Assembly (NCBI GenBank): GCA_005116835.1
Contig: SWDM01000023.1
Span: 1 to 64,000 of the forward strand
Direction: 5' to 3'
Length of the DNA: 64,000 nucleotides
Origin: Nitrospira sp.
Lineage (GTDB): Bacteria > Nitrospirota > Nitrospiria > Nitrospirales > Nitrospiraceae
The notes beneath the pieces were generated by a model, which was not told where the DNA came from, ran no database searches, and was given only the letters and a program-made list of their open reading frames with translations. The position numbers and the translations under genes are program-made. Positions 1-64,000 of the stretch are shown one piece after another. Within the stretch, counting starts at the first letter, position 1, and each line of letters opens with the position of its first letter.

Positions 1-149
1 CAGGGTATGCCCGCCCTACGCAAATGCAGGAAGCGCGACTGAAAGGCTATGAAGGGGACTCCTGTCCGGAATGTAACCAATTCACGATGGTCCGAAATGG
101 CGTCTGTCTCAAATGCGATTCGTGCGGAGCGACGTCAGGATGCTCCTAA
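1..149 (+). CDS. nrdJ: B12-dependent (class II) ribonucleotide reductase, C-terminal end only
   Basis: The frame starting at base 3 is open from the window edge to a TAA at 147-149. It encodes a cysteine-rich tail, with CPEC, CLKCDSCG and a terminal TSGCS. In adenosylcobalamin-dependent ribonucleotide reductases such a tail ends the protein and is thought to shuttle reducing equivalents to the active site. The enzyme makes deoxyribonucleotides in the cytoplasm. Only about 48 residues are visible, so the catalytic domain, the start and any intein lie outside the window. Whether this copy is chromosomal or belongs to the mobile DNA to its right cannot be decided here. Recognition rests on the tail motif alone, which is distinctive. 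Confidence 0.85.
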   Translation, partial: GYARPTQMQEARLKGYEGDSCPECNQFTMVRNGVCLKCDSCGATSGCS

Positions 150-456
150 AATGTGTATCTATTTCAAGAGCACACCCCACCACGGCTCGCACTTTAACCA
201 GCAGAGCAACGATTGCTTTTCCAATATCTAAAGGAGACCCCTCGCGGAAACAATATTTGCCACCACAGTTAAAGACACAGCCAGTTATCTCCAAAGCGCA
301 ATCGGCCTGCGCCACTACAATCTCCAAATGGCTGGGGATAGCGAGGAAGAAGCCGGGGAAATCATTATGACCGCCGTAAAACACTGCTCCCAAGCACACA
401 CGCTGCCCCTGTCTCGTGACCCCATACAAGCCATCCCTGAACGGAAAAGGACACCT

Positions 457-879
457 ATGCACATCGTACTCACACTGCTCCTGAGCTACATCATCACGAC
501 AGACATGAATCTCAATGCCACCCCCGCACTCGCCGGTCCAGCACCGGAAATCGCTATTGTCCAAGATTGGCTGACCCAAGTAGATACCCACCACGATGCC
601 GCAAGCTGGACGTCTGCCTCGCAACATTTCCGCACCATGATCACGCAAACGCAATGGGAGCAAGCCCTCGCCACCTATCGGGCTCCCCTTGGAACACTGA
701 TCTCGAGAACCAATCCCGTAATACAACGCACGACCACAATGCCCGGCCTGCCAGACGGGAACTATGCCGGCATCATCTTTCATTCGTCGTTTAGCAAGAA
801 AGCCAATACGATAGAAACCGTAGTTCTGATCAAGGACACGGATCGACAATGGAGAGTCATGGGTTACACCATCAAGTAA
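457..879 (+). CDS. Secreted DUF4019-like protein
   Basis: A protein of about 140 residues. The start at 457 is chosen over an upstream in-frame ATG at 328 because AAAAGGA lies six bases before it and a hydrophobic export signal begins at once (MHIVLTLLLSY, ending near PALAG). The mature part has features of DUF4019: an early W (QDWL), a central ASWTSAS segment, a QWEQAL helix, a Y-x-x-I-I-F-like strand and a C-terminal RQWRVMGYTIK. DUF4019 proteins are small periplasmic proteins without a proven function. The gene is followed 28 bp later by the next ORF with a good ribosome site, so the two are probably cotranscribed. The family call is by eye. Confidence 0.6.
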   Translation: MHIVLTLLLSYIITTDMNLNATPALAGPAPEIAIVQDWLTQVDTHHDAASWTSASQHFRTMITQTQWEQALATYRAPLGTLISRTNPVIQRTTTMPGLPDGNYAGIIFHSSFSKKANTIETVVLIKDTDRQWRVMGYTIK

Positions 880-907
880 GAAAGTCGTACACAGGAGATC
901 CAAAACC

Positions 908-1180
908 ATGGCACCCGTGCTCGCTACGCCGACTCCACAGACCCACTGGCTCGCGCGTTGGCGACGACTCGCTAGCGTCACAGACGGTCTCACGCAAGAC
1001 GACCCTCGATTGCCCACCATCCTGACACTCTTAGAGCAATGCAGCGAGCATTGTCGCGAGGAGAATGATAATGCCTTCATACACATCGCCAAACAGATTA
1101 CCCACCTCATGGCATTACCCACGCCCCCGACCCTGCCCACCGACATCGAACCGCCCCATCCTCCTGCCTCTCTGCACTAA
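908..1180 (+). CDS. Small hypothetical protein
   Basis: A 90-residue protein preceded by CAGGAG about eight bases before the ATG, and placed in line between the DUF4019-like gene and the AAA ATPase gene (29 bp to the next start). It is soluble-looking, with a helical middle containing a CSEHC motif and a proline-rich tail (PTPPTLPTDIEPPHPP). No family is recognised. Its position and ribosome site support a real gene of the same mobile-element operon. An antisense ORF covers the region but has no comparable support. Confidence 0.5.
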   Translation: MAPVLATPTPQTHWLARWRRLASVTDGLTQDDPRLPTILTLLEQCSEHCREENDNAFIHIAKQITHLMALPTPPTLPTDIEPPHPPASLH

Positions 1181-1209
1181 CACCATCACACCCCCATCAC
1201 GGAGCCCCC

Positions 1210-2757
1210 ATGTCCACACCCCCTTCATTGGTTGAACAGTTTCGACAGGCCCGACGCGTATCTGTCCCGATTCTGGCGATCAACACCCCGGATCCGGCAA
1301 GCACCATAGAAACGCTTGTCAACAGCACGCGTCCAAAAGCGACACCGGCCGACAGCTCAGACGCGACGCCGACCAGCGTCGAGTCTCCCTTTCCTATCCT
1401 GAAGTGGGATCTCACCCATGGACTCATCGGCCTCAATCAGACTGGCAAGGAACTCCACGCCCAGTACGTGGACACAAACGACCAACAGATGACCTGCGAC
1501 CCGGTCGAAACCCTCCGGATACTCGAACGAATCCCCGGACGCGCCATTGTGTTCTTCCAAGGTGCGCATCGTGTACTCAATCATGACGGGGTCGTCCAAG
1601 GCGTCTGGAATCTTCGCGACGTGTATAAGAGTTCCGGCGCCACGCTGGTGATGCTCGGCGTCAACATCACCATTCCGGCCGATCTCACCCACGACGTCTT
1701 GACCTTGACGGAGCCGCTCCCCACGAGCGGCACACTCCAACAGATTTATCTTGCACAACATGAGGCGGCACAGATCCCAGCTCCAACCGACGATGAGACC
1801 GAACGCGCCCTCGATGCCCTCCAAGGCCTGGCTGCCTTCTCAGCGGAACAAGTCATTGCCCTCGCCATGCGTCCCACTGGGGTCGAGATTCCTCAACTAT
1901 GGGCCCGGAAAAAACACCTCATCGATAGTACCCCCGGGCTCCGAATTTGGAACGGCACGCAAACCTTCGACGACATCGGCGGCTTAGTCGGGATCAAAGC
2001 CTGCGCACGGCGAATCATTCGCTCAAAGCGACGGCCGCGTGCCGTCGTCTTTCTAGATGAATTAGAAAAGATCCTGGCTGGAGCGGGAGCCGACGGGCCG
2101 TCGCAATCCGATCTCTCACGGCAGATGCTCGGCACACTCCTGAGCTATATGGAAGATCACCAAGCAGGCGGACTCTTACTGACCGGCATACAAGGGACCA
2201 GTAAATCGATGTTTGCCAAAGCCATGGGGGCAGAAGCCAGCGTCCCGACCATCCAGTTCAACATGAATGAAGTCAAAGGCTCCCTGGTCGGAGAAACCGA
2301 GCGACAACTCCGTCAAGCCCTCGACATCATTTCGGCGGTCTCCCAAGATCAAGCCTTGTTTGTCGCCACGAGCAATTCCATCGCCTCCTTGCCCCCGGAA
2401 CTGATTCGGCGCTTTACCTACGGAACCTGGTTCTTTGATCTTCCGACCGCACCGGAAAAAGCACTCATTTGGACGCTCTATCGACGCAAATACGAGCTCA
2501 CCATAGATGATCCGCTGCCGGAAGACCGGAACTGGACCGGGGCAGAAATTTTCCGGTGTGCAAAGCTCAGCTGGGAATTCAGCATCCCACTCAAAGAGGC
2601 CGCACAATACATTATCCCGATGGCAACCAGCGCCAAGGAAACCGTCAAAAAACAACGTGAGCAAGCTCAACAGGCGTACCTCTCGGCCAGTACTGGGAGC
2701 GTCTATCGAATCGAATCCGACGTCCCCAAAACAGGACCCCGACAGTTCGCAGCCTGA
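1210..2757 (+). CDS. AAA+ ATPase with Walker B placed before Walker A
   Basis: 515 residues. Roughly residues 1-240 are an N-terminal region of unclear fold. From about 250 the protein resembles Ycf46/SpoVK-like AAA+ ATPases, opening with FDDIGGL, but the usual order is changed. The Walker B strand VVFLDELEK (D283, E284) and its following helix (MLGTLLSYMED) come first. Then come Walker A GIQGTSKS (326-333), a VGETERQLR helix, sensor-1 ATSN (386-389) and a paired arginine RR (400-401). All motifs are present and the frame is intact, so this is not a frameshift artefact. The product probably binds and hydrolyses ATP as a ring to remodel a partner. It heads a module with a DUF3150-like protein and a primase, suggesting DNA replication or a phage/plasmid function. 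AAA membership is secure; the role is inferred. Confidence 0.8.
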   Translation: MSTPPSLVEQFRQARRVSVPILAINTPDPASTIETLVNSTRPKATPADSSDATPTSVESPFPILKWDLTHGLIGLNQTGKELHAQYVDTNDQQMTCDPVETLRILERIPGRAIVFFQGAHRVLNHDGVVQGVWNLRDVYKSSGATLVMLGVNITIPADLTHDVLTLTEPLPTSGTLQQIYLAQHEAAQIPAPTDDETERALDALQGLAAFSAEQVIALAMRPTGVEIPQLWARKKHLIDSTPGLRIWNGTQTFDDIGGLVGIKACARRIIRSKRRPRAVVFLDELEKILAGAGADGPSQSDLSRQMLGTLLSYMEDHQAGGLLLTGIQGTSKSMFAKAMGAEASVPTIQFNMNEVKGSLVGETERQLRQALDIISAVSQDQALFVATSNSIASLPPELIRRFTYGTWFFDLPTAPEKALIWTLYRRKYELTIDDPLPEDRNWTGAEIFRCAKLSWEFSIPLKEAAQYIIPMATSAKETVKKQREQAQQAYLSASTGSVYRIESDVPKTGPRQFAA

Positions 2758-2952
2758 ACATTTAAAACGGACCCTATGGGAGCACACCGATCTGACACAG
2801 CACCACCCCAAACGGAGACCGACTCACAGGCACCGAATCAGACGTCACGGTTCACAAACAGCAACACGACCTCGTCTAGACAGTGACCCTGGCCGACGCA
2901 GACATCATCGTGAAACACGTCCACGCACATTTACACTTACATGAGGCACACC

Positions 2953-3960
2953 ATGTCCACCACTATCGAGAACAGCCGAACCCTACACGAGGGTCTCAGC
3001 ATCACCAGAACCAGTCAGCCCTTTCGCCCACTCTGGGATCAAGCCATTTGCGTCATCCTCACCATGCATAAGCTCGGAATCCGCCGCCGCGTCACCAAAA
3101 CCGTCTCAGAGGAAGACCAGACTCGCCCACTCCCAGAGTCCACGAGCACCTCGCTCCTCTCGATCGATACCGATGAGACACGCATCCTCGTGACCAAAAC
3201 GATCTTGGCCTGTCCGGAATATCAGGCCATCCTGAAACTGTACCGACTGACCAAACATCAAATCGACAAACTTGTTCTGCCCTCAGGCATGAAGCCAGGG
3301 GTCTATCTCATTCCCTTAGATCTGCTCGAAGAACTCAACGCCATCCTCGCGGCCGCACGCCAAGCCCTCGAACCGTTAGTCGAGCAGTTCTGCCTGGTCT
3401 ACCCCGTGTCGATTGCGAACGATCACCTCAACCTGAAAGACGCATTCGATTCCGATGACTACCCCGATGTCGCTACCGTCCGTGAGGCCTTCACCCTTGA
3501 GACCCAATACATCACATGGGATTTACCCTCCAGTCTCGGATCCGTCAGTGAAGCCCTCATCCAACAAGAGCAGCAGCGGGCACGCACAAAAGTCCAGACC
3601 ATCTTGACCGATATCACGACCAATCTGAGCTCGGTCATGCACGAACTCGTCACCCACCTGGTCGATCGACTCTCACCGGATGTGAATGGCAACGCCAAGC
3701 GGTTTCACGCCTCGACGGTCACCAACTTGATGGAATTTATTGGACGATTCAATGCCAGGAACCTGGGACAGAATGTTGACTTGGAACAGATCGTCAACCA
3801 GGCCAAACAATTGCTGGTGGGCATCAACCCTCAACACTTGCGACAACAAGAGCCATTGGCAAAAGCACTCCAAACTGGCATGCACCAAGTAAAGACCCAA
3901 CTCGATCAACTCCTCGCCAAACCACCCACGCGCCAATACCAATGGGATGACGCCGCCTAA
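2953..3960 (+). CDS. DUF3150-like phage/plasmid protein
   Basis: About 335 residues. ATGs occur at 2941 and 2953; the second is preferred because TGAGG lies at the right distance before it. The protein is mainly helical and polar. A central stretch (ARQALEPLVEQFCLVYP, then VREAFTLETQYI) resembles DUF3150, a family found in phages and plasmids beside an AAA ATPase. That is the position it has here, 195 bp after the ATPase gene and 66 bp before a primase gene. The C-terminal third is a run of amphipathic helices that may form a coiled coil. Function is unknown; a partner or substrate of the AAA protein is the simplest inference. The family call is moderately uncertain. Confidence 0.5.
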   Translation: MSTTIENSRTLHEGLSITRTSQPFRPLWDQAICVILTMHKLGIRRRVTKTVSEEDQTRPLPESTSTSLLSIDTDETRILVTKTILACPEYQAILKLYRLTKHQIDKLVLPSGMKPGVYLIPLDLLEELNAILAAARQALEPLVEQFCLVYPVSIANDHLNLKDAFDSDDYPDVATVREAFTLETQYITWDLPSSLGSVSEALIQQEQQRARTKVQTILTDITTNLSSVMHELVTHLVDRLSPDVNGNAKRFHASTVTNLMEFIGRFNARNLGQNVDLEQIVNQAKQLLVGINPQHLRQQEPLAKALQTGMHQVKTQLDQLLAKPPTRQYQWDDAA

Positions 3961-4026
3961 CACACGGCACCACACCCGACATTCCGTTCAACACATCACT
4001 CAGCCAGACAAAGGACTCCGGACGAC

Positions 4027-5058
4027 ATGCCCATCACGCCGCAGGACATCGCCCACCTCAGACAAATCAATCTCATTGCATACCTCGAAAACTTAGGCCA
4101 TCAGCCAGCCCCTGGCCAACACAAACCTCATCACGCTCTGTATCACTCACCCCTGAGAAAAGACCGTAACCCCTCGTTCTCCGTCTCCTTCGTGAATGGG
4201 GCCTGGCTTTGGTATGATTTTGCACAACCTGATCACCATGGCGATATTATTGATTTCGTCCAAGCCTACTTCCATCTCGAGTTCAAGGAAGCCGTCGAGC
4301 GCCTCTTGCGATCCGGCAACGCCCCTGCGCCTCAAAAAACGGCTCCCGCGACACCCTCGCCACAAAGCGAAACGGAACGCGCCCTCCACGCCAGAAAGCT
4401 CTATCATCATGCCAAAGCCAATATGACGGCGCACCGAGAAGAAGAACTGCGCGCTTATTTTGAGATGTACCGACTTCCCTACTACGCCCACCTGGGAGCC
4501 GTCTGGCTCCCACTGGGAGAACTCAATCTGCCCTACATCGCCTTCCCATTGCCTTCGCCCAACGTCCATTTCATGCAAGGATTGATGTGCCGGGCGTTAC
4601 GGGATACACCTGATGACTATCGCCGCCGCTTCCGCGGTAACCGTTCGCCGTGGATCATGCGACGGCGCGACGCACCGATTCTGATTACGGAGAGCATCAT
4701 GGACTGTCTCAGTAGCGATGTCCTCTTTGGACCCGTCTTTACCCTCTGCGCCCTCAATGGACTGCCCAAACCGGAATCCGTCTGGCCATTTCTTGAACGG
4801 CTCAAGCCCAAAATTATCTACCTCGCGCTCGATAATGATCTCCCATCGGATGATCCGAAAATCAAGAAAGGGCCTGAACTCCAACGGGAGCTGGTGGATC
4901 TGCTCTCCACAAAGGGCATTCATACGATGGACGTGCAAGTCCATCATCAGGCTGGTGTCAAAGACCTCCATCGACTCTGGTTACAACAGCCAACACGCAT
5001 TTCCGGCTACCATCTGTCCCGATCCGGCATTCACCATCCGGCGCAATCCACCTCCTAA
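4027..5058 (+). CDS. CHC2/TOPRIM-type DNA primase
   Basis: 343 residues, start preceded by AAGGA. The N-terminal region (residues about 5-95) has the CHC2-like primase pattern YHSPLRKDRNPSFSVS followed by WYDF and GDIIDFVQ, but without zinc cysteines, as in several phage and plasmid primases. A variable linker follows. The TOPRIM part shows the catalytic glutamate in ILITESIMDCLSS and the acidic pair in YLALDND, then a KGPELQREL helix. The protein should prime DNA synthesis or act as a TOPRIM nucleotidyl transferase in replication of the mobile element. No helicase domain is fused to it. It is the last gene of the AAA/DUF3150-like module. Confidence 0.75.
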   Translation: MPITPQDIAHLRQINLIAYLENLGHQPAPGQHKPHHALYHSPLRKDRNPSFSVSFVNGAWLWYDFAQPDHHGDIIDFVQAYFHLEFKEAVERLLRSGNAPAPQKTAPATPSPQSETERALHARKLYHHAKANMTAHREEELRAYFEMYRLPYYAHLGAVWLPLGELNLPYIAFPLPSPNVHFMQGLMCRALRDTPDDYRRRFRGNRSPWIMRRRDAPILITESIMDCLSSDVLFGPVFTLCALNGLPKPESVWPFLERLKPKIIYLALDNDLPSDDPKIKKGPELQRELVDLLSTKGIHTMDVQVHHQAGVKDLHRLWLQQPTRISGYHLSRSGIHHPAQSTS

Positions 5059-5269
5059 CCGTGTCCACCCACGGACCATCACACCTGCTTCCGATCGCAG
5101 CTCCTACGCCAAATATGCAAGCCGTTTTTCAGCCACTCATCAACAAAACCCGCTTTCCCGGCCTTCAAGGAACTAGGAGCCGCAGCGACACGCGCAGCGG
5201 CCAGACCTGAGCGAAGCGTAAGAACGCCGCGCTTAACCCCTTGATCTAACTCGTTCCACTAGATACCTC

Positions 5270-5298
5270 TTGACCACCTGAACCTTTTAAAGTACACT
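5270..5298 (+). promoter_or_regulatory. Sigma-70-type promoter of the toxin-antitoxin pair
   Basis: TTGACC at 5270-5275 and TACACT at 5293-5298 are separated by 17 bp, 24 bp before the start of the toxin gene. The preceding 200 bases (5059-5269) hold no credible gene. No operator palindrome for the antitoxin is obvious. Confidence 0.5.
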
Positions 5299-5322
5299 GA
5301 ATCTTATATGGTACGGTAACGC

Positions 5323-5679
5323 ATGACAGAGAAACAAAAAACCCCTTTGAGTTTTTACCGGACACCTTCAGGAGTGGAGCCGGTGAGGGAGTTTATAAAA
5401 CGACTTCCCACGGAGGATAGAAAGGTTCTTGGCAGCGATATTCTCGCCGCTCAATGGAAGTGGCCTGTTGGGATGCCCCTCTGTCGGCCGATGGGAGCCA
5501 GATTATATGAAATCCGCACTGCCTTACCGAGTCGCCGCATAGCCAGAACCCTTCTTATCTACTGGCAAAAGCAGCTTGTCGCATTGCACGCCTTTATAAA
5601 AAAGACCAAAACTACACCGGAAGCAGATTTAAAACTTGCACGTAAACGCCAAAAGGAGATTGAACATGAAAAAGAATAA
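5323..5679 (+). CDS. higB: HigB/Gp49-family toxin
   Basis: 118 residues of the phage-derived Gp49-like/RelE superfamily: an N-terminal SFYRTPSGVEPVREFIKRLP, a GARLYEIRT strand, and a late strand-helix of the type LIYWQKQLVALHAFIKKTKTTP. Proteins of this family cleave mRNA during translation when not bound by antitoxin. The toxin comes first and its 3' end overlaps the antitoxin ORF by 14 bp, the usual higBA order. A promoter sits just upstream. The pair lies between the primase and a dead TnpB, in accessory DNA, so it may help retain the element. Confidence 0.85.
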   Translation: MTEKQKTPLSFYRTPSGVEPVREFIKRLPTEDRKVLGSDILAAQWKWPVGMPLCRPMGARLYEIRTALPSRRIARTLLIYWQKQLVALHAFIKKTKTTPEADLKLARKRQKEIEHEKE

Positions 5680-5947
5680 ACACATCGGCTCGTCTATTGA
5701 CGACCTCATGAAAGAAGAAGGCTGGCTCGAAGAAGCGCAAGGAAAAGCGATCAAGGAAGTTATCGCATGGCAGCTCTCACAGGCGATGGAGAAGAAGCAT
5801 ATTTCCAAAACAACAATGGCAACCCGGCTCAAGACCAGCCGGACACAGGTCAACCGTATCCTCAGTGCCAAATCAGATGTAACGCTTTCCAGCTTGCAAC
5901 GTGCCGCCGCCCTTGTCGGCAGACGCTTGAAAATAGAGCTTGTTTAA
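5666..5947 (+). CDS. higA: HigA-type XRE antitoxin
   Basis: About 93 residues. The start at 5666 (MKKNKHIGSS) is preferred over an in-frame ATG at 5636 because AAAGGAGA lies just before it and the antitoxin then overlaps the toxin gene by 14 bp. After an acidic N-terminal segment (DDLMKEEGWLEEAQ), an XRE helix-turn-helix follows: ISKTTMATRLKTSRTQVNRIL, then a helix with VTLSSLQRAAALVGR. It should bind and neutralise the HigB toxin and repress the shared promoter. The stop is followed nine bases later by a hairpin. Confidence 0.85.
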   Translation: MKKNKHIGSSIDDLMKEEGWLEEAQGKAIKEVIAWQLSQAMEKKHISKTTMATRLKTSRTQVNRILSAKSDVTLSSLQRAAALVGRRLKIELV

Positions 5948-5955
5948 ACTTGAAC

Positions 5956-5981
5956 ATTCCCCGTAGCAAGCTACGTGGAAT
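5956..5981. repeat. Hairpin after the antitoxin gene
   Basis: ATTCC and GTAGC face GCTAC and GGAAT across a two-base loop. It may terminate the toxin-antitoxin transcript or be the hairpin end of the decayed IS605-type insertion that starts here. Its core resembles the hairpin at the other end of that insertion (6582-6601). Confidence 0.45.
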
Positions 5982-6605
5982 CACAAGTTGATGCGGAACG
6001 CAACCGTATCCCGCGCATCGCCAATGGAATGATCGGCATCGACCCAGGCTTCAATGATGTAATCACCACTTCGGGCGGCGAGAAAGTACCTCACCCGAAA
6101 GAATTGCAGCAATCCATCGAGCGCCCGGGACAAGCCCAGCGCGGTATCAATAGAAAGCTCGTGGCACGGCTGCATGAGCGTATCAAAAACCAACGGAAAG
6201 ACAGAAACCACAGGGTGTCGTTGCGGTTGGTGCAGGAAAATTCCTTGATCGTTTTCTCAAAGGACAACATCAAGGGAATGGCAAAGAAGTTTGGGAAGTC
6301 AGTGGCATCAAGTGGTCACGCGGAACTTCGTAATCAGATCGCGTACAAATGCCTTGCAGGCGGTACGCGATATATGGAAGTTTCTGGCAGGAATTCCACA
6401 AAGACATGCTCATCGTGCGGCTCGTTATCCGGGCCAAGCGGGTTGAGTATGCTTTCAGTAAGGCAATGGAGTTGTGGCTGTGGAGCCAAGCACCACAGAG
6501 ATGTCAATGCTGCCGTCAACACTCTTTTGCTGGGCATGGAATGTGCTGCGTTGCAAGAATTACGTAATTCTTCCCGGAATCCCCCGGCTTTAGCCGTGGG
6601 GAGGT
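5975..6605 (+). pseudogene. Truncated, catalytically damaged TnpB (IS200/IS605 family)
   Basis: The frame opens at a GTG (5975) and runs to 6721, but TnpB homology ends near 6605. The N-terminal half of a normal TnpB (about 370-400 residues) is missing. What remains includes RuvC-I GIDPGFN, the LVQENSLIV-IKGMAKK region, the zinc ribbon CSSCG...CGCG and RuvC-III HHRDVNAAVN. The RuvC-II glutamate normally found in the VVEDLN-like stretch is replaced (FSKDN, apparently Ser), so nuclease activity is unlikely. Internal spacing is also shorter than usual. No TnpA is nearby. The reading frame continues past the element into unrelated sequence. A dead relic is the best reading; a domesticated nuclease-dead TnpB is less likely because the N-terminal part is gone. 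Confidence 0.75.
6557..6605 (+). repeat. IS200/IS605 right end and omegaRNA-like 3' region
   Basis: A perfect 14-bp palindrome (6557-6570) is followed by the hairpin CCCCGGCT-TT-AGCCGTGGGG (6582-6601) and GAGGTTCA. In IS605-type elements the end of tnpB overlaps the right end in this way, and in active elements this region forms the 3' part of the guide RNA. Here it accompanies a decayed tnpB. Confidence 0.6.
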
Positions 6606-6674
6606 TCACTATGGACACACCGGACAGCCCCCGCATCCTCACGAACGGCAATCCCACGCGATGGCGAGCCATCA

Positions 6675-7370
6675 TCATACCGATCCGAATCGGCGAGCAT
6701 CGTCCCGCGAATCCGGCATAAGACCATAGACCATCGCGATACGACACCAGTCTTCCGCGGTTCTGGTGTTGAACCGCTCCTGCAACGCCCGCCGCTGGCT
6801 CACCACCTCCGATTCGGGACACCCAAATTGATGGGCCAGCTCGGCAGTCGTCGCCCCATGAATCACCCCACACACGACCAACACATCGTCGGCCGACAAG
6901 AATCCCCTTCGAACTGATTCAGACACAATTCTCCGAGCAACGCAGTCCAGTGTCCACTGTCTCCGCACCGAATCGGGAACAGCGCTCCCTCCGCCCAGCA
7001 CCACCCCAACAATCCGCCCAAACTCTTCATGCCCCGCCGACTTCACAAGATACCCATGAGCCCCAGCTGCCAACGTCCGCGCCACCAGCCAGCCTTGATC
7101 GTACATCGAGCACGCCACCACTTTACTGTCTCGGAAATCAGTACGAAATCGCCGAATCAGCCCCAACCCAGACTCATGAGGAAGGGAAAGATCAACAAAC
7201 ACCAACACCGGCACATGGGATCGCCCCATCCGAATCGCGTCCTCCCCAGTGGCCACACTCTCAACCAACACCTCCTCGGTCATTTCCTTCTGTCCTTGAA
7301 CCAACTCCAAATGGCGACGAATACCTTCAGCGAAATACCCGGATCCGTCCACCACGAAGACGCGCACCAT
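6675..7370 (-). CDS. NarL/FixJ-type response regulator (divergent)
   Basis: About 231 residues from the preferred start at 7370 (MVRVFVVDG), which has GGAGGGG about ten bases upstream; in-frame ATGs at 7442 and 7436 are alternatives. The receiver domain keeps the phospho-acceptor aspartate (FVDLSLPHESG), the serine switch position (ACSMYD) and the lysine (YLVKSA). The N-terminal acidic pair is reduced to one Asp (VVDGS). The C-terminal half resembles a LuxR/GerE helix-turn-helix (LSADDVLVVCGVIHGATTAELAHQFGCPESEVVSQRRAL) but is divergent. No sensor kinase is adjacent. The gene reads against the neighbouring plus-strand genes and shares their C-rich plus strand. Confidence 0.7.
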   Translation of the reverse strand: MVRVFVVDGSGYFAEGIRRHLELVQGQKEMTEEVLVESVATGEDAIRMGRSHVPVLVFVDLSLPHESGLGLIRRFRTDFRDSKVVACSMYDQGWLVARTLAAGAHGYLVKSAGHEEFGRIVGVVLGGGSAVPDSVRRQWTLDCVARRIVSESVRRGFLSADDVLVVCGVIHGATTAELAHQFGCPESEVVSQRRALQERFNTRTAEDWCRIAMVYGLMPDSRDDARRFGSV

Positions 7371-7990
7371 TACGCGCTGCCCCTCCAGATCCCACAACGC
7401 ATCATATCGACTTCCTCTCTCAGTGATTAGATGCATAACCAATCACACACCCTGCCTAGTTCTACGAGACGGACCAACTCCCAAAACACGGGGCCTCGCA
7501 CTCTCACCGAAACCTGACCACCCTCGCGCAACAAGGAATCTGCGGGCTCGAACTCGTGCTCCCACCTGACTACGACCGAACCCTGTTCACTACTTTCGGC
7601 GCCAGCCTCGTCATCACGCAAGAAATCAAATGACCAGAAACCCGATCCCGTATCTTCCTCCTAGGCAAGGCACCCCATGGCCCTCCTCGCCACAAGGGGA
7701 CACCCGCACGCACCGATGCTGGCACAGGACAGGATGTTTTAGAGAGAAGATAAGGAGCACCGAACCGTTAGTAGACCACCACACAGCAGAAAGGACACTG
7801 TTGGACCATGAAACGCATACATGTCAATGCCCTCGTCCCACGCGCTTCAGGCTCGAAATGGAATCAAAGTGCTACGACGGAAGCGTCCAACATCGCCCTC
7901 GGAGTCAAAACGTGCTTACAAGACCTCTTGAAATGAAACGGGGTGAAAGGCCTCCGACATACGCACCTCTAGCTCGAAGTCACCATTACC
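7371..7990. other. Gene-poor spacer left of the 7.5-kb insertion
   Basis: No convincing gene. A short plus-strand frame ending in a TGA at 7631-7633 reads plausible protein (LAQQGICGLELVLPPDYDRT then LFTTFGASLVITQEIK) but has no start codon after the previous stop, so it may be the tail of a decayed gene. The rest has no recognisable product. Confidence 0.4.
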
Positions 7991-8100
7991 TGCGTATTAT
8001 GCTCCAAATGAGCCAATGATTATGCTCGAAACCAGCCATCTGAAATGCTGCAAATCAGCCACCTGTTGCGTTCGAAGTCAGCCACTCAGCGCTTGTGGCC
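7991..8100 (+). repeat. Left IS21-type terminal repeats
   Basis: Four motif copies at 22-24 bp spacing, each of the form (A/G)(T/C)G(C/T)T(C/G)(C/G)AA(A/G)(T/C)(C/G)AGCCA, beginning at about 7999, 8022, 8045 and 8068. About 70 bp of this end match the right end in inverted orientation at roughly three quarters of positions, by hand alignment. Confidence 0.65.
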
Positions 8101-9181
8101 AGGGAGTTAAAAGCGGGTCTGTTATTACGGCGCAGCAACGGTTGTCCGCAGATCGGATGATTGAGAGACATAGCGACCCACTATTTGTATCCATAGCCTC
8201 CCGTGTTCCTGAGACAGGTCCTTCAGCCCGGCTCGGGCAGCCAAAGCCCGGTCCGATGTCTCCCATTGATCAAACGTCAATTCTCTGCATGTGCTCCACC
8301 TTTGCTAAAGTCGTGAGATGCGAGCTCTTTTTAGGCTAAGGGAAAACACCCGCCGTGTTCTGCCAGAGGACAACTGAGGCGGGAGTATCAACTCGAGGCG
8401 TGAATTTCGACTGAACATCAGGCCCACAGGGGCCCGCCGTCTTGCAGAGGCAGAAAGGCATTGGCCGCCGATCGCTCGGCAAAGGGCAACACATGAGGAT
8501 CGTCATTCCGGCCGGATATGGCCAACGTACTGCGACAAACCAAACTGGTCGCAGCCCGTCATCGACGGCTCAGTGCGCACTGTCGCCCACGGAGAACGCT
8601 GCTGAAAATGTGAAAACGGATCGTTGGAACTGACGTCTTTCTTGAAGGCCTATAGCCAGTTAGTGGCAGTGTATGGGACGCCGTTTGAGTGTCTCAGTTC
8701 GGCCAGGAGCTGTCACTCAATTGGCGAATTGGTGTGCCCGAAAGTGGCCGTACGACTACTGGCTGACGAACACAGATCTCACTGCGAGAGGAGCAAGGGG
8801 TTGGAGCATATTTTCTATGTGCCCTAATCTTTGAATCGCACCTGTAGACTCCACCTGACTTCTGCAGATGGTTATCAAGGTCTTGAAATAATCAGCATAA
8901 CCGCCCCAAAGCGGAGCGCGAGCTTCCTTCACAAACCAGCTGGTCGCGGGGCCGCGTGATCGAGATGATGGCGGGTGCTGAGCACCCACCATCGTCTCTA
9001 GTCATCAGCCCAGCATGATCGCGCTGGGCGCCGCACGTTATCAACGGTTCAATGCGCACTGTCGCCCCGGGCGAACACTGCGGTAAATGGCGACATCCTT
9101 GGAACTGCCGTCTTCTTGCGTGGAAATAACAGAGGTCCGGAGTATTTTTTAAGGCAGGCTTGGCGTGAAAGCCAGAGATGG
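8101..9181. other. Long gene-less stretch with two related segments
   Basis: No ORF here has a ribosome site, domain or codon pattern that convinces. Two segments of about 85-90 bp are clearly related: one near 8557-8645 (with AGTGCGCACTGTCGCCC) and one near 9039-9125 (with AATGCGCACTGTCGCCC). Both are followed by a GTTGGAACTG/CTTGGAACTG and TCTT-rich stretch. They may be remnants of a duplicated sequence or of element ends. Confidence 0.45.
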
Positions 9182-10429
9182 TTACACCCCGCTCGTGCTC
9201 ATCGACAAGACCAACCGCACCAAGTCCGATTGGCGGTTCACGCGGGTTTTGGGGTAGATTTGCTTGACGTGGGCGCGCACGGTATCTTCGGATATTTTCA
9301 GGCGCTGCGCCACCTGTTTGTAGCTGTGGCCCCTGGCAAATTCACAGGCCACTTTCGCTTCTGTAGGGGTCAGGCCGTAGAGTTGCCCTAACCGCTCAAC
9401 ACTGGGCAATTGCACTGCCTGTGGATCGGTAATGAATACCGCAAAGCGGATCTGTTTGCTGCTCTGACCGTCAACCTGCCAGGCCCTCGGCCCTCCGTTC
9501 GACACCGGCACAGGTGCACATTGCAACACATAATACAGTTTGTTGTTGTCGTCACCGAGTCGTGACACCACGTAGCCTTGCGTGAAATGCTGCGGATCAG
9601 TAATAGGCTCATCACGCAGATCCCTGAGCCAGCGTAACAAGCTAGATAGTTGACCATTGCGGGGCGTTCGAGCATGGCCCCTCGATGTGCGCGGCACTGG
9701 CCTGTCAATCCATGCTGCATTGGGCACACATTCCAACTCTTGTTGGGTGGTAATGAATAACCCATCACTGCGGTTGATCACCTTGTGCGCAGCGTGATTG
9801 AGATGCACCACCTGCATGTTGTTATTCAGTAGAGCCACGCCGAGACTGAGTCGATCAAATGAGGCTAGAAGCGAGGCATTTTGTACCAGGGCCTTGTCGA
9901 GCCGCATCATCAAGCCCAAGCTGCGGGACACATGAGAGACCAACAGTTTCATCCAGGCGATGTCATCCCGGTCAAAGTCCGGCTCATGGATATCACGAAA
10001 AACCGATAACGCGGTGGCCGGCAAATCACTCGATCCGGCAAAGACAATCCCGGCGCAGACAAACGCGATACCTTGGATGCTCAGAAATTCGCGGTAGAAG
10101 GGCGACGCCAAAAAATCCTTGCGAGGCAGCATGTCTTTGCCGACCCACGCGTGGCCCTCACGCCACAGCCCTCGTTTCTGCATACCGATGGCCCAGACGT
10201 TTTTGTCGATGTAGTGACTCGCCCACAACTGCAAGTCAGCCTCGGCTATCCCGGCAGGGAAGACCAACCCCCCATGCTGCGGACCGAGATGAGGTGTCAG
10301 CATCAAACCCTTGGCGGACCCAAACGACGCGGCAATCGACGCCACCACCTGATGCCAGTGTTCAGGGTGAACACTGGCATCGTAAATCTGGTGCACCAGA
10401 TCGGAAAGATGCTGTGTGTCACGACGCAT
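9182..10429 (-). CDS. LuxR-family transcriptional regulator
   Basis: 415 residues. The C-terminal 65 residues are a clear LuxR/GerE helix-turn-helix: LYGLTPTEAKVACEFARG, then YKQVAQRLKISEDTVRAHVKQIY. The long N-terminal part lacks a receiver domain. It has a GAF/PAS-like feel, including a segment (LLNNNMQVVHLNHAAHKVI) typical of a PAS core, and probably senses a small molecule or redox state. This layout matches stand-alone LuxR-solo regulators. No synthase or kinase is adjacent. The start ATG has only a weak ribosome site. It lies inside the IS21-ended unit and reads toward its left end. Confidence 0.75.
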   Translation of the reverse strand: MRRDTQHLSDLVHQIYDASVHPEHWHQVVASIAASFGSAKGLMLTPHLGPQHGGLVFPAGIAEADLQLWASHYIDKNVWAIGMQKRGLWREGHAWVGKDMLPRKDFLASPFYREFLSIQGIAFVCAGIVFAGSSDLPATALSVFRDIHEPDFDRDDIAWMKLLVSHVSRSLGLMMRLDKALVQNASLLASFDRLSLGVALLNNNMQVVHLNHAAHKVINRSDGLFITTQQELECVPNAAWIDRPVPRTSRGHARTPRNGQLSSLLRWLRDLRDEPITDPQHFTQGYVVSRLGDDNNKLYYVLQCAPVPVSNGGPRAWQVDGQSSKQIRFAVFITDPQAVQLPSVERLGQLYGLTPTEAKVACEFARGHSYKQVAQRLKISEDTVRAHVKQIYPKTRVNRQSDLVRLVLSMSTSGV

Positions 10430-10911
10430 GGCAGCAGCCCAATAAAATAATTCACCCGAGACGTATCTCGGAGTTGCCGATCGACCCGCTCTTTAAGCCA
10501 AAACTAACCTAGCCTTGATACGCATGACGTCCTGGTATTCGTATGTGAGATGCCAAATCGCTGACAAAAGGCAGACAGAACATGCGACAAACAGAGAGTC
10601 AAAGTCCATCACATATTTATGCGATGCGAGGATCGTGAGTAAGAAGTATATGCTCGCCGTGACCCCACGTCCACATACTTACGTGAGGATACGTTGCCCG
10701 TTCGATCATCCACAGAACAACGCAAGGTGGTGTTCGAACAATAACCGCCGAGAGTCTCAATGGTGAGCAGCTGGTGTCGAGAAAAGACTGCCGACCCACT
10801 CTTGTCCAACGGCGTATTGGCTTAGCAGCCCCAGTCGTCTCAATACAATCAGGAACTTTTTGAGGAACACACACTGCACGCAACAAGAGCCGGGCGAAGT
10901 CGCTCCGAACA
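10430..10911. other. Spacer without a recognisable gene
   Basis: About 480 bases upstream of the LuxR-type gene. Short ORFs on both strands lack ribosome sites and any domain. Confidence 0.4.
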
Positions 10912-11124
10912 ATGCATAACACATTGACGAGCCTTACGAAGCGCGAGCGAGAGGTCTTGAGCCTGTTGGCGAATGGAGAGGCCACCAACAAATTGGCGCG
11001 AATGCTGGGGGTGCGTCCACGTACCGTGCAGAAGCATTTGCAAAGAATTTACGCAAAGCTCGGGGTGAAAGGTCGAATGGCGGCGGCGATCATGATAGTG
11101 CGATCGGGGATCTCGTTAGTATAA
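10912..11124 (+). CDS. Stand-alone LuxR/GerE helix-turn-helix protein
   Basis: 70 residues that are almost only a GerE DNA-binding domain: LTKREREVLSLLANGEATNK, then LGVRPRTVQKHLQRIYAKLGV. Single-domain GerE proteins exist, but this could also be the surviving 3' end of a larger regulator because its ribosome site is poor and nothing of a receiver is visible upstream. It would bind DNA as a dimer. The motif is intact, including the conserved recognition-helix residues. Confidence 0.6.
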   Translation: MHNTLTSLTKREREVLSLLANGEATNKLARMLGVRPRTVQKHLQRIYAKLGVKGRMAAAIMIVRSGISLV

Positions 11125-11371
11125 GCGAATCCATGTGTAGGCACATGAATCACGGCGCGTACGCGCTTTGGCGTACGACTTCTGAGGAATTGTAGGACTG
11201 CTTCGCAGTAGCGGATGATCGGCGCGTGATGGGATCGAAAGAATACTTTGGCTGGATCACTGATAGATCGTGCGCAGGTTAAGCGATGCGCAGTGATGCT
11301 GGGCCCGCGGTTACTAGAAGAGTTGGTAGGCGATGGGACGGGTGGGTGCCTTTAACGCAAGGGGGCGTGTG

Positions 11372-13573
11372 ATGAAACGAGGAATGATGAATGCGGTATT
11401 CATAGTCGGTGCGGCGATGTGGCTGGCTGGCTGTAGTTCAGGCGGTGGCGATGGCGGCAGCAGCGGGGCGCCTCCTGCCGCCGTGCCGTTGGCCGGTGTG
11501 TTTGTCGATAGCCCCGTGCAAGGGCTCGGCTATACAACTTCGACTGGCTTGTCCGGTACCACGGATGCGGCCGGAAGCTTCGGGTACAATTCCGGCGACA
11601 CGATGAGCTTCACCCTGTATGGGAGAACGATCTGTTCAGGTATCCCCGCAGCACCAGTGATCACGGCACTCTCTTGTGCCGGCGCGACGAGCTTGGCGGA
11701 CGCGCGAGTCGTGGATCTGTCGCAACTCTTGCTGACCCTAGGCGGAGTACCGGTCGGATCGAATCCAATTGTGCTTCCGTCCGCCGCTCCCCCCAGCTTC
11801 CCGGCCCCCCTTCCTACTTTGGGGGCGCCTGGGTTTGATACGTTGTTCCCTGGACTCACGCTCGTGCCCGAAGCCACGGCGACCACCCATTTGGGCAGCT
11901 CCTTTAAGACCCTGGCTGTGACGCTCGTGAACAGCGGGACGGTCTCTTCGAATCCCGCGGGGATCAACTGCACAGCCGGCACCTGCACCGCGGTCTTCCA
12001 GACCGGCACAGTGGTGACACTCACGGCAACCGGGACTGGCTTCACCGACTGGAGTGGAGGCACGGGCAGCGCGGCTTGCACCGGCGCGGGAACTTGCGTG
12101 GTCACGGTGAATGCCGATTCCACCATCACCGCCACGTTCCCAGTCGCGCCACCGCCTGCGACCCTGAACATTCTGCCGAACGGGGGCACCGGCACCGGCA
12201 CTGTCGCATGTAGTGCAAACAGTGGAGCGTTTGGCGCCTGCGCTACGTCCTATCCGAATCCCACTCCCTTGGTGATCCGGGCTACTGCCAATAGTGGCTC
12301 CACCTTCACCGGCTGGACCGATGGCACCGGCAATGGCGTAAGTTGTAATAGCACCGCGGTCGATTGTGCCATCACCCTGACGGCGAACTCGGCGATTCGC
12401 GCGAACTTTACCTTACCTGTGATGAATTCCGTCACGAGCAGCACCGCCACAGCCAACGGCGGCGGCGGAAGCGTCACGTGTAGTGCCAACGGAGGAGCCG
12501 CCGCGGCCTGCGGCAGCTATCCCGTCGGTTCCGCGATCGTCATGACGGCCAGCCCCAACGCGCAGTCGAACTTCACCGGTTGGAGCGGCGGGTCAGGGAA
12601 CGCAAGCGTAGTAGCCTGCAATGGCACCACCGGAACATGTAATTTCACATTGACGGCCAATACCAATATCACCGCCAATTTCACTCGGCCGACCTTGTCG
12701 GTCACCGTGGTAGGCACCGGCACCGTGAACTCGAATCCGGCTGGCATCAATACCTGTACGTCGAATTGCACGGCCCCCTTCGATAGGGGCACGGCGGTCA
12801 CGCTTACCGCCAGCGGTGCGAACTTCACCGGCTGGAGCGGCGGCGGCTGCTCGGGCACCGGCACCTGCGTCGTGACGCTGAATGCGAACACGACGGTGAC
12901 GGCAACATTTGGACCGGTGGCAGTCTCTGCCATCGTAGGAGGCTGGCAGATTGGTAGTGGGGCAACGAATGATCTCTCCGTTGTCACATTCATGGCAGAC
13001 GGCACATTCGTCGGTGCTGAGGATTCCGACACGTTAGATGGGATAGAGCGAGGAACGTATACCTGGGACCCCACGACAGGAGCCTTGGCCGTGTCTCTCA
13101 CAGTGGACACGAACGGTCCTGCCAACGGAGCCTCCGGCCTCTCTGCTCTTTCTGCGACCGTGACGGGAGGTACCTTAGAGACCTTGACACTATTCAATGC
13201 CGGCAGCCTGATCGCGACGGCATCCCGAATTACCGATGCTGCAAATCCACTTGTCGGAAGCTGGCGATTCAATGACGTAGGGGGGGCAGGCACGGTCTTG
13301 GTTTTGACGCTGTTCTCAGACGGTAAGTTCGTGGTTGCGAGTCAGGAAACCCCCTTCTTCCCAGATGGAATGGAGCGGGGCACGTATGTGAGAGCTGCAA
13401 ATGGCGACTCAACCTTCACGGTGACGCTGGATACAGGCGGTATCGGCGGGATTACAGATAGTCTGACGCTGCCAGCCGTAGAGGCATTCAATATCCAAGT
13501 CTCTGGTAACACGATGACTGTTAACGACCCTAGCGAACCGGTAGTGGTAATGGGCACTCGTGTGGGGATGTGA
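11372..13573 (+). CDS. Large repeat-containing lipoprotein (InlB-B-like repeats)
   Basis: About 733 residues from the ATG at 11372 (an in-frame ATG at 11333 would add 13 residues before the signal). The signal peptide ends in the lipobox WLAGC and a glycine/serine linker, so the protein is anchored by lipid. The middle contains at least four divergent repeats of about 75-80 residues of the type NPAGINC...G..VTLTATG..FTGWSGG...C.GTGTCVVTLNANTTVTATF, with paired cysteines. These are known from InlB-B-repeat or similar beta-sandwich surface proteins. The C-terminal quarter has two related lipocalin-like modules (VGGWQIG and VGSWRFN, each with FxxDGxFV and an ERGTY turn). A surface or periplasmic binding role is inferred. 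Confidence 0.75.
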   Translation: MKRGMMNAVFIVGAAMWLAGCSSGGGDGGSSGAPPAAVPLAGVFVDSPVQGLGYTTSTGLSGTTDAAGSFGYNSGDTMSFTLYGRTICSGIPAAPVITALSCAGATSLADARVVDLSQLLLTLGGVPVGSNPIVLPSAAPPSFPAPLPTLGAPGFDTLFPGLTLVPEATATTHLGSSFKTLAVTLVNSGTVSSNPAGINCTAGTCTAVFQTGTVVTLTATGTGFTDWSGGTGSAACTGAGTCVVTVNADSTITATFPVAPPPATLNILPNGGTGTGTVACSANSGAFGACATSYPNPTPLVIRATANSGSTFTGWTDGTGNGVSCNSTAVDCAITLTANSAIRANFTLPVMNSVTSSTATANGGGGSVTCSANGGAAAACGSYPVGSAIVMTASPNAQSNFTGWSGGSGNASVVACNGTTGTCNFTLTANTNITANFTRPTLSVTVVGTGTVNSNPAGINTCTSNCTAPFDRGTAVTLTASGANFTGWSGGGCSGTGTCVVTLNANTTVTATFGPVAVSAIVGGWQIGSGATNDLSVVTFMADGTFVGAEDSDTLDGIERGTYTWDPTTGALAVSLTVDTNGPANGASGLSALSATVTGGTLETLTLFNAGSLIATASRITDAANPLVGSWRFNDVGGAGTVLVLTLFSDGKFVVASQETPFFPDGMERGTYVRAANGDSTFTVTLDTGGIGGITDSLTLPAVEAFNIQVSGNTMTVNDPSEPVVVMGTRVGM

Positions 13574-13601
13574 TTGGCCCCGTAACGACGACGGCATAAA
13601 T

Positions 13602-13628
13602 CCCGCCAGGTCATGATGACCTGGCGGG
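13602..13628. terminator. Strong palindrome after the lipoprotein gene
   Basis: A 12-bp perfect stem (CCCGCCAGGTCA against TGACCTGGCGGG) with a 3-base loop, 29 bp after the stop codon. There is no T-tract, so it may be a transcript-stabilising hairpin or an operator rather than a classical terminator. Confidence 0.45.
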
Positions 13629-13679
13629 CTGGGGGCATCCCCCTCGGCGCCGATACACTTTACGAGTGAGGAGAACGTG

Positions 13680-14264
13680 ATGAACAACGCAGCCAAGCAG
13701 AAGTATCTGTTCCGTCTGTTACAAGGAGTCCGTTGGGCCTCCCTTCTTTGTGTGTTGCTGTTTGTGGGTTGTAGCTCAGAGCCGGCGCATTATGAGGGCG
13801 CATTTTCAGCGAGTCAGCAGGTGAAAGGCAATTCGGAGTCAATTTCTGTTCCGATCGACAGGGCGTGGGGATCTGTTCTTGAGGTCCTCTCGCAGCAGGG
13901 CTTTCTGATTCAGCAGGCCGACTCGAAAAGTCACATTATTCTGGCGAATCGGGAGATGCGATCCAAAGACGATAAAGATCTGTCCCATACGGTCGCCGCG
14001 ACCGTCACGCTATTCTCTTCCAGCAACCAGATGACCCGTGTCATGGTGGCGGCGAACCAGACCACCGAACTCCACAAAAAGTCCTATACCTGGTGGCATC
14101 TCCTCTGGCTGATTCCCGTCTTTCCAACCGGGACAGAGTATACGACCGTGGTCGTTGAGCGGGATACCGTTCGCAGCCCGCAGTTCTATAGCGATTTTTT
14201 TGGGGCGGTGAAGAAATCCACTGAAGAGAAAAAAGAATCAGCGCAATCGGTGCCTGCGTCCTAA
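13680..14264 (+). CDS. Lipoprotein of unknown family
   Basis: About 194 residues. GAGGAG precedes the ATG at 13680 (a GTG at 13677 is also possible). A signal peptide ends at the lipobox LFVGC. The mature protein has an N-terminal SVPIDRAWGSVLEVLSQQGF segment, with conserved-looking W and aromatic positions, followed by a beta-rich part and a WWHLLWLIPVFPTG hydrophobic stretch. This resembles small outer-membrane or periplasmic lipoproteins of the BamC/NlpB kind only loosely. The tail is charged and lysine-rich. No function is assigned. Confidence 0.65.
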   Translation: MNNAAKQKYLFRLLQGVRWASLLCVLLFVGCSSEPAHYEGAFSASQQVKGNSESISVPIDRAWGSVLEVLSQQGFLIQQADSKSHIILANREMRSKDDKDLSHTVAATVTLFSSSNQMTRVMVAANQTTELHKKSYTWWHLLWLIPVFPTGTEYTTVVVERDTVRSPQFYSDFFGAVKKSTEEKKESAQSVPAS

Positions 14265-14433
14265 TAGATGGGGCGAGGTTTTCGCACTAGCGTCCTGATC
14301 CTAGATTTTTTCGGGGGTATTGATCGGGGTTGTTCCGGTCATGATTGCTGCCATCAGTGGCGAATGATGATAGGTGGTGAAACACACACCCGCTACCGTC
14401 AGACTGATACTGATCGTTGGCTATAACCTGAGA

Positions 14434-14464
14434 AAGACAGGCCGCCTACAAGGCGGCCTGTCTT
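14434..14464. terminator. Bidirectional intrinsic terminator 1
   Basis: AAGACAGGCCGCC pairs with GGCGGCCTGTCTT around a 5-base loop. It lies between the plus-strand lipoprotein and the minus-strand ahcY fragment. Confidence 0.6.
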
Positions 14465-14521
14465 CTCCTCCATCCTCCTCAGTGCGGGTAAGTCTCAGGC
14501 ACTGGTGCTTTGACTGCAAAC

Positions 14522-14552
14522 AAAAAGGCCACCGTTTCCGGTGGCCTTTTCA
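14522..14552. terminator. Bidirectional intrinsic terminator 2
   Basis: AAAAGGCCACCG pairs with CGGTGGCCTTTT around TTTC, with flanking A and T runs on both sides. It is well placed to end transcription of the minus-strand ahcY remnant. Confidence 0.7.
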
Positions 14553-14600
14553 TTACTCCCATTCCATGTTCTGGCAGGAGTGGTGCGAGGTGGCCCGCCG

Positions 14601-15119
14601 CTATGTCCCCATCTCCCAACTCGCCAGATATTTCTTTTGTTCCTTCGTCAGCGTATCGATCTTCATCCCCATCCCTGCCAGCTTCAGCCTCGCGATCTCC
14701 TTATCGATCACTGGTGGGACCGGATAAACCTTCTTCTCCAGAATCTTGTAATTCTTCACCAAGTATTCGGCGCCGAGCGCCTGGTTGGCAAAGCTCATGT
14801 CCATGACGCTGGAGGGGTGGCCTTCCGCGGTCGCGAGATTAACCAACCGTCCTTCGCCGAGGAGGCTGACTCGATTGCCGGTCTTCAGTGTGAATTGCTC
14901 GACGCCAGGTCTGATGAGCTGCTTCTTGCTGCTCAAGTTTTCCAAGGCGGGAATATCCAACTCGACATTGAAGTGGCCTGAGTTGCAGACGATGGCCCCT
15001 TCCTTCATGACGGCGAAGTGTTCGTTACGGATGACCTTGAGGTTGCCGGTGACCGTGACGAAAAAGTCTCCGATCAACGCGGCCTGTTCCATCGGCATGA
15101 CGCGGAATCCATCCATCAC
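14601..15119 (-). pseudogene. ahcY: Adenosylhomocysteinase, C-terminal fragment
   Basis: 172 codons matching the end of S-adenosylhomocysteine hydrolase: DGFRVMPMEQAA, GNLKVIRNEHFAVMKEGAI, CNSGHFNVELD, and the C-terminal region with EYLVKNY and VPPVIDKEIARLKL. The complete enzyme has about 420-470 residues, so roughly the first 60 per cent is missing; upstream of 15119 the homology stops. The NAD-binding glycine-rich loop is absent, so the fragment cannot be an active enzyme. It retains its own terminator. It lies inside the IS21-ended unit near its right end and was probably captured or truncated by a rearrangement. A full ahcY presumably exists elsewhere in the genome. Confidence 0.85.
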
Positions 15120-15431
15120 TGCTTCTAATAGTAGGGTCGCGTCATGTAATCATACATTGGGGGACAATCCGACAGATGGGGTCAGCCGAAAAGCAAGCTA
15201 ATGGATCGGCACCGATCCCAGATGTATTGCTTTATCTGTATGGGAATGTCGTTTTGATGTTGATCACGTCATTCCATTGGACCACCTGATAGCGGACGGT
15301 CATGGACTTCTGCTTTGGGTCGGAAGCAGCCGTTCAGAACAGCGAGAAAACATCAATCCAGTGCCGATCCTTACCCAAGTCGGGGAGTCTGTCAATATTC
15401 AACAACTCATTTAGTCTTGGGCAGTTCGGTC
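15120..15431. other. Spacer without a gene
   Basis: No credible ORF. Around 15290-15330 it contains TCATGGACTTCTGCTTTGGG, nearly identical to a segment near 46196-46216 in the cassette array on the tRNA-Cys island. Confidence 0.4.
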
Positions 15432-15500
15432 GGCTGGTTTGTAGCATATTGAGTGGCTGGTTTCCGTCATAATCGGTGGCCGTTTTGAGCAGAATACGCA
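15432..15500 (-). repeat. Right IS21-type terminal repeats
   Basis: Three copies of the same motif on the minus strand (TGGCTGGTTT-type on the plus strand), ending at GCAGAATACGCA. ATTACC follows at once, the partner of the duplication at 7985-7990. Confidence 0.65.
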
Positions 15501-15597
15501 ATTACCCACGTGCAGAAAAACCAGACTCACACCACATCCTCGGATACAGAGCACCATCCTGGCGCGTAAGACACCAGATGCAGACCACACACCACAC

Positions 15598-16254
15598 TTA
15601 CAACGACTGCAGCTGTCGACCCTGTCCCGCCACATGCGCCACCGCATACCGATAGACATCAACAGTATTTTTTAACGCGCACTGCCGCATGATCTTCCCC
15701 CGATGATATTCCACCGTCTTCCGACTAATCCCTAAGCACGCAGCCGTCTGCTCAATCGACAAGCCCTCCGATACCGCCTTCAGCACGTCACGTTGTCGCT
15801 TTGTCAGTGCGGGCATCGGAGACTGCGGTGATACCCCTGATGGCCCCATCAAAATGACATCCGCAATATGCGACCGGCCGGCAAACACCGCCCGCAACGC
15901 CCGAAGAAATTCCTCCGGCTCACTCCGCTTACTCAAATAGCCATTCGCCCCCACTTCCAACCCCTGCCGCACATAGCTACCCTCTTCGTGCATACTGACA
16001 AACACCAGTTTCACCGCACTATTCCCACTCCGGATCCGACGCGCGACTTCAATCCCACTCACATCCGGCAACGACACATCTAGCAACACCAGATCCGGAT
16101 CGGTCTCCGCGACCTGCGCCAACGCCTCAGCCCCCGTCGACACACTCCCCACCACCTCGATCGTCCCGAACTCACCAGTCCGTTCCGCAATCGACAAATA
16201 CTGACGCAAGCCTAGATGCATAAACGCATGATCATCCACGAGTAAGACCTTCAC
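15598..16254 (-). CDS. NarL-type response regulator
   Basis: About 218 residues from the GTG at 16254, which has a GGGGGGAGG tract at the right distance. The receiver domain is complete: acidic pair VLLVDDH, phospho-acceptor LVLLDVSLPDVSG, the serine switch (VFVSMHEEG) and lysine (GYLSKRSEP). The output domain is a clear GerE helix-turn-helix: LTKRQRDVLKAVSEGLSIEQ, then LGISRKTVEYHRGKIM. It overlaps the 3' end of the histidine kinase gene by about 23 bp, so the two form a coupled operon. It should bind DNA when phosphorylated by that kinase. Target genes are not evident. Confidence 0.85.
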   Translation of the reverse strand: MKVLLVDDHAFMHLGLRQYLSIAERTGEFGTIEVVGSVSTGAEALAQVAETDPDLVLLDVSLPDVSGIEVARRIRSGNSAVKLVFVSMHEEGSYVRQGLEVGANGYLSKRSEPEEFLRALRAVFAGRSHIADVILMGPSGVSPQSPMPALTKRQRDVLKAVSEGLSIEQTAACLGISRKTVEYHRGKIMRQCALKNTVDVYRYAVAHVAGQGRQLQSL

Positions 16255-17920
16255 CCTCACACCTCCCCCCAAGTTGAATGTGTAACGACACGACCGTGCC
16301 CGACGTGCACGACGACTCAATCTTCAGCTCCGCATTGATTAATCGAGCACGCTCTTGCATGGCTAACTGCCCAAGTCCGCCGTCGGAAGCTGCCCCCCTC
16401 TCGCCCGACCTCACAAACCCTCTCCCGTTATCGATCACGCGTAGAATCAATTCGTCCCCACACGTGTCGAACGCCACCCCCACGCGCGTCGCTTTTGCAT
16501 GCTTCTCGCAATTATGCAGCGCCTCTTGGGTGACCCGATACACACACACGGACTCCTCATACGTCAACACCCGCTCAACCGACTCTGAACACTGGGACTC
16601 CACGGTCCACCCCTGGCGCCGCCCGGCTTCACGCAACAACCGCTCTAACGCCACGACCACGCCGGCCCGTTCGAGCGACGCAGGGTGCAATGCGAACGAC
16701 AACTCACGCGTCCGCTGCACGATCTCCAATAATTCGTAACGATACTTCTCAATCCATCCCAACAATGCTTCTCGCCCATCGGTGGGCACATCCAGCACCG
16801 CCTGCATCTGAAAGATCATGCCGACGAGTTGCGTGGCGACAATATCATGCAGATCGCGGGAGAGCGCGCGGCGTTCTACCTCCCCCGCAACCAACAGTTG
16901 ACGATTCAGGGCTTGCACACGAGCTGCATGATCTTCAATCACTCCCTGCTGTTCAACCACACGCGCCAATTCCTGCTGCAAGCGCACATCCTGTTGCAGA
17001 ACCATTTGCTCATACAGCCCCAACAAATTGTCAAAAATGTCCGTGTCGCACGAACCGACCCGTCTCGGTCCCGTATGCTTCTCGCTGTCATCGACGCGCT
17101 TAGCCCCACCGTCATTACACCGCCGCTCGCATGACTCTTGACGCTCAAGTCCAAGTCGAATATTCAGAGACAGAATCCGCATCAGCGGCAACACAGACTG
17201 AGGAATGATCCATCGAGAAAACATCACGACACAATAATGCTCGCCATCACGAAATTGTCCGCCAAACCCAATAGCAGATCGAATGTGATACCGATTGACA
17301 AACTCGGCTTGGGCAGAAATATAGGGACTGTTAGCGGCATCAGGCACATACAGCAGACCATCGACCCTCTCCCTCGCCACAAGGTCTCCAGTCTGTTCGA
17401 AGACCCGCCGAGACTCTGCGCTCACCACGCGCATTAATTCGCTCAGCGTCGGAAACTGGACAGGAAACGTGGTGGCATTCATCGGCACACACCGATGGGT
17501 CGACGACAAGGACACATCGCACCACCCCGGATGGAGGCCATATGTCCCAATCAACTGCATCACCTTTTCTGATCGCGCCTCACCAGATTCAGCGACACGC
17601 CGGTCTACAGATACACGATCCTCTTCACTCAACTCAGTCACAGGGACGGTCCGGAACACCCGCACCAGAGGGCACACTGGCACTCCAGTCTCGTGACACG
17701 TAAAGGACTCAAACAATAATTGCGTGATGGCTGTCGCCCGATGGAATAACGACGCGCTCTGCAACGAGATGTGCCGCAACGACATCCCCAGATGCGTCAC
17801 ATCACTCAATGTGAGTCGGCTCCACTCACAAGGAAATCGCTCGACCCCACCCATACACTTCTCCATCTCCCACCTCGCAACACCACCATCAGCTCTCACG
17901 ACACGCAAAATACAAGACAT
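16232..17920 (-). CDS. NarX/LiaS-type histidine kinase
   Basis: About 562 residues from the preferred start at 17920 (AGGG just upstream; an ATG at 17968 is an alternative). The N-terminal 300 residues form a soluble sensor region with a segment like GAF domains (SAIGFGGQFRDGEHYCVVMFS); no transmembrane helix is visible. A coiled coil (about 310-360) leads to a HisKA_3 box with the phospho-histidine in ERRALSRDLHDIVATQL. A HATPase_c domain has TQEALHNCEKHAKA (N box), VIDNGRGF and GGLGQLAMQERA (G boxes). It should sense a cytoplasmic signal and phosphorylate the response regulator encoded just downstream. Confidence 0.85.
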   Translation of the reverse strand: MSCILRVVRADGGVARWEMEKCMGGVERFPCEWSRLTLSDVTHLGMSLRHISLQSASLFHRATAITQLLFESFTCHETGVPVCPLVRVFRTVPVTELSEEDRVSVDRRVAESGEARSEKVMQLIGTYGLHPGWCDVSLSSTHRCVPMNATTFPVQFPTLSELMRVVSAESRRVFEQTGDLVARERVDGLLYVPDAANSPYISAQAEFVNRYHIRSAIGFGGQFRDGEHYCVVMFSRWIIPQSVLPLMRILSLNIRLGLERQESCERRCNDGGAKRVDDSEKHTGPRRVGSCDTDIFDNLLGLYEQMVLQQDVRLQQELARVVEQQGVIEDHAARVQALNRQLLVAGEVERRALSRDLHDIVATQLVGMIFQMQAVLDVPTDGREALLGWIEKYRYELLEIVQRTRELSFALHPASLERAGVVVALERLLREAGRRQGWTVESQCSESVERVLTYEESVCVYRVTQEALHNCEKHAKATRVGVAFDTCGDELILRVIDNGRGFVRSGERGAASDGGLGQLAMQERARLINAELKIESSCTSGTVVSLHIQLGGRCEGEGLTRG

Positions 17921-18765
17921 CGGCCCTAGACGGATACTGCCCGAATGGACAGCCCACTGAACCACCAACCATCTAGCTGGTCATAACGATTTCCGACGAT
18001 GCGTTGGCTCATGGAACGACCACCGGCCAAACCCTGCCACTTCAGCCCGTTGCAGTACTTGTGTTAATGCTCACGACCTCGTATGCGGATCATCATCCCG
18101 CTACCTCCTTTTCTTCAACGTGAATCCTGCAGGAATCGTCGACCCGCTGATTTCTTTCTTGTGCGATTCCACATTCGTCAACCGCAAGCTAGATGCCAGC
18201 ATGCGAGCGGAGTGTCGAATCACCGGATGATAGCCTCAATCTCTTTCTTGTCAGTGGGATATGTATTGCTGAATAAAAATACACCTGTTACGCACATCTC
18301 CTGCGCATAGACGCATGTATCGAAAGAAATACATGAGGTGTCAAATCCGATACTAACAAGAATGGCTCACAAATTTGCGGCCTGGTGGCTGGCTTCACTG
18401 GGAATGATCGTTTCGAGAAGCAGGAAGCTGGTATTAACGCCCCCTCCAGGAAGAAGGGGGAACTTTTACTTAGCCGACCATCAAATAGGGCGTAGCGTGA
18501 GCTCGGTACTCGTCTGTTTTGCCTTTAGAAATACACTTTCAGAAATGTTATGCGCACACACTTTGACCATCTTATCAGTCTATACATCGCAACAGTAGGA
18601 ATCGATTTGGTGAAGTAGAGATTGCTGTAGCAATAGGGGGCGTAACAACCACCATCACATGAAAGGGACAGAACTTTCCCTCACCACATGTTCAAGAAGC
18701 AACGATAGGACGAGAAGACTTCACCGGTACATGCACAATCGAGCAGGTCTGTTCCGACACAAAAC
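17921..18765. other. Gene-less stretch between mobile DNA and the PhoR/PhoB region
   Basis: No ORF with ribosome site or domain. The C-rich plus-strand bias of the DNA to the left fades here. It probably marks the worn right edge of the accessory region. Confidence 0.4.
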
Positions 18766-18966
18766 TCACACGGCTATGAGTAAACCGAGTTTCCGCGCTT
18801 CACTCACAAGCTGCGCACGATTATGCACATCCATTTTCATAAACAACTGAGACACATGATATTTTACTGTCCGCTCTCTCAGACCGATAATACTACCTAT
18901 TTCACCAATGCCGAACGCCTGCGTGCGATGCTCATCCGTGCGTTCGCTAAATTCATGCTCCCAACA
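18766..18966 (-). pseudogene. Decayed LuxR/GerE regulator, 3' end
   Basis: Read on the minus strand, about 55 codons before a TGA (complement of 18766-18768) give a typical GerE C-terminal half: GEIGSIIGLRERTVKYHVSQ, then MKMDVHNRAQLVSEARKLGLL. The first helix of the domain and everything before it are scrambled (WEHEFSERTDEHRTQAFGIG), with no start codon. This is a gene remnant. Confidence 0.65.
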
Positions 18967-19029
18967 GCGGCCCCCCCCGGCCTTGCTGACCTCAGAAACT
19001 GCGGCGACCTGATACGTTGACTGCCGTTT

Positions 19030-19110
19030 TCAGGGTGAAAGGTAAAACGTAAAAGGTGAAACGTCATACTCGCGGAGGCTCTTTCTCCGAATCGTTTTAC
19101 GTCCAACGTT
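19030..19110. repeat. Intergenic ACGTGAAACGT-type palindrome
   Basis: Repeats such as GGTAAAACGTAAAAGGTGAAACGT face the complementary CGTTTTACGTCCAACGTTTC, giving an imperfect inverted repeat right after the phoR-like gene. Related sequences recur near 37555, 49870 and 63360. Possible bidirectional terminator or REP-like element. Confidence 0.5.
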
Positions 19111-20958
19111 TCACGTCTCACGACTCGCCGGCTGGCTGGTCTGCTGAACCGGTAGCCTGACGACAAACCGGCTGCCTGCCGGGAGGTTCGCTTCAACCCA
19201 TACCCGCCCGCCCAGACCCTCGACGATATGCTTGACGATCGCGAGCCCGAGCCCTGTTCCCCCTAATTCTCGCGAGCGGGCTTTATCGACTCGATAGAAT
19301 CGCTCGAATACGCGCGGCCGATCGATTTCAGGAATCCCCATGCCGGTATCGGTCACGCTGAGTTCCAGCGCCGTGACGAGCGTCGGTTGTTCGGCATTAT
19401 CTGAAACCGGATGGGCTGCCACAGTGATGGCCCCTTTCTCCGGAGTGTATTTGACTGCGTTATCGAGCAGGTTGGACACAACCTGAATGAGCCGGTCTTC
19501 ATCGCCGAGCACCGCAGGCAGGTTTTCCCCCACGAAGGAGACGAGCCGGTGCCCTTTCTTGTCCGCTAAGGGCTTGATCATGGCCAGCGTTCGGTCGATG
19601 ACACTTTGGATCGGTAACGGCTCTCGCCGGAATTGGACCTGCCCGGATTCGATCTTCGACAGTTGGAGGAGGTCTTCGAGAATCAGGTTTAGCCGGTCGC
19701 TCTGCTTCAAGATGATGTCGAGGAATTTCGTGCTGGTCTCAGGATCGTCTTTGGCGCCATCAATCAGAGCTTCGATATATCCCTTGATCGAGGTGAGCGG
19801 GGTTCTCAGCTCGTGGGATACGTTGGCGACGAAATCTTTTCGGATAATTTCCAAGCGGCGCAATTCGGTCATGTCGTGAAAGACCAGCACGGCGCAGGCG
19901 TCGTTTTCCCGATCGCTTTCAGTCACTGAGGCTTCGATGTGGAGCCGGCGGCCACTCGGGTGCAAGAGAATTTCATCTTCTTCGTTCGTCCGTCTCGACA
20001 GCACCTTTGAAACTAACGAATCCAACTGCGGATGCCGGAAGACATCGGAGCAGGGATGTCCCCGCGTTTCCATTCTGGTCACCTCGAACATTCGCTCCAA
20101 GGCCGGATTGATCTGCAGCACGCGTCCGCGACGGTCCAGCACCATCACGCCTTCGACCATCGAGGTCAGCACGGCCAAGAGTTGGGACCGATCCTCGGAA
20201 AGCTCATCGATCTTAGTTCTCAGTTGGTCCGTCATGTGGTTGAGTGTGTCGGCCAAGAGGCCGACTTCATCCCGCGATCCGGTTCGGATATGGATCGCAT
20301 GGTTACCCTTCGCCAGCTCCTGGGCCGCGATGGCAATATCGGACAGGGGTTTGGTGATGCTGTGGGCGAGCCACACACTCAGCGCGACGGCAACGAGGAA
20401 GGCAATTCCAAAGGCGAGAGCCAAGTCTTGTTGCAGTTTGGCCACTTCTCGGTCGAGCGTCGCCATCGGTAACCCCAACCTCAAAAAGACGGCGGGGGCT
20501 GCCTGGTTCTCGCTACCCAGACCGATGGCCATATACAGCGTGCGTTCACCGGTCGTTTGGCTCGCGCGGAGATCGCTTCCCCGCCCGCTGGCAAGGGCCT
20601 GTTGAATCTCCGGTCTCGTTCGGTGGTTCTCGACCGTCGCGAGGTTGCTGTCCGAGACGGCGCTGTCGGCCAGCACCCGTCCGTCCGGAGCCACAAGAGT
20701 CACACGTGCCAGGGCTCGCGCGCTGAGGTCGCGCACCGCTGCTTGTAGTTGGGGGGTCGAAGACAGCGCGCCAGGCTGTTTCAGAAACGGTTGCAACCCG
20801 TATGCGACGAGGCTGGTTCGCGTTTCCAGTATCTGGCCCGAGTGGACCATCTCTTGTTGATCGAGAGAGCGAATCGCCAGGCTTCGGGCGATGAGAAGCC
20901 CACAGGCGAGGACCAACAAGGCTCCGATCGTGACCTTCCATCGGATAGAGAGTGGCAT
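19111..20958 (-). CDS. PhoR/ResE-like membrane histidine kinase
   Basis: 615 residues. Two membrane helices (about 9-28 and 180-202) enclose a periplasmic sensor. A HAMP domain (SITKPLSDIAIAAQELAKGN) and a PAS domain (SMVEGVMVLDRRGRVLQINPA) follow. The kinase core shows the H box FVANVSHELRTPLTSIKGY, N box VVSNLLDNAVKYTP, and G boxes VTDTGMGI and GGTGLGLAIVKHIVEGLGG. It should autophosphorylate and pass phosphate to the PhoB-like regulator encoded 71 bp upstream on the same strand. The trigger could be phosphate or envelope stress; no pho transport genes are adjacent, so the name phoR is not certain. Confidence 0.88.
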   Translation of the reverse strand: MPLSIRWKVTIGALLVLACGLLIARSLAIRSLDQQEMVHSGQILETRTSLVAYGLQPFLKQPGALSSTPQLQAAVRDLSARALARVTLVAPDGRVLADSAVSDSNLATVENHRTRPEIQQALASGRGSDLRASQTTGERTLYMAIGLGSENQAAPAVFLRLGLPMATLDREVAKLQQDLALAFGIAFLVAVALSVWLAHSITKPLSDIAIAAQELAKGNHAIHIRTGSRDEVGLLADTLNHMTDQLRTKIDELSEDRSQLLAVLTSMVEGVMVLDRRGRVLQINPALERMFEVTRMETRGHPCSDVFRHPQLDSLVSKVLSRRTNEEDEILLHPSGRRLHIEASVTESDRENDACAVLVFHDMTELRRLEIIRKDFVANVSHELRTPLTSIKGYIEALIDGAKDDPETSTKFLDIILKQSDRLNLILEDLLQLSKIESGQVQFRREPLPIQSVIDRTLAMIKPLADKKGHRLVSFVGENLPAVLGDEDRLIQVVSNLLDNAVKYTPEKGAITVAAHPVSDNAEQPTLVTALELSVTDTGMGIPEIDRPRVFERFYRVDKARSRELGGTGLGLAIVKHIVEGLGGRVWVEANLPAGSRFVVRLPVQQTSQPASRET

Positions 20959-21029
20959 AAAGACGTTAGTCGATCATCGTGAATTGTTGAAAGATATCAG
21001 AGGGCTTCCTGCGCGCGACGATCCGGGAT

Positions 21030-21728
21030 TCATGGGTCTTTCAATTTGTAACCCAAGGATTTGACCGAAACGATCGCCTCGTTGAGTGAGGGGAGCTTCT
21101 GCTTGAGTCTTCGGATGTGGACATCGACCGTTCGTGTCGTGCCGTGATAATCGTATCCCCAAACCGTATTGAGGAGAAGGTCTCTTGTCAGCACCCTGCC
21201 GGGACTGCGCAAGAGATGTTCGAGCAGGCCGAACTCTTTTGCCGTGAGCGGTACTTCGACCTTCTTCACGGTAACTTCGTGCCGCGCGAGATCCATGACG
21301 AGCGTGCCATAGCGATATTGGGCTTGGCCATCGTCGGCTTTTCGCTCAAACCGCCGAAAGAGGGCTTTGATGCGGGCGACCAGTGTTTTGGGGCTGAACG
21401 GTTTGGTGACGTAGTCGTCGGCTCCCAGCTCCAGGCCGATGATGGTGTCCGACTCCTCCGCTTTGGCGGTCAGCATGATGATGGGAAGCATCGCGGTCTC
21501 CGGAGCCGATCGAAGGCGTTTGCAAACCTCCAGGCCGCTGATCTCCGGTAGCATCAAGTCGAGCACAACCAAATCGGGCTTTTCGTGCCTCACCTGCCGG
21601 AGGGCTTCCGCGCCGGTCGTAGCCGATAGGGTTCGAAAGCCTTCTTTCTCCAAATACAGTTTGACCAGTTGGAGAATGTCGTGCTCGTCCTCAACGATGA
21701 GGATTTTCTTGCTCGCAGGGTTCGACAT
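21030..21728 (-). CDS. PhoB/OmpR-type response regulator
   Basis: 232 residues. The receiver has ILIVEDEHDI (acidic pocket), LVVLDLMLPEISGLEVCK (phospho-acceptor D), a threonine switch in IIMLTAKAEE, and K in DYVTKPFSP. A winged-helix output domain follows, with LTAKEFGLLEHLLRSPGRVL, a TRTVDVHIRRLKQKL recognition region and a SLGYKL wing near the end. It is the first gene of the two-component operon and partners the membrane kinase downstream. It should act as a DNA-binding activator dimer; targets are not visible in the window. Confidence 0.88.
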   Translation of the reverse strand: MSNPASKKILIVEDEHDILQLVKLYLEKEGFRTLSATTGAEALRQVRHEKPDLVVLDLMLPEISGLEVCKRLRSAPETAMLPIIMLTAKAEESDTIIGLELGADDYVTKPFSPKTLVARIKALFRRFERKADDGQAQYRYGTLVMDLARHEVTVKKVEVPLTAKEFGLLEHLLRSPGRVLTRDLLLNTVWGYDYHGTTRTVDVHIRRLKQKLPSLNEAIVSVKSLGYKLKDP

Positions 21729-21810
21729 GGCTAGAAATCTGTGGAAAATCTATCGTGGCACGGTAGAAATTTAATGGCCTGCATGGTTAGATCAACAGAG
21801 AACGTTGTGA

Positions 21811-21934
21811 AGGATGCTCAAAAAGGCCGTCCAGCAAGGCCGCAGCGAGCGAAGAGGCGAGGCGTACGCTTCGGTACGTTGAGCCTCTGAACGATGCGAG
21901 AACGCCGCTGGCGGACTTTTTCAGCATCCTGCTA
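21811..21934. repeat. Dispersed 124-bp imperfect palindrome, copy 1
   Basis: Begins AGGATGCTCAAAAAGGCCGTCC and ends with GGACTTTTTCAGCATCCTGC, so the two ends are near-complementary; an inner hairpin lies in the middle. A second copy with the same ends sits at 53929-54054. It lies in the gap between the phoB-like and ispH genes. Confidence 0.75.
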
Positions 21935-22107
21935 ATGGTGTGAGCCTACGAGGGAGAAGGCATCGTGTCAAGACAGACAGAGAAAGAGGAGCGCGGGCCA
22001 ATTCAGTTGACGGAACCGGCTGCTCTGACGTAAGGTGGACGGCAGTGACCTGTGGGGATGTGGGCAGGAATGCGGCCCTGTATTGTGCGTAAAGAGGGGG
22101 AGCGGTT

Positions 22108-23070
22108 ATGAAGATCTATCTCGCCAATCCACGAGGGTTCTGCGCCGGAGTCGATCGGGCGATCGATATCGTCGACCTCTCGCTCAAGAAGTATGGGGCG
22201 CCCATCTACGTTCGTCACGAAATCGTCCATAGCCGGCATGTCGTCAACTCGCTCCGCACCAAGGGCGCTGTATTCGTGGAGGAGTTGGGAGAAGTGCCGG
22301 AAGGCTCGGTCGTGATTTTCAGCGCCCACGGGGTCGCCAAATCGGTGTGGGACGAAGCGAATCGGCGGCGTCTCCATGTAATCGATGCCACCTGTCCGCT
22401 GGTCATCAAGGTGCATAACGAGGTCAACCGCGACTATACGCAGGGATACGATCTCATTTTGATCGGCCACGCAGGCCACCCGGAAGTGATCGGGACGCTT
22501 GGGCAGATTCCGGACAAATTCCATCTAGTCTCGTCGGTCGAAGATGTCGAGAAGCTGCAGGTTGAAAATGCCCACGATCTTTCGTATGTGACGCAAACCA
22601 CATTGAGCGTCGATGAGTGCAGGGACATCGTCGGCGCCCTACACAAGCGGTTCCCGCACATCAAGGGACCCCACCAAGAAGACATTTGTTATGCCACCCA
22701 GAATCGCCAGAATGCGGTGAAAGAACTTTCCTCGCTGGTGGATGTCATCCTCGTCATCGGTTCCCCAAACAGCTCAAACTCCAACCGTCTCCGCGAGTTG
22801 GGAGAGCGCTGCGGGATTTCATCCTACCTGATCGATGCGGCGTCCGATATCGACCCCAGTTGGCTTGCGAACGTGAAAGCGGTGGGGATTACCGCCGGCG
22901 CCTCTGCGCCCGAAGTCCTGGTCGAAGAGGTCGTAAGCTATCTCAAAACGTTTGGGCCTGCAGAGGTCGCAGATCTGACGGTGATCGAAGAAGATGTCGA
23001 GTTTCTCCTTCCGAAAGAATTGATCACCATTGAGTCCTCCGGTAAGTCTATTGGGGCTGAGGTGGGATAA
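22108..23070 (+). CDS. ispH: 4-hydroxy-3-methylbut-2-enyl diphosphate reductase
   Basis: 320 residues, full length for IspH, with GAGGGGGAG before the ATG. It catalyses the last step of the MEP pathway, reducing HMBPP to IPP and DMAPP with a 4Fe-4S cluster. The three cluster cysteines are visible in [20 protein letters not shown] and [11 protein letters not shown], as are the substrate-binding [11 protein letters not shown] and the C-terminal TAGASAPE. Dxs and IspG of the same pathway are encoded 13-15 kb to the right, and their product feeds hopanoid synthesis encoded between them. The gene stands alone, with a dispersed palindrome upstream. Confidence 0.97.
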
Positions 23071-23100
23071 CCGCATCCCTCGCGATCGGTTCACTCCCTA

Positions 23101-23147
23101 AATACTGTAGGTCCCTATTCCTACCCCTACCACCGGCAGTATTTTTC
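23101..23147 (+). terminator. Possible terminator of ispH
   Basis: AATACTG pairs with CAGTATT and is followed by a T run. The loop is long but may itself fold (TAGG/CCTA). It starts 30 bp after the ispH stop. Confidence 0.4.
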
Positions 23148-23308
23148 TTTGATTTTCCCTGAAGGCCTATGCTAGAAAACCTGGACAGGGGGTATCCCCT
23201 CGTCCTCTAGGTGCCTATGCTGCTCGCCTGTTCATGGCGATTACAACAGAAGTACTGATGGATGAGCGGGGCTCGGTTGTTGTGAGACGCGCTACGAAGG
23301 AGTCGCTT

Positions 23309-26300
23309 ATGTATCTGAAATCATTAGAAATGGTTGGGTTTAAGTCCTTCGCGGAAGCCAAGATTGAATTCCCTGAAGGCGTCACGGCGATCGTGGGACC
23401 CAACGGAAGCGGGAAAAGCAATGTCGTCGATGCGATCCTCTGGGTTCTTGGCGAGCAGAGTACGAAGGCCCTCCGTAGCGAGAAGATGGAAGATGTGATT
23501 TTTAACGGAACCGAATTGCGGAAGCCGCTCGGCCTGGCCGAAGTGTCGCTCGTCATCAGCGGGCTGGATCGAATCAGCGTGGATTCCCTCTCCGGTCTTT
23601 CGAGCCAGCTGTCGGAATATCAAGAACTTATGATCACGCGCCGCCTGTACCGTAACGGCGAAAGCGAATACCTCATCAATAAGACTGCCTGCCGGCTAAA
23701 GGATGTCAGAAGCATTCTTCTGGACACCAGGGCTGGAACCAAAGGACACACGGTCATTGCCCAGGGGCAAATCGATCAGATTCTGAACGCGTCACCGCAA
23801 GATCGGCGCGAGTTGATCGAAGAAACTGCCGGCATCATCCGTTATAAGAAACAGAAGGCCGAAGCGTTGCGGAAATTGGATGCGACGCAGCAGAACCTCT
23901 TACGGGTGCGGGACATCGTTGCTGAAGTCAAAAAGCAGTTGAATTCGCTTGAACGTCAAGCGCGGCAGGCACGGTCCTATCAGACCTTGCACCAAGAGGC
24001 GAAGTCGCTGGAGATCCAGTTGCTGACCGACGAATTCCGTGTCCTCCGAACCACGCTCACTACGGTAGAGGCGGAGTTGCAGACGTTGCAAGATCGCGAG
24101 TCCGAGCAGTCTGCTGAGCTGGCGCGGTTGAATGCAGAGCTTGAGCGGATCAGGCTCGCGATCGCCATTGCCAACGATGCAATCGGGCAGAGGCGTGAGG
24201 AGCTGTCGAATATCGAGCAGCAACAGGCGCGGGCTTTGACGGCTGCAGAAGTCGAGCGCAATCGGGGCGAACTATACGAGCAGCAGCAGAGCCAGGGGGG
24301 GCAGGAGCTTGAGCGCCTCACTCAGGAACAGGCCCAGAACGCAGCGGAGGCTGCAACCCTTGAGGACGCGTTGGCTGCGCTTGAGCGTGAGTGCGAAGAG
24401 CGGGAGCAGGTGTTCAAGGCGCTCGACCTGGAGATGAAGGAGTTGGGCCAACAGCGAACTGCGGCGTTGGCTGAAGAAGAGCGAGGGCGTCGGGACGTGC
24501 TCAACTTGGCGGTATTGGTCGCGAATACGGAGCAGACCCTGGTGCAATTGGCCGCTCGGATACAAGAGGCGGCGGATCGTGAAGGCAAGCTGGCTTGTGA
24601 ACAGGAAAACTTTCGTCTGCAACATGTGACGGCATCGGATAAGCGTCAGGCGCTCCAACAGGCTTCCATAGAGGCAGAACGGGTAGTGGCGGATCTGCGA
24701 CGGCAGCAGCGCAGTGTGGAGGAGGAGGCCGAGCGCCAATCGGCAGAGCTGGTCGAAGTCGACCAGTCGATCTTTCGTCAGTCGGAAGAGTTGGCCGCAG
24801 TGGACTCGCACTTCAAGGCGCTGCAAGGCGTGTTGCAAGAAGATATGGGTTATGGGCGGCGCGGCAATGAAGAGACGACCGCGCTCAAAGCCTGCCCCGG
24901 GGTGCACGATGCGATTGCCGAGTGGCTGGTTGTCCCTCCAGGATGGGATCGCGCAGTGGAAGCGATTTTGGGCGAACGGGTGAGGGGGTGGTTCGTCGAT
25001 AATCCCGCCGCTGCCTGCGAGGCAGTTGAATTTCTCAAGGGAAAAGATCTCGGGCGAGGCACGTTTATCCCTCAGCAGCCTCGCTGGATGACTCAAGATA
25101 CGGGGCCTCACGCCTGGTGGGCTGCAGTGGCGGGCCAGCCCGGTGTGGTCGGGCGCGCAGTCGATCTGATTCATGTGGATGGACAGCGCGAAGCGGCTCG
25201 AAACTACTTCTTCGATCGGATCGTATTCGTCGATACCCTCAAGGACGCCACGGTACTGTGGGAGCAACAACCCTGCGCGGCTCCCAATGGGCCGATCCTC
25301 GTGACGCGTGCGGGAGAAATATTGGATGCGGCTGGGGTGATCACCGGTGGACAATCCGGCGCGACGGGAGGGTTGCTGCAACGTCGCCGAGAAGTGCTGC
25401 GGCTGGAAGACCAGAGTGTTTCGCTGATGGGATACCTCGAAGAAGGGAAGCAGCGGCGGGAACGGTTGGTGGCGCAGGGGCTGGAGTTGCGCGAACGAGG
25501 CCGGCAACTCGCTGAGTCGCTGCGTGACGCTGAAATGCTGGGGCTCTCGTTACAGAAAGACGAAGCGGGACTCCAGCATATGCTGGAAGAGCTGACGCGG
25601 CGTATCGAAGCATTGATGGACGATGCGCAACGAGGCTCTGCGGAGGCAGGACGGCTTGAGCAAGAAATGCGCTCCGGTGAAGCGCAACTTGCGCAGTGGA
25701 TAGCCGAGAAATCCGGTCAGGATGCCGGGCTCAGTTTGGTGCACGAGAGGGTGGAGCAGATCGACATCGGCATGCAGGGTCTCCAGCAGCGGTTTACAGA
25801 GGCGCAATTGGTCGCGCAGGAAATCCGGACCACCCGCGAACATCGCCATCGCGATCTTCAGCGGATTCTGCAGCAGCAACAAGACGCGATCGCGCGGATT
25901 GAGACGCTGACGCGGCATCTCGAAGGGCTTCAGGCTTCCATCGAACAGAGCCGGGTCGAACGTGAGCGGCAAGAAGCATTGTGCCGGGAATTCGGTGAGT
26001 CGGTGGCCCAAGGCAAGGCTCGCCTGGTCGAGGCGCAAGAGCGACAGGCCCAGGACATGGCCGTGGCGCACCAGCTCGATGCCGGGTTGGAGGAGATCCG
26101 TCGAACAGTATCGTCGCTTCGAGAATCCCGCATGGCGGTGGAGGTGAAGAAAGCGGAAGTTCGAATGCAGTTGGGGACGGTCGAGTCCACACTGCTGGGA
26201 ACCTATCAGGTCGATCTGGGGATGTCGATCGAATCGCCGGCCGACGAAAAGACGCCGGAGCAGCTATCCATCGGGGAAGAGCCGGTTTCGCAAAGCCAAC

Positions 26301-26992
26301 CGGCAGTCGATGAAGCCGCGCTACGGGAGCAATTGCAGAAGATCCGCGAAAAACTCGATCGCCTGGGCCCGATCAATTTGGCGGCGATTCACGAGCACCA
26401 AGAGTTGGATGAACGGTATCGATTCCTGACGACGCAGGAGCAGGATCTCTCCACGTCGATCGGCTCGCTGAAAGAAATCATTCAGCGCATCAACCGCACC
26501 ACGAAGGATATGTTTGCCGGCACCTTCGCCGAACTCCAACAGAAATTCAGTGAGGTCTTCGTGAAGTTCTTCCCTGGCGGCCGGGCTGAACTGCAGCTGG
26601 TCGAGGCGCCGGCAGATGAGACGGCAGAAGGAGGACCGCAGGAGCCGGGAGTCGATATCGTGGTGCAACCGCCCGGCAAACGATTGAAGAGTATGACCAT
26701 GCTGTCCGGTGGTGAAAAGACCTTGACGGCAATGGCCTTGCTCTTCGCGAGTTTCTTGATCAGGCCGACACCGTTTTGTATCCTCGACGAAATCGACGCG
26801 CCGCTGGACGAAGAAAATATCGGGCGGTTTACGTCTGTCTTGCACGAACTCTCCGAAGGCGCCCAGTTTATGGTCATTACCCATAACAAACAGACAATGG
26901 CAATCGCGGACTCGTTGTTTGGCGTCACGATGGAACAGCCTGGTGTCTCAAAAATCGTCTCCGTAAGACTGGGCAATTTGCAGCCGGTCTAA
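23309..26992 (+). CDS. smc: Chromosome segregation SMC protein
   Basis: About 1227 residues. The start at 23309 (MYLKSLEMVGFKSF) is chosen over an ATG at 23234 because GAAGGAG precedes it and SMC proteins begin with this motif. The N-terminal head has Walker A VGPNGSGKSNVVDAI and a Q-loop region. Long coiled coils (about 170-510 and 660-1000) flank a hinge near 520-650. The C-terminal head has the signature MLSGGEKTLTAMALLF and Walker B PFCILDEIDAPLDEEN. SMC dimers with ScpA/B compact and segregate the chromosome. No scpA or scpB is adjacent. Length and all motifs are normal; a TVIAQGQIDQIL segment typical of bacterial SMC is present. Confidence 0.97.
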   Translation: MYLKSLEMVGFKSFAEAKIEFPEGVTAIVGPNGSGKSNVVDAILWVLGEQSTKALRSEKMEDVIFNGTELRKPLGLAEVSLVISGLDRISVDSLSGLSSQLSEYQELMITRRLYRNGESEYLINKTACRLKDVRSILLDTRAGTKGHTVIAQGQIDQILNASPQDRRELIEETAGIIRYKKQKAEALRKLDATQQNLLRVRDIVAEVKKQLNSLERQARQARSYQTLHQEAKSLEIQLLTDEFRVLRTTLTTVEAELQTLQDRESEQSAELARLNAELERIRLAIAIANDAIGQRREELSNIEQQQARALTAAEVERNRGELYEQQQSQGGQELERLTQEQAQNAAEAATLEDALAALERECEEREQVFKALDLEMKELGQQRTAALAEEERGRRDVLNLAVLVANTEQTLVQLAARIQEAADREGKLACEQENFRLQHVTASDKRQALQQASIEAERVVADLRRQQRSVEEEAERQSAELVEVDQSIFRQSEELAAVDSHFKALQGVLQEDMGYGRRGNEETTALKACPGVHDAIAEWLVVPPGWDRAVEAILGERVRGWFVDNPAAACEAVEFLKGKDLGRGTFIPQQPRWMTQDTGPHAWWAAVAGQPGVVGRAVDLIHVDGQREAARNYFFDRIVFVDTLKDATVLWEQQPCAAPNGPILVTRAGEILDAAGVITGGQSGATGGLLQRRREVLRLEDQSVSLMGYLEEGKQRRERLVAQGLELRERGRQLAESLRDAEMLGLSLQKDEAGLQHMLEELTRRIEALMDDAQRGSAEAGRLEQEMRSGEAQLAQWIAEKSGQDAGLSLVHERVEQIDIGMQGLQQRFTEAQLVAQEIRTTREHRHRDLQRILQQQQDAIARIETLTRHLEGLQASIEQSRVERERQEALCREFGESVAQGKARLVEAQERQAQDMAVAHQLDAGLEEIRRTVSSLRESRMAVEVKKAEVRMQLGTVESTLLGTYQVDLGMSIESPADEKTPEQLSIGEEPVSQSQPAVDEAALREQLQKIREKLDRLGPINLAAIHEHQELDERYRFLTTQEQDLSTSIGSLKEIIQRINRTTKDMFAGTFAELQQKFSEVFVKFFPGGRAELQLVEAPADETAEGGPQEPGVDIVVQPPGKRLKSMTMLSGGEKTLTAMALLFASFLIRPTPFCILDEIDAPLDEENIGRFTSVLHELSEGAQFMVITHNKQTMAIADSLFGVTMEQPGVSKIVSVRLGNLQPV

Positions 26993-27048
26993 ACGCGACG
27001 GATCAGCGAAAACATCCGTACTTCAGAGGGCTTCCGCCTCCCCGTTTC

Positions 27049-27078
27049 TTGACGTCAACGGCGGCTGTCTGTTATATA
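27049..27078 (+). promoter_or_regulatory. Sigma-70-type promoter upstream of shc
   Basis: TTGACG (27049-27054) and TATATA (27073-27078) are separated by 18 bp. The site lies 123 bp before the shc start and is the only good match in the 208-bp gap after smc. Confidence 0.5.
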
Positions 27079-27200
27079 GCCCTGAACTGAAAGACCGAAA
27101 CGAAGCGCGCCGCGCGCAGTGAGAGTCGTGTTTTGTTTATAGGGACGAAGCGAGTCACCCGCTTCTCTCATCCACTGTCAGAATGTAATAGACCGATACA

Positions 27201-29381
27201 ATGAAGCTGATTCGAACGCTTCTGGATCGCCTATCCGATAGTTTCTTTATTTCCGCTCCGGAGAAACTGGGGTTGGCGACAGAACCGTCCAACATTCATC
27301 CGTTACGCCTGGTATCCGACAACTCCATGCCGAATGTATCCATCGACGCTGTGACACGACGCTCCACCAGCCACTCAGTCAGTCAAGTGGATGCGCTCGA
27401 CGACGCGGTCCGGCGCAGTCAAGCCTGGTTTTTATCCAAGCAACATGCCTCAGAAGGTTATTGGGTCGCAGAACTGGAAGCCGATACCACGCTGACATCG
27501 GAATATCTCATGCTGCGCCGATTTCTCGATCGGGTCGACCCTGAGCGAGAGCGTAAGGCGGTTCACTATCTCCGCGCGATGCAATTGCCCGACGGCGGCT
27601 GGCCGATTTTCTATGGAGGGCCGTCGGAAATCAGCGCCTCCGTGAAAGCCTATTTTGCCTTGAAGCTGAGCGGAGTTTCTGCAAGCGAGACTTTTATGCT
27701 TCGGGCGCGCGACCGCATTCTGGCCATGGGCGGGGTCGTGTGCGCGAACGTCTTTACCAAGATCACGCTGGCCCTGTTCGAACAGTACGATTGGAAGGGC
27801 GTTCCCAGCATGCCGCCGGAAATCATGCTCCTGCCGAGGCGGTTCTATTTCAGCATCTACGCGATTTCCTATTGGTCTCGCGCCGTCTTGATTCCCTTGT
27901 TGATTGTGTTCGCGAATCAGCCGGTCTGCCGTATTCCCAAGGAGCAAGGTATCGACGAACTCTATCTTGCGCCCCGATCGGAGATTCACTATCGGGATGT
28001 GCCGCCCTTTAATAAGGACCAGCGATGGTTTACCCCGCACAATTTCTTTGTCCAGCTCGATCGGGTGCTGAAACTATATGACACGATGCCGTTGAATTGG
28101 TTGCGTGAAAAGTCTTTGCAGAAGGCTGCTACCTGGATGCTGGAGCATATTAAGGGCAGCGGTGGGCTGGGAGCGATTTACCCGGCTATGGCGAATTCGA
28201 TCGTGGCCCTTCGGTGTCTGGGGTATCAAGTCGACGACCCATTGGTGCAGAAGTCGCTGCGTGAAATCGAATTATTGGAAGTCTACAGCCCGGTATCGAT
28301 CGGCGATCAGCGGGTCGAGGCGTTGCATCTTCAGCCTTGCCATTCGCCGATCTGGGATACGGCATTGCTCATGAACGCGCTGATCGAAACCGGGTTACCG
28401 CAGGACCACCAGGCTTTGCAGAAAGCCGGCGAGTATTTGGTGTCCCGTCAAACGAAAACAGTCGGAGATTGGAAGTTCTCGTCTCCCGATGCGGAGCCAG
28501 GGGGCTGGTATTTCCAGTTCGAGAACGAGTTCTATCCCGATGTCGATGACTCGGCAGTGGTGTTGATGGCACTGTCGAAGGTCCGGTTGGATCAGCCCGT
28601 CGAGTTACAGGAGTCCATTAGGCGGGGTATGAACTGGGTGCTTGCCATGCAAGGGTCCGACGGCGGGTGGGGCGCGTACGACAAGGACAACAATCGCGTC
28701 GTCTTCAACTATATTCCCTTTGCCGACCACCATGCGTTGCTCGATCCGAGTACGTCCGACTTGACAGGACGCTGTCTCGAGATGCTCGCGGCCTTGGGTT
28801 ACGATCAAACGCATCCCGCGGTGGGACCGGCCCTCCGGTTTCTCAAGCGAGAGCAGGAGGCCGACGGCAGCTGGTACGGTCGGTGGGGCGTCAACTATAT
28901 TTACGGCACATGGTCCGTCCTGGCGGGGCTTCATGCAATTGGAGTGGACCTCTCAGAGCCTTATGTTCTCCGCGCAGTCGCCTGGCTTGAGTCGAAGCAA
29001 AATCCCGATGGCGGGTGGGGTGAAAGCTGTCTTTCATATCATGACGACCCGGAGTGGAGCGGGAAGGGCGAGAGTACGCCTTCGCAAACGGCTTGGGCCA
29101 TCATGGGACTCATGTCGGCCGGGATGGTCGATGCCTTCAGCGTCGCTCGCGGCGTCCAGTACTTGCTCCGCCAACAAATGAAGGATGGGTCGTGGGAGGA
29201 GGTCCGCCATACAGGGACCGGATTCCCTCGTGTGTTTTATCTCCGCTACCATTGGTACTGCCAATACTTTCCATTGTGGGCCCTGGCGATGTACCGGAAT
29301 CTTCGGACGCGCGGGAAGATGCGAGCAGACGAAGTCCGACAGCAGGTACTTGCGTCCGGCTGCTATCGAGCCGATCGTTGA
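27201..29381 (+). CDS. shc: Squalene-hopene cyclase
   Basis: 726 residues, a normal to slightly long class II triterpene cyclase. It folds squalene into hopene, the first committed hopanoid step, at the membrane. The catalytic DVDD acid motif is at about residues 447-450 (EFYPDVDDSAVVL). Several QW repeats are clear: QLPDGGWPIFY, QGSDGGWGAY, EADGSWYGRWG and QNPDGGWGES. Helical barrel segments between them match the family. The first 60 residues are poorly conserved. It heads a compact plus-strand set in which the next ORF overlaps its stop codon and lipid-transport genes follow, linking hopanoid synthesis with outer-membrane lipid handling. Confidence 0.97.
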   Translation: MKLIRTLLDRLSDSFFISAPEKLGLATEPSNIHPLRLVSDNSMPNVSIDAVTRRSTSHSVSQVDALDDAVRRSQAWFLSKQHASEGYWVAELEADTTLTSEYLMLRRFLDRVDPERERKAVHYLRAMQLPDGGWPIFYGGPSEISASVKAYFALKLSGVSASETFMLRARDRILAMGGVVCANVFTKITLALFEQYDWKGVPSMPPEIMLLPRRFYFSIYAISYWSRAVLIPLLIVFANQPVCRIPKEQGIDELYLAPRSEIHYRDVPPFNKDQRWFTPHNFFVQLDRVLKLYDTMPLNWLREKSLQKAATWMLEHIKGSGGLGAIYPAMANSIVALRCLGYQVDDPLVQKSLREIELLEVYSPVSIGDQRVEALHLQPCHSPIWDTALLMNALIETGLPQDHQALQKAGEYLVSRQTKTVGDWKFSSPDAEPGGWYFQFENEFYPDVDDSAVVLMALSKVRLDQPVELQESIRRGMNWVLAMQGSDGGWGAYDKDNNRVVFNYIPFADHHALLDPSTSDLTGRCLEMLAALGYDQTHPAVGPALRFLKREQEADGSWYGRWGVNYIYGTWSVLAGLHAIGVDLSEPYVLRAVAWLESKQNPDGGWGESCLSYHDDPEWSGKGESTPSQTAWAIMGLMSAGMVDAFSVARGVQYLLRQQMKDGSWEEVRHTGTGFPRVFYLRYHWYCQYFPLWALAMYRNLRTRGKMRADEVRQQVLASGCYRADR

Positions 29382-30208
29382 ACAGTCCACCGGCGTCGTT
29401 CGTTGGCGCGGGGCAACCCCTCTCACAATCTTCGGAAAATTCCATCGCCGTGTTTGCCGCGACTCGCTGGGAGCTCCAGGCAGTCCGTCGCGCCCTTTCA
29501 GCGGATCGTGTCGGCGCAATCGACGGAGTCCGCTGTTATGTCGGACAGCAGGGGAATCGCACCTATTGGGTGATTCAAACCGGTGTCGGCCCCGTTGTGG
29601 CCGGCAGGGTTGCGGAAAAAGTTTTGAAGGCGCAGGCCATGTCGTTGGTCATGTCCACGGGTTTTGCCTGCGCACTTGTCCCTGCCCAGGTGGGAGACCT
29701 CATCGTCGGCACAGGGGTGTCTTCTGTGCAGGGTGAAGGAACCTGGAGGATGGGGAGCGATCGGGTGCTCTGCGATGAGGCGATAGGGTCCGATATTCTG
29801 GTTGCGGCGCAGGATGCAAGGATGGCCGTAAGGACCGGACTTGTGGTGTCGTCCGGGACCGTGGTATGGCAAGCAGAGGAAAAGCGCCGGCTGCAGCGCG
29901 CGACTGAAGCGACCGCTCTCGACATGGAGAGCGCAGCGTTGGCGTCGGCGGCGCAGGAGCACCGGGTGCCGATGGCGATTGTGCGGACAGTCTCCGATCT
30001 GCTGGATGAAGATCTCCCTCTTGACTTCAATCTCTTTCTCAGGCCCACTGGCTGGCTGAAAGGCATGCAGGCCATCATTGTCCGCCCATCCAGCCTTGCG
30101 GGGCTGAATCGGCTGCGACAGCAGAGCCGGGTGGCAGCGGATCGATTGACTGATTGGTTCCGATGTTATGCGGCGCTAGACCGTAACGTACTTCGACCAT
30201 CCAGGTAG
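29378..30208 (+). CDS. hpnG: HpnG-like hopanoid nucleoside phosphorylase
   Basis: About 276 residues. No ATG is available at the expected place. A TTG at 29378 overlaps the shc stop (TTGA), giving translational coupling, and yields a protein of family length; the longer frame from 29054 runs inside shc and is not credible. The protein has the purine-nucleoside phosphorylase fold: IAVFAATRWE at the N-terminus, a TGVGPVVAG loop, STGFACALVP and the late LDMESAALAS motif. HpnG removes adenine from adenosylhopane to give ribosylhopane. HpnH, the enzyme before it in the pathway, is encoded at 48.8 kb. The start codon is the main uncertainty. Confidence 0.85.
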   Translation: MNSPPASFVGAGQPLSQSSENSIAVFAATRWELQAVRRALSADRVGAIDGVRCYVGQQGNRTYWVIQTGVGPVVAGRVAEKVLKAQAMSLVMSTGFACALVPAQVGDLIVGTGVSSVQGEGTWRMGSDRVLCDEAIGSDILVAAQDARMAVRTGLVVSSGTVVWQAEEKRRLQRATEATALDMESAALASAAQEHRVPMAIVRTVSDLLDEDLPLDFNLFLRPTGWLKGMQAIIVRPSSLAGLNRLRQQSRVAADRLTDWFRCYAALDRNVLRPSR

Positions 30209-30211
30209 CCG

Positions 30212-30982
30212 ATGACGAATATGATTGAACGATTAGGTGCGCAGGCCATCGTGCGTGTACGGGACATGGGCCGCATGTTGCTGTTCATGCTGTCGGCATT
30301 CGCTTGGTTGGCGCGGCCGCCGCTTCGTTTCCATCAAATCATGAAACAGCTCCACTTCGTCGGATATCGGTCCACGTTCGTCGTCGTATTGACCGCGGGA
30401 TTTACCGGGATGGTGTTGGCGCTTCAAGGGTATTACAGCTTGCGGAAGTTCGGTTCCGAGGGGTTGCTGGGCGCAGCGGTGGCATTGAGTATGATCCGGG
30501 AACTGGGGCCGGTGCTGGCGGCCTTGATGGTGACCGCGCGGGCGGGATCTGCCATGACTGCTGAGATCGGGATCATGCGGATTACAGAGCAGATCGATGC
30601 GCTCGATACGATGTCGATCAATCCATTGCAATATTTGATCGCCCCGAAATTCGTGGCCGGCGTGCTCGGGGTTCCCTTGCTCGTGGCCATCTTCGATGTG
30701 GTCGGTATCTATGGCGGTTCACTCGTCGGCGTGGACCTATTGGGAGTGAGCGAAGGAGCCTATTGGAATTCGGTCCAGTCGGCGGTGGAATGGAAAGACG
30801 TCTATGGCGGCATTCTCAAGTCTCTCAGTTTTGGGCTGATCGTCAGTTGGGTCTGCTGTTATAAAGGGTTCTATACGAGGCAGAGCGCCGAGGGTCTGGG
30901 GAGCGCGACGACGGAGGCGGTGGTGTTATCGTCGGTCCTCATCCTTGTCGGAGACTATATCTTGACGTCGCTGCTCTTGTGA
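30212..30982 (+). CDS. mlaE: MlaE-type ABC permease
   Basis: 256 residues with five to six membrane helices. The MlaE signature is plain: TGMVLALQGYYSLRKFG, then IRELGPVLAALMVTARAGSA and EIGIMRITEQIDALDTM, with the conserved glutamates. It forms the inner-membrane channel of the Mla system that moves phospholipids between the membranes. It begins four bases after the hpnG-like stop, so it is cotranscribed with the hopanoid genes. Three partner genes (ATPase, MCE-domain and periplasmic carrier) follow. Confidence 0.93.
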   Translation: MTNMIERLGAQAIVRVRDMGRMLLFMLSAFAWLARPPLRFHQIMKQLHFVGYRSTFVVVLTAGFTGMVLALQGYYSLRKFGSEGLLGAAVALSMIRELGPVLAALMVTARAGSAMTAEIGIMRITEQIDALDTMSINPLQYLIAPKFVAGVLGVPLLVAIFDVVGIYGGSLVGVDLLGVSEGAYWNSVQSAVEWKDVYGGILKSLSFGLIVSWVCCYKGFYTRQSAEGLGSATTEAVVLSSVLILVGDYILTSLLL

Positions 30983-31001
30983 AACGTCGAAGGTCATTAA
31001 G

Positions 31002-31060
31002 TCTGAAAGTCAAAGGTCATTCTGCGGATAATGCGACTTGAGGACATGATGACTTTCAGA
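31002..31060. repeat. Inverted repeat in the mlaE-mlaF gap
   Basis: TCTGAAAGTCA (31002-31012) faces TGACTTTCAGA (31050-31060), an 11-bp perfect inverted repeat in a 96-bp gap within the operon. It may attenuate or stabilise the transcript. Confidence 0.5.
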
Positions 31061-31078
31061 CGTTGAGACTTGTTGGAT

Positions 31079-31822
31079 ATGATCAGACTGGTCGGTGTTG
31101 AAAAGACGTTGGGGGGACAGCCGGTGCTGCAAGGCGTCGATCTGTCGATCCCGGTCGGCAAACTCACAACCATTATAGGCCGGAGCGGAGAAGGCAAGAG
31201 CGTCCTCCTCAAACACATGATCGGGCTGATGCAGGCGGATCGCGGTGAAGTGTGGGTCGGCGATGTCGATATTTCCCGGCTGTCCGGCACGCCCCTGAAC
31301 AATGTGCGGAAACGGTTTGCCATGCTCTTTCAAGGCGCCGCGTTGTTCGATTCGCTCTCGGTCTTCGAAAACGTGGCGTTTCCATTGCGGGAGAAGTTGC
31401 GCATGAAAGGCCCGGAAGTGGGGCGGCGGGTTGAGGAGAAGCTGGAGGAGGTCGGGCTGACGGGGATGGGGCACAAATTTCCTGCCGAACTGAGCGGTGG
31501 TATGCGCAAGCGAGCGGGGTTGGCTCGCGCATTGGTCATGGAGCCGGAGATTATCCTTTTCGATGAGCCGACGACAGGATTGGATCCGTTGATGGCGAAG
31601 TCGATTCACGATTTGATCGTCAAGATGCACCGACGATTCGGTTTTACAGCGGTGATGGTCAGCCATGAAATTCCGGAGATCTTTCCGATCTCCGACTGGG
31701 TGGCGATGCTTCGGAAGGGCAAGATTGCCTTGATGGCCACGGCCGCTGAATTCCAGCGGACGACCGATCCGGAGATTCAAGAATTCATTTCAGTCGGTGG
31801 GACGGTGGCACTGCCGGGGTGA
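31079..31822 (+). CDS. mlaF: MlaF-type ABC ATPase
   Basis: About 247 residues from the ATG at 31079 (a TTG nine bases earlier is in frame). Walker A GRSGEGKSVLLKHM, Q loop FQGAALFDSLSVFENV, signature LSGGMRKRAGLARAL, Walker B ILFDEPTTGLDP and the switch histidine in MVSHEIPE are all intact. It powers the MlaE permease. The VGVEKTLGGQPVLQGVDLSI start is typical of MlaF. The ribosome site is weak, which may fit the hairpin in the gap before it. Confidence 0.93.
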   Translation: MIRLVGVEKTLGGQPVLQGVDLSIPVGKLTTIIGRSGEGKSVLLKHMIGLMQADRGEVWVGDVDISRLSGTPLNNVRKRFAMLFQGAALFDSLSVFENVAFPLREKLRMKGPEVGRRVEEKLEEVGLTGMGHKFPAELSGGMRKRAGLARALVMEPEIILFDEPTTGLDPLMAKSIHDLIVKMHRRFGFTAVMVSHEIPEIFPISDWVAMLRKGKIALMATAAEFQRTTDPEIQEFISVGGTVALPG

Positions 31823-31838
31823 GGGGGGAGTACCGAGG

Positions 31839-32282
31839 ATGGAAAAAACCAAGTTGGAGTTGGTGGTCGGGGTGTTCGTGCTCGTCGGTATCCTCTGCCT
31901 CGGCTATCTGTCGATCAAGCTCGGGAAACTGGAGCTGATCAGCGGGGACGTCTATGAAGTCGAGGCGCAATTCAACAGCGCCTCAGGGCTCAAACCCGGT
32001 TCGGCGATCGAAATCGCCGGGGTCGAGGTCGGCAGGGTCCGTGGGATTACGCTCATTGAAGATCGTGCGAAGGTGAAGCTGGCGGTCAACAACACCGTCA
32101 AGCTCTACACTGACACCTTCGCATCCATCAAAACCCGTGGCATCATCGGAGAAAAATTCCTTGCCCTGTCTCCAGGAGGGGGTGGCGATCCGCTCAAACC
32201 TGGAGATATGATACGCGATACCGAATCGGGCCTCGACCTTGAGGAGTTAGTAAGCCAATATGTGCATGGCAAAGTGAAATAG
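31839..32282 (+). CDS. mlaD: MlaD-type MCE-domain protein
   Basis: 147 residues from the ATG at 31839 with a GGGGGGAG ribosome site; the longer frame from 31797 overlaps mlaF. One N-terminal membrane helix (VVGVFVLVGILCLGYLSI) is followed by an MCE domain: FNSASGLKPGSAIEIAGVEV, then RTRGIIGEKFLALSPGG. MlaD hexamers form a ring in the periplasm that holds lipid between MlaFE and the carrier. Length is as in E. coli-type MlaD, with a short C-terminal helix. Confidence 0.93.
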   Translation: MEKTKLELVVGVFVLVGILCLGYLSIKLGKLELISGDVYEVEAQFNSASGLKPGSAIEIAGVEVGRVRGITLIEDRAKVKLAVNNTVKLYTDTFASIKTRGIIGEKFLALSPGGGGDPLKPGDMIRDTESGLDLEELVSQYVHGKVK

Positions 32283-32390
32283 GCGAGACTGGCGGGATAG
32301 GCGGTTCGAAATGAGATTTGAACTACTGGTTGCGCGTGTCTCGCCTGTCTTGCGTTTCACGCGTTACGGTCTGACAGAGGAGGATGGCTC

Positions 32391-33044
32391 ATGGAGATCC
32401 AGGGATCTGCCCTAACAGAGAAGCAGAGATGGAGTTGGGGTGGGCTCGTCGGCGCGATAGTCGGTCTGCTGTTGCTGCTGGGCGTGGTGACGGCCCAATC
32501 GGCATTGGCTGGTGGACCGACCGATGCCATGAAAAGCACCATCGATGAAGTGCTGAAAATCGTCCAGGACAAGGATCTTAAACAGCCGGGGAGAGCTGAA
32601 GAGCGCAGACAGCGACTGGAACAAGTTGTTGGGGATCGATTCGATTATCAGGAGATGTCGAGACGGTCGCTTGGGGCTCCTTGGAATACGGTATCCGACA
32701 AGGAGAAGGAAGAATTTGTCGCCTTGTTCAGGACGCTTTTGATCAATTCCTACGCCGACAAGATCGAAACCTATTCCGGTGAAGGTGTGCAGTATCTCCA
32801 TGAACGGACGGAGAAGGAGTATGCCGAAGTTCGGACAAAGGTGTTGACCGGCAAAGTCGAAATTCCGCTCGACTACCGCTTGATCAACAAGGGCGACAAT
32901 TGGCGGGTGTATGACGTGGTGGTGGACGGTATCAGTCTCGTAAATAATTACCGGGGACAGTTCTCGAAGATCCTCCGTGCTGGAACTTTTACCGATTTGG
33001 TGGATCAGCTCCGCAAGAAATCAATTAAGTCTAACACCCCATAA
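32391..33044 (+). CDS. mlaC: MlaC-type periplasmic lipid carrier
   Basis: 217 residues. GAGGAGG precedes the ATG. An N-terminal export signal (GAIVGLLLLLGVVTA...ALA) leads to the MlaC/Tgt2 fold: DEVLKIVQDKDL, a RFDYQEMSRRSLG motif, LFRTLLINSYADKIETY, and VDGISLVNNYRGQFSKIL near the end. It ferries phospholipid across the periplasm. It follows mlaD by 108 bp. Confidence 0.92.
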   Translation: MEIQGSALTEKQRWSWGGLVGAIVGLLLLLGVVTAQSALAGGPTDAMKSTIDEVLKIVQDKDLKQPGRAEERRQRLEQVVGDRFDYQEMSRRSLGAPWNTVSDKEKEEFVALFRTLLINSYADKIETYSGEGVQYLHERTEKEYAEVRTKVLTGKVEIPLDYRLINKGDNWRVYDVVVDGISLVNNYRGQFSKILRAGTFTDLVDQLRKKSIKSNTP

Positions 33045-33051
33045 CGCCTCC

Positions 33052-34260
33052 ATGGATTCCACGATCAGTCTGCGCGGTTTCATCGCCGTCGTCGTGTTTC
33101 TTGCGGCGAGCCTCATCGCGTTACCGAGGCCTGCAGGCGCGGGCGTCGAATATTTTCCGATTCCTTCCGTGTCCACCAGCAAGAACGATGGAAACGATGT
33201 CGGGTTGATTGTCCCTGTGTTGGTCACTGACCCGGACGGCGAGCTCAAATACATCGTCGCTCCGATGATCATTCGCAATTCCATTGTCGGGACACGCGGC
33301 GTCTTCAATCTGTTTCGATACGATCCCGGAGGGCGAGAGATACGGTTTACCGGATCCTTCACGGAGGAGATCGAGCGAAAAGTGTTGTTCAGTTACACCG
33401 ATCCGGCCTTCAGCCAGGGGCGCTACTCGTTGAACTTTGGCGCATCGTATTTTAAAGACGCGACCGCTCGGTTTTACGGCCTCGGGGAAGAGACCCTGGA
33501 GGTAGCGCAAACGAATTACACGGCCCGCGAAGCGCGGGCGAACTGGCGATTCGGTATCTATGCCAACGAGGTCACTCAGATTGCCGTCGGCCAACGCATC
33601 CGCGACGTGCAGCTCCAGAAAGGCGCCACCGACCTTCCCTTTACCGGCGACCGCTTTCCCACGGTGGATGGGGTACAAGGCGAATCGCTCATTCTTGGGC
33701 ATCGGGTGACGTTTTACTACGACACACGCAACAACCTTGTTTCACCGACCGATGGAATGGCGGTGACTGCCTACGCAGAAGTGAATCAAAACATCCGTAA
33801 CAGTGGTCACCCTATCTATTCACGGTACGCCATAGAGGCCAAGAAGCTCTTTCCAAGCGAGTCGAAACGCGCCATTCTCGTCGTGCGCGCGGACCTGCAG
33901 GCGACAATCGGAACCCAAGTGCCGTTCTTCGAGCAAAGCTCCTTGGGCGGGCAGAATAATCTCCGAGGATTCGGCGTCGATCGCTTCATCGACAAACATC
34001 TTGTTGCCTTCAGTATCGAGGAGCGCATTCACCTGATGCGCACAAAGATTGCCGGGGTGTCGGCAGATTTTGAAATTGCCCCGTTTCTGGACACAGGGCA
34101 GGTCTTCAGCGATTTCAGAGACGTCTCTTTCAAGGATTATCGTGTGACTCCAGGCGTAGGGTTCCGTGGCATTGTCAAGCCCAGCGTCGTTGGACGTATC
34201 GACTATGGCTATAGCAAGGAGGGGGGGGCGATCTATGCGGGGCTCGACTTTCCTTACTGA
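33052..34260 (+). CDS. Omp85/BamA-type surface antigen-like outer-membrane protein
   Basis: About 402 residues from the ATG at 33052, just seven bases after mlaC; the longer frame overlaps mlaC. A signal peptide ends near PRPAGAG. No POTRA domain is visible. The body is a beta-rich barrel with alternating aromatic strands and the Omp85 signature SLGGQNNLRGF plus a final strand ending in FPY. Such POTRA-less Omp85 proteins sit in the outer membrane. Placed after mlaEFDC, it could be the outer-membrane partner of this transport line, replacing MlaA, which is not visible. That role is inferred from context. Confidence 0.72.
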   Translation: MDSTISLRGFIAVVVFLAASLIALPRPAGAGVEYFPIPSVSTSKNDGNDVGLIVPVLVTDPDGELKYIVAPMIIRNSIVGTRGVFNLFRYDPGGREIRFTGSFTEEIERKVLFSYTDPAFSQGRYSLNFGASYFKDATARFYGLGEETLEVAQTNYTAREARANWRFGIYANEVTQIAVGQRIRDVQLQKGATDLPFTGDRFPTVDGVQGESLILGHRVTFYYDTRNNLVSPTDGMAVTAYAEVNQNIRNSGHPIYSRYAIEAKKLFPSESKRAILVVRADLQATIGTQVPFFEQSSLGGQNNLRGFGVDRFIDKHLVAFSIEERIHLMRTKIAGVSADFEIAPFLDTGQVFSDFRDVSFKDYRVTPGVGFRGIVKPSVVGRIDYGYSKEGGAIYAGLDFPY

Positions 34261-34426
34261 ACCCAGTACAGATTGGTGATTGCGTTCTGCCGCAGGATTA
34301 ACCATTGTTAGCCGCAAAGTGAGGAGTGGCGGGCAACAGGCGAGGAGGGTGGTCTCTCGTGAGTCGGACATTGGGGGCCGCGGCAGCGCTCCTGAATTTG
34401 CGATACTCGGATGAGGTTTGCAGGGC

Positions 34427-35428
34427 ATGAGGTTGTATCGGTTTCTTCTCGCCGCATTACTCGTCTTCTTTGCGTTCCAGCCCCCACTAGTACTGGCAGA
34501 TGGATTCGGTCCATTCCCTGTCAGAAATTTCCAGCCGATCCATCAGCTAGTCTTGAGCATGCCTGGCGATCGTGCTGCCGTGTTGAAGCAGGGCGTACTC
34601 GACTTCCGGCTTGAACTCGCGCAGACAGCCAGTGTGTTCAATGATCAAGGCTCCGGCGCCACCGCAACAATGAAGTTTGAGACCATGCGTTCCGGTATGT
34701 TTCTCCGGTATGGGATGGCGGAGCGATGGGAACTCTCTCTGGAGGTTCCCGTCCTCTATCGGTCCCGCGGATTCATGGAGGGAGCGATCAAAGCGGTTGA
34801 GGGGGCCACAAGCGGCGTGGCTCCGGATCGAACAGAGTTGGAGCAGGTGAGCTACGTGTTCAACCTCTCACGCGGTGGTCGCACCATTGCGAGCGGGCGC
34901 GAGGGGGTCGTGGGCTTAGGCGATAGCACGGTGACAAGCAAGTATCAACTGTTGCTGGAGACGGCATGGATGCCGGCAGTATCGGTTCGTACCGCGCTCA
35001 AGCTCCCAACTGGGAATGCCGGGCAGTACTACGGGAGCGGCAACCCGGATATGGGGTTCGGATTGGCAGTTGAAAAGGGATTTGCCGACCGATGGATGCT
35101 CTATGTCAACCTCAACGGTGTGGTGCCGACGGGACGCATTGCGGGATTGGCTCTCAATCCGACGATATCGAGTCTCATCGCTGTGGAATATCTGTGGTCG
35201 GAGAACTTTTCCTTGACGGCCCATTTCAATTACTACTCCTCGCCATTCCGCGGTGTGGGGACAAGGGCATTGGATCAGGCTGTCACGGAGTCGGTCGCGG
35301 GATTCAGCTACCGGCTTACGCAGCACCTCTTATGGCAAGGCTACGCGGTCGAGAATCTCGACTTCATTACCGGCAGCGCGGCAGACGTCACGGTCTCGAC
35401 ATTGTTGACCTATCGATACGACCCATGA
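34427..35428 (+). CDS. DUF3187 family outer-membrane protein
   Basis: About 333 residues from the ATG at 34427. A signal peptide ends at VLADG. The mature part is beta-rich, starting FGPFPVRNFQPIHQLVLSMP, with LRYGMAERWELSLEVPVLY, a LKLPTG turn and the repeated transmembrane-strand pattern to a final TLLTYRYDP. These are traits of DUF3187, a barrel family of unknown function. It follows the Omp85-like gene by 166 bp and may belong to the same envelope unit. No ligand can be inferred. Confidence 0.75.
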   Translation: MRLYRFLLAALLVFFAFQPPLVLADGFGPFPVRNFQPIHQLVLSMPGDRAAVLKQGVLDFRLELAQTASVFNDQGSGATATMKFETMRSGMFLRYGMAERWELSLEVPVLYRSRGFMEGAIKAVEGATSGVAPDRTELEQVSYVFNLSRGGRTIASGREGVVGLGDSTVTSKYQLLLETAWMPAVSVRTALKLPTGNAGQYYGSGNPDMGFGLAVEKGFADRWMLYVNLNGVVPTGRIAGLALNPTISSLIAVEYLWSENFSLTAHFNYYSSPFRGVGTRALDQAVTESVAGFSYRLTQHLLWQGYAVENLDFITGSAADVTVSTLLTYRYDP

Positions 35429-35601
35429 GACCCTGTTTGAGGCGTTGGGCCAAGGACAGCTAACCCCTTGACAACATGGGGCTCCCGTGTGAAACTCCCC
35501 CTGTGAGCGCCCAAGCTGTTATATTGCTTCGCCAGGATTAAGCTGAACCAGATCCCAACTCATTATTTAGGCGCGCGCATTGACGTAAAGGAGTATCTGC
35601 C

Positions 35602-37551
35602 ATGTCAATTTTAAAGACGATTCAAAGCCCCGCCGATCTGAAAAAATTATCGCAGGCGCAGTTTCCTGCTCTGTGTCAGGAGCTGCGGGAGCAGATCATC
35701 GGCGTCGTGTCCAATGTCGGAGGGCACCTTGCTTCGAATCTTGGGGTGATCGAGCTCACGGTGGCGTTGCACTATCTGCTCAATTCCCCCAAGGATAAGA
35801 TCGTCTGGGACACGAGCAATCAAGCCTATGCGCATAAACTGCTCACTGGGCGCCGGGAACGGTTTCATACGCTGCGGCAATACGGGGGGTTGAGCGGGTT
35901 CACGAAGCGCGAAGAGAGTGTCTACGACACGTTCAACGCGGGTCATGCGGGAACCGGTGTCTCTGCCGCCTATGGGATGGTCGAAGCGCGTGAGCAGTTG
36001 AATCAGCGGCATAAGGTCGTTTGCATCGTCGGCGACGGGGCGATGACGGCTGGCATGACGCTGGAAGGCCTGCACCATGCCGGAGGACTGGGGAAAGATT
36101 TCCTGGTGATCCTGAACGATAATCAAATGTCCATTTCGAAGAATGTCGGAGCCATCTCCTCCTATCTGAACCGGACCTTCACCGGTGAGTTTTATGGAAA
36201 AATGCGGGAGGAAACAGGGCAACTCTTGGGGAAGATTCCCCACATCGGGCAGGATATGCAGAAGTGGGCGCGCCGGGCTGAAGAGTTGGCCAAGGGTGCG
36301 ATTCTCCCTGGGCTGCTCTTTGAAGAGCTTGGGTTCAAGTATGCGGGACCGATCGACGGACATAACTTCGAGCATCTGCTCCCGACCTTGGAGAATGTGC
36401 TGAAGATGAAGGGGCCGGTATTGCTCCATGTGATTACGAAAAAAGGCTTGGGCTATGAGCCTGCAGTGAAAAATCCCGTGTGGTTCCATGCCTGCCCGCC
36501 TTTTGTTCTGGAAACCGGGGTTCCGGCGAAGAAAGCGGCGCGGCCGTCCTATACGCAGATCGCCATTGAATCGTTGGTCAAGTTGGCCCGTGAAGACAAG
36601 CGGATCGTCGCCATTACGGCCGCGATGTGCGAAGGGACCGGTCTCAACATTTTCGAAAAAGAATTTCCTGACCGGATCTACGACGTGGGGATTGCCGAAC
36701 AGCATGCGGTCACGTTTGCGGCCGGTCTTGCGACCCAGGGCCTTCGTCCGGTGGTGGCGATGTATGCCACATTCTTGCAGCGCGCATACGATCAAGTTGT
36801 GCACGATGTGGCGACGCAAAATCTTCCAGTTACGTTTTGTATCGATCGCGGCGGGCTGGTGGCGGAAGACGGCACGACGCACCACGGCGCATTCGATTTT
36901 GCCTATCTGCGCCACATACCGAACATGGTAGTGATGGCGCCGAAGGACGAAAACGAGTTGCAGCACATGATGAAGACCTGCATCCAGTATGACGGACCGG
37001 CTTCGGTACGGTATCCACGCGGATTGAGTTTGGGTGTCACGATGGATCAGCAAGCGGAGGCCTTGCCGATCGGGAAAGGCGAGCTGTTGCGCGAAGGGAC
37101 GGACGTAGCGATCGTCGCCATCGGCGTGTCGGTTTCGCATGCAGTGACGGCGGCAAAACGGCTTGAGGCAGAAGGCATCTCGACGGCAGTGGTGAATGCG
37201 CGGTTCGTGAAGCCGCTGGATCAGGACTTGATTGTCGAGGTTGCCAAGCGCGTTCGGTATGTGGTGACGGTTGAAGAAGGCTGCAAGATGGGTGGGTTCG
37301 GCTCGGCCGTCCTCGAAGCCCTGTCCGACGGCGGGGTGACGAATGTGACGACGAAGATCATTGGCTTACCCGATTGGTACATCGAGCAAGGACCGCAAGA
37401 TTTTCTGCGTGAGCGATATGGGTTGACGGCGGATGGCATCTATCAGAGCGTGAAGGAACTCATCGGAAAGACACCGGCTTCTTCGCGGGAAGAGCTCATG
37501 TTGGCTTCATCGATCGATCATCTGCCCCATGGAGATGAGCAGGGAAGCTGA
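35602..37551 (+). CDS. dxs: 1-deoxy-D-xylulose-5-phosphate synthase
   Basis: 649 residues, full length, preceded by AAAGGAG. It condenses pyruvate and glyceraldehyde 3-phosphate to DXP, the entry step of the MEP pathway, using thiamine diphosphate. Visible motifs: GGHLASNLGVIELTVALHY, the ThDP-binding GDGAMTAGM, NDNQMSISKNVGA, the YKYAGPIDGH-like stretch FKYAGPIDGHNFEHL, and the transketolase part with DVGIAEQHAVTFAAGLA and DRGGLVAEDGTTHHGAFD. It is followed 56 bp later by ispG. Confidence 0.97.
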   Translation: MSILKTIQSPADLKKLSQAQFPALCQELREQIIGVVSNVGGHLASNLGVIELTVALHYLLNSPKDKIVWDTSNQAYAHKLLTGRRERFHTLRQYGGLSGFTKREESVYDTFNAGHAGTGVSAAYGMVEAREQLNQRHKVVCIVGDGAMTAGMTLEGLHHAGGLGKDFLVILNDNQMSISKNVGAISSYLNRTFTGEFYGKMREETGQLLGKIPHIGQDMQKWARRAEELAKGAILPGLLFEELGFKYAGPIDGHNFEHLLPTLENVLKMKGPVLLHVITKKGLGYEPAVKNPVWFHACPPFVLETGVPAKKAARPSYTQIAIESLVKLAREDKRIVAITAAMCEGTGLNIFEKEFPDRIYDVGIAEQHAVTFAAGLATQGLRPVVAMYATFLQRAYDQVVHDVATQNLPVTFCIDRGGLVAEDGTTHHGAFDFAYLRHIPNMVVMAPKDENELQHMMKTCIQYDGPASVRYPRGLSLGVTMDQQAEALPIGKGELLREGTDVAIVAIGVSVSHAVTAAKRLEAEGISTAVVNARFVKPLDQDLIVEVAKRVRYVVTVEEGCKMGGFGSAVLEALSDGGVTNVTTKIIGLPDWYIEQGPQDFLRERYGLTADGIYQSVKELIGKTPASSREELMLASSIDHLPHGDEQGS

Positions 37552-37607
37552 GTAAGACGTGAACCGTGAGACGTTAAACGTGATACGGAAATAGAGAAAA
37601 CGGCACG

Positions 37608-38792
37608 ATGCACATTACGAGACGGAAAACCAAACAGATCAAGATCGGCAAGCTCAAGATCGGCGGAGATGCCCCAATCTCTGTGCAATCGATGTGTTCC
37701 ACCGACACGCGCGATACTGTGGCTACGATTGAGCAGATTCGCCAGTTGGAGGCCGCCGGCTGTGAAGTGATCCGTGTGGCCGTGCCGGACGACGAGGCGG
37801 CGGCGGCGTTGCCCAAGATCAAAGCAGCGATGACTGTGCCGCTGATCGCGGACATTCATTTCGATCATCGCCTGGCATTGAAAGCGGCTGCGGTCGTGGA
37901 CTGTGTCCGGATCAATCCTGGCAACATCGGGGCCTGGTGGAAAGTGGAAGAAGTCATCAAGGCCGTGAATGAGCGCGGCATTCCGATTCGCGTTGGAGTC
38001 AACGGCGGCTCGCTGGAACGGGATCTGTTGGACAAGTACGGCTGGCCCTCTCCGGAAGCCTTGGCCGAATCGGCGCTCAATGCTGTGCATGCGTTGGAAG
38101 ACGTGGGATTCACGAACATGAAGGTGTCGCTCAAGGCGTCTGATGTGCACCATGCGATCGACGCCTATTGGTTGTTCGCGCACCAGTCCGACTATCCTCT
38201 GCACATCGGTATCACAGAGGCAGGAACGGCGATGACCGGGGCGGTCAAGTCCACCATGGGGCTCGGGTACCTGCTCTCGCAGGGGATTGGAGACACGTTA
38301 CGCGTCTCGCTCGCTGCCGATCCAGTCGAAGAAGTGAAGGTGGGGTTCGAGATCTTGAAGTCGCTCGAACTGCGCCACCGAGGGATCAATGTGATTGCCT
38401 GCCCAACCTGCGGACGTGTGGAAATCGACGTGGTGAAGCTTGCCAACGAGCTGGAAAAGAAGCTGGGCCATATCAAGACTCCGCTCAATGTGTCGGTCCT
38501 CGGCTGTGTCGTGAACGGGATCGGCGAAGGGAAGGAAGCGGATATCGGGATCGCCGGCGGCGAAGGCAAAGGCATCCTGTTCAAGAAGGGCAAACTCGTC
38601 CGCAAGGTGCCGATCGAAGAATTGATGGACACCCTGATTTATGAAGTCGAGCTGATGGCCAAGGAGAAAGACGCTGAAGGAAATGGAGAAGCTGTCGCTC
38701 CTTCGAACGAAGGATGGGAATCTCTCGCGCCTGAATCCGATCGGCCATCGACGCTCGGAAAAGAAATTCCAGTCCTCTCCAGTAAGCAATAG
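37608..38792 (+). CDS. ispG: 4-hydroxy-3-methylbut-2-enyl diphosphate synthase
   Basis: 394 residues. It converts MEcPP to HMBPP with a 4Fe-4S cluster, one step before IspH. The N-terminal TIM-barrel part has ISVQSMCSTDTRD, ADIHFDHRLAL and RINPGNIG. The cluster cysteines are in ACPTCGR and LGCVVNGIGE, followed by DIGIAGGEGKGILF. An extension of about 35 residues at the C-terminus (after ELMAKEKD) is not part of the core fold. The short gap to dxs contains a GTGAACCGTGAGACGTTAAA-type repeat seen elsewhere in the window. Confidence 0.97.
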   Translation: MHITRRKTKQIKIGKLKIGGDAPISVQSMCSTDTRDTVATIEQIRQLEAAGCEVIRVAVPDDEAAAALPKIKAAMTVPLIADIHFDHRLALKAAAVVDCVRINPGNIGAWWKVEEVIKAVNERGIPIRVGVNGGSLERDLLDKYGWPSPEALAESALNAVHALEDVGFTNMKVSLKASDVHHAIDAYWLFAHQSDYPLHIGITEAGTAMTGAVKSTMGLGYLLSQGIGDTLRVSLAADPVEEVKVGFEILKSLELRHRGINVIACPTCGRVEIDVVKLANELEKKLGHIKTPLNVSVLGCVVNGIGEGKEADIGIAGGEGKGILFKKGKLVRKVPIEELMDTLIYEVELMAKEKDAEGNGEAVAPSNEGWESLAPESDRPSTLGKEIPVLSSKQ

Positions 38793-38852
38793 GTAGATCT
38801 TCCTCTCGTGCCTCTAGCCTCTAGCCTGTTGCCCAGTTTATAATGCGCGCGT

Positions 38853-38928
38853 GGCGCCGTACCCAAGTGGTTAAGGGAGCAGTCTGCAAAACTGCGATGC
38901 AGCGGTTCGACCCCGCTCGGCGCCTCCA
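38853..38928 (+). tRNA. tRNA-Cys (anticodon GCA)
   Basis: A 76-nt cloverleaf with acceptor stem GGCGCCG/CGGCGCC, anticodon loop CTGCAAA with GCA, T-arm GGTTCGACC, discriminator U and encoded CCA. It is intact. Its last 45 bases are repeated exactly at 47518-47562. Confidence 0.95.
38884..38928 (+). repeat. Left attachment repeat of the tRNA-Cys island
   Basis: The 3' 45 bp of tRNA-Cys, from the anticodon loop to CCA, identical to 47518-47562. This is the usual footprint of integration into a tRNA 3' end. Confidence 0.85.
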
Positions 38929-39038
38929 CACCGCACTCCGTGCGTGGTCTGTCTGGTTCATTTGGTTTCTTTGGTCTATTTGGTTAGTGAAATTCCATGG
39001 CGAGGTGTTTGGCCGGTGAGGCGGAGGAGGACAGAAAT

Positions 39039-39239
39039 ATGAAACTACAGGTTGTAGTAGAAGAGGATGAGGCCGGCTATTTTGCTGCCGAGGTTCCGGC
39101 GCTACCGGGCTGCTTGTCTCAAGGAAAGTCTCGGGAAGAGGCCATCGCGAATGTCAAAGAAGCGGTCGAAGGTTGGCTCGAAGTGATGGAGGCTAAGTGT
39201 GCGGGTGATGCTAGCCAAACCGTCGAAGTTGTTGTCTGA
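39039..39239 (+). CDS. hicB: HicB-family orphan antitoxin
   Basis: 66 residues from the ATG at 39039 with GGAGGAGG upstream; an ATG at 38997 is in frame but less well placed. It is a typical HicB partial RNase-H-like fold: VVVEEDEAGYFAAEVPALPG, the CLSQGKSREEAIANVKEAVEGWLE motif and a short tail with no DNA-binding domain. HicB proteins neutralise HicA mRNA interferases. No HicA follows or precedes it: the next frames are closed within a dozen codons. It is either a solitary antitoxin or the survivor of a broken pair, just inside the island's left edge. Confidence 0.8.
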   Translation: MKLQVVVEEDEAGYFAAEVPALPGCLSQGKSREEAIANVKEAVEGWLEVMEAKCAGDASQTVEVVV

Positions 39240-39403
39240 TGAATATACCCTCTCTGACTCCCAACGCAACGAACTAGATCCTGGCCTTCTTCGAAATCTT
39301 ATCCGCCGCAGATCTCACCGTCGAAGCATTTAACAGTTTCTAACCCTCACCACGCGTATTTTATCTCTTGCCTTTTGTGCCATCGTGAAACTTCGGAGAG
39401 GGC

Positions 39404-39605
39404 AGCACTCCCCTGCCGGCCATCGGGCTCCCTGCCTCTCGGAGCGACCCTTCCGGGCACGTCCCGGCGGAAGTCCTTCTGGAATTCCCTCAGCCGCGAT
39501 CGTTCGATCGCGGAGCTTCGGTCAGTTCCAGCTTTCCTTCCGGGCCGCGCCTCGGTGGGGCCCCGCTCCTTCGGCAAGGTCGCCGATGGCCGGCAGGGGA
39601 GTGCT
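39404..39605. mobile_element. 202-bp palindromic MITE-like element
   Basis: Perfect 23-bp terminal inverted repeats (39404-39426 and 39583-39605, starting AGCACTCCCCTGCCGG) with further partial self-complementarity inward to a central CGCGATCG-TT-CGATCGCG palindrome. No coding capacity. It abuts a broken recombinase gene. Confidence 0.65.
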
Positions 39606-39639
39606 GGTTCGAGCAACGACCCTATCCTATTTCATCCCT

Positions 39640-39905
39640 TCCCTATCGTGGCGGCCATTGCTGAACTGGAGCGGAATATCATCGTGGAGCGAATCCGGGG
39701 CGGAATTAGGCGGGCGAGGGAGCAAGGAAAGCAGCTGGGAAGGCGTCCATTAACTGATCCAAACCTTTTACGGACGGTTCTACGGATGAAGGCTCAAGGG
39801 AAGTCGATTCGAGCGATTGCCGAGGCGGTCAAGGTGACAAAATCCTTTGTCCACAAAACCTGCAAGAATGCCGGCTCTCAAACCCTCGAAATTTCAGCCT
39901 GCTAA
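39640..39905 (+). pseudogene. Serine recombinase (resolvase), C-terminal fragment
   Basis: About 85 codons before the stop at 39905 read as the end of a resolvase/invertase: IAELERNIIVERIRGGIRRA, then QGKQLGRRPL and a helix-turn-helix with SIRAIAEAVKVTKSFVHKTC. The catalytic domain with the active serine is missing; upstream lies the 202-bp palindromic element and unrelated sequence. It is inactive and may be what is left of the island's own recombination gene. Confidence 0.75.
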
Positions 39906-40029
39906 AATTAGCCGTTTGGTGTCCCTTAATCAGATGGTAAATGGCCATTTTGCGACCGTCGGCATTCGGCCAAGAGTGGACGTTCGGTGCCGAGTTCGCA
40001 CCGCCATAAAGCGGTCCTCAGCCCTGCCG

Positions 40030-40101
40030 CATTAACGTGTGAGGTAAGCCGCGCGCGGAGGGCGCAGCCCGGAGCGCGTCGGTTTGACCGAAAGGTTAGG
40101 C
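40030..40101 (-). repeat. attC-like site A
   Basis: CATTAAC at one end and GTTAGGC at the other, with an imperfect palindrome between (GTAAGCCGCGCGC against GCGCGTCGGTTTGAC). It is nearly identical to the site at 42653-42724 and lies four bases after the stop of the minus-strand gene at 40106. Confidence 0.7.
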
Positions 40102-40105
40102 CTCT

Positions 40106-40774
40106 TCACTTGAGGGCCTCCAGGTTAATTTGTGGAAAGTTTGAGTTCGCACTGCTTGCTCGGTACCTCCAGGTCACGAAATGGAGAAAGTTGACCAATA
40201 CGAATACATCCCTAGGTCTGACCGATGTCTTGCCGCCAACGCGCTCAAACACAGCGACAACCCTGTCTGCGGCTATGAGTTTGGCTAGTCGCTTGGATGG
40301 CGCTGACTCAAGGACACATATGATGCCTATGCCAGGACTCTTTGCGCCGTCTTGGAAGGGGGAAAGCCATGGATCGTAGTCCGCGACGACTTTTCTTGAG
40401 TCGACATCGGCGAGGAAACTCTCCAACTGAGCGGTAGCCTTCGGGTAGTTGCTTCGCTTGACCTCAATTACTCCAAAGGCGCTGCTCTTCGGAAGAAGAC
40501 CGAACCCTTCAACTTCGAAGATTGCCGGTACTGGGAACGGAGCCCAAATGATGAGGTCGATTTGCCGCAGTACTGTAGGCAGTGGATAGTCAAGAACCGC
40601 TCCCGTGGATACGCGCATCGGCTGAACAATGCGGTGAACGAGGCTTCGTATCGAGGCCTCCGTGTACTTTCCCAGCAAGTCCGTATTGGAAGTGACCCCC
40701 TTAATTTCAAGAATCGGAGTCAGCTCGGTGACGAGCTGGGCTGCGACAGTACCGAGGTAGTGGCGTAGCTCCAT
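40106..40774 (-). CDS. DUF6602-like nuclease-fold protein (cassette gene)
   Basis: 222 residues. The middle has the pattern of PD-(D/E)XK-fold proteins and of DUF6602: RQIDLIIWAPF (aspartate strand), FGLLPKSSAFGVIEVKRSNY (E-x-K strand), then a helix with QLESFL. Such proteins may bind or cut nucleic acid; function is unproven. It is a cassette gene: an attC-like site lies four bases after its stop and another 12 bases upstream of its start. Defence is a common theme for such cassette cargo, but nothing here proves it. Confidence 0.6.
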   Translation of the reverse strand: MELRHYLGTVAAQLVTELTPILEIKGVTSNTDLLGKYTEASIRSLVHRIVQPMRVSTGAVLDYPLPTVLRQIDLIIWAPFPVPAIFEVEGFGLLPKSSAFGVIEVKRSNYPKATAQLESFLADVDSRKVVADYDPWLSPFQDGAKSPGIGIICVLESAPSKRLAKLIAADRVVAVFERVGGKTSVRPRDVFVLVNFLHFVTWRYRASSANSNFPQINLEALK

Positions 40775-40785
40775 GGTGTGTTGAG

Positions 40786-40852
40786 GCCTAACGTCAGCCT
40801 TCAGCCGAGCAGGCGCGATAGCGACTGCGTCGGCTGAAAGGCATTGTTCTGC
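40786..40852 (-). repeat. attC-like site B
   Basis: GCCTAAC (40786-40792) and GTTCTGC (40846-40852) flank arms CAGCCTTCAGCCGA and TCGGCTGAAAGGC. It overlaps the end of the protease gene. Confidence 0.65.
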
Positions 40853-41556
40853 TAAATCGCGACTCCATTTGGATTCTCTGCTATCAAATCCATCGCAATA
40901 GCTGCACTATAAGCATAGATTATTCCCGTATTTGACCTCACGGACGCCTCGATCGGTTCTCCGTTTATGTGAACCAATTCTTGAGAGAACCTATAACCTG
41001 AGACAATACCAAAAACCACCTCTTGTTTCGGCTTGAGCGCAGATATCACGGGACCTCCCGAAAAACCTGGATTATTGAAACCATCCAAAATCCAGAGTCT
41101 TCCTCCGGGTTGCTCATAGCAACCAGATAAGCACGCCTTTTTTACAAGAGGAAGGTGCAATGCGCCATCGGCTGCTATTGCCTTTGAATGCATCCCAAAG
41201 GGATACCCAACAAAGAAGACATCCTGGCTGAGAAAAACTTCACCTTTGGAAAGTCTGAGCGGGTGATGTGCGCCTATCGGGTAATCAGTTGTAAGGACGA
41301 TTACATCGGTGTCATTTATGCTTAGCCCGATTACGGTGACCTCAACCTTTGTCCATTGAGACTGAAGGAAAATCTCTATTTGATCAGAGGTTTCGACGCC
41401 CTCGAATACGTGCTTCGCAGATACCAAGTATTGCCGGCCATCAATGTCTATGGTGAATGCCGTGCCCGTCGCCCCGTTCCAGCGAACCTCAAACACTCTG
41501 TCGTAGACGTTAAAAGTCAGCATAAAAATCTCTAGAAGTAGAACGGTAGGCATCAC
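40852..41556 (-). CDS. Trypsin-like serine protease (cassette gene)
   Basis: 234 residues as drawn; an ATG at 41523 (MLTFNVYDRVF) is a likely alternative start, because the upstream attC-like site ends near 41538. A chymotrypsin-fold catalytic triad is visible: His49 in YLVSAKHVF, Asp84 in NDTDVIVLTT, and Ser166 in NNPGFSGGPV. There is no export signal, PDZ domain or membrane helix, so it probably works in the cytoplasm. Intracellular trypsin-like proteases occur in conflict and defence settings, but the substrate is unknown. It sits between attC-like sites B and C. Confidence 0.8.
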   Translation of the reverse strand: MMPTVLLLEIFMLTFNVYDRVFEVRWNGATGTAFTIDIDGRQYLVSAKHVFEGVETSDQIEIFLQSQWTKVEVTVIGLSINDTDVIVLTTDYPIGAHHPLRLSKGEVFLSQDVFFVGYPFGMHSKAIAADGALHLPLVKKACLSGCYEQPGGRLWILDGFNNPGFSGGPVISALKPKQEVVFGIVSGYRFSQELVHINGEPIEASVRSNTGIIYAYSAAIAMDLIAENPNGVAI

Positions 41557-41606
41557 CAGCCGTGCGGATCAAGCCCGCGCACGGTCTGGTGCATGCCGTG
41601 TTAGGC
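41538..41606 (-). repeat. attC-like site C
   Basis: GTAGAAC and GTTAGGC flank arms GCATCACCAGCCGTGCG and CGCACGGTCTGGTGCATGC. It overlaps the stop codon of the HEPN-type gene at 41601. Confidence 0.65.
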
Positions 41607-42353
41607 ATCGGATCTCGGTGCGTCCACAGGAATCTTGGCGAGAAGGGCCTTCAGGCGCCTAAGCGACTCCTTGGTGAGCGACTCCTTGATATCAACTTGC
41701 CCGTGGACAACCCGATTTCTCAAGTCGCGCAGGACTTGAAACTCCTTCACCTCGGCTTGGCTCAAGACTCCTTGGCCGAGCAATTGGTTGATGCCGTCAA
41801 CGAGCGCCCGCGGATAGGGAGCAACGCCCCTGGCGGCAGCCAATGCATGCAACCTACGCTCAAGATCAACCCACGAGTTCATAAACACCGCAAGGGGGTC
41901 AGCCGAGTGTGGGTCATCCGCAATGAGCTCAATCCCGTACAGGTTGCGAAACAGGATCTTCGCCAGCTCCGCATATACCTCGACCTTCCTCCGTTCGACC
42001 GTTAGCCCGTTGCCTTGGTGATAGAGCTCATTTCTAAGACGGTGGTACCACTCCACTTCGCCGAGATCAATCCCGTCAAGCTTCTTTGCGGCATGAGTTT
42101 CTAGCGCGTCGAGGAGGCGGGGAAAGCTCTCCGAGAACTCGGCGTACTCCTTGCGCGTTATCTTCAAGCCGGAGATCCGAGTCGGAAGACCCAAGTAGGT
42201 CTTGATCATCAGTTCGACCGCGTTGTCGATACTGATGATCGCCAGTCGGCGGTTGCTGTCCGAGTCCTTGGCAGACAGTAGGCCCAAGCCGTGTCCGAGG
42301 ATTTCGGCCGGCCCAGATGCCCACGGCTGCTTAGTAAAGTCGCTAGTGCCCAC
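41601..42353 (-). CDS. Protein with two HEPN-type motifs (cassette gene)
   Basis: 250 residues, all-helical by composition. It carries two Rx4H motifs of the HEPN class: R107-N108...H112 in HRLRNELYHQG, and R212-N213...H217 in LRDLRNRVVHGQ. HEPN domains often form RNases in toxin and defence systems, or non-catalytic helical modules. Two in tandem suggests an intramolecular dimer. It is flanked by attC-like site C at its 3' end and a GCCTAAC core 17 bp upstream of its start. No antitoxin-like partner (for example MNT) is adjacent. Function is inferred from motifs only. Confidence 0.65.
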   Translation of the reverse strand: MGTSDFTKQPWASGPAEILGHGLGLLSAKDSDSNRRLAIISIDNAVELMIKTYLGLPTRISGLKITRKEYAEFSESFPRLLDALETHAAKKLDGIDLGEVEWYHRLRNELYHQGNGLTVERRKVEVYAELAKILFRNLYGIELIADDPHSADPLAVFMNSWVDLERRLHALAAARGVAPYPRALVDGINQLLGQGVLSQAEVKEFQVLRDLRNRVVHGQVDIKESLTKESLRRLKALLAKIPVDAPRSDA

Positions 42354-42369
42354 TTCTGTGTGCTCCGAT

Positions 42370-42652
42370 GCCTAACTATGTTTAGGCGGATCCGCATAAG
42401 AGCCGGATTTGCCATTTTCTGTCCGTATAAGACGCCACTACGGTTCGTGAACAATACTCCATGCTCGTTGTCGTTTCAATGAGTTGTGACGGCGGGACCA
42501 TGTATCATGGGTTCTTATGCGGGTCGGTGTAAGCCCCCCTTCTGGTAGCGGTCTGTCGTGTACTTCTGCTATGGGTCGAGGACTGCCATCGGCCAAGTGC
42601 GGAAGTTCGGCACCGAGGTGGCACCGCCATAAAGCGGTCCTCAGCCCTGTCG
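42370..42652. repeat. Gene-less cassette-array module, copy 1
   Basis: Between a GCCTAAC-TAT-GTTTAGGC core (42370-42387) and attC-like site D. It contains an inverted pair (GATCCGCATAAGAGCC and GGTTCTTATGCGGGTC) around about 120 bp, then TGTACTTCTGCTATGGGTCG and a CACCGCCATAAAGCGGTCC stretch. Related pieces recur at 39962-40036, 43465-43696, 45133-45255 and 46150-46230. No ORF. Confidence 0.6.
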
Positions 42653-42724
42653 CATTAACGTTGGAGGTAAGCCGCGCGCGGAGGCCGCAGGCCGGAGTGC
42701 GTCGGCTTGACCGAATGGTTAGGC
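42653..42724 (-). repeat. attC-like site D
   Basis: CATTAAC...GTTAGGC with GTAAGCCGCGCGCGG facing AGTGCGTCGGCTTGAC. It is 15 bp after the stop of the minus-strand gene at 42740 and almost the same as site A. Confidence 0.7.
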
Positions 42725-42739
42725 GTTGCCGCGTTGCAC

Positions 42740-43459
42740 TCAGCCATTGCCACGCATATGGACAAGAAGTTCACGCGCGAGAGTCTTCCCCTCATAGACC
42801 CAGACCGCAGAGATCGGTATGCTGACGGCTCGGACAAGGCGATCAACTTCGCTCCCGTAGCTGAAGCCTTGCGGATGGACACTGGAAAGGTGCTCGGCAC
42901 CGTCGGCGACGAAGCAGATTCTGACTGCTGTAGGGTCGTCCAGTGAAGTGCCGGCAGAGATAAGAGTGGCTGTCGCGGAATCGGAGATGCCCGAGCGACC
43001 AGCCCAGCCACGCGATTGGTCAAAGTCGATCCAGTCAGGCCGCGTTACCGAAGCATGATCAAAGATGCTTCCGATCGCTGCGCGAACGACGGCAATGACG
43101 TCGTCTGCGACGCTGCTCTCTGGGAACATGTCCGCGAGCGACGCGAACTTGTGCACATAGGACTTGCGCAGTTCTTGAATGCGACGGACCTCCTGCCACA
43201 CGCCTTGCGACCAATCAAGCGGATTCAAGCTCTTGTCGGCAACGGCGCGATCCAAGTTGGCCTTGAAGCTGTAACCGATATCGGGGGCGTTGAGCGCCTC
43301 CTGACATGCGATTTCGAGCGCTGTCCACGCAAGCACCACGCACAGGCGAACATATGTGCCTCGATCCCATCGATTGGGCGCTTCACGAGAGAGCTGTCGG
43401 ACGTGGAGTGCGTCAGTCCACAAGTGGCAATAAGTGGATTCGACGAGGATAGGGTTCAT
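42740..43459 (-). CDS. HEPN-motif hypothetical protein (cassette gene)
   Basis: About 239 residues from the start at 43459 (MNPILVESTY). The longer frame to 43510 runs through the repeated array module and is not credible. The first 130 residues are helical and contain an Rx4H motif, R98-KSYV-H103 in QELRKSYVHKF, typical of HEPN domains. The C-terminal half is mixed and unrecognised. It starts six bases after a GCCTAAC core and ends 15 bp before attC-like site D, as expected of an integron cassette. Possible RNase or defence role, unproven. Confidence 0.6.
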   Translation of the reverse strand: MNPILVESTYCHLWTDALHVRQLSREAPNRWDRGTYVRLCVVLAWTALEIACQEALNAPDIGYSFKANLDRAVADKSLNPLDWSQGVWQEVRRIQELRKSYVHKFASLADMFPESSVADDVIAVVRAAIGSIFDHASVTRPDWIDFDQSRGWAGRSGISDSATATLISAGTSLDDPTAVRICFVADGAEHLSSVHPQGFSYGSEVDRLVRAVSIPISAVWVYEGKTLARELLVHMRGNG

Positions 43460-43464
43460 GCGAC

Positions 43465-43696
43465 GCCTAACTATGTTTAGGCCGATCCGCATAAGAGCCG
43501 GATCTGCCATTTTCTATCCGCGTAACACTCCTTCAATGATCGTGAACAATATCCCATCATCGACGGTGGTGCAAATGGCTGCTTTTCAATCCGGTGATCA
43601 ACCGCTCAGGGTCGGATGGCGACGGTCGGAGATCGGCCACAAGCGGAACTTCGACACCGAGATTGCACCGCTGTAAAGCGGTCCTCAGCCCTATAG
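43465..43696. repeat. Gene-less cassette-array module, copy 2
   Basis: Repeats the left part of the module at 42370 (core GCCTAAC-TAT-GTTTAGGC, then GATCCGCATAAGAGCCGGAT and GTGAACAATA) and its final CACCG...TAAAGCGGTCCTCAGCCCT segment. The middle is different and shorter. Confidence 0.6.
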
Positions 43697-43759
43697 CATT
43701 ATCGTAAAGTTGAGGGGCGCGCCGCTCTTGGCGCGTCCCTCTCGAACGCCATGTTGGGC
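43697..43759 (-). repeat. attC-like site E
   Basis: Ends with the canonical GTTGGGC (43753-43759). Arms TTGAGGGGCGCGCC and GGCGCGTCCCTCTCGAA form a strong stem. It lies 19 bp after the stop of the minus-strand hydrolase gene. Confidence 0.7.
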
Positions 43760-43778
43760 TCAGTCGATGCAGTTGTAC

Positions 43779-45095
43779 TCACATACACTCCCGAGAGCTA
43801 CGTGCAGTGAGCATTCTCTTGCCTTGTGTAATTGCTATGTAGTCGTTCAGGAACTTCCGCAAAGTTTCCTCAAAGACTGTCGTGTGATCTAGAACGACAC
43901 TCACGCTAGCGTGGGCAATCAGAAACGGGCTATTTGATCGATGGTTCTCTGTTGGCGTTAGGCGAACACCAGCGATTGATGGAAGATTCGTGAGATCCAA
44001 ATTCTCAATTGCACATGGGGCACTTGTATAGAGGCTCGGGTCAAAGCCCGGCGTCAATTGAGACGAATCAGATACGATTTCAATCGAATGCGTACGAAAG
44101 GGTTCGTACTCGCCTAGTGCTTGGGTCCAAAGCGCTCGTTGACCAGGACGAAAGTCTGGCCTCAGAAATAGAGCGTCCAGATTCCGGCCGATTGGGAAGA
44201 GTACTTGACGAGGAACGTCTCCCGCAGAAGACACGACCAACATCACTGGGTTTTGCTGTCGCCCGAACGGTAGCGACGTTGAGAGTCGCCAGATTCGCTC
44301 GAACTGAAGAGCCTCAAAGGCCGGGTTAATCAACACGACTAGGTCACCAAACCCTATCAGGCCAGTTATTTCATTCAACTTTCGTGAAGTGTCGGTTTTT
44401 GCATGCAGCGCAAGCAACTCGCGTTCGATTTCATAAGCAACCGATCGAAACAGAACTTGGCCACCAAAGCTGTGTCCGAACGACGTTAAACCCATGAACA
44501 GATCGGTAGTGCCAAAAGCCCTTTGGTCGCGTTTTTCTCGATAGAGTGTGTTTAATCGGCTGAGAAACTCCCGCAGGTCGCCCTCACCAACACGCTCTGC
44601 GGCTGCCTTACGGCTCCAAAACGTTGCATAGTCCAAAAACCCCGGGAGAGAACGCCCACGCCATCCCACGTAGATTGACACCACGTAGATTGACACCACG
44701 GAGAGAGATTCGCTGCCGGTGAGCGCTTTTCTCGACTGTCGATAAACAGCGCTCTCGGGGTTGGAAATATCAATTAGACGCCTGCGCGTGTCTGCCACAG
44801 ATGCTGCAAAGTCACGCAGGTTCTGATTGTCAGGAGCTGCATCGTGGTGCCATCCATGAACGAACAACAAAACAATGACGTTAGAGGTTTGTGATAACTC
44901 GGAAATCCTTTCGAGCGCGCGATTTGGCACCGAATTGTCCCAGAACTGACCATGGTCATCAATTTGGATAACGAAATCATCTGGAGCAGTCGAGGAGGGC
45001 ACTATCGCTGGAAATTGCTTGTGGTTGTAGGCGCAACCTGTGAGCCAAAGCACAAGGAGCAAACCCAACGCGCCCATAACTGCGTAATTATTCAT
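43779..45095 (-). CDS. Lipoprotein alpha/beta-hydrolase (cassette gene)
   Basis: 438 residues. A signal peptide ends in the lipobox LTGC (Cys21). An alpha/beta-hydrolase core follows: an oxyanion-type FVHGWHHD motif near residue 79 and the nucleophile elbow GHSFGGQ with Ser209. This is typical of DUF900-like esterases or lipases. A five-residue duplication, VVSIYVVSIYV (about 133-143), comes from a perfect 15-bp tandem repeat in the DNA. A lipid-anchored hydrolase in a cassette is unusual; the substrate is unknown. The GCTCAAC core lies about 38 bp upstream of the start. Confidence 0.75.
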   Translation of the reverse strand: MNNYAVMGALGLLLVLWLTGCAYNHKQFPAIVPSSTAPDDFVIQIDDHGQFWDNSVPNRALERISELSQTSNVIVLLFVHGWHHDAAPDNQNLRDFAASVADTRRRLIDISNPESAVYRQSRKALTGSESLSVVSIYVVSIYVGWRGRSLPGFLDYATFWSRKAAAERVGEGDLREFLSRLNTLYREKRDQRAFGTTDLFMGLTSFGHSFGGQVLFRSVAYEIERELLALHAKTDTSRKLNEITGLIGFGDLVVLINPAFEALQFERIWRLSTSLPFGRQQNPVMLVVSSAGDVPRQVLFPIGRNLDALFLRPDFRPGQRALWTQALGEYEPFRTHSIEIVSDSSQLTPGFDPSLYTSAPCAIENLDLTNLPSIAGVRLTPTENHRSNSPFLIAHASVSVVLDHTTVFEETLRKFLNDYIAITQGKRMLTARSSRECM

Positions 45096-45132
45096 TCATG
45101 TTCTCCCAGATGACCAGCTATCACTCGCCGGA

Positions 45133-45290
45133 GCTCAACTATGTTTAGGCCGGTCCGTATAAGAACCGGATTTGCCAATTTTTATCCATATAACACGCCA
45201 CTACGGTTGGTGAACAATACTCCAAACTGGTGCCGTTTCAATGAGTTACAACTGAGAAAGAAACAAAGGTGTCTGACACCCTTGTTCTCT
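45133..45290. repeat. Gene-less cassette-array module, copy 3 (left part)
   Basis: GCTCAAC-TAT-GTTTAGGC, then GGTCCGTATAAGAACCGGATT and GGTGAACAATACTCC, matching copies 1 and 2. It is followed by a hairpin, AAGGGTGTC-like arms around GACACCCTT (45268-45283). The matching right part lies at 46150-46230, as though the module were split by the two cassettes between. Confidence 0.55.
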
Positions 45291-45295
45291 CTTAG

Positions 45296-45505
45296 TTAGT
45301 TTCCGATCGGCTCTTCACCAGTAGTTATGGACCCATTGGGATGAACATACACCGGCGATTCTTCGAAAATTGCAGCGAGTGCTGCGAGGTCAGCTGATGG
45401 AACGGGTATCCAGTTGCTCCAGCCGCCGTTTACGACCTTGATTCGATAGGCGCCGCCGGTCTGTTGATGCCATCCAAGTGCGAACTTTTCTATGAGAACT
45501 GCCAT
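45296..45505 (-). CDS. Small hypothetical protein (cassette gene)
   Basis: 69 residues with AAGGGA about seven bases before the ATG. The sequence begins MAVLIEKFALGWHQQTGGAY and has a WSNWIPV strand and an acidic C-terminal half (ADLAALAAIFEESPVYVHPNG). It is compact and soluble; no family is recognised. It starts 45 bp from attC-like site F. Short unique proteins of this kind are frequent in integron cassettes. Confidence 0.6.
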   Translation of the reverse strand: MAVLIEKFALGWHQQTGGAYRIKVVNGGWSNWIPVPSADLAALAAIFEESPVYVHPNGSITTGEEPIGN

Positions 45506-45549
45506 TGCGAACTCCCTTCAGTGTGGTTGGGAAGATAGTTCTATCTGAC

Positions 45550-45613
45550 GCCTAACGTGCGATCTCAGGGGAGCGCCGCAAGCGGCGCGTCCCGCTGGAG
45601 CGATTTGTTGGGC
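45550..45613 (-). repeat. attC-like site F
   Basis: The best site of the array: GCCTAAC (45550-45556) and GTTGGGC (45607-45613), with arms CGATCTCAGGGGAGCGCCGC and GCGGCGCGTCCCGCTGGAGCG. It lies nine bases after the stop of the lipoprotein gene at 45623. Confidence 0.8.
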
Positions 45614-45622
45614 CGCAACTCA

Positions 45623-46094
45623 CTACTTTGTCACCCCACCGTCAACTATCTTGCTTTCTACTGGAAAGCTAGCGGGGGAGTTTAGGTCTGGTACACCGTT
45701 CACTACTGGGTACAGAATTGCAGATGGTATACAAATGACTTGCTTCACCCCTTTATCGGGCGACATTGTCGCTATCGCCGTCCCAAGACTCGCAATTGCG
45801 GTGATTGTCTCGGGTACTTTCGTATCAACCTTTTGACCAGCGTTAGTCAGAATGCCATTGGAAAATGCAACAGAGAGGTCTGACGAGCCATAACCGCTCT
45901 TAAATTTCACAAACTTCCTGTCACCAGGAAGAGATATTAGCGTGGCGGTAGACACGCAATCCTTGTTCACTGAAACGAACAGATACGGCTTTGGCTCGTA
46001 GAAAGAAATTCCTTGCTCACCAAAGTCCAGACCTGCACACCCCCCCCAGAACTGTTGAAGCTCCGAGCAAAACAGTAATCTTTGTGTATTTCAT
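45623..46094 (-). pseudogene. Frameshifted lipoprotein (cassette gene)
   Basis: Start at 46094 with GAGGAG six bases before the ATG. The first 20 codons give a lipoprotein signal (MKYTKITVLLGASTVLGG), but the frame then ends early. Removing one base from a run of eight G on the coding strand (C run at 46040-46047) restores a lipobox LGGCAGLDFG and a continuous protein of about 156 residues to the stop at 45623. The mature part has VNKDCVSTATLISLPGDR and FKSGYGSSDLSVAF. The cause could be sequencing error, decay or slippage-based phase variation. The family is not recognised. Confidence 0.65.
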
Positions 46095-46635
46095 AACATC
46101 TCCTCAGTTAATTACCTGACTCTCGTTGCGGCCCATCGACTATTAATTACGGGTTCTTATACGGATCGGCGTAAGCCCCCTTCTGGTAGCGGTCGGTCAT
46201 GTACTTCTGCTTTGGGTCGAGACCTGCCGGTCACCGGGCATGTGTTCTGACACTACCTGCCCGATCAAATACAAATTTTTACATCTAAGCACTCTTACTC
46301 GATCAATAAGTGCGGTCGTAAAACGGTCGTATAGTAGAGCTACTTTCCCCTCATTCTGTCTCACTCGGCCTCACTCGTTCGCAAGTCGCAAGCTGATGAA
46401 TTTATGGCTGGAAATGTGTGGGACACGCATCAGCGGTGAGAATGCTGAATTCGCCCAAAATCAAATCCTGCCTTTGGCACCAGTTAAGCTGCGACCTGCG
46501 GTTTACGAAGTTCAGCAAGCTCTACCTCAGACAACCTAAGCCGACAAGAAACCACTAAACTGGATGCTCCAGACATGGGGCCTGATGGGACTGGTTTGTC
46601 CTGTCCTGGTAGCAGCGTGGTAGCAGATGGATCGG
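46095..46635. other. Gene-less stretch at the right end of the array
   Basis: Contains the split right part of the array module (46150-46230, TTCTTATACGGATCGGCGTA and ATGTACTTCTGCTTTGGGTC). The rest shows no credible gene. Confidence 0.45.
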
Positions 46636-47181
46636 TTACTTCTGACGAGTGAGAGCGGGACGCCTTCTTGTACGTGCTGCGCTTGGTGGCCAAACGACGG
46701 CACCTAGCAATTTACGAGGATGGACCAGAATCATGGCCTTCTTGGCTAACTCCCGCGCAGAGGCAGTCCTAGACGATGATAGATAGCCGCGTAAGGCATC
46801 CGCTGCTGATGCATGTGAAGAAACTTTCAATGAGCGGCCAAGCAGATCAACGCGACGCCCCACGAAGTGTTCCCAGTTTCGTGACTTTCCAAACTTCGGG
46901 CTACCGAAGTCGGCTCTCGCATGCCGACGATATGGAAAGGGCTTTGTAGGATGGGCTCTAAAAAAACACCAGATGTCGAAGTCCTTGACCCCATTCTTGC
47001 CGTCCAGGAAGTGCAAGGCGGCCCCCTGGCAGAGCGCAACGGCGAACAATCGGTGTCTGTAGAGATGGGCTGTATCAGGATGTCGGCGAAAGAGAGATTC
47101 CAAATCTCGCAAGGCAATATCGCCAAGTCGGCGCAAGTCACCCTTGTTGATCGGCTTCATGGATCGTTCTTCGCTGGACAT
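46636..47181 (-). CDS. Hypothetical protein, nucleotidyltransferase-like pattern
   Basis: 181 residues (an ATG at 47160 is an alternative start). The middle part, ALCQGAALHFLDGKNGVKDFDIWCFF, resembles a little-studied family whose GxALH...DFDxW motif recalls nucleotidyltransferase folds (paired acidic residues after a glycine-containing strand). The C-terminal part is basic (AARTRRRPALTRQK). It is the last gene before the right attachment repeat of the island. No attC-like site is seen at its 3' end. The fold call is tentative. Confidence 0.5.
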   Translation of the reverse strand: MSSEERSMKPINKGDLRRLGDIALRDLESLFRRHPDTAHLYRHRLFAVALCQGAALHFLDGKNGVKDFDIWCFFRAHPTKPFPYRRHARADFGSPKFGKSRNWEHFVGRRVDLLGRSLKVSSHASAADALRGYLSSSRTASARELAKKAMILVHPRKLLGAVVWPPSAARTRRRPALTRQK

Positions 47182-47517
47182 ACCGGGAAGTATAGCGATC
47201 GCTTTGCCTTGGGGCTACGCAGGGACATAACGAGGCGTTTGACCTGCGGTTTGTTAGATCGGGACTAACTTCCGGAGGGCCCGGAGAGTCATTAGTGGCT
47301 GCCCAGGACTCGAACCGGAACGAGAGCTCCCTATCTGTCTACCGAGAAACCCTGATCCCGGTTTTACTCCCGGTTCCACTTCCGGTTTTGGTCCCGATTT
47401 AGAATCTAACTCAGTCGCAAGCAGTAGCAACAACAACGCCGAACCTCTTGATTTCACTCCTCTGGCGTCGCAGTCTGTCGCTCTGGGTCTTCAGTGGTCG
47501 TCAAATCGTCGGGCGCA
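47182..47517. other. Spacer with a tRNA-like 3' fragment
   Basis: No gene. On the minus strand, bases 47316-47296 read GGTTCGAGTCCTGGGCAGCC, like the T-arm and acceptor of a tRNA, without the rest of a cloverleaf. A repeat-rich CCGGTTTTACTCCCGGTTCC tract follows at about 47358-47400. Confidence 0.4.
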
Positions 47518-47562
47518 CTGCAAAACTGCGATGCAGCGGTTCGACCCCGCTCGGCGCCTCCA
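47518..47562 (+). repeat. Right attachment repeat of the tRNA-Cys island
   Basis: Exact 45-bp copy of the 3' end of tRNA-Cys (38884-38928). There is no upstream half, so it is not a functional tRNA. Confidence 0.85.
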
Positions 47563-47664
47563 AACCTTGCTGGTGCGTGGTCTGTTTCGTTTGTTTGGTT
47601 GAACGAAACTAACCAGATGAACCAAATCAACCAGACAAACAAAACAAACCAGATCAACCATTCG

Positions 47665-48492
47665 TTACCAGTCTCCTGCCGTTCCCACCTCGCATGTGCG
47701 CGCTTTTGGGAGAAGCTGATAGGCCGTCGCTTCTTCCTTCAGGTCCGGCTCATCGGGGCGGAGCATCGTCACCTCGATCTTTTCATTGGCGAAGGTTTCG
47801 TCGCCGGTTCGCAGGACGCTTTCCCGATTCAAGATCTGCATCGAGTTGAGGCGCGAGATTTTGAGTGGAAAGGTTTCGAACTGGTCCGCTGACAGGAAGG
47901 GTACCTGGACCGTCACCCGGCCATGTTCCACATAGATAAACTGCCGCACTGCCTCGTCGATGGGAGTCTTCAGGCTGAGAACCGCTGAGGCCATCGGTGG
48001 GAGGGAGGCAATGGACACCACATACATGTGAGGAGCATCAGGCGCCGTTGTTTCCCATGCCCCTGTGGCGATTACGTTCGGTGTCGTAAAGAGCGTGGTG
48101 GTGGGGCGCACGAGTGGAGACTTGAAGGCCATGCGGAATTTCGTGATACTCCGGTCCGTGGTATTTTCTAGGAGAAATTTGCTTACAACCCAGGATTGCG
48201 GATCTGGCGTCTTGGCTCGGCCTTTCTGCAGGACCTGCTCGACTCGCCGGATGCTGCAATCGGACACCAGGTTTCTGTTTTCATAGAAATAGGTCTTGGT
48301 ATTCCCCTCCAGCTGGAAGGCTCGTTCATAGGTGTAGAAGGCGACGCCGACATGGATGGGGGTTGGTTTGACCCAGGACGCGACCAAGGGGATGAGAAAC
48401 AAGACCCCTGAGCCTAGAAAACTAACGATGATAACTTTGTTAAGGCGGCTCTGCCGCTTAAACCATCTCCACCATTCCTTCAGAAAATTCAT
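47665..48492 (-). CDS. Membrane-anchored hypothetical protein
   Basis: 275 residues. A short basic N-terminus (MNFLKEWWRWFKRQSRLNK) leads to one membrane helix (VIIVSFLGSGVLFLIPLVASWV). The rest is a beta-rich periplasmic domain with FLLENTTDRSITKFRMAFKS, like an immunoglobulin-type fold, and a charged tail. It lies just outside the island's right border on the minus strand, with no operon partner. No family is recognised. Confidence 0.6.
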   Translation of the reverse strand: MNFLKEWWRWFKRQSRLNKVIIVSFLGSGVLFLIPLVASWVKPTPIHVGVAFYTYERAFQLEGNTKTYFYENRNLVSDCSIRRVEQVLQKGRAKTPDPQSWVVSKFLLENTTDRSITKFRMAFKSPLVRPTTTLFTTPNVIATGAWETTAPDAPHMYVVSIASLPPMASAVLSLKTPIDEAVRQFIYVEHGRVTVQVPFLSADQFETFPLKISRLNSMQILNRESVLRTGDETFANEKIEVTMLRPDEPDLKEEATAYQLLPKARTCEVGTAGDW

Positions 48493-48827
48493 GCTTAGTT
48501 ACTCATAATGAATCTTGACTCAGTTGTTCTCTTGATCTCCACACACACATCATAAACCAATTGAGCCAGTGGGTGTTTCAAAGTCTTTACGTAATGATCC
48601 AGTCGGTTTCATTGATGGCTATTGGGGAAGGGCAAGTCAAGCAACGACCTCTTGCCTCACGCTTCACCCTGGCATTGAATCGATGATTTCCCAGGACTTC
48701 GTGGCATGCAGAATGGAAATTGACGGGCATTGAGACTGGGTGCTAGAATCGGCAGCGATTACAACCTGCTCGTTCGGTGGCCGAACCGCTGCCGTTACCA
48801 ATACAGATTGAAAAGAAGGAGAGAGGA
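48493..48827. other. Divergent spacer upstream of hpnH
   Basis: Separates the minus-strand membrane protein from hpnH, so it should hold promoters for both. No clear consensus was picked out by eye. Confidence 0.4.
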
Positions 48828-49844
48828 ATGGCCGTTCCGATTTCCCAAATGGCGACTGTCACGAAGTATGTGCTCTCTCAGAAACTGAGAGGAATAAAGC
48901 GCTATCCACTCGTGTTGATGTTGGAGCCCCTCTTCCGCTGCAATTTGGCTTGCGCCGGCTGCGGAAAGATTCAATACCCGGACCATGTGCTGGATAAGCG
49001 GTTGACGGTCGAGCAGTGCTTGGCCGCGGCGGAGGAATGCGGTGCGCCGATCGTCAGTATTCCCGGCGGCGAACCGATGATCCATCCTGAGATGTCGGCG
49101 ATAGTCCGTGGGCTGGTCGCGCAGGAGCGGTATATCTATCTCTGCACCAATGCGATCTTGATGGAGCGCAAACTCGACGAGTATCAGCCTTCCAAGTTTC
49201 TGACGTTTAGCGTCCATATGGACGGATTGAAAGACGAGCACGATTTGGCAGTCTGCCGCGATGGCGTCTACGACGTGGCGGTGAAGGCGATCAAGGCGGC
49301 GTTGAAGCGGGGCCACCGGGTTACGACCAACACGACCCTTTTCGACGATGCCAACCCTGAGCGCGTACGGAAGTTCTTCGATGCGATGATGGAGCTTGGG
49401 GTCGAGGGCATGATGATTTCACCAGGGTACAGCTATCAGAAGGCGCCTGACCAGCAGCATTTTCTGAAGCGAGAACGCACCAGGGAACTCTTTTCCCGTA
49501 TTTTGGGGAACCCCAAGAAGGCCTGGCAGTTCAATCAGTCGCCGCTGTTCTTGGATTTCTTGATGGGACGGCGGGAATATGAATGCACGCCCTGGGGTAA
49601 TCCAACCTACAACGTGTTTGGTTGGCAGAAGCCCTGCTATTTACTCCAAGAGGGCTACGCGAAGACCTTCCGTGAATTGATGGACAGCACAGAGTGGGAC
49701 CATTACGGAACCGGGCGGAACGAGAAGTGCGCCGATTGCATGGTCCATTGCGGATATGAACCTTCTGCCGTCGAAGATACGTTTGGCACTCTGAGCGGAT
49801 TTGGCCGGACCGTCAAATTGACGATGCTCCCGACCTCACGATGA
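48828..49844 (+). CDS. hpnH: HpnH, adenosylhopane synthase (radical SAM)
   Basis: About 338 residues from the ATG at 48828 with GGAGAGAGG upstream; the frame from 48777 lacks a ribosome site. HpnH adds a 5'-deoxyadenosyl group to diploptene to give adenosylhopane. The radical SAM cluster motif is FRCNLACAGCGKI. SIPGGEPMIHPEM (SAM-binding GGE) and TFSVHMDGLKDEHD follow, and a C-terminal cysteine set is in EKCADCMVHCGYE. It is distant from shc and hpnG (27-30 kb) but completes the first steps of extended hopanoid synthesis. Confidence 0.95.
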   Translation: MAVPISQMATVTKYVLSQKLRGIKRYPLVLMLEPLFRCNLACAGCGKIQYPDHVLDKRLTVEQCLAAAEECGAPIVSIPGGEPMIHPEMSAIVRGLVAQERYIYLCTNAILMERKLDEYQPSKFLTFSVHMDGLKDEHDLAVCRDGVYDVAVKAIKAALKRGHRVTTNTTLFDDANPERVRKFFDAMMELGVEGMMISPGYSYQKAPDQQHFLKRERTRELFSRILGNPKKAWQFNQSPLFLDFLMGRREYECTPWGNPTYNVFGWQKPCYLLQEGYAKTFRELMDSTEWDHYGTGRNEKCADCMVHCGYEPSAVEDTFGTLSGFGRTVKLTMLPTSR

Positions 49845-49854
49845 TGGGCCGTGT

Positions 49855-49925
49855 GAAGCGTCGTTCGTCTCTCGTTGTTCGCACGAAAGACACACGCTTC
49901 ACGAGATACGCTTCACGTTTCACGA
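49855..49925. repeat. Intergenic ACGTGAAACGT-type palindrome after hpnH
   Basis: GTGAAGCGTCGTTCG... faces ...ACGCTTCACGAGATACGCTTCACG. Same repeat style as at 19030, 37555 and 63360. Confidence 0.45.
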
Positions 49926-49932
49926 CTCCCCA

Positions 49933-50325
49933 ATGACCGACACCAAGAATCATAGCAAGGGAGCGGTTGGATCGATTGAGGGACGGGTGTTCCAGCCAGC
50001 ATCGTTTGCTGAGCTTGCAGAGGCAGTAGAGCTGGCATTCGATTATCGCGGGGATGTGACGGTATCGTTGAAGTCCGGTGAATCCCTTTTCGGATATCTC
50101 TTCAATCGTCAGGTCAGTGGGCCGGAATCCTACCTTGAACTATTCCCTTCCGACAGTGCTGAGGTGCGGCGCATTCGTTATGACCAGATTGCTGCAATCG
50201 CTTTTACCGGTGAAGACACAGCCACGGGGAAATCCTGGGAAGCCTGGATTGCTAAGAAGGATTCCGAGCGGCGAGCAGAAATAGACCGGATTGCAGCCGA
50301 GGCAAAAACGCGAGGAATTCTCTAG
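49933..50325 (+). CDS. Conserved-looking protein downstream of hpnH
   Basis: 130 residues, soluble. The pattern FAELAEAVELAFDYRGDVTVSL, then SLFGYLFNR, YLELFPSD and a closing IAAIAFTGEDTATGKSWEAW suggests a small beta-barrel (Sm-like) domain with a helical tail rich in charged residues. No named family is recognised. It lies 88 bp after hpnH on the same strand, so a link to hopanoid modification is possible but unproven. The ribosome site is weak. Confidence 0.6.
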   Translation: MTDTKNHSKGAVGSIEGRVFQPASFAELAEAVELAFDYRGDVTVSLKSGESLFGYLFNRQVSGPESYLELFPSDSAEVRRIRYDQIAAIAFTGEDTATGKSWEAWIAKKDSERRAEIDRIAAEAKTRGIL

Positions 50326-50463
50326 ATTTTTGCTCCTCCCGATCGTGCTACTTTTTATTTCCTCTCACCTCGGTATCTTAAGCCTGGGCCTCTCCAAGCC
50401 CTTGAAAAGGGCCGCTCTTTTCATGCATTTGGACAGACAGTTCGTTGACAAGCAGTAGGGGCT

Positions 50464-51114
50464 ATGTTAAAAAATGCAGCCTTAAAATTGGCCGGGATTG
50501 AGGGTGATCACACGTTCAATTGTGTGAGGGGGATACGAGCGCTCGGCAACGGAAAGAGGCAAAGTCTGGAGCACGTGAAGCGCGGACAGACTGCACAGAG
50601 AAAGCTGCAATGGAGGGATTGGATCCTTGCCATTGTCGTAGTGGGCGGTTTCCCATCGGTTGTCTTTGCGACGCATGAAGCTGACCACCGGTTTACGGTA
50701 GAAGGGTTTGTCTGCGGGGATGATGGGAAAGGTAGCCCGAATATCGACGTGCTCGTTAAGGATACAAAAATTTCTTACGGGCAGATCGTCAAGACCGATG
50801 GAGACGGACATTACAAGGCGGCGTTTCACCTTCATAACGATAACCTTGGCGATCCGCTGCTGATTGAAGCGAACGGGCAGCAGCAGCAACAAAAAGTATC
50901 GTTCGATCCGAAGGATCTGGAAGCTGAGCGAATCATTCAGGTCAACTTTGGCAGCGGTTGCATACAAGATAGGAATAGCATCCCTCTCGCGGTCTACCTG
51001 GGAGCGGGGGCTGTGGCCGCGACCGTCGGTGGGTTTATCGGGTTCAAAGTAATCCGTTCGTGGCGAAAGCAAGCACAGAAACGGGAAAGATCTCAAGGTA
51101 AGCGGAAAAAATGA
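50464..51114 (+). CDS. Exported protein with carboxypeptidase-regulatory-like domain
   Basis: 216 residues with TAGGGGC before the ATG. An unusually long basic N-terminal region (about 48 residues) precedes a hydrophobic signal or anchor (WILAIVVVGGFPSVVFA). The outside part reads FTVEGFVCGDDGKGSPNIDVLVKDTK, then VKTDGDGHYKAAFHLHNDNLG, the pattern of carboxypeptidase regulatory-like or transthyretin-like folds. A C-terminal membrane helix (VYLGAGAVAATVGGFIGFKV) and a lysine-rich tail follow. The start may lie later, at the hydrophobic segment. An intrinsic terminator follows 92 bp downstream, separating it from the respiratory operon. Confidence 0.65.
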   Translation: MLKNAALKLAGIEGDHTFNCVRGIRALGNGKRQSLEHVKRGQTAQRKLQWRDWILAIVVVGGFPSVVFATHEADHRFTVEGFVCGDDGKGSPNIDVLVKDTKISYGQIVKTDGDGHYKAAFHLHNDNLGDPLLIEANGQQQQQKVSFDPKDLEAERIIQVNFGSGCIQDRNSIPLAVYLGAGAVAATVGGFIGFKVIRSWRKQAQKRERSQGKRKK

Positions 51115-51205
51115 TCGATGCGATCCGTGGGGCCGATATGCACCTCGCCGGATCGGTTGCTTGAAGTGGCGGGGGGCCTGTGCGTCACGATATTTTAGAA
51201 TCGGC

Positions 51206-51250
51206 GCTTTTGCTAGGGGTAGTGCCCCTCAGGTAAAAGCGTCTTTTTTG
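51206..51250 (+). terminator. Intrinsic terminator before the respiratory operon
   Basis: GCTTTT and GGGG pair with CCCC and AAAAGC, followed by a T-rich run (GTCTTTTTTG). It closes the preceding transcript 36 bp before the first cytochrome gene. Confidence 0.65.
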
Positions 51251-51285
51251 TTTCTGAAGGTCGAGAGTTTCGATAGGGCCAAGAA

Positions 51286-51846
51286 ATGGAGTCCATGAAG
51301 GTTATGAGGCTGATGAACGTTCCGCAGTTGGCGATAGTATTGGGGATGGGGCTCTTCTTGGCGGCATGCGGTGGTGAAGGGGGAGGAGAGGGGCCGATTG
51401 TTGCGCCGCCTCAAGCTCCTCCTGAATGGGCCGATAAACATATGCCTGCTGCTTGGTGGGCCGATCCGGTCAAGCTGGAAGAAGGACGGAAGCTCTATGT
51501 CGGGGAAACGAACCCGGATGTCAACTGTGGCAGTTGTCATGGCAAAGACGGCAAACCGACGAAGGCAGGCGCTCGCGATTTCCGTGTCGGCGACCGGATG
51601 AAGCTCTACTCTGACTCCGTATGGGCCTGGCGGATTGCCGACGGGGTTCCCAATACGAAGATGAAGGGGTGGAAGAGTAAGCTGTCGGACGACGATGTGT
51701 GGAAGCTGGTGTTGTTCACGCGGAACTTCGCGCTGGCAGGAAAGGGATGGGACGTCGAAAAGAAGACTTGGGTCGATGCGGCGAGCAGCTCGACCGCTCC
51801 GACCGCAACACCGGCTCCGGCAGCTCCGGCGCCGGCCGACAAGTAG
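51286..51846 (+). CDS. Lipoprotein mono-haem cytochrome c
   Basis: 186 residues. A signal peptide ends at the lipobox LAAC (Cys28). One haem motif CGSCH (81-85) follows NPDVN; a later TKMKGW methionine is a likely sixth ligand. The C-terminus is an Ala/Pro-rich linker (SSTAPTATPAPAAPAPADK). It probably sits on the periplasmic face and passes electrons to or from the membrane complex encoded behind it. It is the first gene of the respiratory set, 279 bp before the first bd-like subunit. The exact start (51286 or 51298) is unsure. Confidence 0.88.
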   Translation: MESMKVMRLMNVPQLAIVLGMGLFLAACGGEGGGEGPIVAPPQAPPEWADKHMPAAWWADPVKLEEGRKLYVGETNPDVNCGSCHGKDGKPTKAGARDFRVGDRMKLYSDSVWAWRIADGVPNTKMKGWKSKLSDDDVWKLVLFTRNFALAGKGWDVEKKTWVDAASSSTAPTATPAPAAPAPADK

Positions 51847-52124
51847 GCAGATCTCAATCCGGAGCCGGTGCGGTCGTTGTCCGAGAAACGTCTCGTACCG
51901 GGCTTCCGGGTGGTTTGGTGGAGTGTTCGCGCAATGATAGCCTAGGATGCCATGCAATGTCTGAGCGAACAGTTCACTTCTCTAGTCATAGCCGGATCTT
52001 TTCGCCGCCCCTGCCGATTCTTGTCTCGGAGCTATTGCACGGCTCACGGTAATATGGCGCTCTGCTATACGACGCACAACTCCCTGACGCCCAAGAGTTC
52101 CGCAAAGAGGGGCTTCGAAATAGC

Positions 52125-53828
52125 ATGAAAACCTGGCAGCGTAGTCTCGTGGCAGCCTGTGCCATTCTGGTGTTGTACGGAGGGGTGGCCTATGCCCAAG
52201 CCCCCGGTGTGCCGGCAGTGGAATTCCCCTATACGGGGAATCGGACCGCTGTCTGGATCGTCGCCCAGCTTCACACCCTGTTCGGGGCATTCATTCTCGG
52301 CACCCCGATCTTTGTCGTGATTTCAGAATGGCTGGGGTACCGAAAGCAAGATCTTCGGTACGATCGCCTCGCCAAAGAAGTGACCAAGGTCACGGTCATC
52401 CTCTTCAGCATGACAGCCCTCACCGGCGGTTTGTTTATCTTCGTGCTCCTGGCGACATACCCGCAGTTCACCACGTGGTTCATCAATCAATTCTATCTCG
52501 TGTTCGCGGTGATCTACCCGCTGCTGTTCATCAGCGGGACTGTCGTGCTGTACTGGTATTTCTATACATGGGATGCCTGGAAGGGCGAGAAGAAGGGGCG
52601 GCATATCGCCCTCGGTGTCCTCTTGAATCTCCTGTGTATGGTCACGATGTTCGTGATCAACGGTCCAACGTCTTTCATGAATACGCCGCCGAAGACGGAG
52701 GGGATCTCGCCACAAGACTTCCTCGTCGCCGCGACCCTGTGGGACAAGATCGCCAACCAAACCTGGATGCCCCTCAATCTCCATCGGATCGACGGGAACC
52801 TGGCGTTTGGAGGATTTGTGGTGGGCATGATCGCCGCCTATATGTATATGGGAGCGAAAAATCAAGAAGAGCGGGCGTACTACGATTGGATGGGCTTTGT
52901 TGGAAACCTGATCGGCGTGGGCTCAATGTTATTCCAGCCCTTCACCGGATTACTCTTGGCGTACGAGATGTGCGATTACGATTTTTCGTTCTGTCCCTAC
53001 ATGATGGCTGACCAGCTCTCGATGTTTTTCGAAATGCAGGGGGCGATGGTCGGACTCATGTTCTTGGCCAGCAACTATTACGTATGGCTTAGTTTGAAAC
53101 GTATCGAGGGGGTCGAAAAGGTTCGGATGACGATCCTGGCTCCCATCGTGATCGTTGCGTTCCCCTTTGCCATGATGGTGGTGATGAATTACTACTGGAT
53201 TCCCGACCCGATGTCGTTGGCGTTTCTTCTGCCGTTGGTTTTTTCGCCGATTATTCTGGGCCGTTTCATTCCCTATACGGTGTCCGCGCGGACTGTCATG
53301 AAAATCGGTTTTTTGGTGGCGGTCGTGGCCGATGCGATTTGGCTCACCCCCCATGGATTCGCGCCCACCGGCGCTAAGATGGTTGCGGAGGTTGAGCTGC
53401 CGTCTGATTGGAACTTCCTCGGGACGATGCCGGCCAAAGTGTCCGCGATGTTTACGTTGGTGCTTGTTACGGTCGTGAACTACGTGTTGTATGCCAGGGC
53501 CATAAAGCGAGGCACGATTGTCTGGGGAAAAATCGATGTTGCCTCCCAGTTCGTGTTGATCCTCCTCGCCTTCACCTCAATCTGGACAATGGGTTTGATG
53601 GGCGCTGTCCGCTCGATGGTGCGGAAGTTCTTCCACACCTACAATTTGGTGCCTGATTTCACCGCGGAGTCCTTTACGCCGACACTGTCCTATTCTGCTT
53701 GGTGGATTACGGGGATTACCGTCGTTTTTTTCGTCGTGGTAAGTTTCGCTGCGGTTGTGGCCCTTCGACCTTCCGAATCGAAGAAGCAGGCGCTGGAAGG
53801 CAGTCCTGTTCCGGCCAGAGCCAAGTAA
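52125..53828 (+). CDS. Cytochrome bd-like oxidase subunit 1
   Basis: 567 residues with 13-14 membrane helices by eye, longer than usual CydA (about 450-520). The region VWIVAQLHTLFGAFILGTP has the first haem-b histidine, and NLHRIDGNLAFGGFVVGMIAAY carries the second, as in CydA-like proteins. FFEMQGAMVGLMFLASNYYVW may carry a methionine ligand. An N-terminal signal-like helix (AACAILVLYGGVAYA) precedes it. No CydB is encoded nearby. In Nitrospira such bd-like proteins are proposed as terminal oxidases or electron-transfer modules. Function here is inferred; the copper-binding residues of haem-copper oxidases are absent. Confidence 0.82.
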   Translation: MKTWQRSLVAACAILVLYGGVAYAQAPGVPAVEFPYTGNRTAVWIVAQLHTLFGAFILGTPIFVVISEWLGYRKQDLRYDRLAKEVTKVTVILFSMTALTGGLFIFVLLATYPQFTTWFINQFYLVFAVIYPLLFISGTVVLYWYFYTWDAWKGEKKGRHIALGVLLNLLCMVTMFVINGPTSFMNTPPKTEGISPQDFLVAATLWDKIANQTWMPLNLHRIDGNLAFGGFVVGMIAAYMYMGAKNQEERAYYDWMGFVGNLIGVGSMLFQPFTGLLLAYEMCDYDFSFCPYMMADQLSMFFEMQGAMVGLMFLASNYYVWLSLKRIEGVEKVRMTILAPIVIVAFPFAMMVVMNYYWIPDPMSLAFLLPLVFSPIILGRFIPYTVSARTVMKIGFLVAVVADAIWLTPHGFAPTGAKMVAEVELPSDWNFLGTMPAKVSAMFTLVLVTVVNYVLYARAIKRGTIVWGKIDVASQFVLILLAFTSIWTMGLMGAVRSMVRKFFHTYNLVPDFTAESFTPTLSYSAWWITGITVVFFVVVSFAAVVALRPSESKKQALEGSPVPARAK

Positions 53829-53928
53829 CCGGGATGTAGAACGCCGACTCAGAGGCTTCGGAAAAACCCATGTGGCGTAATGGAAATTGAATGGTTTGCG
53901 CATCGAGGACGACTGGAGAATATCGCGC

Positions 53929-54054
53929 AGGATGCTCAAAATGGCCGTCCAGCAAGGCCGCAGCGAGTGAAGGCCCGAGGCGTACCCTCCGGGGTACGTT
54001 GAGGGGCTGAACGATGCGAGAACGCTGCTGGCGGGCATTTTCAGCATCCTGCTA
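53929..54054. repeat. Dispersed 126-bp imperfect palindrome, copy 2
   Basis: Same ends and inner design as 21811-21934 (AGGATGCTCAAAA...GGCCGTCCAGCAAGGCCGC and ...TTTTCAGCATCCTGCTA). It lies inside the respiratory operon, between the first bd-like gene and a cytochrome c gene. Confidence 0.75.
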
Positions 54055-54070
54055 AGAAGAGAGCACGTGC

Positions 54071-54868
54071 ATGGGAAACATCGTCAAGAAACTGTTAATC
54101 GGCCTGGTGGTGGGTGGCGCGCTTGTCGGGCTGACAAGAGCGCTCGAGTTTCCCCTTATGTTTCAGGTGATGTTCTTCGGCCAGGCGATGTTCGGGGCTG
54201 CCCTCTTCATCTTGCTGGATGCGCCGCCGGTCAAGTCCATGGGCGGGGCGAAATCCGTGATCGCCATCGTGGTGTTCTACATCGTGCTCTGCACGGTGTT
54301 CGTGTCCGGCGCTTCAATGTGGCCGCAATTCGATCCGGAAGATGAAAAGGGAAAGATTGCCAAAATTCTCGAGCCGAAGCGGAAAGCCACCGAGCAGGGG
54401 AAGGCCGAAGAGCTGATCGCGCGGGCAAAGGCGCTCGATGAACAGGTGAAAGCATTGGAAGCGCGCCTGAAGGGGTTCGGTACGGAGCAGATGGCAAAGG
54501 AGCCGCCGGTCGGCGAAGTTCCCGCTGGGCCCAAGGCGGCGTCCGGCGACTTCATGCGGCTGGGCGAAGAGCAGTGGCAGCTGCAAGAATGTTACAACTG
54601 CCATAAGCTCAAGGGCGAGGGTGGAAAGAAACGCGGGCCGGAGTTGGACAATATCGGCTCGTATCTTACGGTCGACGAGATCAAGCAAAAAATTCTCGAC
54701 CCCAAGAGTTTTATGGCGACGGGATTCGAGAAAGAATGGGAAAAGGGCAAGATGCCGGACAAGTTCAAGGACGTCATGGAGCCTCACGACGTCTTGATGC
54801 TGGCCACGTGGCTGAGCACGTTTAAAAATACGTCAGTGAATACACCGGTTCCCGTCAAGAAGAAATAA
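54071..54868 (+). CDS. Membrane-anchored cytochrome c with coiled coil
   Basis: 265 residues. Three hydrophobic segments lie in the first 90 residues (for example LIGLVVGGALVGLTRA and VIAIVVFYIVLCTVFVSGA). A charged coiled coil follows (KIAKILEPKRKATEQGKAEE, then ARAKALDEQVKALEARL). The haem motif CYNCH (174-178) is in LQECYNCHKLKGEGG; KMPDKFKDVM offers a methionine ligand. The haem domain faces the periplasm. It precedes the Rieske gene by one base, indicating tight coupling. Confidence 0.85.
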   Translation: MGNIVKKLLIGLVVGGALVGLTRALEFPLMFQVMFFGQAMFGAALFILLDAPPVKSMGGAKSVIAIVVFYIVLCTVFVSGASMWPQFDPEDEKGKIAKILEPKRKATEQGKAEELIARAKALDEQVKALEARLKGFGTEQMAKEPPVGEVPAGPKAASGDFMRLGEEQWQLQECYNCHKLKGEGGKKRGPELDNIGSYLTVDEIKQKILDPKSFMATGFEKEWEKGKMPDKFKDVMEPHDVLMLATWLSTFKNTSVNTPVPVKKK

Positions 54869-54869
54869 T

Positions 54870-55802
54870 ATGCAGCCTCAATTGAAGTCGAAAGTCCGTT
54901 GTCTGGATCGGGAAGTCGGAGAGGTCTCCAAGGTCATCATGGACCCCCTGTCCTTCGAGGTCAGCCATCTCGTCGTGTCGATGAACGGCGCGGGTGAGAG
55001 GCAAGTTCCCATGGGCGCGGTGCAGATGGTGACGGACGATCTGGTGCAATTGCGCTCGTCCTCTTCAGAAGTCATGGGTTTGCCGCCCTTCAAGCGCGAG
55101 GACTTTGTCACGCTGCATGAAGTGGAGGTTCCCGGCCTTGAGAGGCACATTCACGTCACGCCGGGTGAAGTCCTGGTGCCGTTTCCTGAGCTGGAACGAA
55201 ACGTCAAGCGGCGAACATTTTTCACGAAGTTGACCTACGTGACCGGGCTATTTATCGGGTTGCCGATGGTTTTCCCCATCCTGAAATTCTTGACGAAACC
55301 GATGTATATGCCGCTCGACAACGGATGGCTGAAAATCGGAAATACCGGGAAGGTGAAGACGGAGGATACAGGAATCCAGTTTCAGTACAAGCGCCGGGTC
55401 AAAGAAGCCTATATGCCCGAGGCCGAGATTGAGAAGAATGTGTGGATCGTCAAGGCCACTCCGACCGTACTGGAGAAAGTGTATCGAGGAAAGGATATGG
55501 AATTCCTGGACGCCTCCGGGAAATCCGTCTGGACCAATAAGAAGGAGATCCCCTTTCTTGCATTTTCAGGCAAGTGCCCCCACCTCGGTTGCGCCTATAA
55601 ATGGCGAAAACACAAAGTACTCGGGCAGGTCTTTCTCTGCCCCTGCCATTTAAGCATCTACGATGCATCCGGCAAGGTGCTGGATGGCCCTGCCCCGCGC
55701 CCTCTCGACTTGTTGCCGATCCAAGTGTCCGCGAGCGGCGAAGTGCAAATTATCGATATGGAATTCAAAGCCGGGACGAAGTCCCAAACGCGGATTGTGT
55801 AG
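54870..55802 (+). CDS. Rieske iron-sulfur protein with extra N-terminal domain
   Basis: 310 residues. The C-terminal Rieske domain has CPHLGC (Cys236, His238, Cys241) and CPCH (Cys257, Cys259, His260), the normal 2Fe-2S ligand and disulfide set. The middle contains a membrane helix (LTYVTGLFIGLPMVFPIL). The first about 80 residues (VRCLDREVGEVSKVIMDPLS, then VPMGAVQMVTDDLVQL) look like a PRC-barrel-type domain, unusual in a Rieske protein. It should carry electrons from quinol to a cytochrome c. The next gene begins directly at its stop. Confidence 0.92.
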   Translation: MQPQLKSKVRCLDREVGEVSKVIMDPLSFEVSHLVVSMNGAGERQVPMGAVQMVTDDLVQLRSSSSEVMGLPPFKREDFVTLHEVEVPGLERHIHVTPGEVLVPFPELERNVKRRTFFTKLTYVTGLFIGLPMVFPILKFLTKPMYMPLDNGWLKIGNTGKVKTEDTGIQFQYKRRVKEAYMPEAEIEKNVWIVKATPTVLEKVYRGKDMEFLDASGKSVWTNKKEIPFLAFSGKCPHLGCAYKWRKHKVLGQVFLCPCHLSIYDASGKVLDGPAPRPLDLLPIQVSASGEVQIIDMEFKAGTKSQTRIV

Positions 55803-56915
55803 ATGAGCGACATTCCCCCTGACGGCGCGCAGCCCACGGTCGCCGAAAAGATCTTTACCTTTGTCGATGAACGGGTCGGGCTGAAGCTGCTTGCAGCCAA
55901 GATGCTCAATGAGACAGTCTCCGGCGGTTCCCGCTGGGCCTACGTCTTTGGGTCCATCCTCTTGTTTATTTTCATTATGCAGGCGATCACCGGCGTGCTG
56001 CTGATGTTCTATTACGTCCCCACCGCCGATCATGCCTATGCCAGCACCCAATACATTCTTCACGACGTCGACTACGGATGGTTCCTGCTGAGCTATCATT
56101 TCTGGGGCTCCTCAGCCATGGTCGTCTGCGTATTTGCGCATATGTCTCAGGTCTTTCTCTGGGGCGCTTACAAGAAACCGCGTGAACTTATCTGGCTGGT
56201 CGGCTTGGCCCTCTTTGCCATCGTGCTGGGATTCGGCTTTACCGGCTATTTACTCCCCTGGGACCAGCGCGCCTATTGGGCCACGACGGTCGGCGTCGAG
56301 ATCATGGATAAGATGCCGATATTGGGCGACTTCCTGGCGCGTTTTCTCAAAGGAGGCGCAACCCCCGGGCAGATGACCTTGAGCCGGTTCTTCGTCATTC
56401 ACGTCATGGTCCTGCCTTCAGCCTTGATCGCATTAGCCGGATTGCATCTCTTCCTCTTTCGATGCGCGGGACCGGCCGGTCCCTTCCGTGGTGCGCCGAC
56501 AGAACTCAAGGCAAAGACCGACTATTTTTTCCCGCGGCAGATTTGGAAGGATGTGGTCGGGATGGCGGTGGTATTTGCTTGTATCGGCGCCCTGGCCTTC
56601 TGGGAGCCGGTGGTCTTGTTGGAAGAGGCAACGCCAGACCCGGGGGATTACCATCCGGAGCCGGAATGGTACTTCTTGTTCATATTCCAGCATCTGCGTC
56701 TGAAGATGTTTTCCGGTGAGCTTGGACAGTTTTTCGGTTCGATTGGGTTCCCTGGCCTCCTCGGAGTGATGCTGGTGCTGTTGCCCTTCTTCGACCGCAG
56801 TCCGGAGCGGAATATTTTCAAGCGCCCCCTCTCCCTGGTCGGATGGGTGGTTCTCACGGCTTCAATCATTCTGTTCACCGTGTCGGCGATTATCAATCGA
56901 GAGTTTTTGGATTAG
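55803..56915 (+). CDS. Cytochrome b/b6 (b6 plus subunit IV type)
   Basis: 370 residues. Four haem-ligand histidines are in two pairs, LLSYHF...CVFAHM and [10 protein letters not shown]...LAGLHLF, with the 14 and 15 residue spacing of cytochrome b6. The quinol-site motif PEPEWYFLF is present. Eight membrane helices are expected. It forms the quinol-oxidising core of a bc-type complex with the Rieske protein before it. The start codon follows the preceding stop directly. Length indicates a fused b6 and subunit IV. Confidence 0.93.
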
Positions 56916-56916
56916 C

Positions 56917-57921
56917 ATGAACGATACCGTGTCTCCTACCAAGCTCGGATTCGGAATCCTCTGGCCCGCTTTCTGGACCGGCTTGCCGTTCAAACTTGCC
57001 TTCGCCCTGGTGTTCCTGTCGTTCGGGATCATGGATTTTGAAAATAGGATTGGGCTTGCGTTCGTGATGCTCTTGGCTAGTCCGGTCACCGTGTTTGCGC
57101 TGCCGACCATCATATTGGGTTTGGATTCGCACATCGGCCAAGGCTCTGGCATTGTATTGCTGTTTATGTTGGCGATTCCGATCGATATCTGGTCGCTGGG
57201 AATCGTGGGACGAACATATTTCCTCGAACGGTTGCGGCGTGAACCGCCATCTCTCTTAGGGCTGACGCTCTGGTGGAAGTGCGCAGTGGTCGGCGCTATC
57301 TATGTGCCGATCCTTTGGTACGCTCAAAGCGTCATCACGGAAGTGTCGATATCCGCCGCCCAATCGATACTTGCGGCGGATATTTTGAAAGGAATTCCGC
57401 TGGCAGAAGGCATCAGTATTAAATTGACTCTGTGGAGCACCGTGGCGACGACGGCACTGCTGCTGTTATTGGTGGTCGGGTTCTCACTCGTCGGACGGGT
57501 CATCAGTGGCACAGTGGAGAAGGCAGGCCATGCTCCGGAGAATTTTCAAGGTCTGGTTACCCGTTGGGACTTGCTGAGGGTACCGGTAGATCAGGCTTGG
57601 ATGCTGACGGGATTATCCGGTGTGGCGGTGGTATTGTCGTTCCTCTTCTGGTTCTCTCTCCCTGTGTATACTCCCCACCCGCATGATTGTTGCAAGAAGC
57701 AGGAAATATCGGTCGAACCTCCCTTCAAACCACTTGAGAGCTTGAATAAGAACGAAAAAATGCTCACCCATCTTGCGGCGCAGGTGGAAATGTTGGTAGA
57801 ACAGCGTGCGAAATCCGAGCTGGGGAAAGACCGGCCCAAGGAAAAAAGTAAGGCAGGCACAGAAGCACCGGTTGCGCAGGATGAAACCGAACCTGGGCGG
57901 CCTGCCGCCGTGAACCAGTAA
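56917..57921 (+). CDS. Membrane protein of unknown family in the bc/bd operon
   Basis: 334 residues with about seven membrane helices (for example [20 protein letters not shown] and [20 protein letters not shown]). A cytoplasmic or periplasmic tail carries a HPHDCC motif near residue 255 and a charged end rich in K and E. No haem motif CxxCH is present. It starts two bases after the cytochrome b stop and ends one base before the second bd-like gene, so it is likely a structural subunit of the same complex. HPHDCC could bind a metal. Confidence 0.65.
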
Positions 57922-57922
57922 C

Positions 57923-59812
57923 ATGGGAGATGATGAGGTGAGGGCAATGCAACATCAGGGTGGATGGATTCAGCGGCTTCTCAGGAGCTGCAGCGAACAC
58001 GGCGGGGCGCTCTTGGGGCTCGTCATCGCAGCGGGGCTTTTCAGCCTTCCGGCGCTGGTGTTTGGGGCAGATGTCGCCCCGGCTGCCCCAACTGAGTATC
58101 GCGATATTCCCTACGTCGGTAGCCGCAACGTCATCTGGGTGGTGGCGCAGCTGCATTTGCTGCTCGCGGGATTTGTGCTGGGTGTGCCGATGTTTGCCTG
58201 GGTATGCGAAGTCGTGGCCTGGAGGGGTGGCGAAAAGCGCTACGATAAACTTGCCAAGGAATTCACCAAGCTCCTGACGTCCGCGTATTCCACAACCGCG
58301 CTCTTCGGCGGCATCTTACTGTTCCTGCTGATCGCGTTTTATCCCAAGCTGATGAACTATCTGACCGATATTTTCTTCCCGTCGTTTATTGTCTATTGCA
58401 TCCTGTTCCTGGTCGAGACCGCGACGCTGTACCTCTACTGGTATGGCTGGGACGCCATGCAGTACGGCGGCAAGAAGACCTTTCATATTTTTCTCGGTCT
58501 CATGCTCAACGTCTTTGCGTTTTTCATCATGATCATTCCGAACTCCTGGGCTACGTTCCAGTCCAGTCCTGTCGTGATTGCGGAGGGGACGGATATGGCG
58601 CGGGCCTGGGCCGCGACATGGAATCCGACCTGGTGGCCGGTCAATATTCACCGGATCATCGCCAACGTCGTGCTGGGCGGCTATATCTGCGGCGCCTACG
58701 CCGGGATTCGTTATCTGTCTGCCAAGACCCCTGAAGAGCGCGACCACTACGATTGGATGGGCTACGTCGGGAACTTCATCGGAGTATTCGGTCTGTTGTC
58801 GCTCCCGTTCGCCGGCTATTGGCTCATGCGGGAAATCTACCAATACAATCAGCAGATGGGCATCACGCTGATGGGCGGCTTCCTGTCATGGCTCTTCATC
58901 TTACAAGCCATGCTCATCGGGGTCCTCTTTCTCGGGTCGAACTATTATTTCTGGCTGGGGATTACGTATCGCATTCCTGGTTCTGCGTTGAAGTACCGGA
59001 AGCCGATGTTGGCGATGTTGGTGGTGCTGCTCTTGTGTCTGGCTGTCTGGATGACCCCCCATTCGCTCGTGGCGAGTTTGGAAGAGGCGGCAAAGATGGG
59101 AGGAAGCCACCACCCGCTTCTGGGAGTCCTCGGTGTGATGTCGGCAAAGATGACCGTGTCGAACTTGATGATTCTTGTGACATTCATGAGTTTCATTATG
59201 TATTGGCGGGCAGGCAAGCAGGATACAGCCGGCTGGGCGAAGATCGCCAAAGCGATCATGGGCGCCATCCTTGTCCTAGCGGGCATCGCAGTCATCATCC
59301 TTGGCGTGTGGGGATATTTCGTCCCCGCGATCATTCGTATCAATTATTTCTCGACGTCGCAGGTGCTGATCGTGATCGGCGTCATGTTGACCATCACGCC
59401 GCTGACGGCCTTGTTGCTCAAGAGCGCCAAGACTACGACAGAGATGGTCTGGGGCAAGATGCCGCCTCGTGCCGGCTACTCCCTGGTCCTCAACGCGATC
59501 ATGGTCATCCTCTTGATGACCTTGATGGGGTATGCGCGGTCGTCCTCTCGCGTCCATTGGCATGTGTATGGGGTCGTCCGTGATACGTCGCAATACGCGT
59601 TTTCACCGGCGCTCGGCTATGCATCCGGGATCATGGCCTTGTGCACGTTCTTTTTCTGCATGATTGTCGCGTTCATTTTCTGGGTGGCCACGATGGGCGA
59701 TAAGGCAAAAGCGGCCACGACAGCGCCGAGCAAGGGGGACCTGCCCCATGGTATGCCGGCGATGGCAGGCGCATCGAGCGCGCTCGATAAGCCGGGAGAG
59801 CGCAAGTTCTGA
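57923..59812 (+). CDS. Cytochrome bd-like oxidase subunit 2 (second CydA-like)
   Basis: 629 residues with at least 14 membrane helices. The start at 57923 is kept, but an ATG at 57950 (MQHQGGW) with GAGGTGAGGG before it is a good alternative. It parallels the first bd-like subunit: VWVVAQLHLLLAGFVLG and NIHRIIANVVLGGYICGAY carry the histidine ligands, and FILQAMLIGVLFLGSNYY matches the later helix. It is a paralogue, probably from duplication, with a longer C-terminus ending in a Pro/Ala-rich tail. Two such proteins around one bc core suggest a combined complex. The substrate is not known. Confidence 0.8.
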   Translation: MGDDEVRAMQHQGGWIQRLLRSCSEHGGALLGLVIAAGLFSLPALVFGADVAPAAPTEYRDIPYVGSRNVIWVVAQLHLLLAGFVLGVPMFAWVCEVVAWRGGEKRYDKLAKEFTKLLTSAYSTTALFGGILLFLLIAFYPKLMNYLTDIFFPSFIVYCILFLVETATLYLYWYGWDAMQYGGKKTFHIFLGLMLNVFAFFIMIIPNSWATFQSSPVVIAEGTDMARAWAATWNPTWWPVNIHRIIANVVLGGYICGAYAGIRYLSAKTPEERDHYDWMGYVGNFIGVFGLLSLPFAGYWLMREIYQYNQQMGITLMGGFLSWLFILQAMLIGVLFLGSNYYFWLGITYRIPGSALKYRKPMLAMLVVLLLCLAVWMTPHSLVASLEEAAKMGGSHHPLLGVLGVMSAKMTVSNLMILVTFMSFIMYWRAGKQDTAGWAKIAKAIMGAILVLAGIAVIILGVWGYFVPAIIRINYFSTSQVLIVIGVMLTITPLTALLLKSAKTTTEMVWGKMPPRAGYSLVLNAIMVILLMTLMGYARSSSRVHWHVYGVVRDTSQYAFSPALGYASGIMALCTFFFCMIVAFIFWVATMGDKAKAATTAPSKGDLPHGMPAMAGASSALDKPGERKF

Positions 59813-59885
59813 ATTTATAAGTTATGAGATTTGAGTGTAACTCAGCACTCAGCACTCAGAACTTCTAACTACCCGAAGGGTGATT

Positions 59886-60509
59886 ATGAGCGAAGTAGTC
59901 AGACTCCAATTAATTTGTCTCTCAGTAATAGGGTGCGGGATCCTCATCCTCCTCTTTATTAAGTCCGTGTTCCCTCGGGTGATCGGATTCGTCGCGATTG
60001 TGCTCGGTCTCTTCATGCTCACGGCGTTGGCTGTGCCGCAAATGGCGTCATTGCCGCCGGTTGAGGAGAAATTCGACATCGCTACGGTGAAGACTCCGAC
60101 CGACTTGGCGGCGATCGGACAGAAAATTTTCTTTAGTAAGGGCCAATGCGCGCTGTGTCACACAATTGGACCCAGTGAATCGGCCCGTTGTCCGGACTTG
60201 AAGGGGATCGGAGCGAAGCTGACCCGTGAGTTTCTCTATGAAAGTCTGACGCAGCCGCAGGCCTATATCTATAAGGACTATCGCCACGAAGGTCTGCCGA
60301 AGATGTATCCAGCCGAGATGCCCGCGATCAACAAGAACCCGATCGGGCTTTCCAGGAACGAGATTCTCTCGGTCATCGCATTCCTGCAGCAGATGAGCGG
60401 CGAACCGATTTCTATCAATCCATCTGAATTGGATGTGCCCGGACAGGCGCCTGCCGCACCGGTGAAAGCAGCTCAGTCCAGTCCGATGGCCGTGGCGCAA
60501 GCGCACTGA
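59886..60509 (+). CDS. Membrane-anchored cytochrome c
   Basis: About 208 residues from the ATG at 59886 (AAGGG upstream). Two N-terminal helices (LQLICLSVIGCGILILLFI and VIGFVAIVLGLFMLTALAV) anchor it. The haem motif CALCH lies in FFSKGQCALCHTIGPSE. KMYPAEMPAI contains a methionine that may be the sixth ligand. The C-terminal tail is A/P-rich. It follows the second bd-like gene after a short spacer containing CAGCACTCAGCACTCAG-type repeats. Confidence 0.85.
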   Translation: MSEVVRLQLICLSVIGCGILILLFIKSVFPRVIGFVAIVLGLFMLTALAVPQMASLPPVEEKFDIATVKTPTDLAAIGQKIFFSKGQCALCHTIGPSESARCPDLKGIGAKLTREFLYESLTQPQAYIYKDYRHEGLPKMYPAEMPAINKNPIGLSRNEILSVIAFLQQMSGEPISINPSELDVPGQAPAAPVKAAQSSPMAVAQAH

Positions 60510-60519
60510 GGAGGAACGT

Positions 60520-61236
60520 ATGGGGCCGTTGATCAAGCTGATCCTATTGAATGTCGTCACCTATTTGATTTTGAAATTTGTCGTGCCCAATATCCCTGGC
60601 TCGGCGCCGCTCCCGATGAGCTTGGTGTTCCTGTACATGCTGTTGACGACGTCGGGGTTTCTTATCCTTGCCACAGTGAGCGCGGAATCTAAAGAGGAGT
60701 TTTGGGGACCGATCCAACGTTTCTTGACGGGAGAGAACATCGGCGGGCTGCAAGCATTACGGTACCTCGTACTGATTCTCTTCCCTTTGCTGGTCGGCTG
60801 GCAAACCTTTAACAGCACGGCGGTCAGCGATGCGCCGCCTGGTGAGAACCGGACCATTCATCCTGCCCCGCCAGGTGAATATGCCGGTTTGTCAAATCCG
60901 GTTCCAAAGACACCTGAAACGATCCAGCAGGGGAAGGGATTCTATGCGGCATTCTGTTCTCCCTGCCATGGAGGAAACTTCGACGGCAAGGGCTCAGCAG
61001 CGAGGGGATTCAATCCTCCCCCGGCTAACTTTGCCGATCCCACGACGATCGCGATGCTCCAGGAAAGTTATCTCTTCTGGCGGATTAAGAAGGGCGGCGT
61101 CGGCCTTCCGATCGAAGGGATGCCGTGGAAATCCGCGATGCCTCGCTGGGAGCTCGAACTTCCTGACGAATGGATCTGGAAAATCATCATGGGTGAATAC
61201 GATGGGGCGCATCAATCGCCTCGGACCTGGGAATAG
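60520..61236 (+). CDS. Membrane-anchored cytochrome c (CSPCH)
   Basis: 238 residues with GAGGAGG before the ATG. Three helices occupy the first 105 residues (for example LILLNVVTYLILKFVVP and YLVLILFPLLVGWQTF). The haem domain has CSPCH in YAAFCSPCHGGNFDGKGSA and a methionine in EGMPWKSAMPRW. It follows the previous cytochrome gene by 10 bp. Presumed electron-transfer subunit of the complex. Confidence 0.85.
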   Translation: MGPLIKLILLNVVTYLILKFVVPNIPGSAPLPMSLVFLYMLLTTSGFLILATVSAESKEEFWGPIQRFLTGENIGGLQALRYLVLILFPLLVGWQTFNSTAVSDAPPGENRTIHPAPPGEYAGLSNPVPKTPETIQQGKGFYAAFCSPCHGGNFDGKGSAARGFNPPPANFADPTTIAMLQESYLFWRIKKGGVGLPIEGMPWKSAMPRWELELPDEWIWKIIMGEYDGAHQSPRTWE

Positions 61237-61383
61237 GGGAGCGGGGTAAACGGGTTGTCTCCCTTGCTCGCGGAGCCCCCACGATAAATGAGTGGTCGCT
61301 CGACGCGCGCAGTGGAAGGCACATAGCCCAACCCTCTGAGGAGTAAGTAGGGAGTTAGTGAGTAGAGAGAGAGGACGGAACTT

Positions 61384-62250
61384 ATGATACGCGGACTCAG
61401 TCGAATCGTTCCGAATGTCGTCGGCAGTGTGTGTCTTGCCATAGGGTTTCTGGCTGTGCAGCCCGCCATAGCCGAGGAAAAGCCCAAGGATGCCGCGCCA
61501 GCAGAGACTCAGGCGAGCTCATCGGTCAGCGCCCCTCTCGTGAAAGGTACGCTGCCGTCCGATGACCCGACTGCGGCGGTGTGGAGCAGCGCGCCCATGG
61601 CAACATTCCCGATGTCGCCTCAAGTCCATTGGCCGACCCGTAATCTGGAAGCGACGGTCAAAGATATGATCGTGCGCGGCTTGCACGATGGGACCAACGT
61701 GGCAATTCTTTTAGAGTACGCAGATCCAACGGAAGATCCTGACGATGCAGCCGCAATTCAGTTCATGGTCGGCGACAAGAAAGCCCATTTTGCGCATGGC
61801 CAACCGATGGCGCAGGTCGAGGGCGGCCCGGTCAATATTTGGTATTGGAAGAACAAGGACGGCAAAGGCGTCGATATGAACGCCAAGGGTTTCGGTACGC
61901 TAAAAATCCAGGACCATCAAGATGTGAAGGCCAAGGGGGCCTATGCCAACGGCAGATGGAAAGTGGTTTTTTCGCGGCCACTCGACACCGGGCATCCTGA
62001 AGAAGATACGCAGATCACGACAGCCGGCTTCATCAATATCGGCTTCGCTGCCTGGGACGGCAAGAAAGATCCAAGCAGCGGCGAGCTGAAGGAGAAGGGC
62101 TCCCAAAAGGCCGTCTCCTCCTGGTGGTATTTTCGCGCAGAGGCGCCACCGAATTATACCGGTTATTACTATGCGGCCATTGCCGTGGGCCTGGCTCTCG
62201 GATTTCAGTTCGTTCTGATCCGTAAGCTAAAGAAAGGGCAATCAGCATGA
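61384..62250 (+). CDS. Ethylbenzene-dehydrogenase-type haem b protein
   Basis: 288 residues. A signal peptide ends near AIAEEK. The body resembles the haem-b-binding domain of ethylbenzene dehydrogenase/NxrC-like gamma subunits: DDPTAAVWSSAPMATFPMSP, LHDGTNVAILLEYADPTED, AIQFMVGD and VVFSRPL. One C-terminal helix (YYYAAIAVGLALGFQFVLI) anchors it. In Nitrospira, related proteins carry electrons in nitrite oxidation and other complexes. It overlaps the next gene by four bases (ATGA). The family is likely, the partner inferred. Confidence 0.78.
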   Translation: MIRGLSRIVPNVVGSVCLAIGFLAVQPAIAEEKPKDAAPAETQASSSVSAPLVKGTLPSDDPTAAVWSSAPMATFPMSPQVHWPTRNLEATVKDMIVRGLHDGTNVAILLEYADPTEDPDDAAAIQFMVGDKKAHFAHGQPMAQVEGGPVNIWYWKNKDGKGVDMNAKGFGTLKIQDHQDVKAKGAYANGRWKVVFSRPLDTGHPEEDTQITTAGFINIGFAAWDGKKDPSSGELKEKGSQKAVSSWWYFRAEAPPNYTGYYYAAIAVGLALGFQFVLIRKLKKGQSA

Positions 62251-63341
62251 AGGCGGCTCGGCTATACGCAATGGGAGTGGTGGGAGCAGTGGCATGGGTC
62301 AGTGCCTTACTTGCCGTGGCAGGTTGTGCCAACGAGCAGGGGGGGAAGGGACATGAACTCTACAGCCATTACTGTTCACACTGCCACGGTGAGAGTGGAA
62401 AGCAGAACGAAGGATTCAATTGGTCCTCGATGCCTGATCCGAAGCCCAAGGATCTTTCGAATAAATCAGAGATGAGCACCTTTAAAGACGAAGACATCTT
62501 CAATACGATTTCACGCGACATGAAGGACACGACCGATGTGGCTGAGGGTGGGGATGAAATCGGCGACGACGACTTTGCTGTGCCGACCATGCCGACTTTC
62601 AAATATACCCTGTCAGAAGAAGAAATTTGGGCTATCGTCGGCTATGTCAGGGGCCTCCATGGCGCAAAGATGGAGTTTAAGGTTGAAGAACGGAAGAAAC
62701 AGCTGGAAACCGCGCTCCAAACGGCAAAAGCGAACTTAGAGCAGGCGACGAAAGCCTATGAAGCGGCTGAGAAGCAGGCCAGTGATGAAGCGGAAAAGAA
62801 GAGTGAGGCGCTCAAGAAGGACGTCGAACCGGACGAATCCTCCTATGCCGATGAGTTAGCTGCCATGAGCAAGGCGAAAAAAGAGCTCGACGTCGCGCAG
62901 GTTGCGATGACGAATCTTGTGACGAGACCGGGGAAAGGTACAAGCGTTCCCAGACCAGATCTCACGGTCAAGCCGGATCAGTTAGCCAAGACGGTGGCGC
63001 TTGGCCAACGGCTCTACGAGAACAAGTATGGCTGCAACGGTTGCCATAGCATCGGTAAAGATGGCGGCAAGGTCGGACCAGCGCTCGATCGGGCAGGATT
63101 TAGGTTGAATGGAACCTGGGTCTATCGGTGGTTGAAGAACCCGCAGGCGATGAATGCGGAGACCAGGATGCCGGCGCTTGGACTGAACGATGCCGATGCC
63201 AAGGCTGTGACGCTATACATGACGACGTTAAAATCGATGACGACCGATGAAGATATCCAGAAGGCAGCAGCTGCGGAAAAGGCTGAGGCAGAAAAGGCTG
63301 CGGCTCAGGCCAAGGAAGAGAAGGCAAAGGCGAAGAAGTAG
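62247..63341 (+). CDS. Dihaem cytochrome c lipoprotein with internal coiled coil
   Basis: 364 residues. Lipobox VAGC near residue 27. The first haem domain has CSHCH in YSHYCSHCHGESG, and the second has CNGCH in KYGCNGCHSIGKDGGKVGP with later methionines (TRMPALG). Between them lies a charged coiled coil (about residues 135-215; ERKKQLETALQTAKANLEQA). A lysine/alanine-rich tail ends the protein. It overlaps the stop of the previous gene, so it is coupled. The coiled coil may hold the two haem domains apart in a larger assembly. Confidence 0.88.
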   Translation: MKAARLYAMGVVGAVAWVSALLAVAGCANEQGGKGHELYSHYCSHCHGESGKQNEGFNWSSMPDPKPKDLSNKSEMSTFKDEDIFNTISRDMKDTTDVAEGGDEIGDDDFAVPTMPTFKYTLSEEEIWAIVGYVRGLHGAKMEFKVEERKKQLETALQTAKANLEQATKAYEAAEKQASDEAEKKSEALKKDVEPDESSYADELAAMSKAKKELDVAQVAMTNLVTRPGKGTSVPRPDLTVKPDQLAKTVALGQRLYENKYGCNGCHSIGKDGGKVGPALDRAGFRLNGTWVYRWLKNPQAMNAETRMPALGLNDADAKAVTLYMTTLKSMTTDEDIQKAAAAEKAEAEKAAAQAKEEKAKAKK

Positions 63342-63359
63342 ATGTTGCAGGCCGCCCCG

Positions 63360-63450
63360 TGAGACGTGAAACGGTAAACGTGAAAGGTTTCGGAGGAAAA
63401 GGATTAGGGAGTCCTACGTTTCACCTTTCACGTCTTGCCTTTTACGGCTC
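63360..63450. terminator. Inverted repeat between convergent genes
   Basis: GACGTGAAACGGTAAACG...GAAAGG faces CCTACGTTTCACCTTTCACGTC. It lies between the plus-strand cytochrome gene and the minus-strand prenyltransferase, so it is probably a bidirectional terminator of the intergenic repeat family. Confidence 0.55.
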
Positions 63451-63478
63451 GTGAGAGCGGATGTTTTCTCTCTCTCCG

Positions 63479-64000
63479 TTACAGCAAGAATCCTGCGATC
63501 ATCCCTATAAAGACGGCGGTTCCTACCCACACATGTTGCCGAAACATGTGGAAGGCGGCGGGAGTCGTCACAGTGTGTCTGAGCTGTAGGGCTTGCCTCA
63601 GGCACCATACTCCAATGGCAGCAAGCGCGGCATAGTAGATCCACCCGATATCGGCAAGCCTGCCCGCAAGTCCCAGCAACAGCAGCATTGCGCAGAAGGC
63701 CGTGCCGACGGCGATCCAGGCTGACGAACCGAACAATAACGCCGAGGATTTCACGCCGATCCGACGATCGTCTTCCCGATCTTGAAACGCGTAGATCGTA
63801 TCGTATCCAATCGCCCAGCAGACCGTCGCAGCGAACAGGCACCAGGCTGGGGCTTCAATGGCGCCCTGCGAGGCAGTCCAGGCCATGATGGTGCCCCAGC
63901 CGAAGGCAATGCCCAACATGGCCTGAGGAATATGGATTACCCGTTTCGCTAAGGGGTAGATGGCAGCCAATAGAACAGCGATCGGACTCAAGAGCATCGT
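63479..64000 (-). CDS. ubiA: UbiA-type prenyltransferase, C-terminal part
   Basis: The frame is open to the right edge, so the start lies outside. About 174 residues are visible with several membrane helices. The second aspartate-rich motif is clear: GYDTIYAFQDREDD, the Mg-prenyl-diphosphate site of UbiA-family enzymes. AFGWGTIMAWTA and FHMFRQHVWVGTAVFIGMI follow the family pattern. It probably prenylates an aromatic ring in quinone synthesis, which would supply the quinone pool used by the adjacent respiratory genes; ubiA versus menA-like specificity cannot be fixed from this fragment. Confidence 0.85.
   Translation of the reverse strand, partial: TMLLSPIAVLLAAIYPLAKRVIHIPQAMLGIAFGWGTIMAWTASQGAIEAPAWCLFAATVCWAIGYDTIYAFQDREDDRRIGVKSSALLFGSSAWIAVGTAFCAMLLLLGLAGRLADIGWIYYAALAAIGVWCLRQALQLRHTVTTPAAFHMFRQHVWVGTAVFIGMIAGFLL

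Follow-up and report, generated by a model that had tools for sequence, protein, structure and literature searches.

A tandem array of three probable integrase-less integron units in Nitrospira, with attI-bearing capture ends shared across the genus

The common view of CALIN is that they are integrons in decay or the result of off-target insertions. They are described as clusters of attC sites without an integrase, and two of them have previously been reported in Ca. Nitrospira inopinata; the attI sites outside class 1 integrons, moreover, are poorly described (IntegronFinder 2.0, PMC9024848). Sites derived from attI can also lie inside cassette arrays, as in the partial-attI (delta-attI) cassettes of class 1 and class 2 integrons (PMC12901181). 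Both the presence of CALIN in Nitrospira (PMC9024848) and attI-derived sites inside arrays (PMC12901181) are thus already known. In Treponema phagedenis, intI was lost and attC sites were left behind (PMC3607928). Integrons with MITE-like ends, or integron mobilization units, go back to Gillings 2009 (cited in PMC8618304). In the papers open to search, largely outside the subscription literature, we found no description of a genus-wide multiplication of promoter-attI regions without intI.

The DNA under study, hereafter the window, is a stretch of 64 kb from a Nitrospira genome (the host), in which an earlier note had described six minus-strand genes, each followed by a palindrome. All six palindromes are present, each directly 3' of a minus-strand gene, whereas the gene count has to be corrected, as there are seven genes within 40030-45613, of which that at 45296-45505 lacks an attC. 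The array is made up of three tandem units, all on the minus strand and all in the order A-cassettes-attC-B, where A is a region with a promoter-like sequence and attI, and B is a closing right end of 72 bp; with the attI copies and right ends, its full extent is about 39962-46221. The A region of unit 1 is split, its left part being separated from its right part by a lipoprotein gene, an attC and the 69-aa ORF, and several attC sites are set apart from the gene that comes next by a repeated non-coding block. The features are as follows, R1 being the attC model described below.

46134..46221, minus strand: left part of A, unit 1 (nhmmer, A positions 1-89), about 0.9 kb from the right part
45623..46095, minus strand: cassette gene, probable lipoprotein (ORF 45623-45970; lipobox-like LGGC in the upstream frame, read from the sequence)
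45550..45613, minus strand: attC (R1 30.6 bits, E 4e-4)
45296..45505, minus strand: small ORF of 69 aa (ORF list; no R1 match behind it)
45127..45256, minus strand: right part of A with attI, unit 1; cut 45139/45138 (nhmmer and junction alignment)
43779..45095, minus strand: cassette gene, lipoprotein with a GHSFGG serine-hydrolase-like motif (ORF; motif read from the sequence)
43697..43759, minus strand: attC (R1 37.8 bits, E 1.6e-5)
43634..43702, minus strand: right end B, unit 1; cut 43703/43702 (nhmmer and junction alignment)
43460..43576, minus strand: right part of A with attI, unit 2; cut 43471/43470 (nhmmer and junction alignment)
42740..43459, minus strand: cassette gene, unknown product (ORF; absent from 60 relatives)
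42653..42724, minus strand: attC (R1 59 bits, E 9.5e-10)
42587..42658, minus strand: right end B, unit 2; cut 42659/42658 (nhmmer and junction alignment)
42371..42580, minus strand: complete A with attI, unit 3; cut 42376/42375 (nhmmer and junction alignment; the same region follows an intact intI in locus L093)
42451-42479, minus strand: promoter-like sequence in A of unit 3 (motif scan)
41601..42353, minus strand: cassette gene, weakly HEPN/DUF4145-like (profile search; 68% DNA match beside attI in genome G007)
41537..41606, minus strand: attC (R1 18.1 bits, E 0.13)
40852..41523, minus strand: cassette gene, trypsin-like peptidase (Pfam Trypsin_2, E 4.5e-10)
40786..40852, minus strand: attC (R1 22.2 bits, E 0.02)
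40106..40774, minus strand: cassette gene, PD-(D/E)XK nuclease-like (PADLOC PD_DExK, E 9.3e-8)
40030..40101, minus strand: attC (R1 45.6 bits, E 4.5e-7)
39964..40035, minus strand: right end B, unit 3; cut 40036/40035 (nhmmer and junction alignment)

The reading of the products as cassette cargo, with a putative role in defence, is partly supported: the protease and the nuclease-like protein that had been proposed are borne out by Pfam (E 4.5e-10) and PADLOC (E 9e-8) respectively, while the HEPN-type assignment finds only weak profile matches (E 0.002-0.007); the remaining cassette products, including the lipoprotein at 43779..45095, had no family match in profile searches. The frame of the lipoprotein gene at 45623..46095 is broken at a run of G (at least 8 G/C at about 46030-46045), which may reflect phase variation or else an error of assembly. 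In two genomes a truncated attI region is immediately preceded by a hairpin with GGTGTCNGACACC: in the window (45245-45295) and in locus L104 (about 6430-6480, minus strand), where the hairpin comes after an attC cut point.

In place of hand-written attC scanners, which had too little power, we used a covariance model (R1) built from 17 attC sites, all outside the window (in the host integron on contig C10 and in related Nitrospira loci); it contains 10 pairs, 4 of which show compensatory changes. Folding of these sites with RNAalifold gave outer R''/R' pairs, inner L''/L' pairs and one extrahelical base, which is the attC architecture. In the 64 kb, R1 at E<=10 matched precisely the six palindromes, all on the minus strand, and no other place. 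The two weakest sites (E 0.02 and 0.13) are marginal alone and are supported by their position, strand and spacing, and the 59-bit score at 42653 is not fully independent, since the training site L009:6053-6124 is a close relative of it. Genome-wide (3.9 Mb), R1 gave 17 matches at E<=0.5, mostly adjoining intI, intI fragments or attI copies; attC-type sites are therefore not scattered, and such palindromes are not widespread outside gene 3' ends. The reported palindromes are thus real attC sites. Being palindromic and placed at gene 3' ends, they could be thought to be transcription terminators or other repeats; this is extremely improbable, as they share the attC architecture with its extrahelical base and compensatory changes, are matched by the model at these six places alone in 64 kb, and end at the integron cut point.

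The array has six clustered attC sites, where a CALIN has at least two, and contig C16 encodes no IntI over the cut-off, the nearest tyrosine recombinase to the array (C16:67012) reaching 18 bits; a complete integron, with intI in cis, it is not. The absence of a visible integrase, as first described, is confirmed by an intI search, in which the sole intact intI of the host is placed outside the contig of the array, at C10:192882-193826 (464 bits; cut-off 265); an attI lies beyond the 3' end of this gene, and its cassettes share its orientation. The label of CALIN in Nitrospira-type DNA, upheld by the attC model and the integrase search, is therefore correct but incomplete, for the attI sites and the B ends had been missed. 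Like a CALIN, the array consists of attC sites and cassette genes without intI in cis; CALIN, however, are defined by attC alone, and the Nitrospira units add attI, a promoter-like sequence and B, in tandem and genus-wide. As each of the three units carries an attI region and B, tandem integrase-less integrons with their own attI, members of a genus-wide family, are a better description than a bare attC cluster.

The host has no fewer than five further loci with integrons or their remnants, one of them complete, two with intI 3' fragments and the others with attI regions and attC (G000:C10:188028-192399, C10:130984-132063, C10:479332-480196, C6:38716-44786 and C6:194802-195566). The intI 3' fragments lie at C6:194802 and C10:131947, and behind the former come an attI-like TTATGCGGATCCGCATAAGCATTG^TTAGG and an attC-bearing cassette. 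With intI, attI and cassettes in one direction, the C10 integron and that of the relative G017 resemble the Treponema type, whose intI is transcribed toward attI (PMC3607928), and from which they differ in belonging to the Nitrospira lineage, with many attI copies per genome without intI. In locus L009 (7847-9373, minus strand) an intact integrase frame extends about 180 aa upstream of the IntI domain, and the G017 integrase frame likewise extends upstream of this domain.

The identity of A as the native attI region follows from its neighbours in two relatives: in G017 (L093) it stands directly after the stop codon of an intact intI and is followed by a cassette with attC, and in G044 (L095) it stands after an intI with one internal stop. 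As in a complete integron, attI thus precedes the first cassette in the three window copies, which correspond to the region after intI in L093. The gene-side end of A reads TCTTATACGGA...CTCTTATGCGGATCCGCCTAAACATAG^TTAGGC and contains two direct repeats and two inverted core boxes, an arrangement known from attI1. The attI of the C10 integrase differs from this A-type attI. In about a dozen A copies unrelated DNA takes the place of the left side, and the copies are conserved again from model position 50-63 onwards; just downstream of this point comes a conserved TTGAAA-16/17-TATTGT, at the same place in the A copies, and then attI. We regard this element as a putative cassette promoter Pc; motifs of the TTGAAA/TATTGT type were not more frequent than in shuffled sequences, so that the pattern scan alone is no proof of a promoter.

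Conservation ends precisely at the integron cut point G^TT in both parts (45 attI copies and 48 B copies). Among the 45 distinct attI copies, the information content is 1.5 bits per position up to the G^TT core and about 0.1 immediately beyond it. B, which is 72 bp long (TTAATGCGACAGGGCTGAGG...CTTGGCCG) and follows the last attC, shows the mirror picture in its 48 distinct copies, in which diverse attC arms run up to CG^TT and conserved B begins beyond; at 39 of the 48 a model attC ends at the B cut. Where a locus has A, attC and B together, they almost always stand in this order. No empty attI|B junction was found in the 32 genomes of the genus with 3 mismatches allowed.

On their outer sides, too, A and B are sharply bounded at many places (by CGACCC and TTGGCCG respectively), as might be expected if A-cassettes-B were a MITE-like element that has short inverted repeats at its ends and is mobilized in trans by a transposase. 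The edges match at 13 of 19 positions in the inverted register and do not match in other registers; a free local alignment, however, did not surpass those of shuffled sequences (p 0.47), searches revealed neither a target duplication nor an empty site nor a transposase, and the left inverted repeat was looked for upstream of the intact intI and not found. Searches for an empty site with the joined window flanks returned dispersed serine-recombinase remnants and another repeat but never a joined site, those with the joined L101 flanks gave no joined site either, and five loci with both window-flank pieces have other DNA in between. We therefore consider a transposon-like origin quite unlikely. 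The likeness to MITE-flanked integrons or integron mobilization units is that an array is bounded by short repeats and possibly moved in trans (PMC8618304); the Nitrospira units differ in that their inverted repeats are weak, no target duplication was found and attI lies inside the repeated end.

The flanks of the array have features of their own. Both (39624-39905 and 46224-46423) are repeats dispersed in 17 of 61 genomes, often paired 0.7-8.5 kb apart with variable DNA between, and perhaps represent another cargo-carrying element. The former, on the plus strand, is the C-terminal remnant of a small serine recombinase; just upstream of it, an inverted repeat with 34-nt arms (88%) at 39403-39606 may be a small disrupting insertion. 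Next to the array lies a tRNA-Cys (38853-39239, together with the short ORF behind it, whose product resembles a HicB antitoxin on visual inspection), a possible island boundary.

The comparison set comprised 61 genomes (the host and 60 relatives), of which 32 belong to the genus. Matches to A and B occur in 31 of the 61 genomes and 28 of the 32 in the genus, with up to 14 matches each, while an intI over the cut-off is found in 3 of the 61 and 2 of the 32, counts to be read with the proviso that the relatives are mostly metagenome assemblies and some missing intI may be assembly loss. With dozens of attI copies in genomes mostly without intI, the capture sites have spread far more widely across related genomes than the enzyme. 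A set of 84,980 genomes of bacteria and archaea contains 31 stretches with a 20-base core of B, 28 of which are titled Nitrospira, Nitrospiraceae, Nitrospirales or Nitrospirae and two of which come, by record title, from Nitrosospira (isolate CMX). The remaining one, in Arthrobacter (L146), is probably a chance match, since B is otherwise missing there. IMG/VR contained no exact match to the 20-base core, and PLSDB no match of the array region.

The cassettes behave otherwise. Hardly any of those in the window recur in the 60 relatives, in which A and B persist; the notable exception is in G007, where the HEPN-like gene has a 68% match at a distance of about 30 bp from a further attI copy. Such a pattern, with common ends around variable contents, is what integron activity leaves. 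This bears on plain decay, in which chromosomal integrons would have lost intI by deletion, been duplicated and scattered by general recombination and become immobile. Several A copies are indeed preceded by decaying intI 3' remnants, and the host retains such fragments on C6 and C10. The cassettes, however, are wholly different between copies whose flanks are conserved, which implies that recombination continued after the copies arose or wherever IntI was borrowed, and plain decay is hence unlikely.

The repeated non-coding block raises another possibility, namely that IntI excises the 285-bp B-A-attI block between attC and attI and re-inserts it at other attC sites, which would make it one of a Nitrospira family of mobile, non-coding attI cassettes of 0.3 kb and would sow pads of promoter and attI within arrays. 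Both ends of some of these blocks are cut points, so they might move in this way. The blocks in the window, L097 and L099 are 89-92% identical to the window copy, follow three different attC sites and precede three different cassettes, with G^TT cuts at both ends; ten B-A junctions occur in eight loci and the window, and in L104 the attI block stands directly after the attC cut without B. IntI1, in addition, excises and inserts attC-ORF-partial-attI cassettes (PMC12901181). On the other hand, the identical picture would result if the tandem were fixed and cassettes were exchanged to either side of it, the test of A/B co-evolution had no power, and no array was found with and without the block at one place, so that we hold the proposal to be tentative and rather doubtful. 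If it is true, one rare integrase would serve many landing and expression pads in scattered places of the genome, mostly in hosts that borrow the enzyme. The delta-attI cassettes of class 1 and 2 integrons are similar in that attI-derived sites lie within arrays downstream of attC and are used by IntI1 (PMC12901181); those consist, however, of an ORF with a partial attI replacing attC, whereas the Nitrospira block is non-coding, contains the whole attI region and often B. No clear ORF was found between attC and attI in the 285-bp block, which is therefore not an attC-ORF-partial-attI gene cassette. A group II intron or IS in attC was ruled out, there being no Rfam match and no long ORF and the block ends being cut points.

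Taken together, the identity of the attC sites, that of attI as the region after an intact intI in a relative, and the exact G^TT boundaries make it highly probable that the array represents three tandem integron units without an intI of their own, whose cassettes were moved by IntI acting in trans. Each unit consists of a capture end A with its promoter-like sequence and attI, at least one cassette with attC, and B joined to the last attC at the cut point. Cassettes would have entered by IntI-catalysed attI x attC recombination, and the promoter in A would transcribe the first cassette behind each attI. The present-day source of the enzyme may be the single intact IntI on C10, though its own, different attI tells against its use of the A type; an earlier source may have been cognate intI genes now decayed to 3' fragments.

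For CALIN this means that the capture site has been retained and amplified within a genus that mostly lacks the enzyme, which implies IntI in trans. It offers a concrete and testable route by which CALIN may originate, and such arrays may stay expressed. Furthermore, the A family permits attI sequence models beyond class 1 integrons, and its about 45 natural attI variants are available for studies of binding and recombination.
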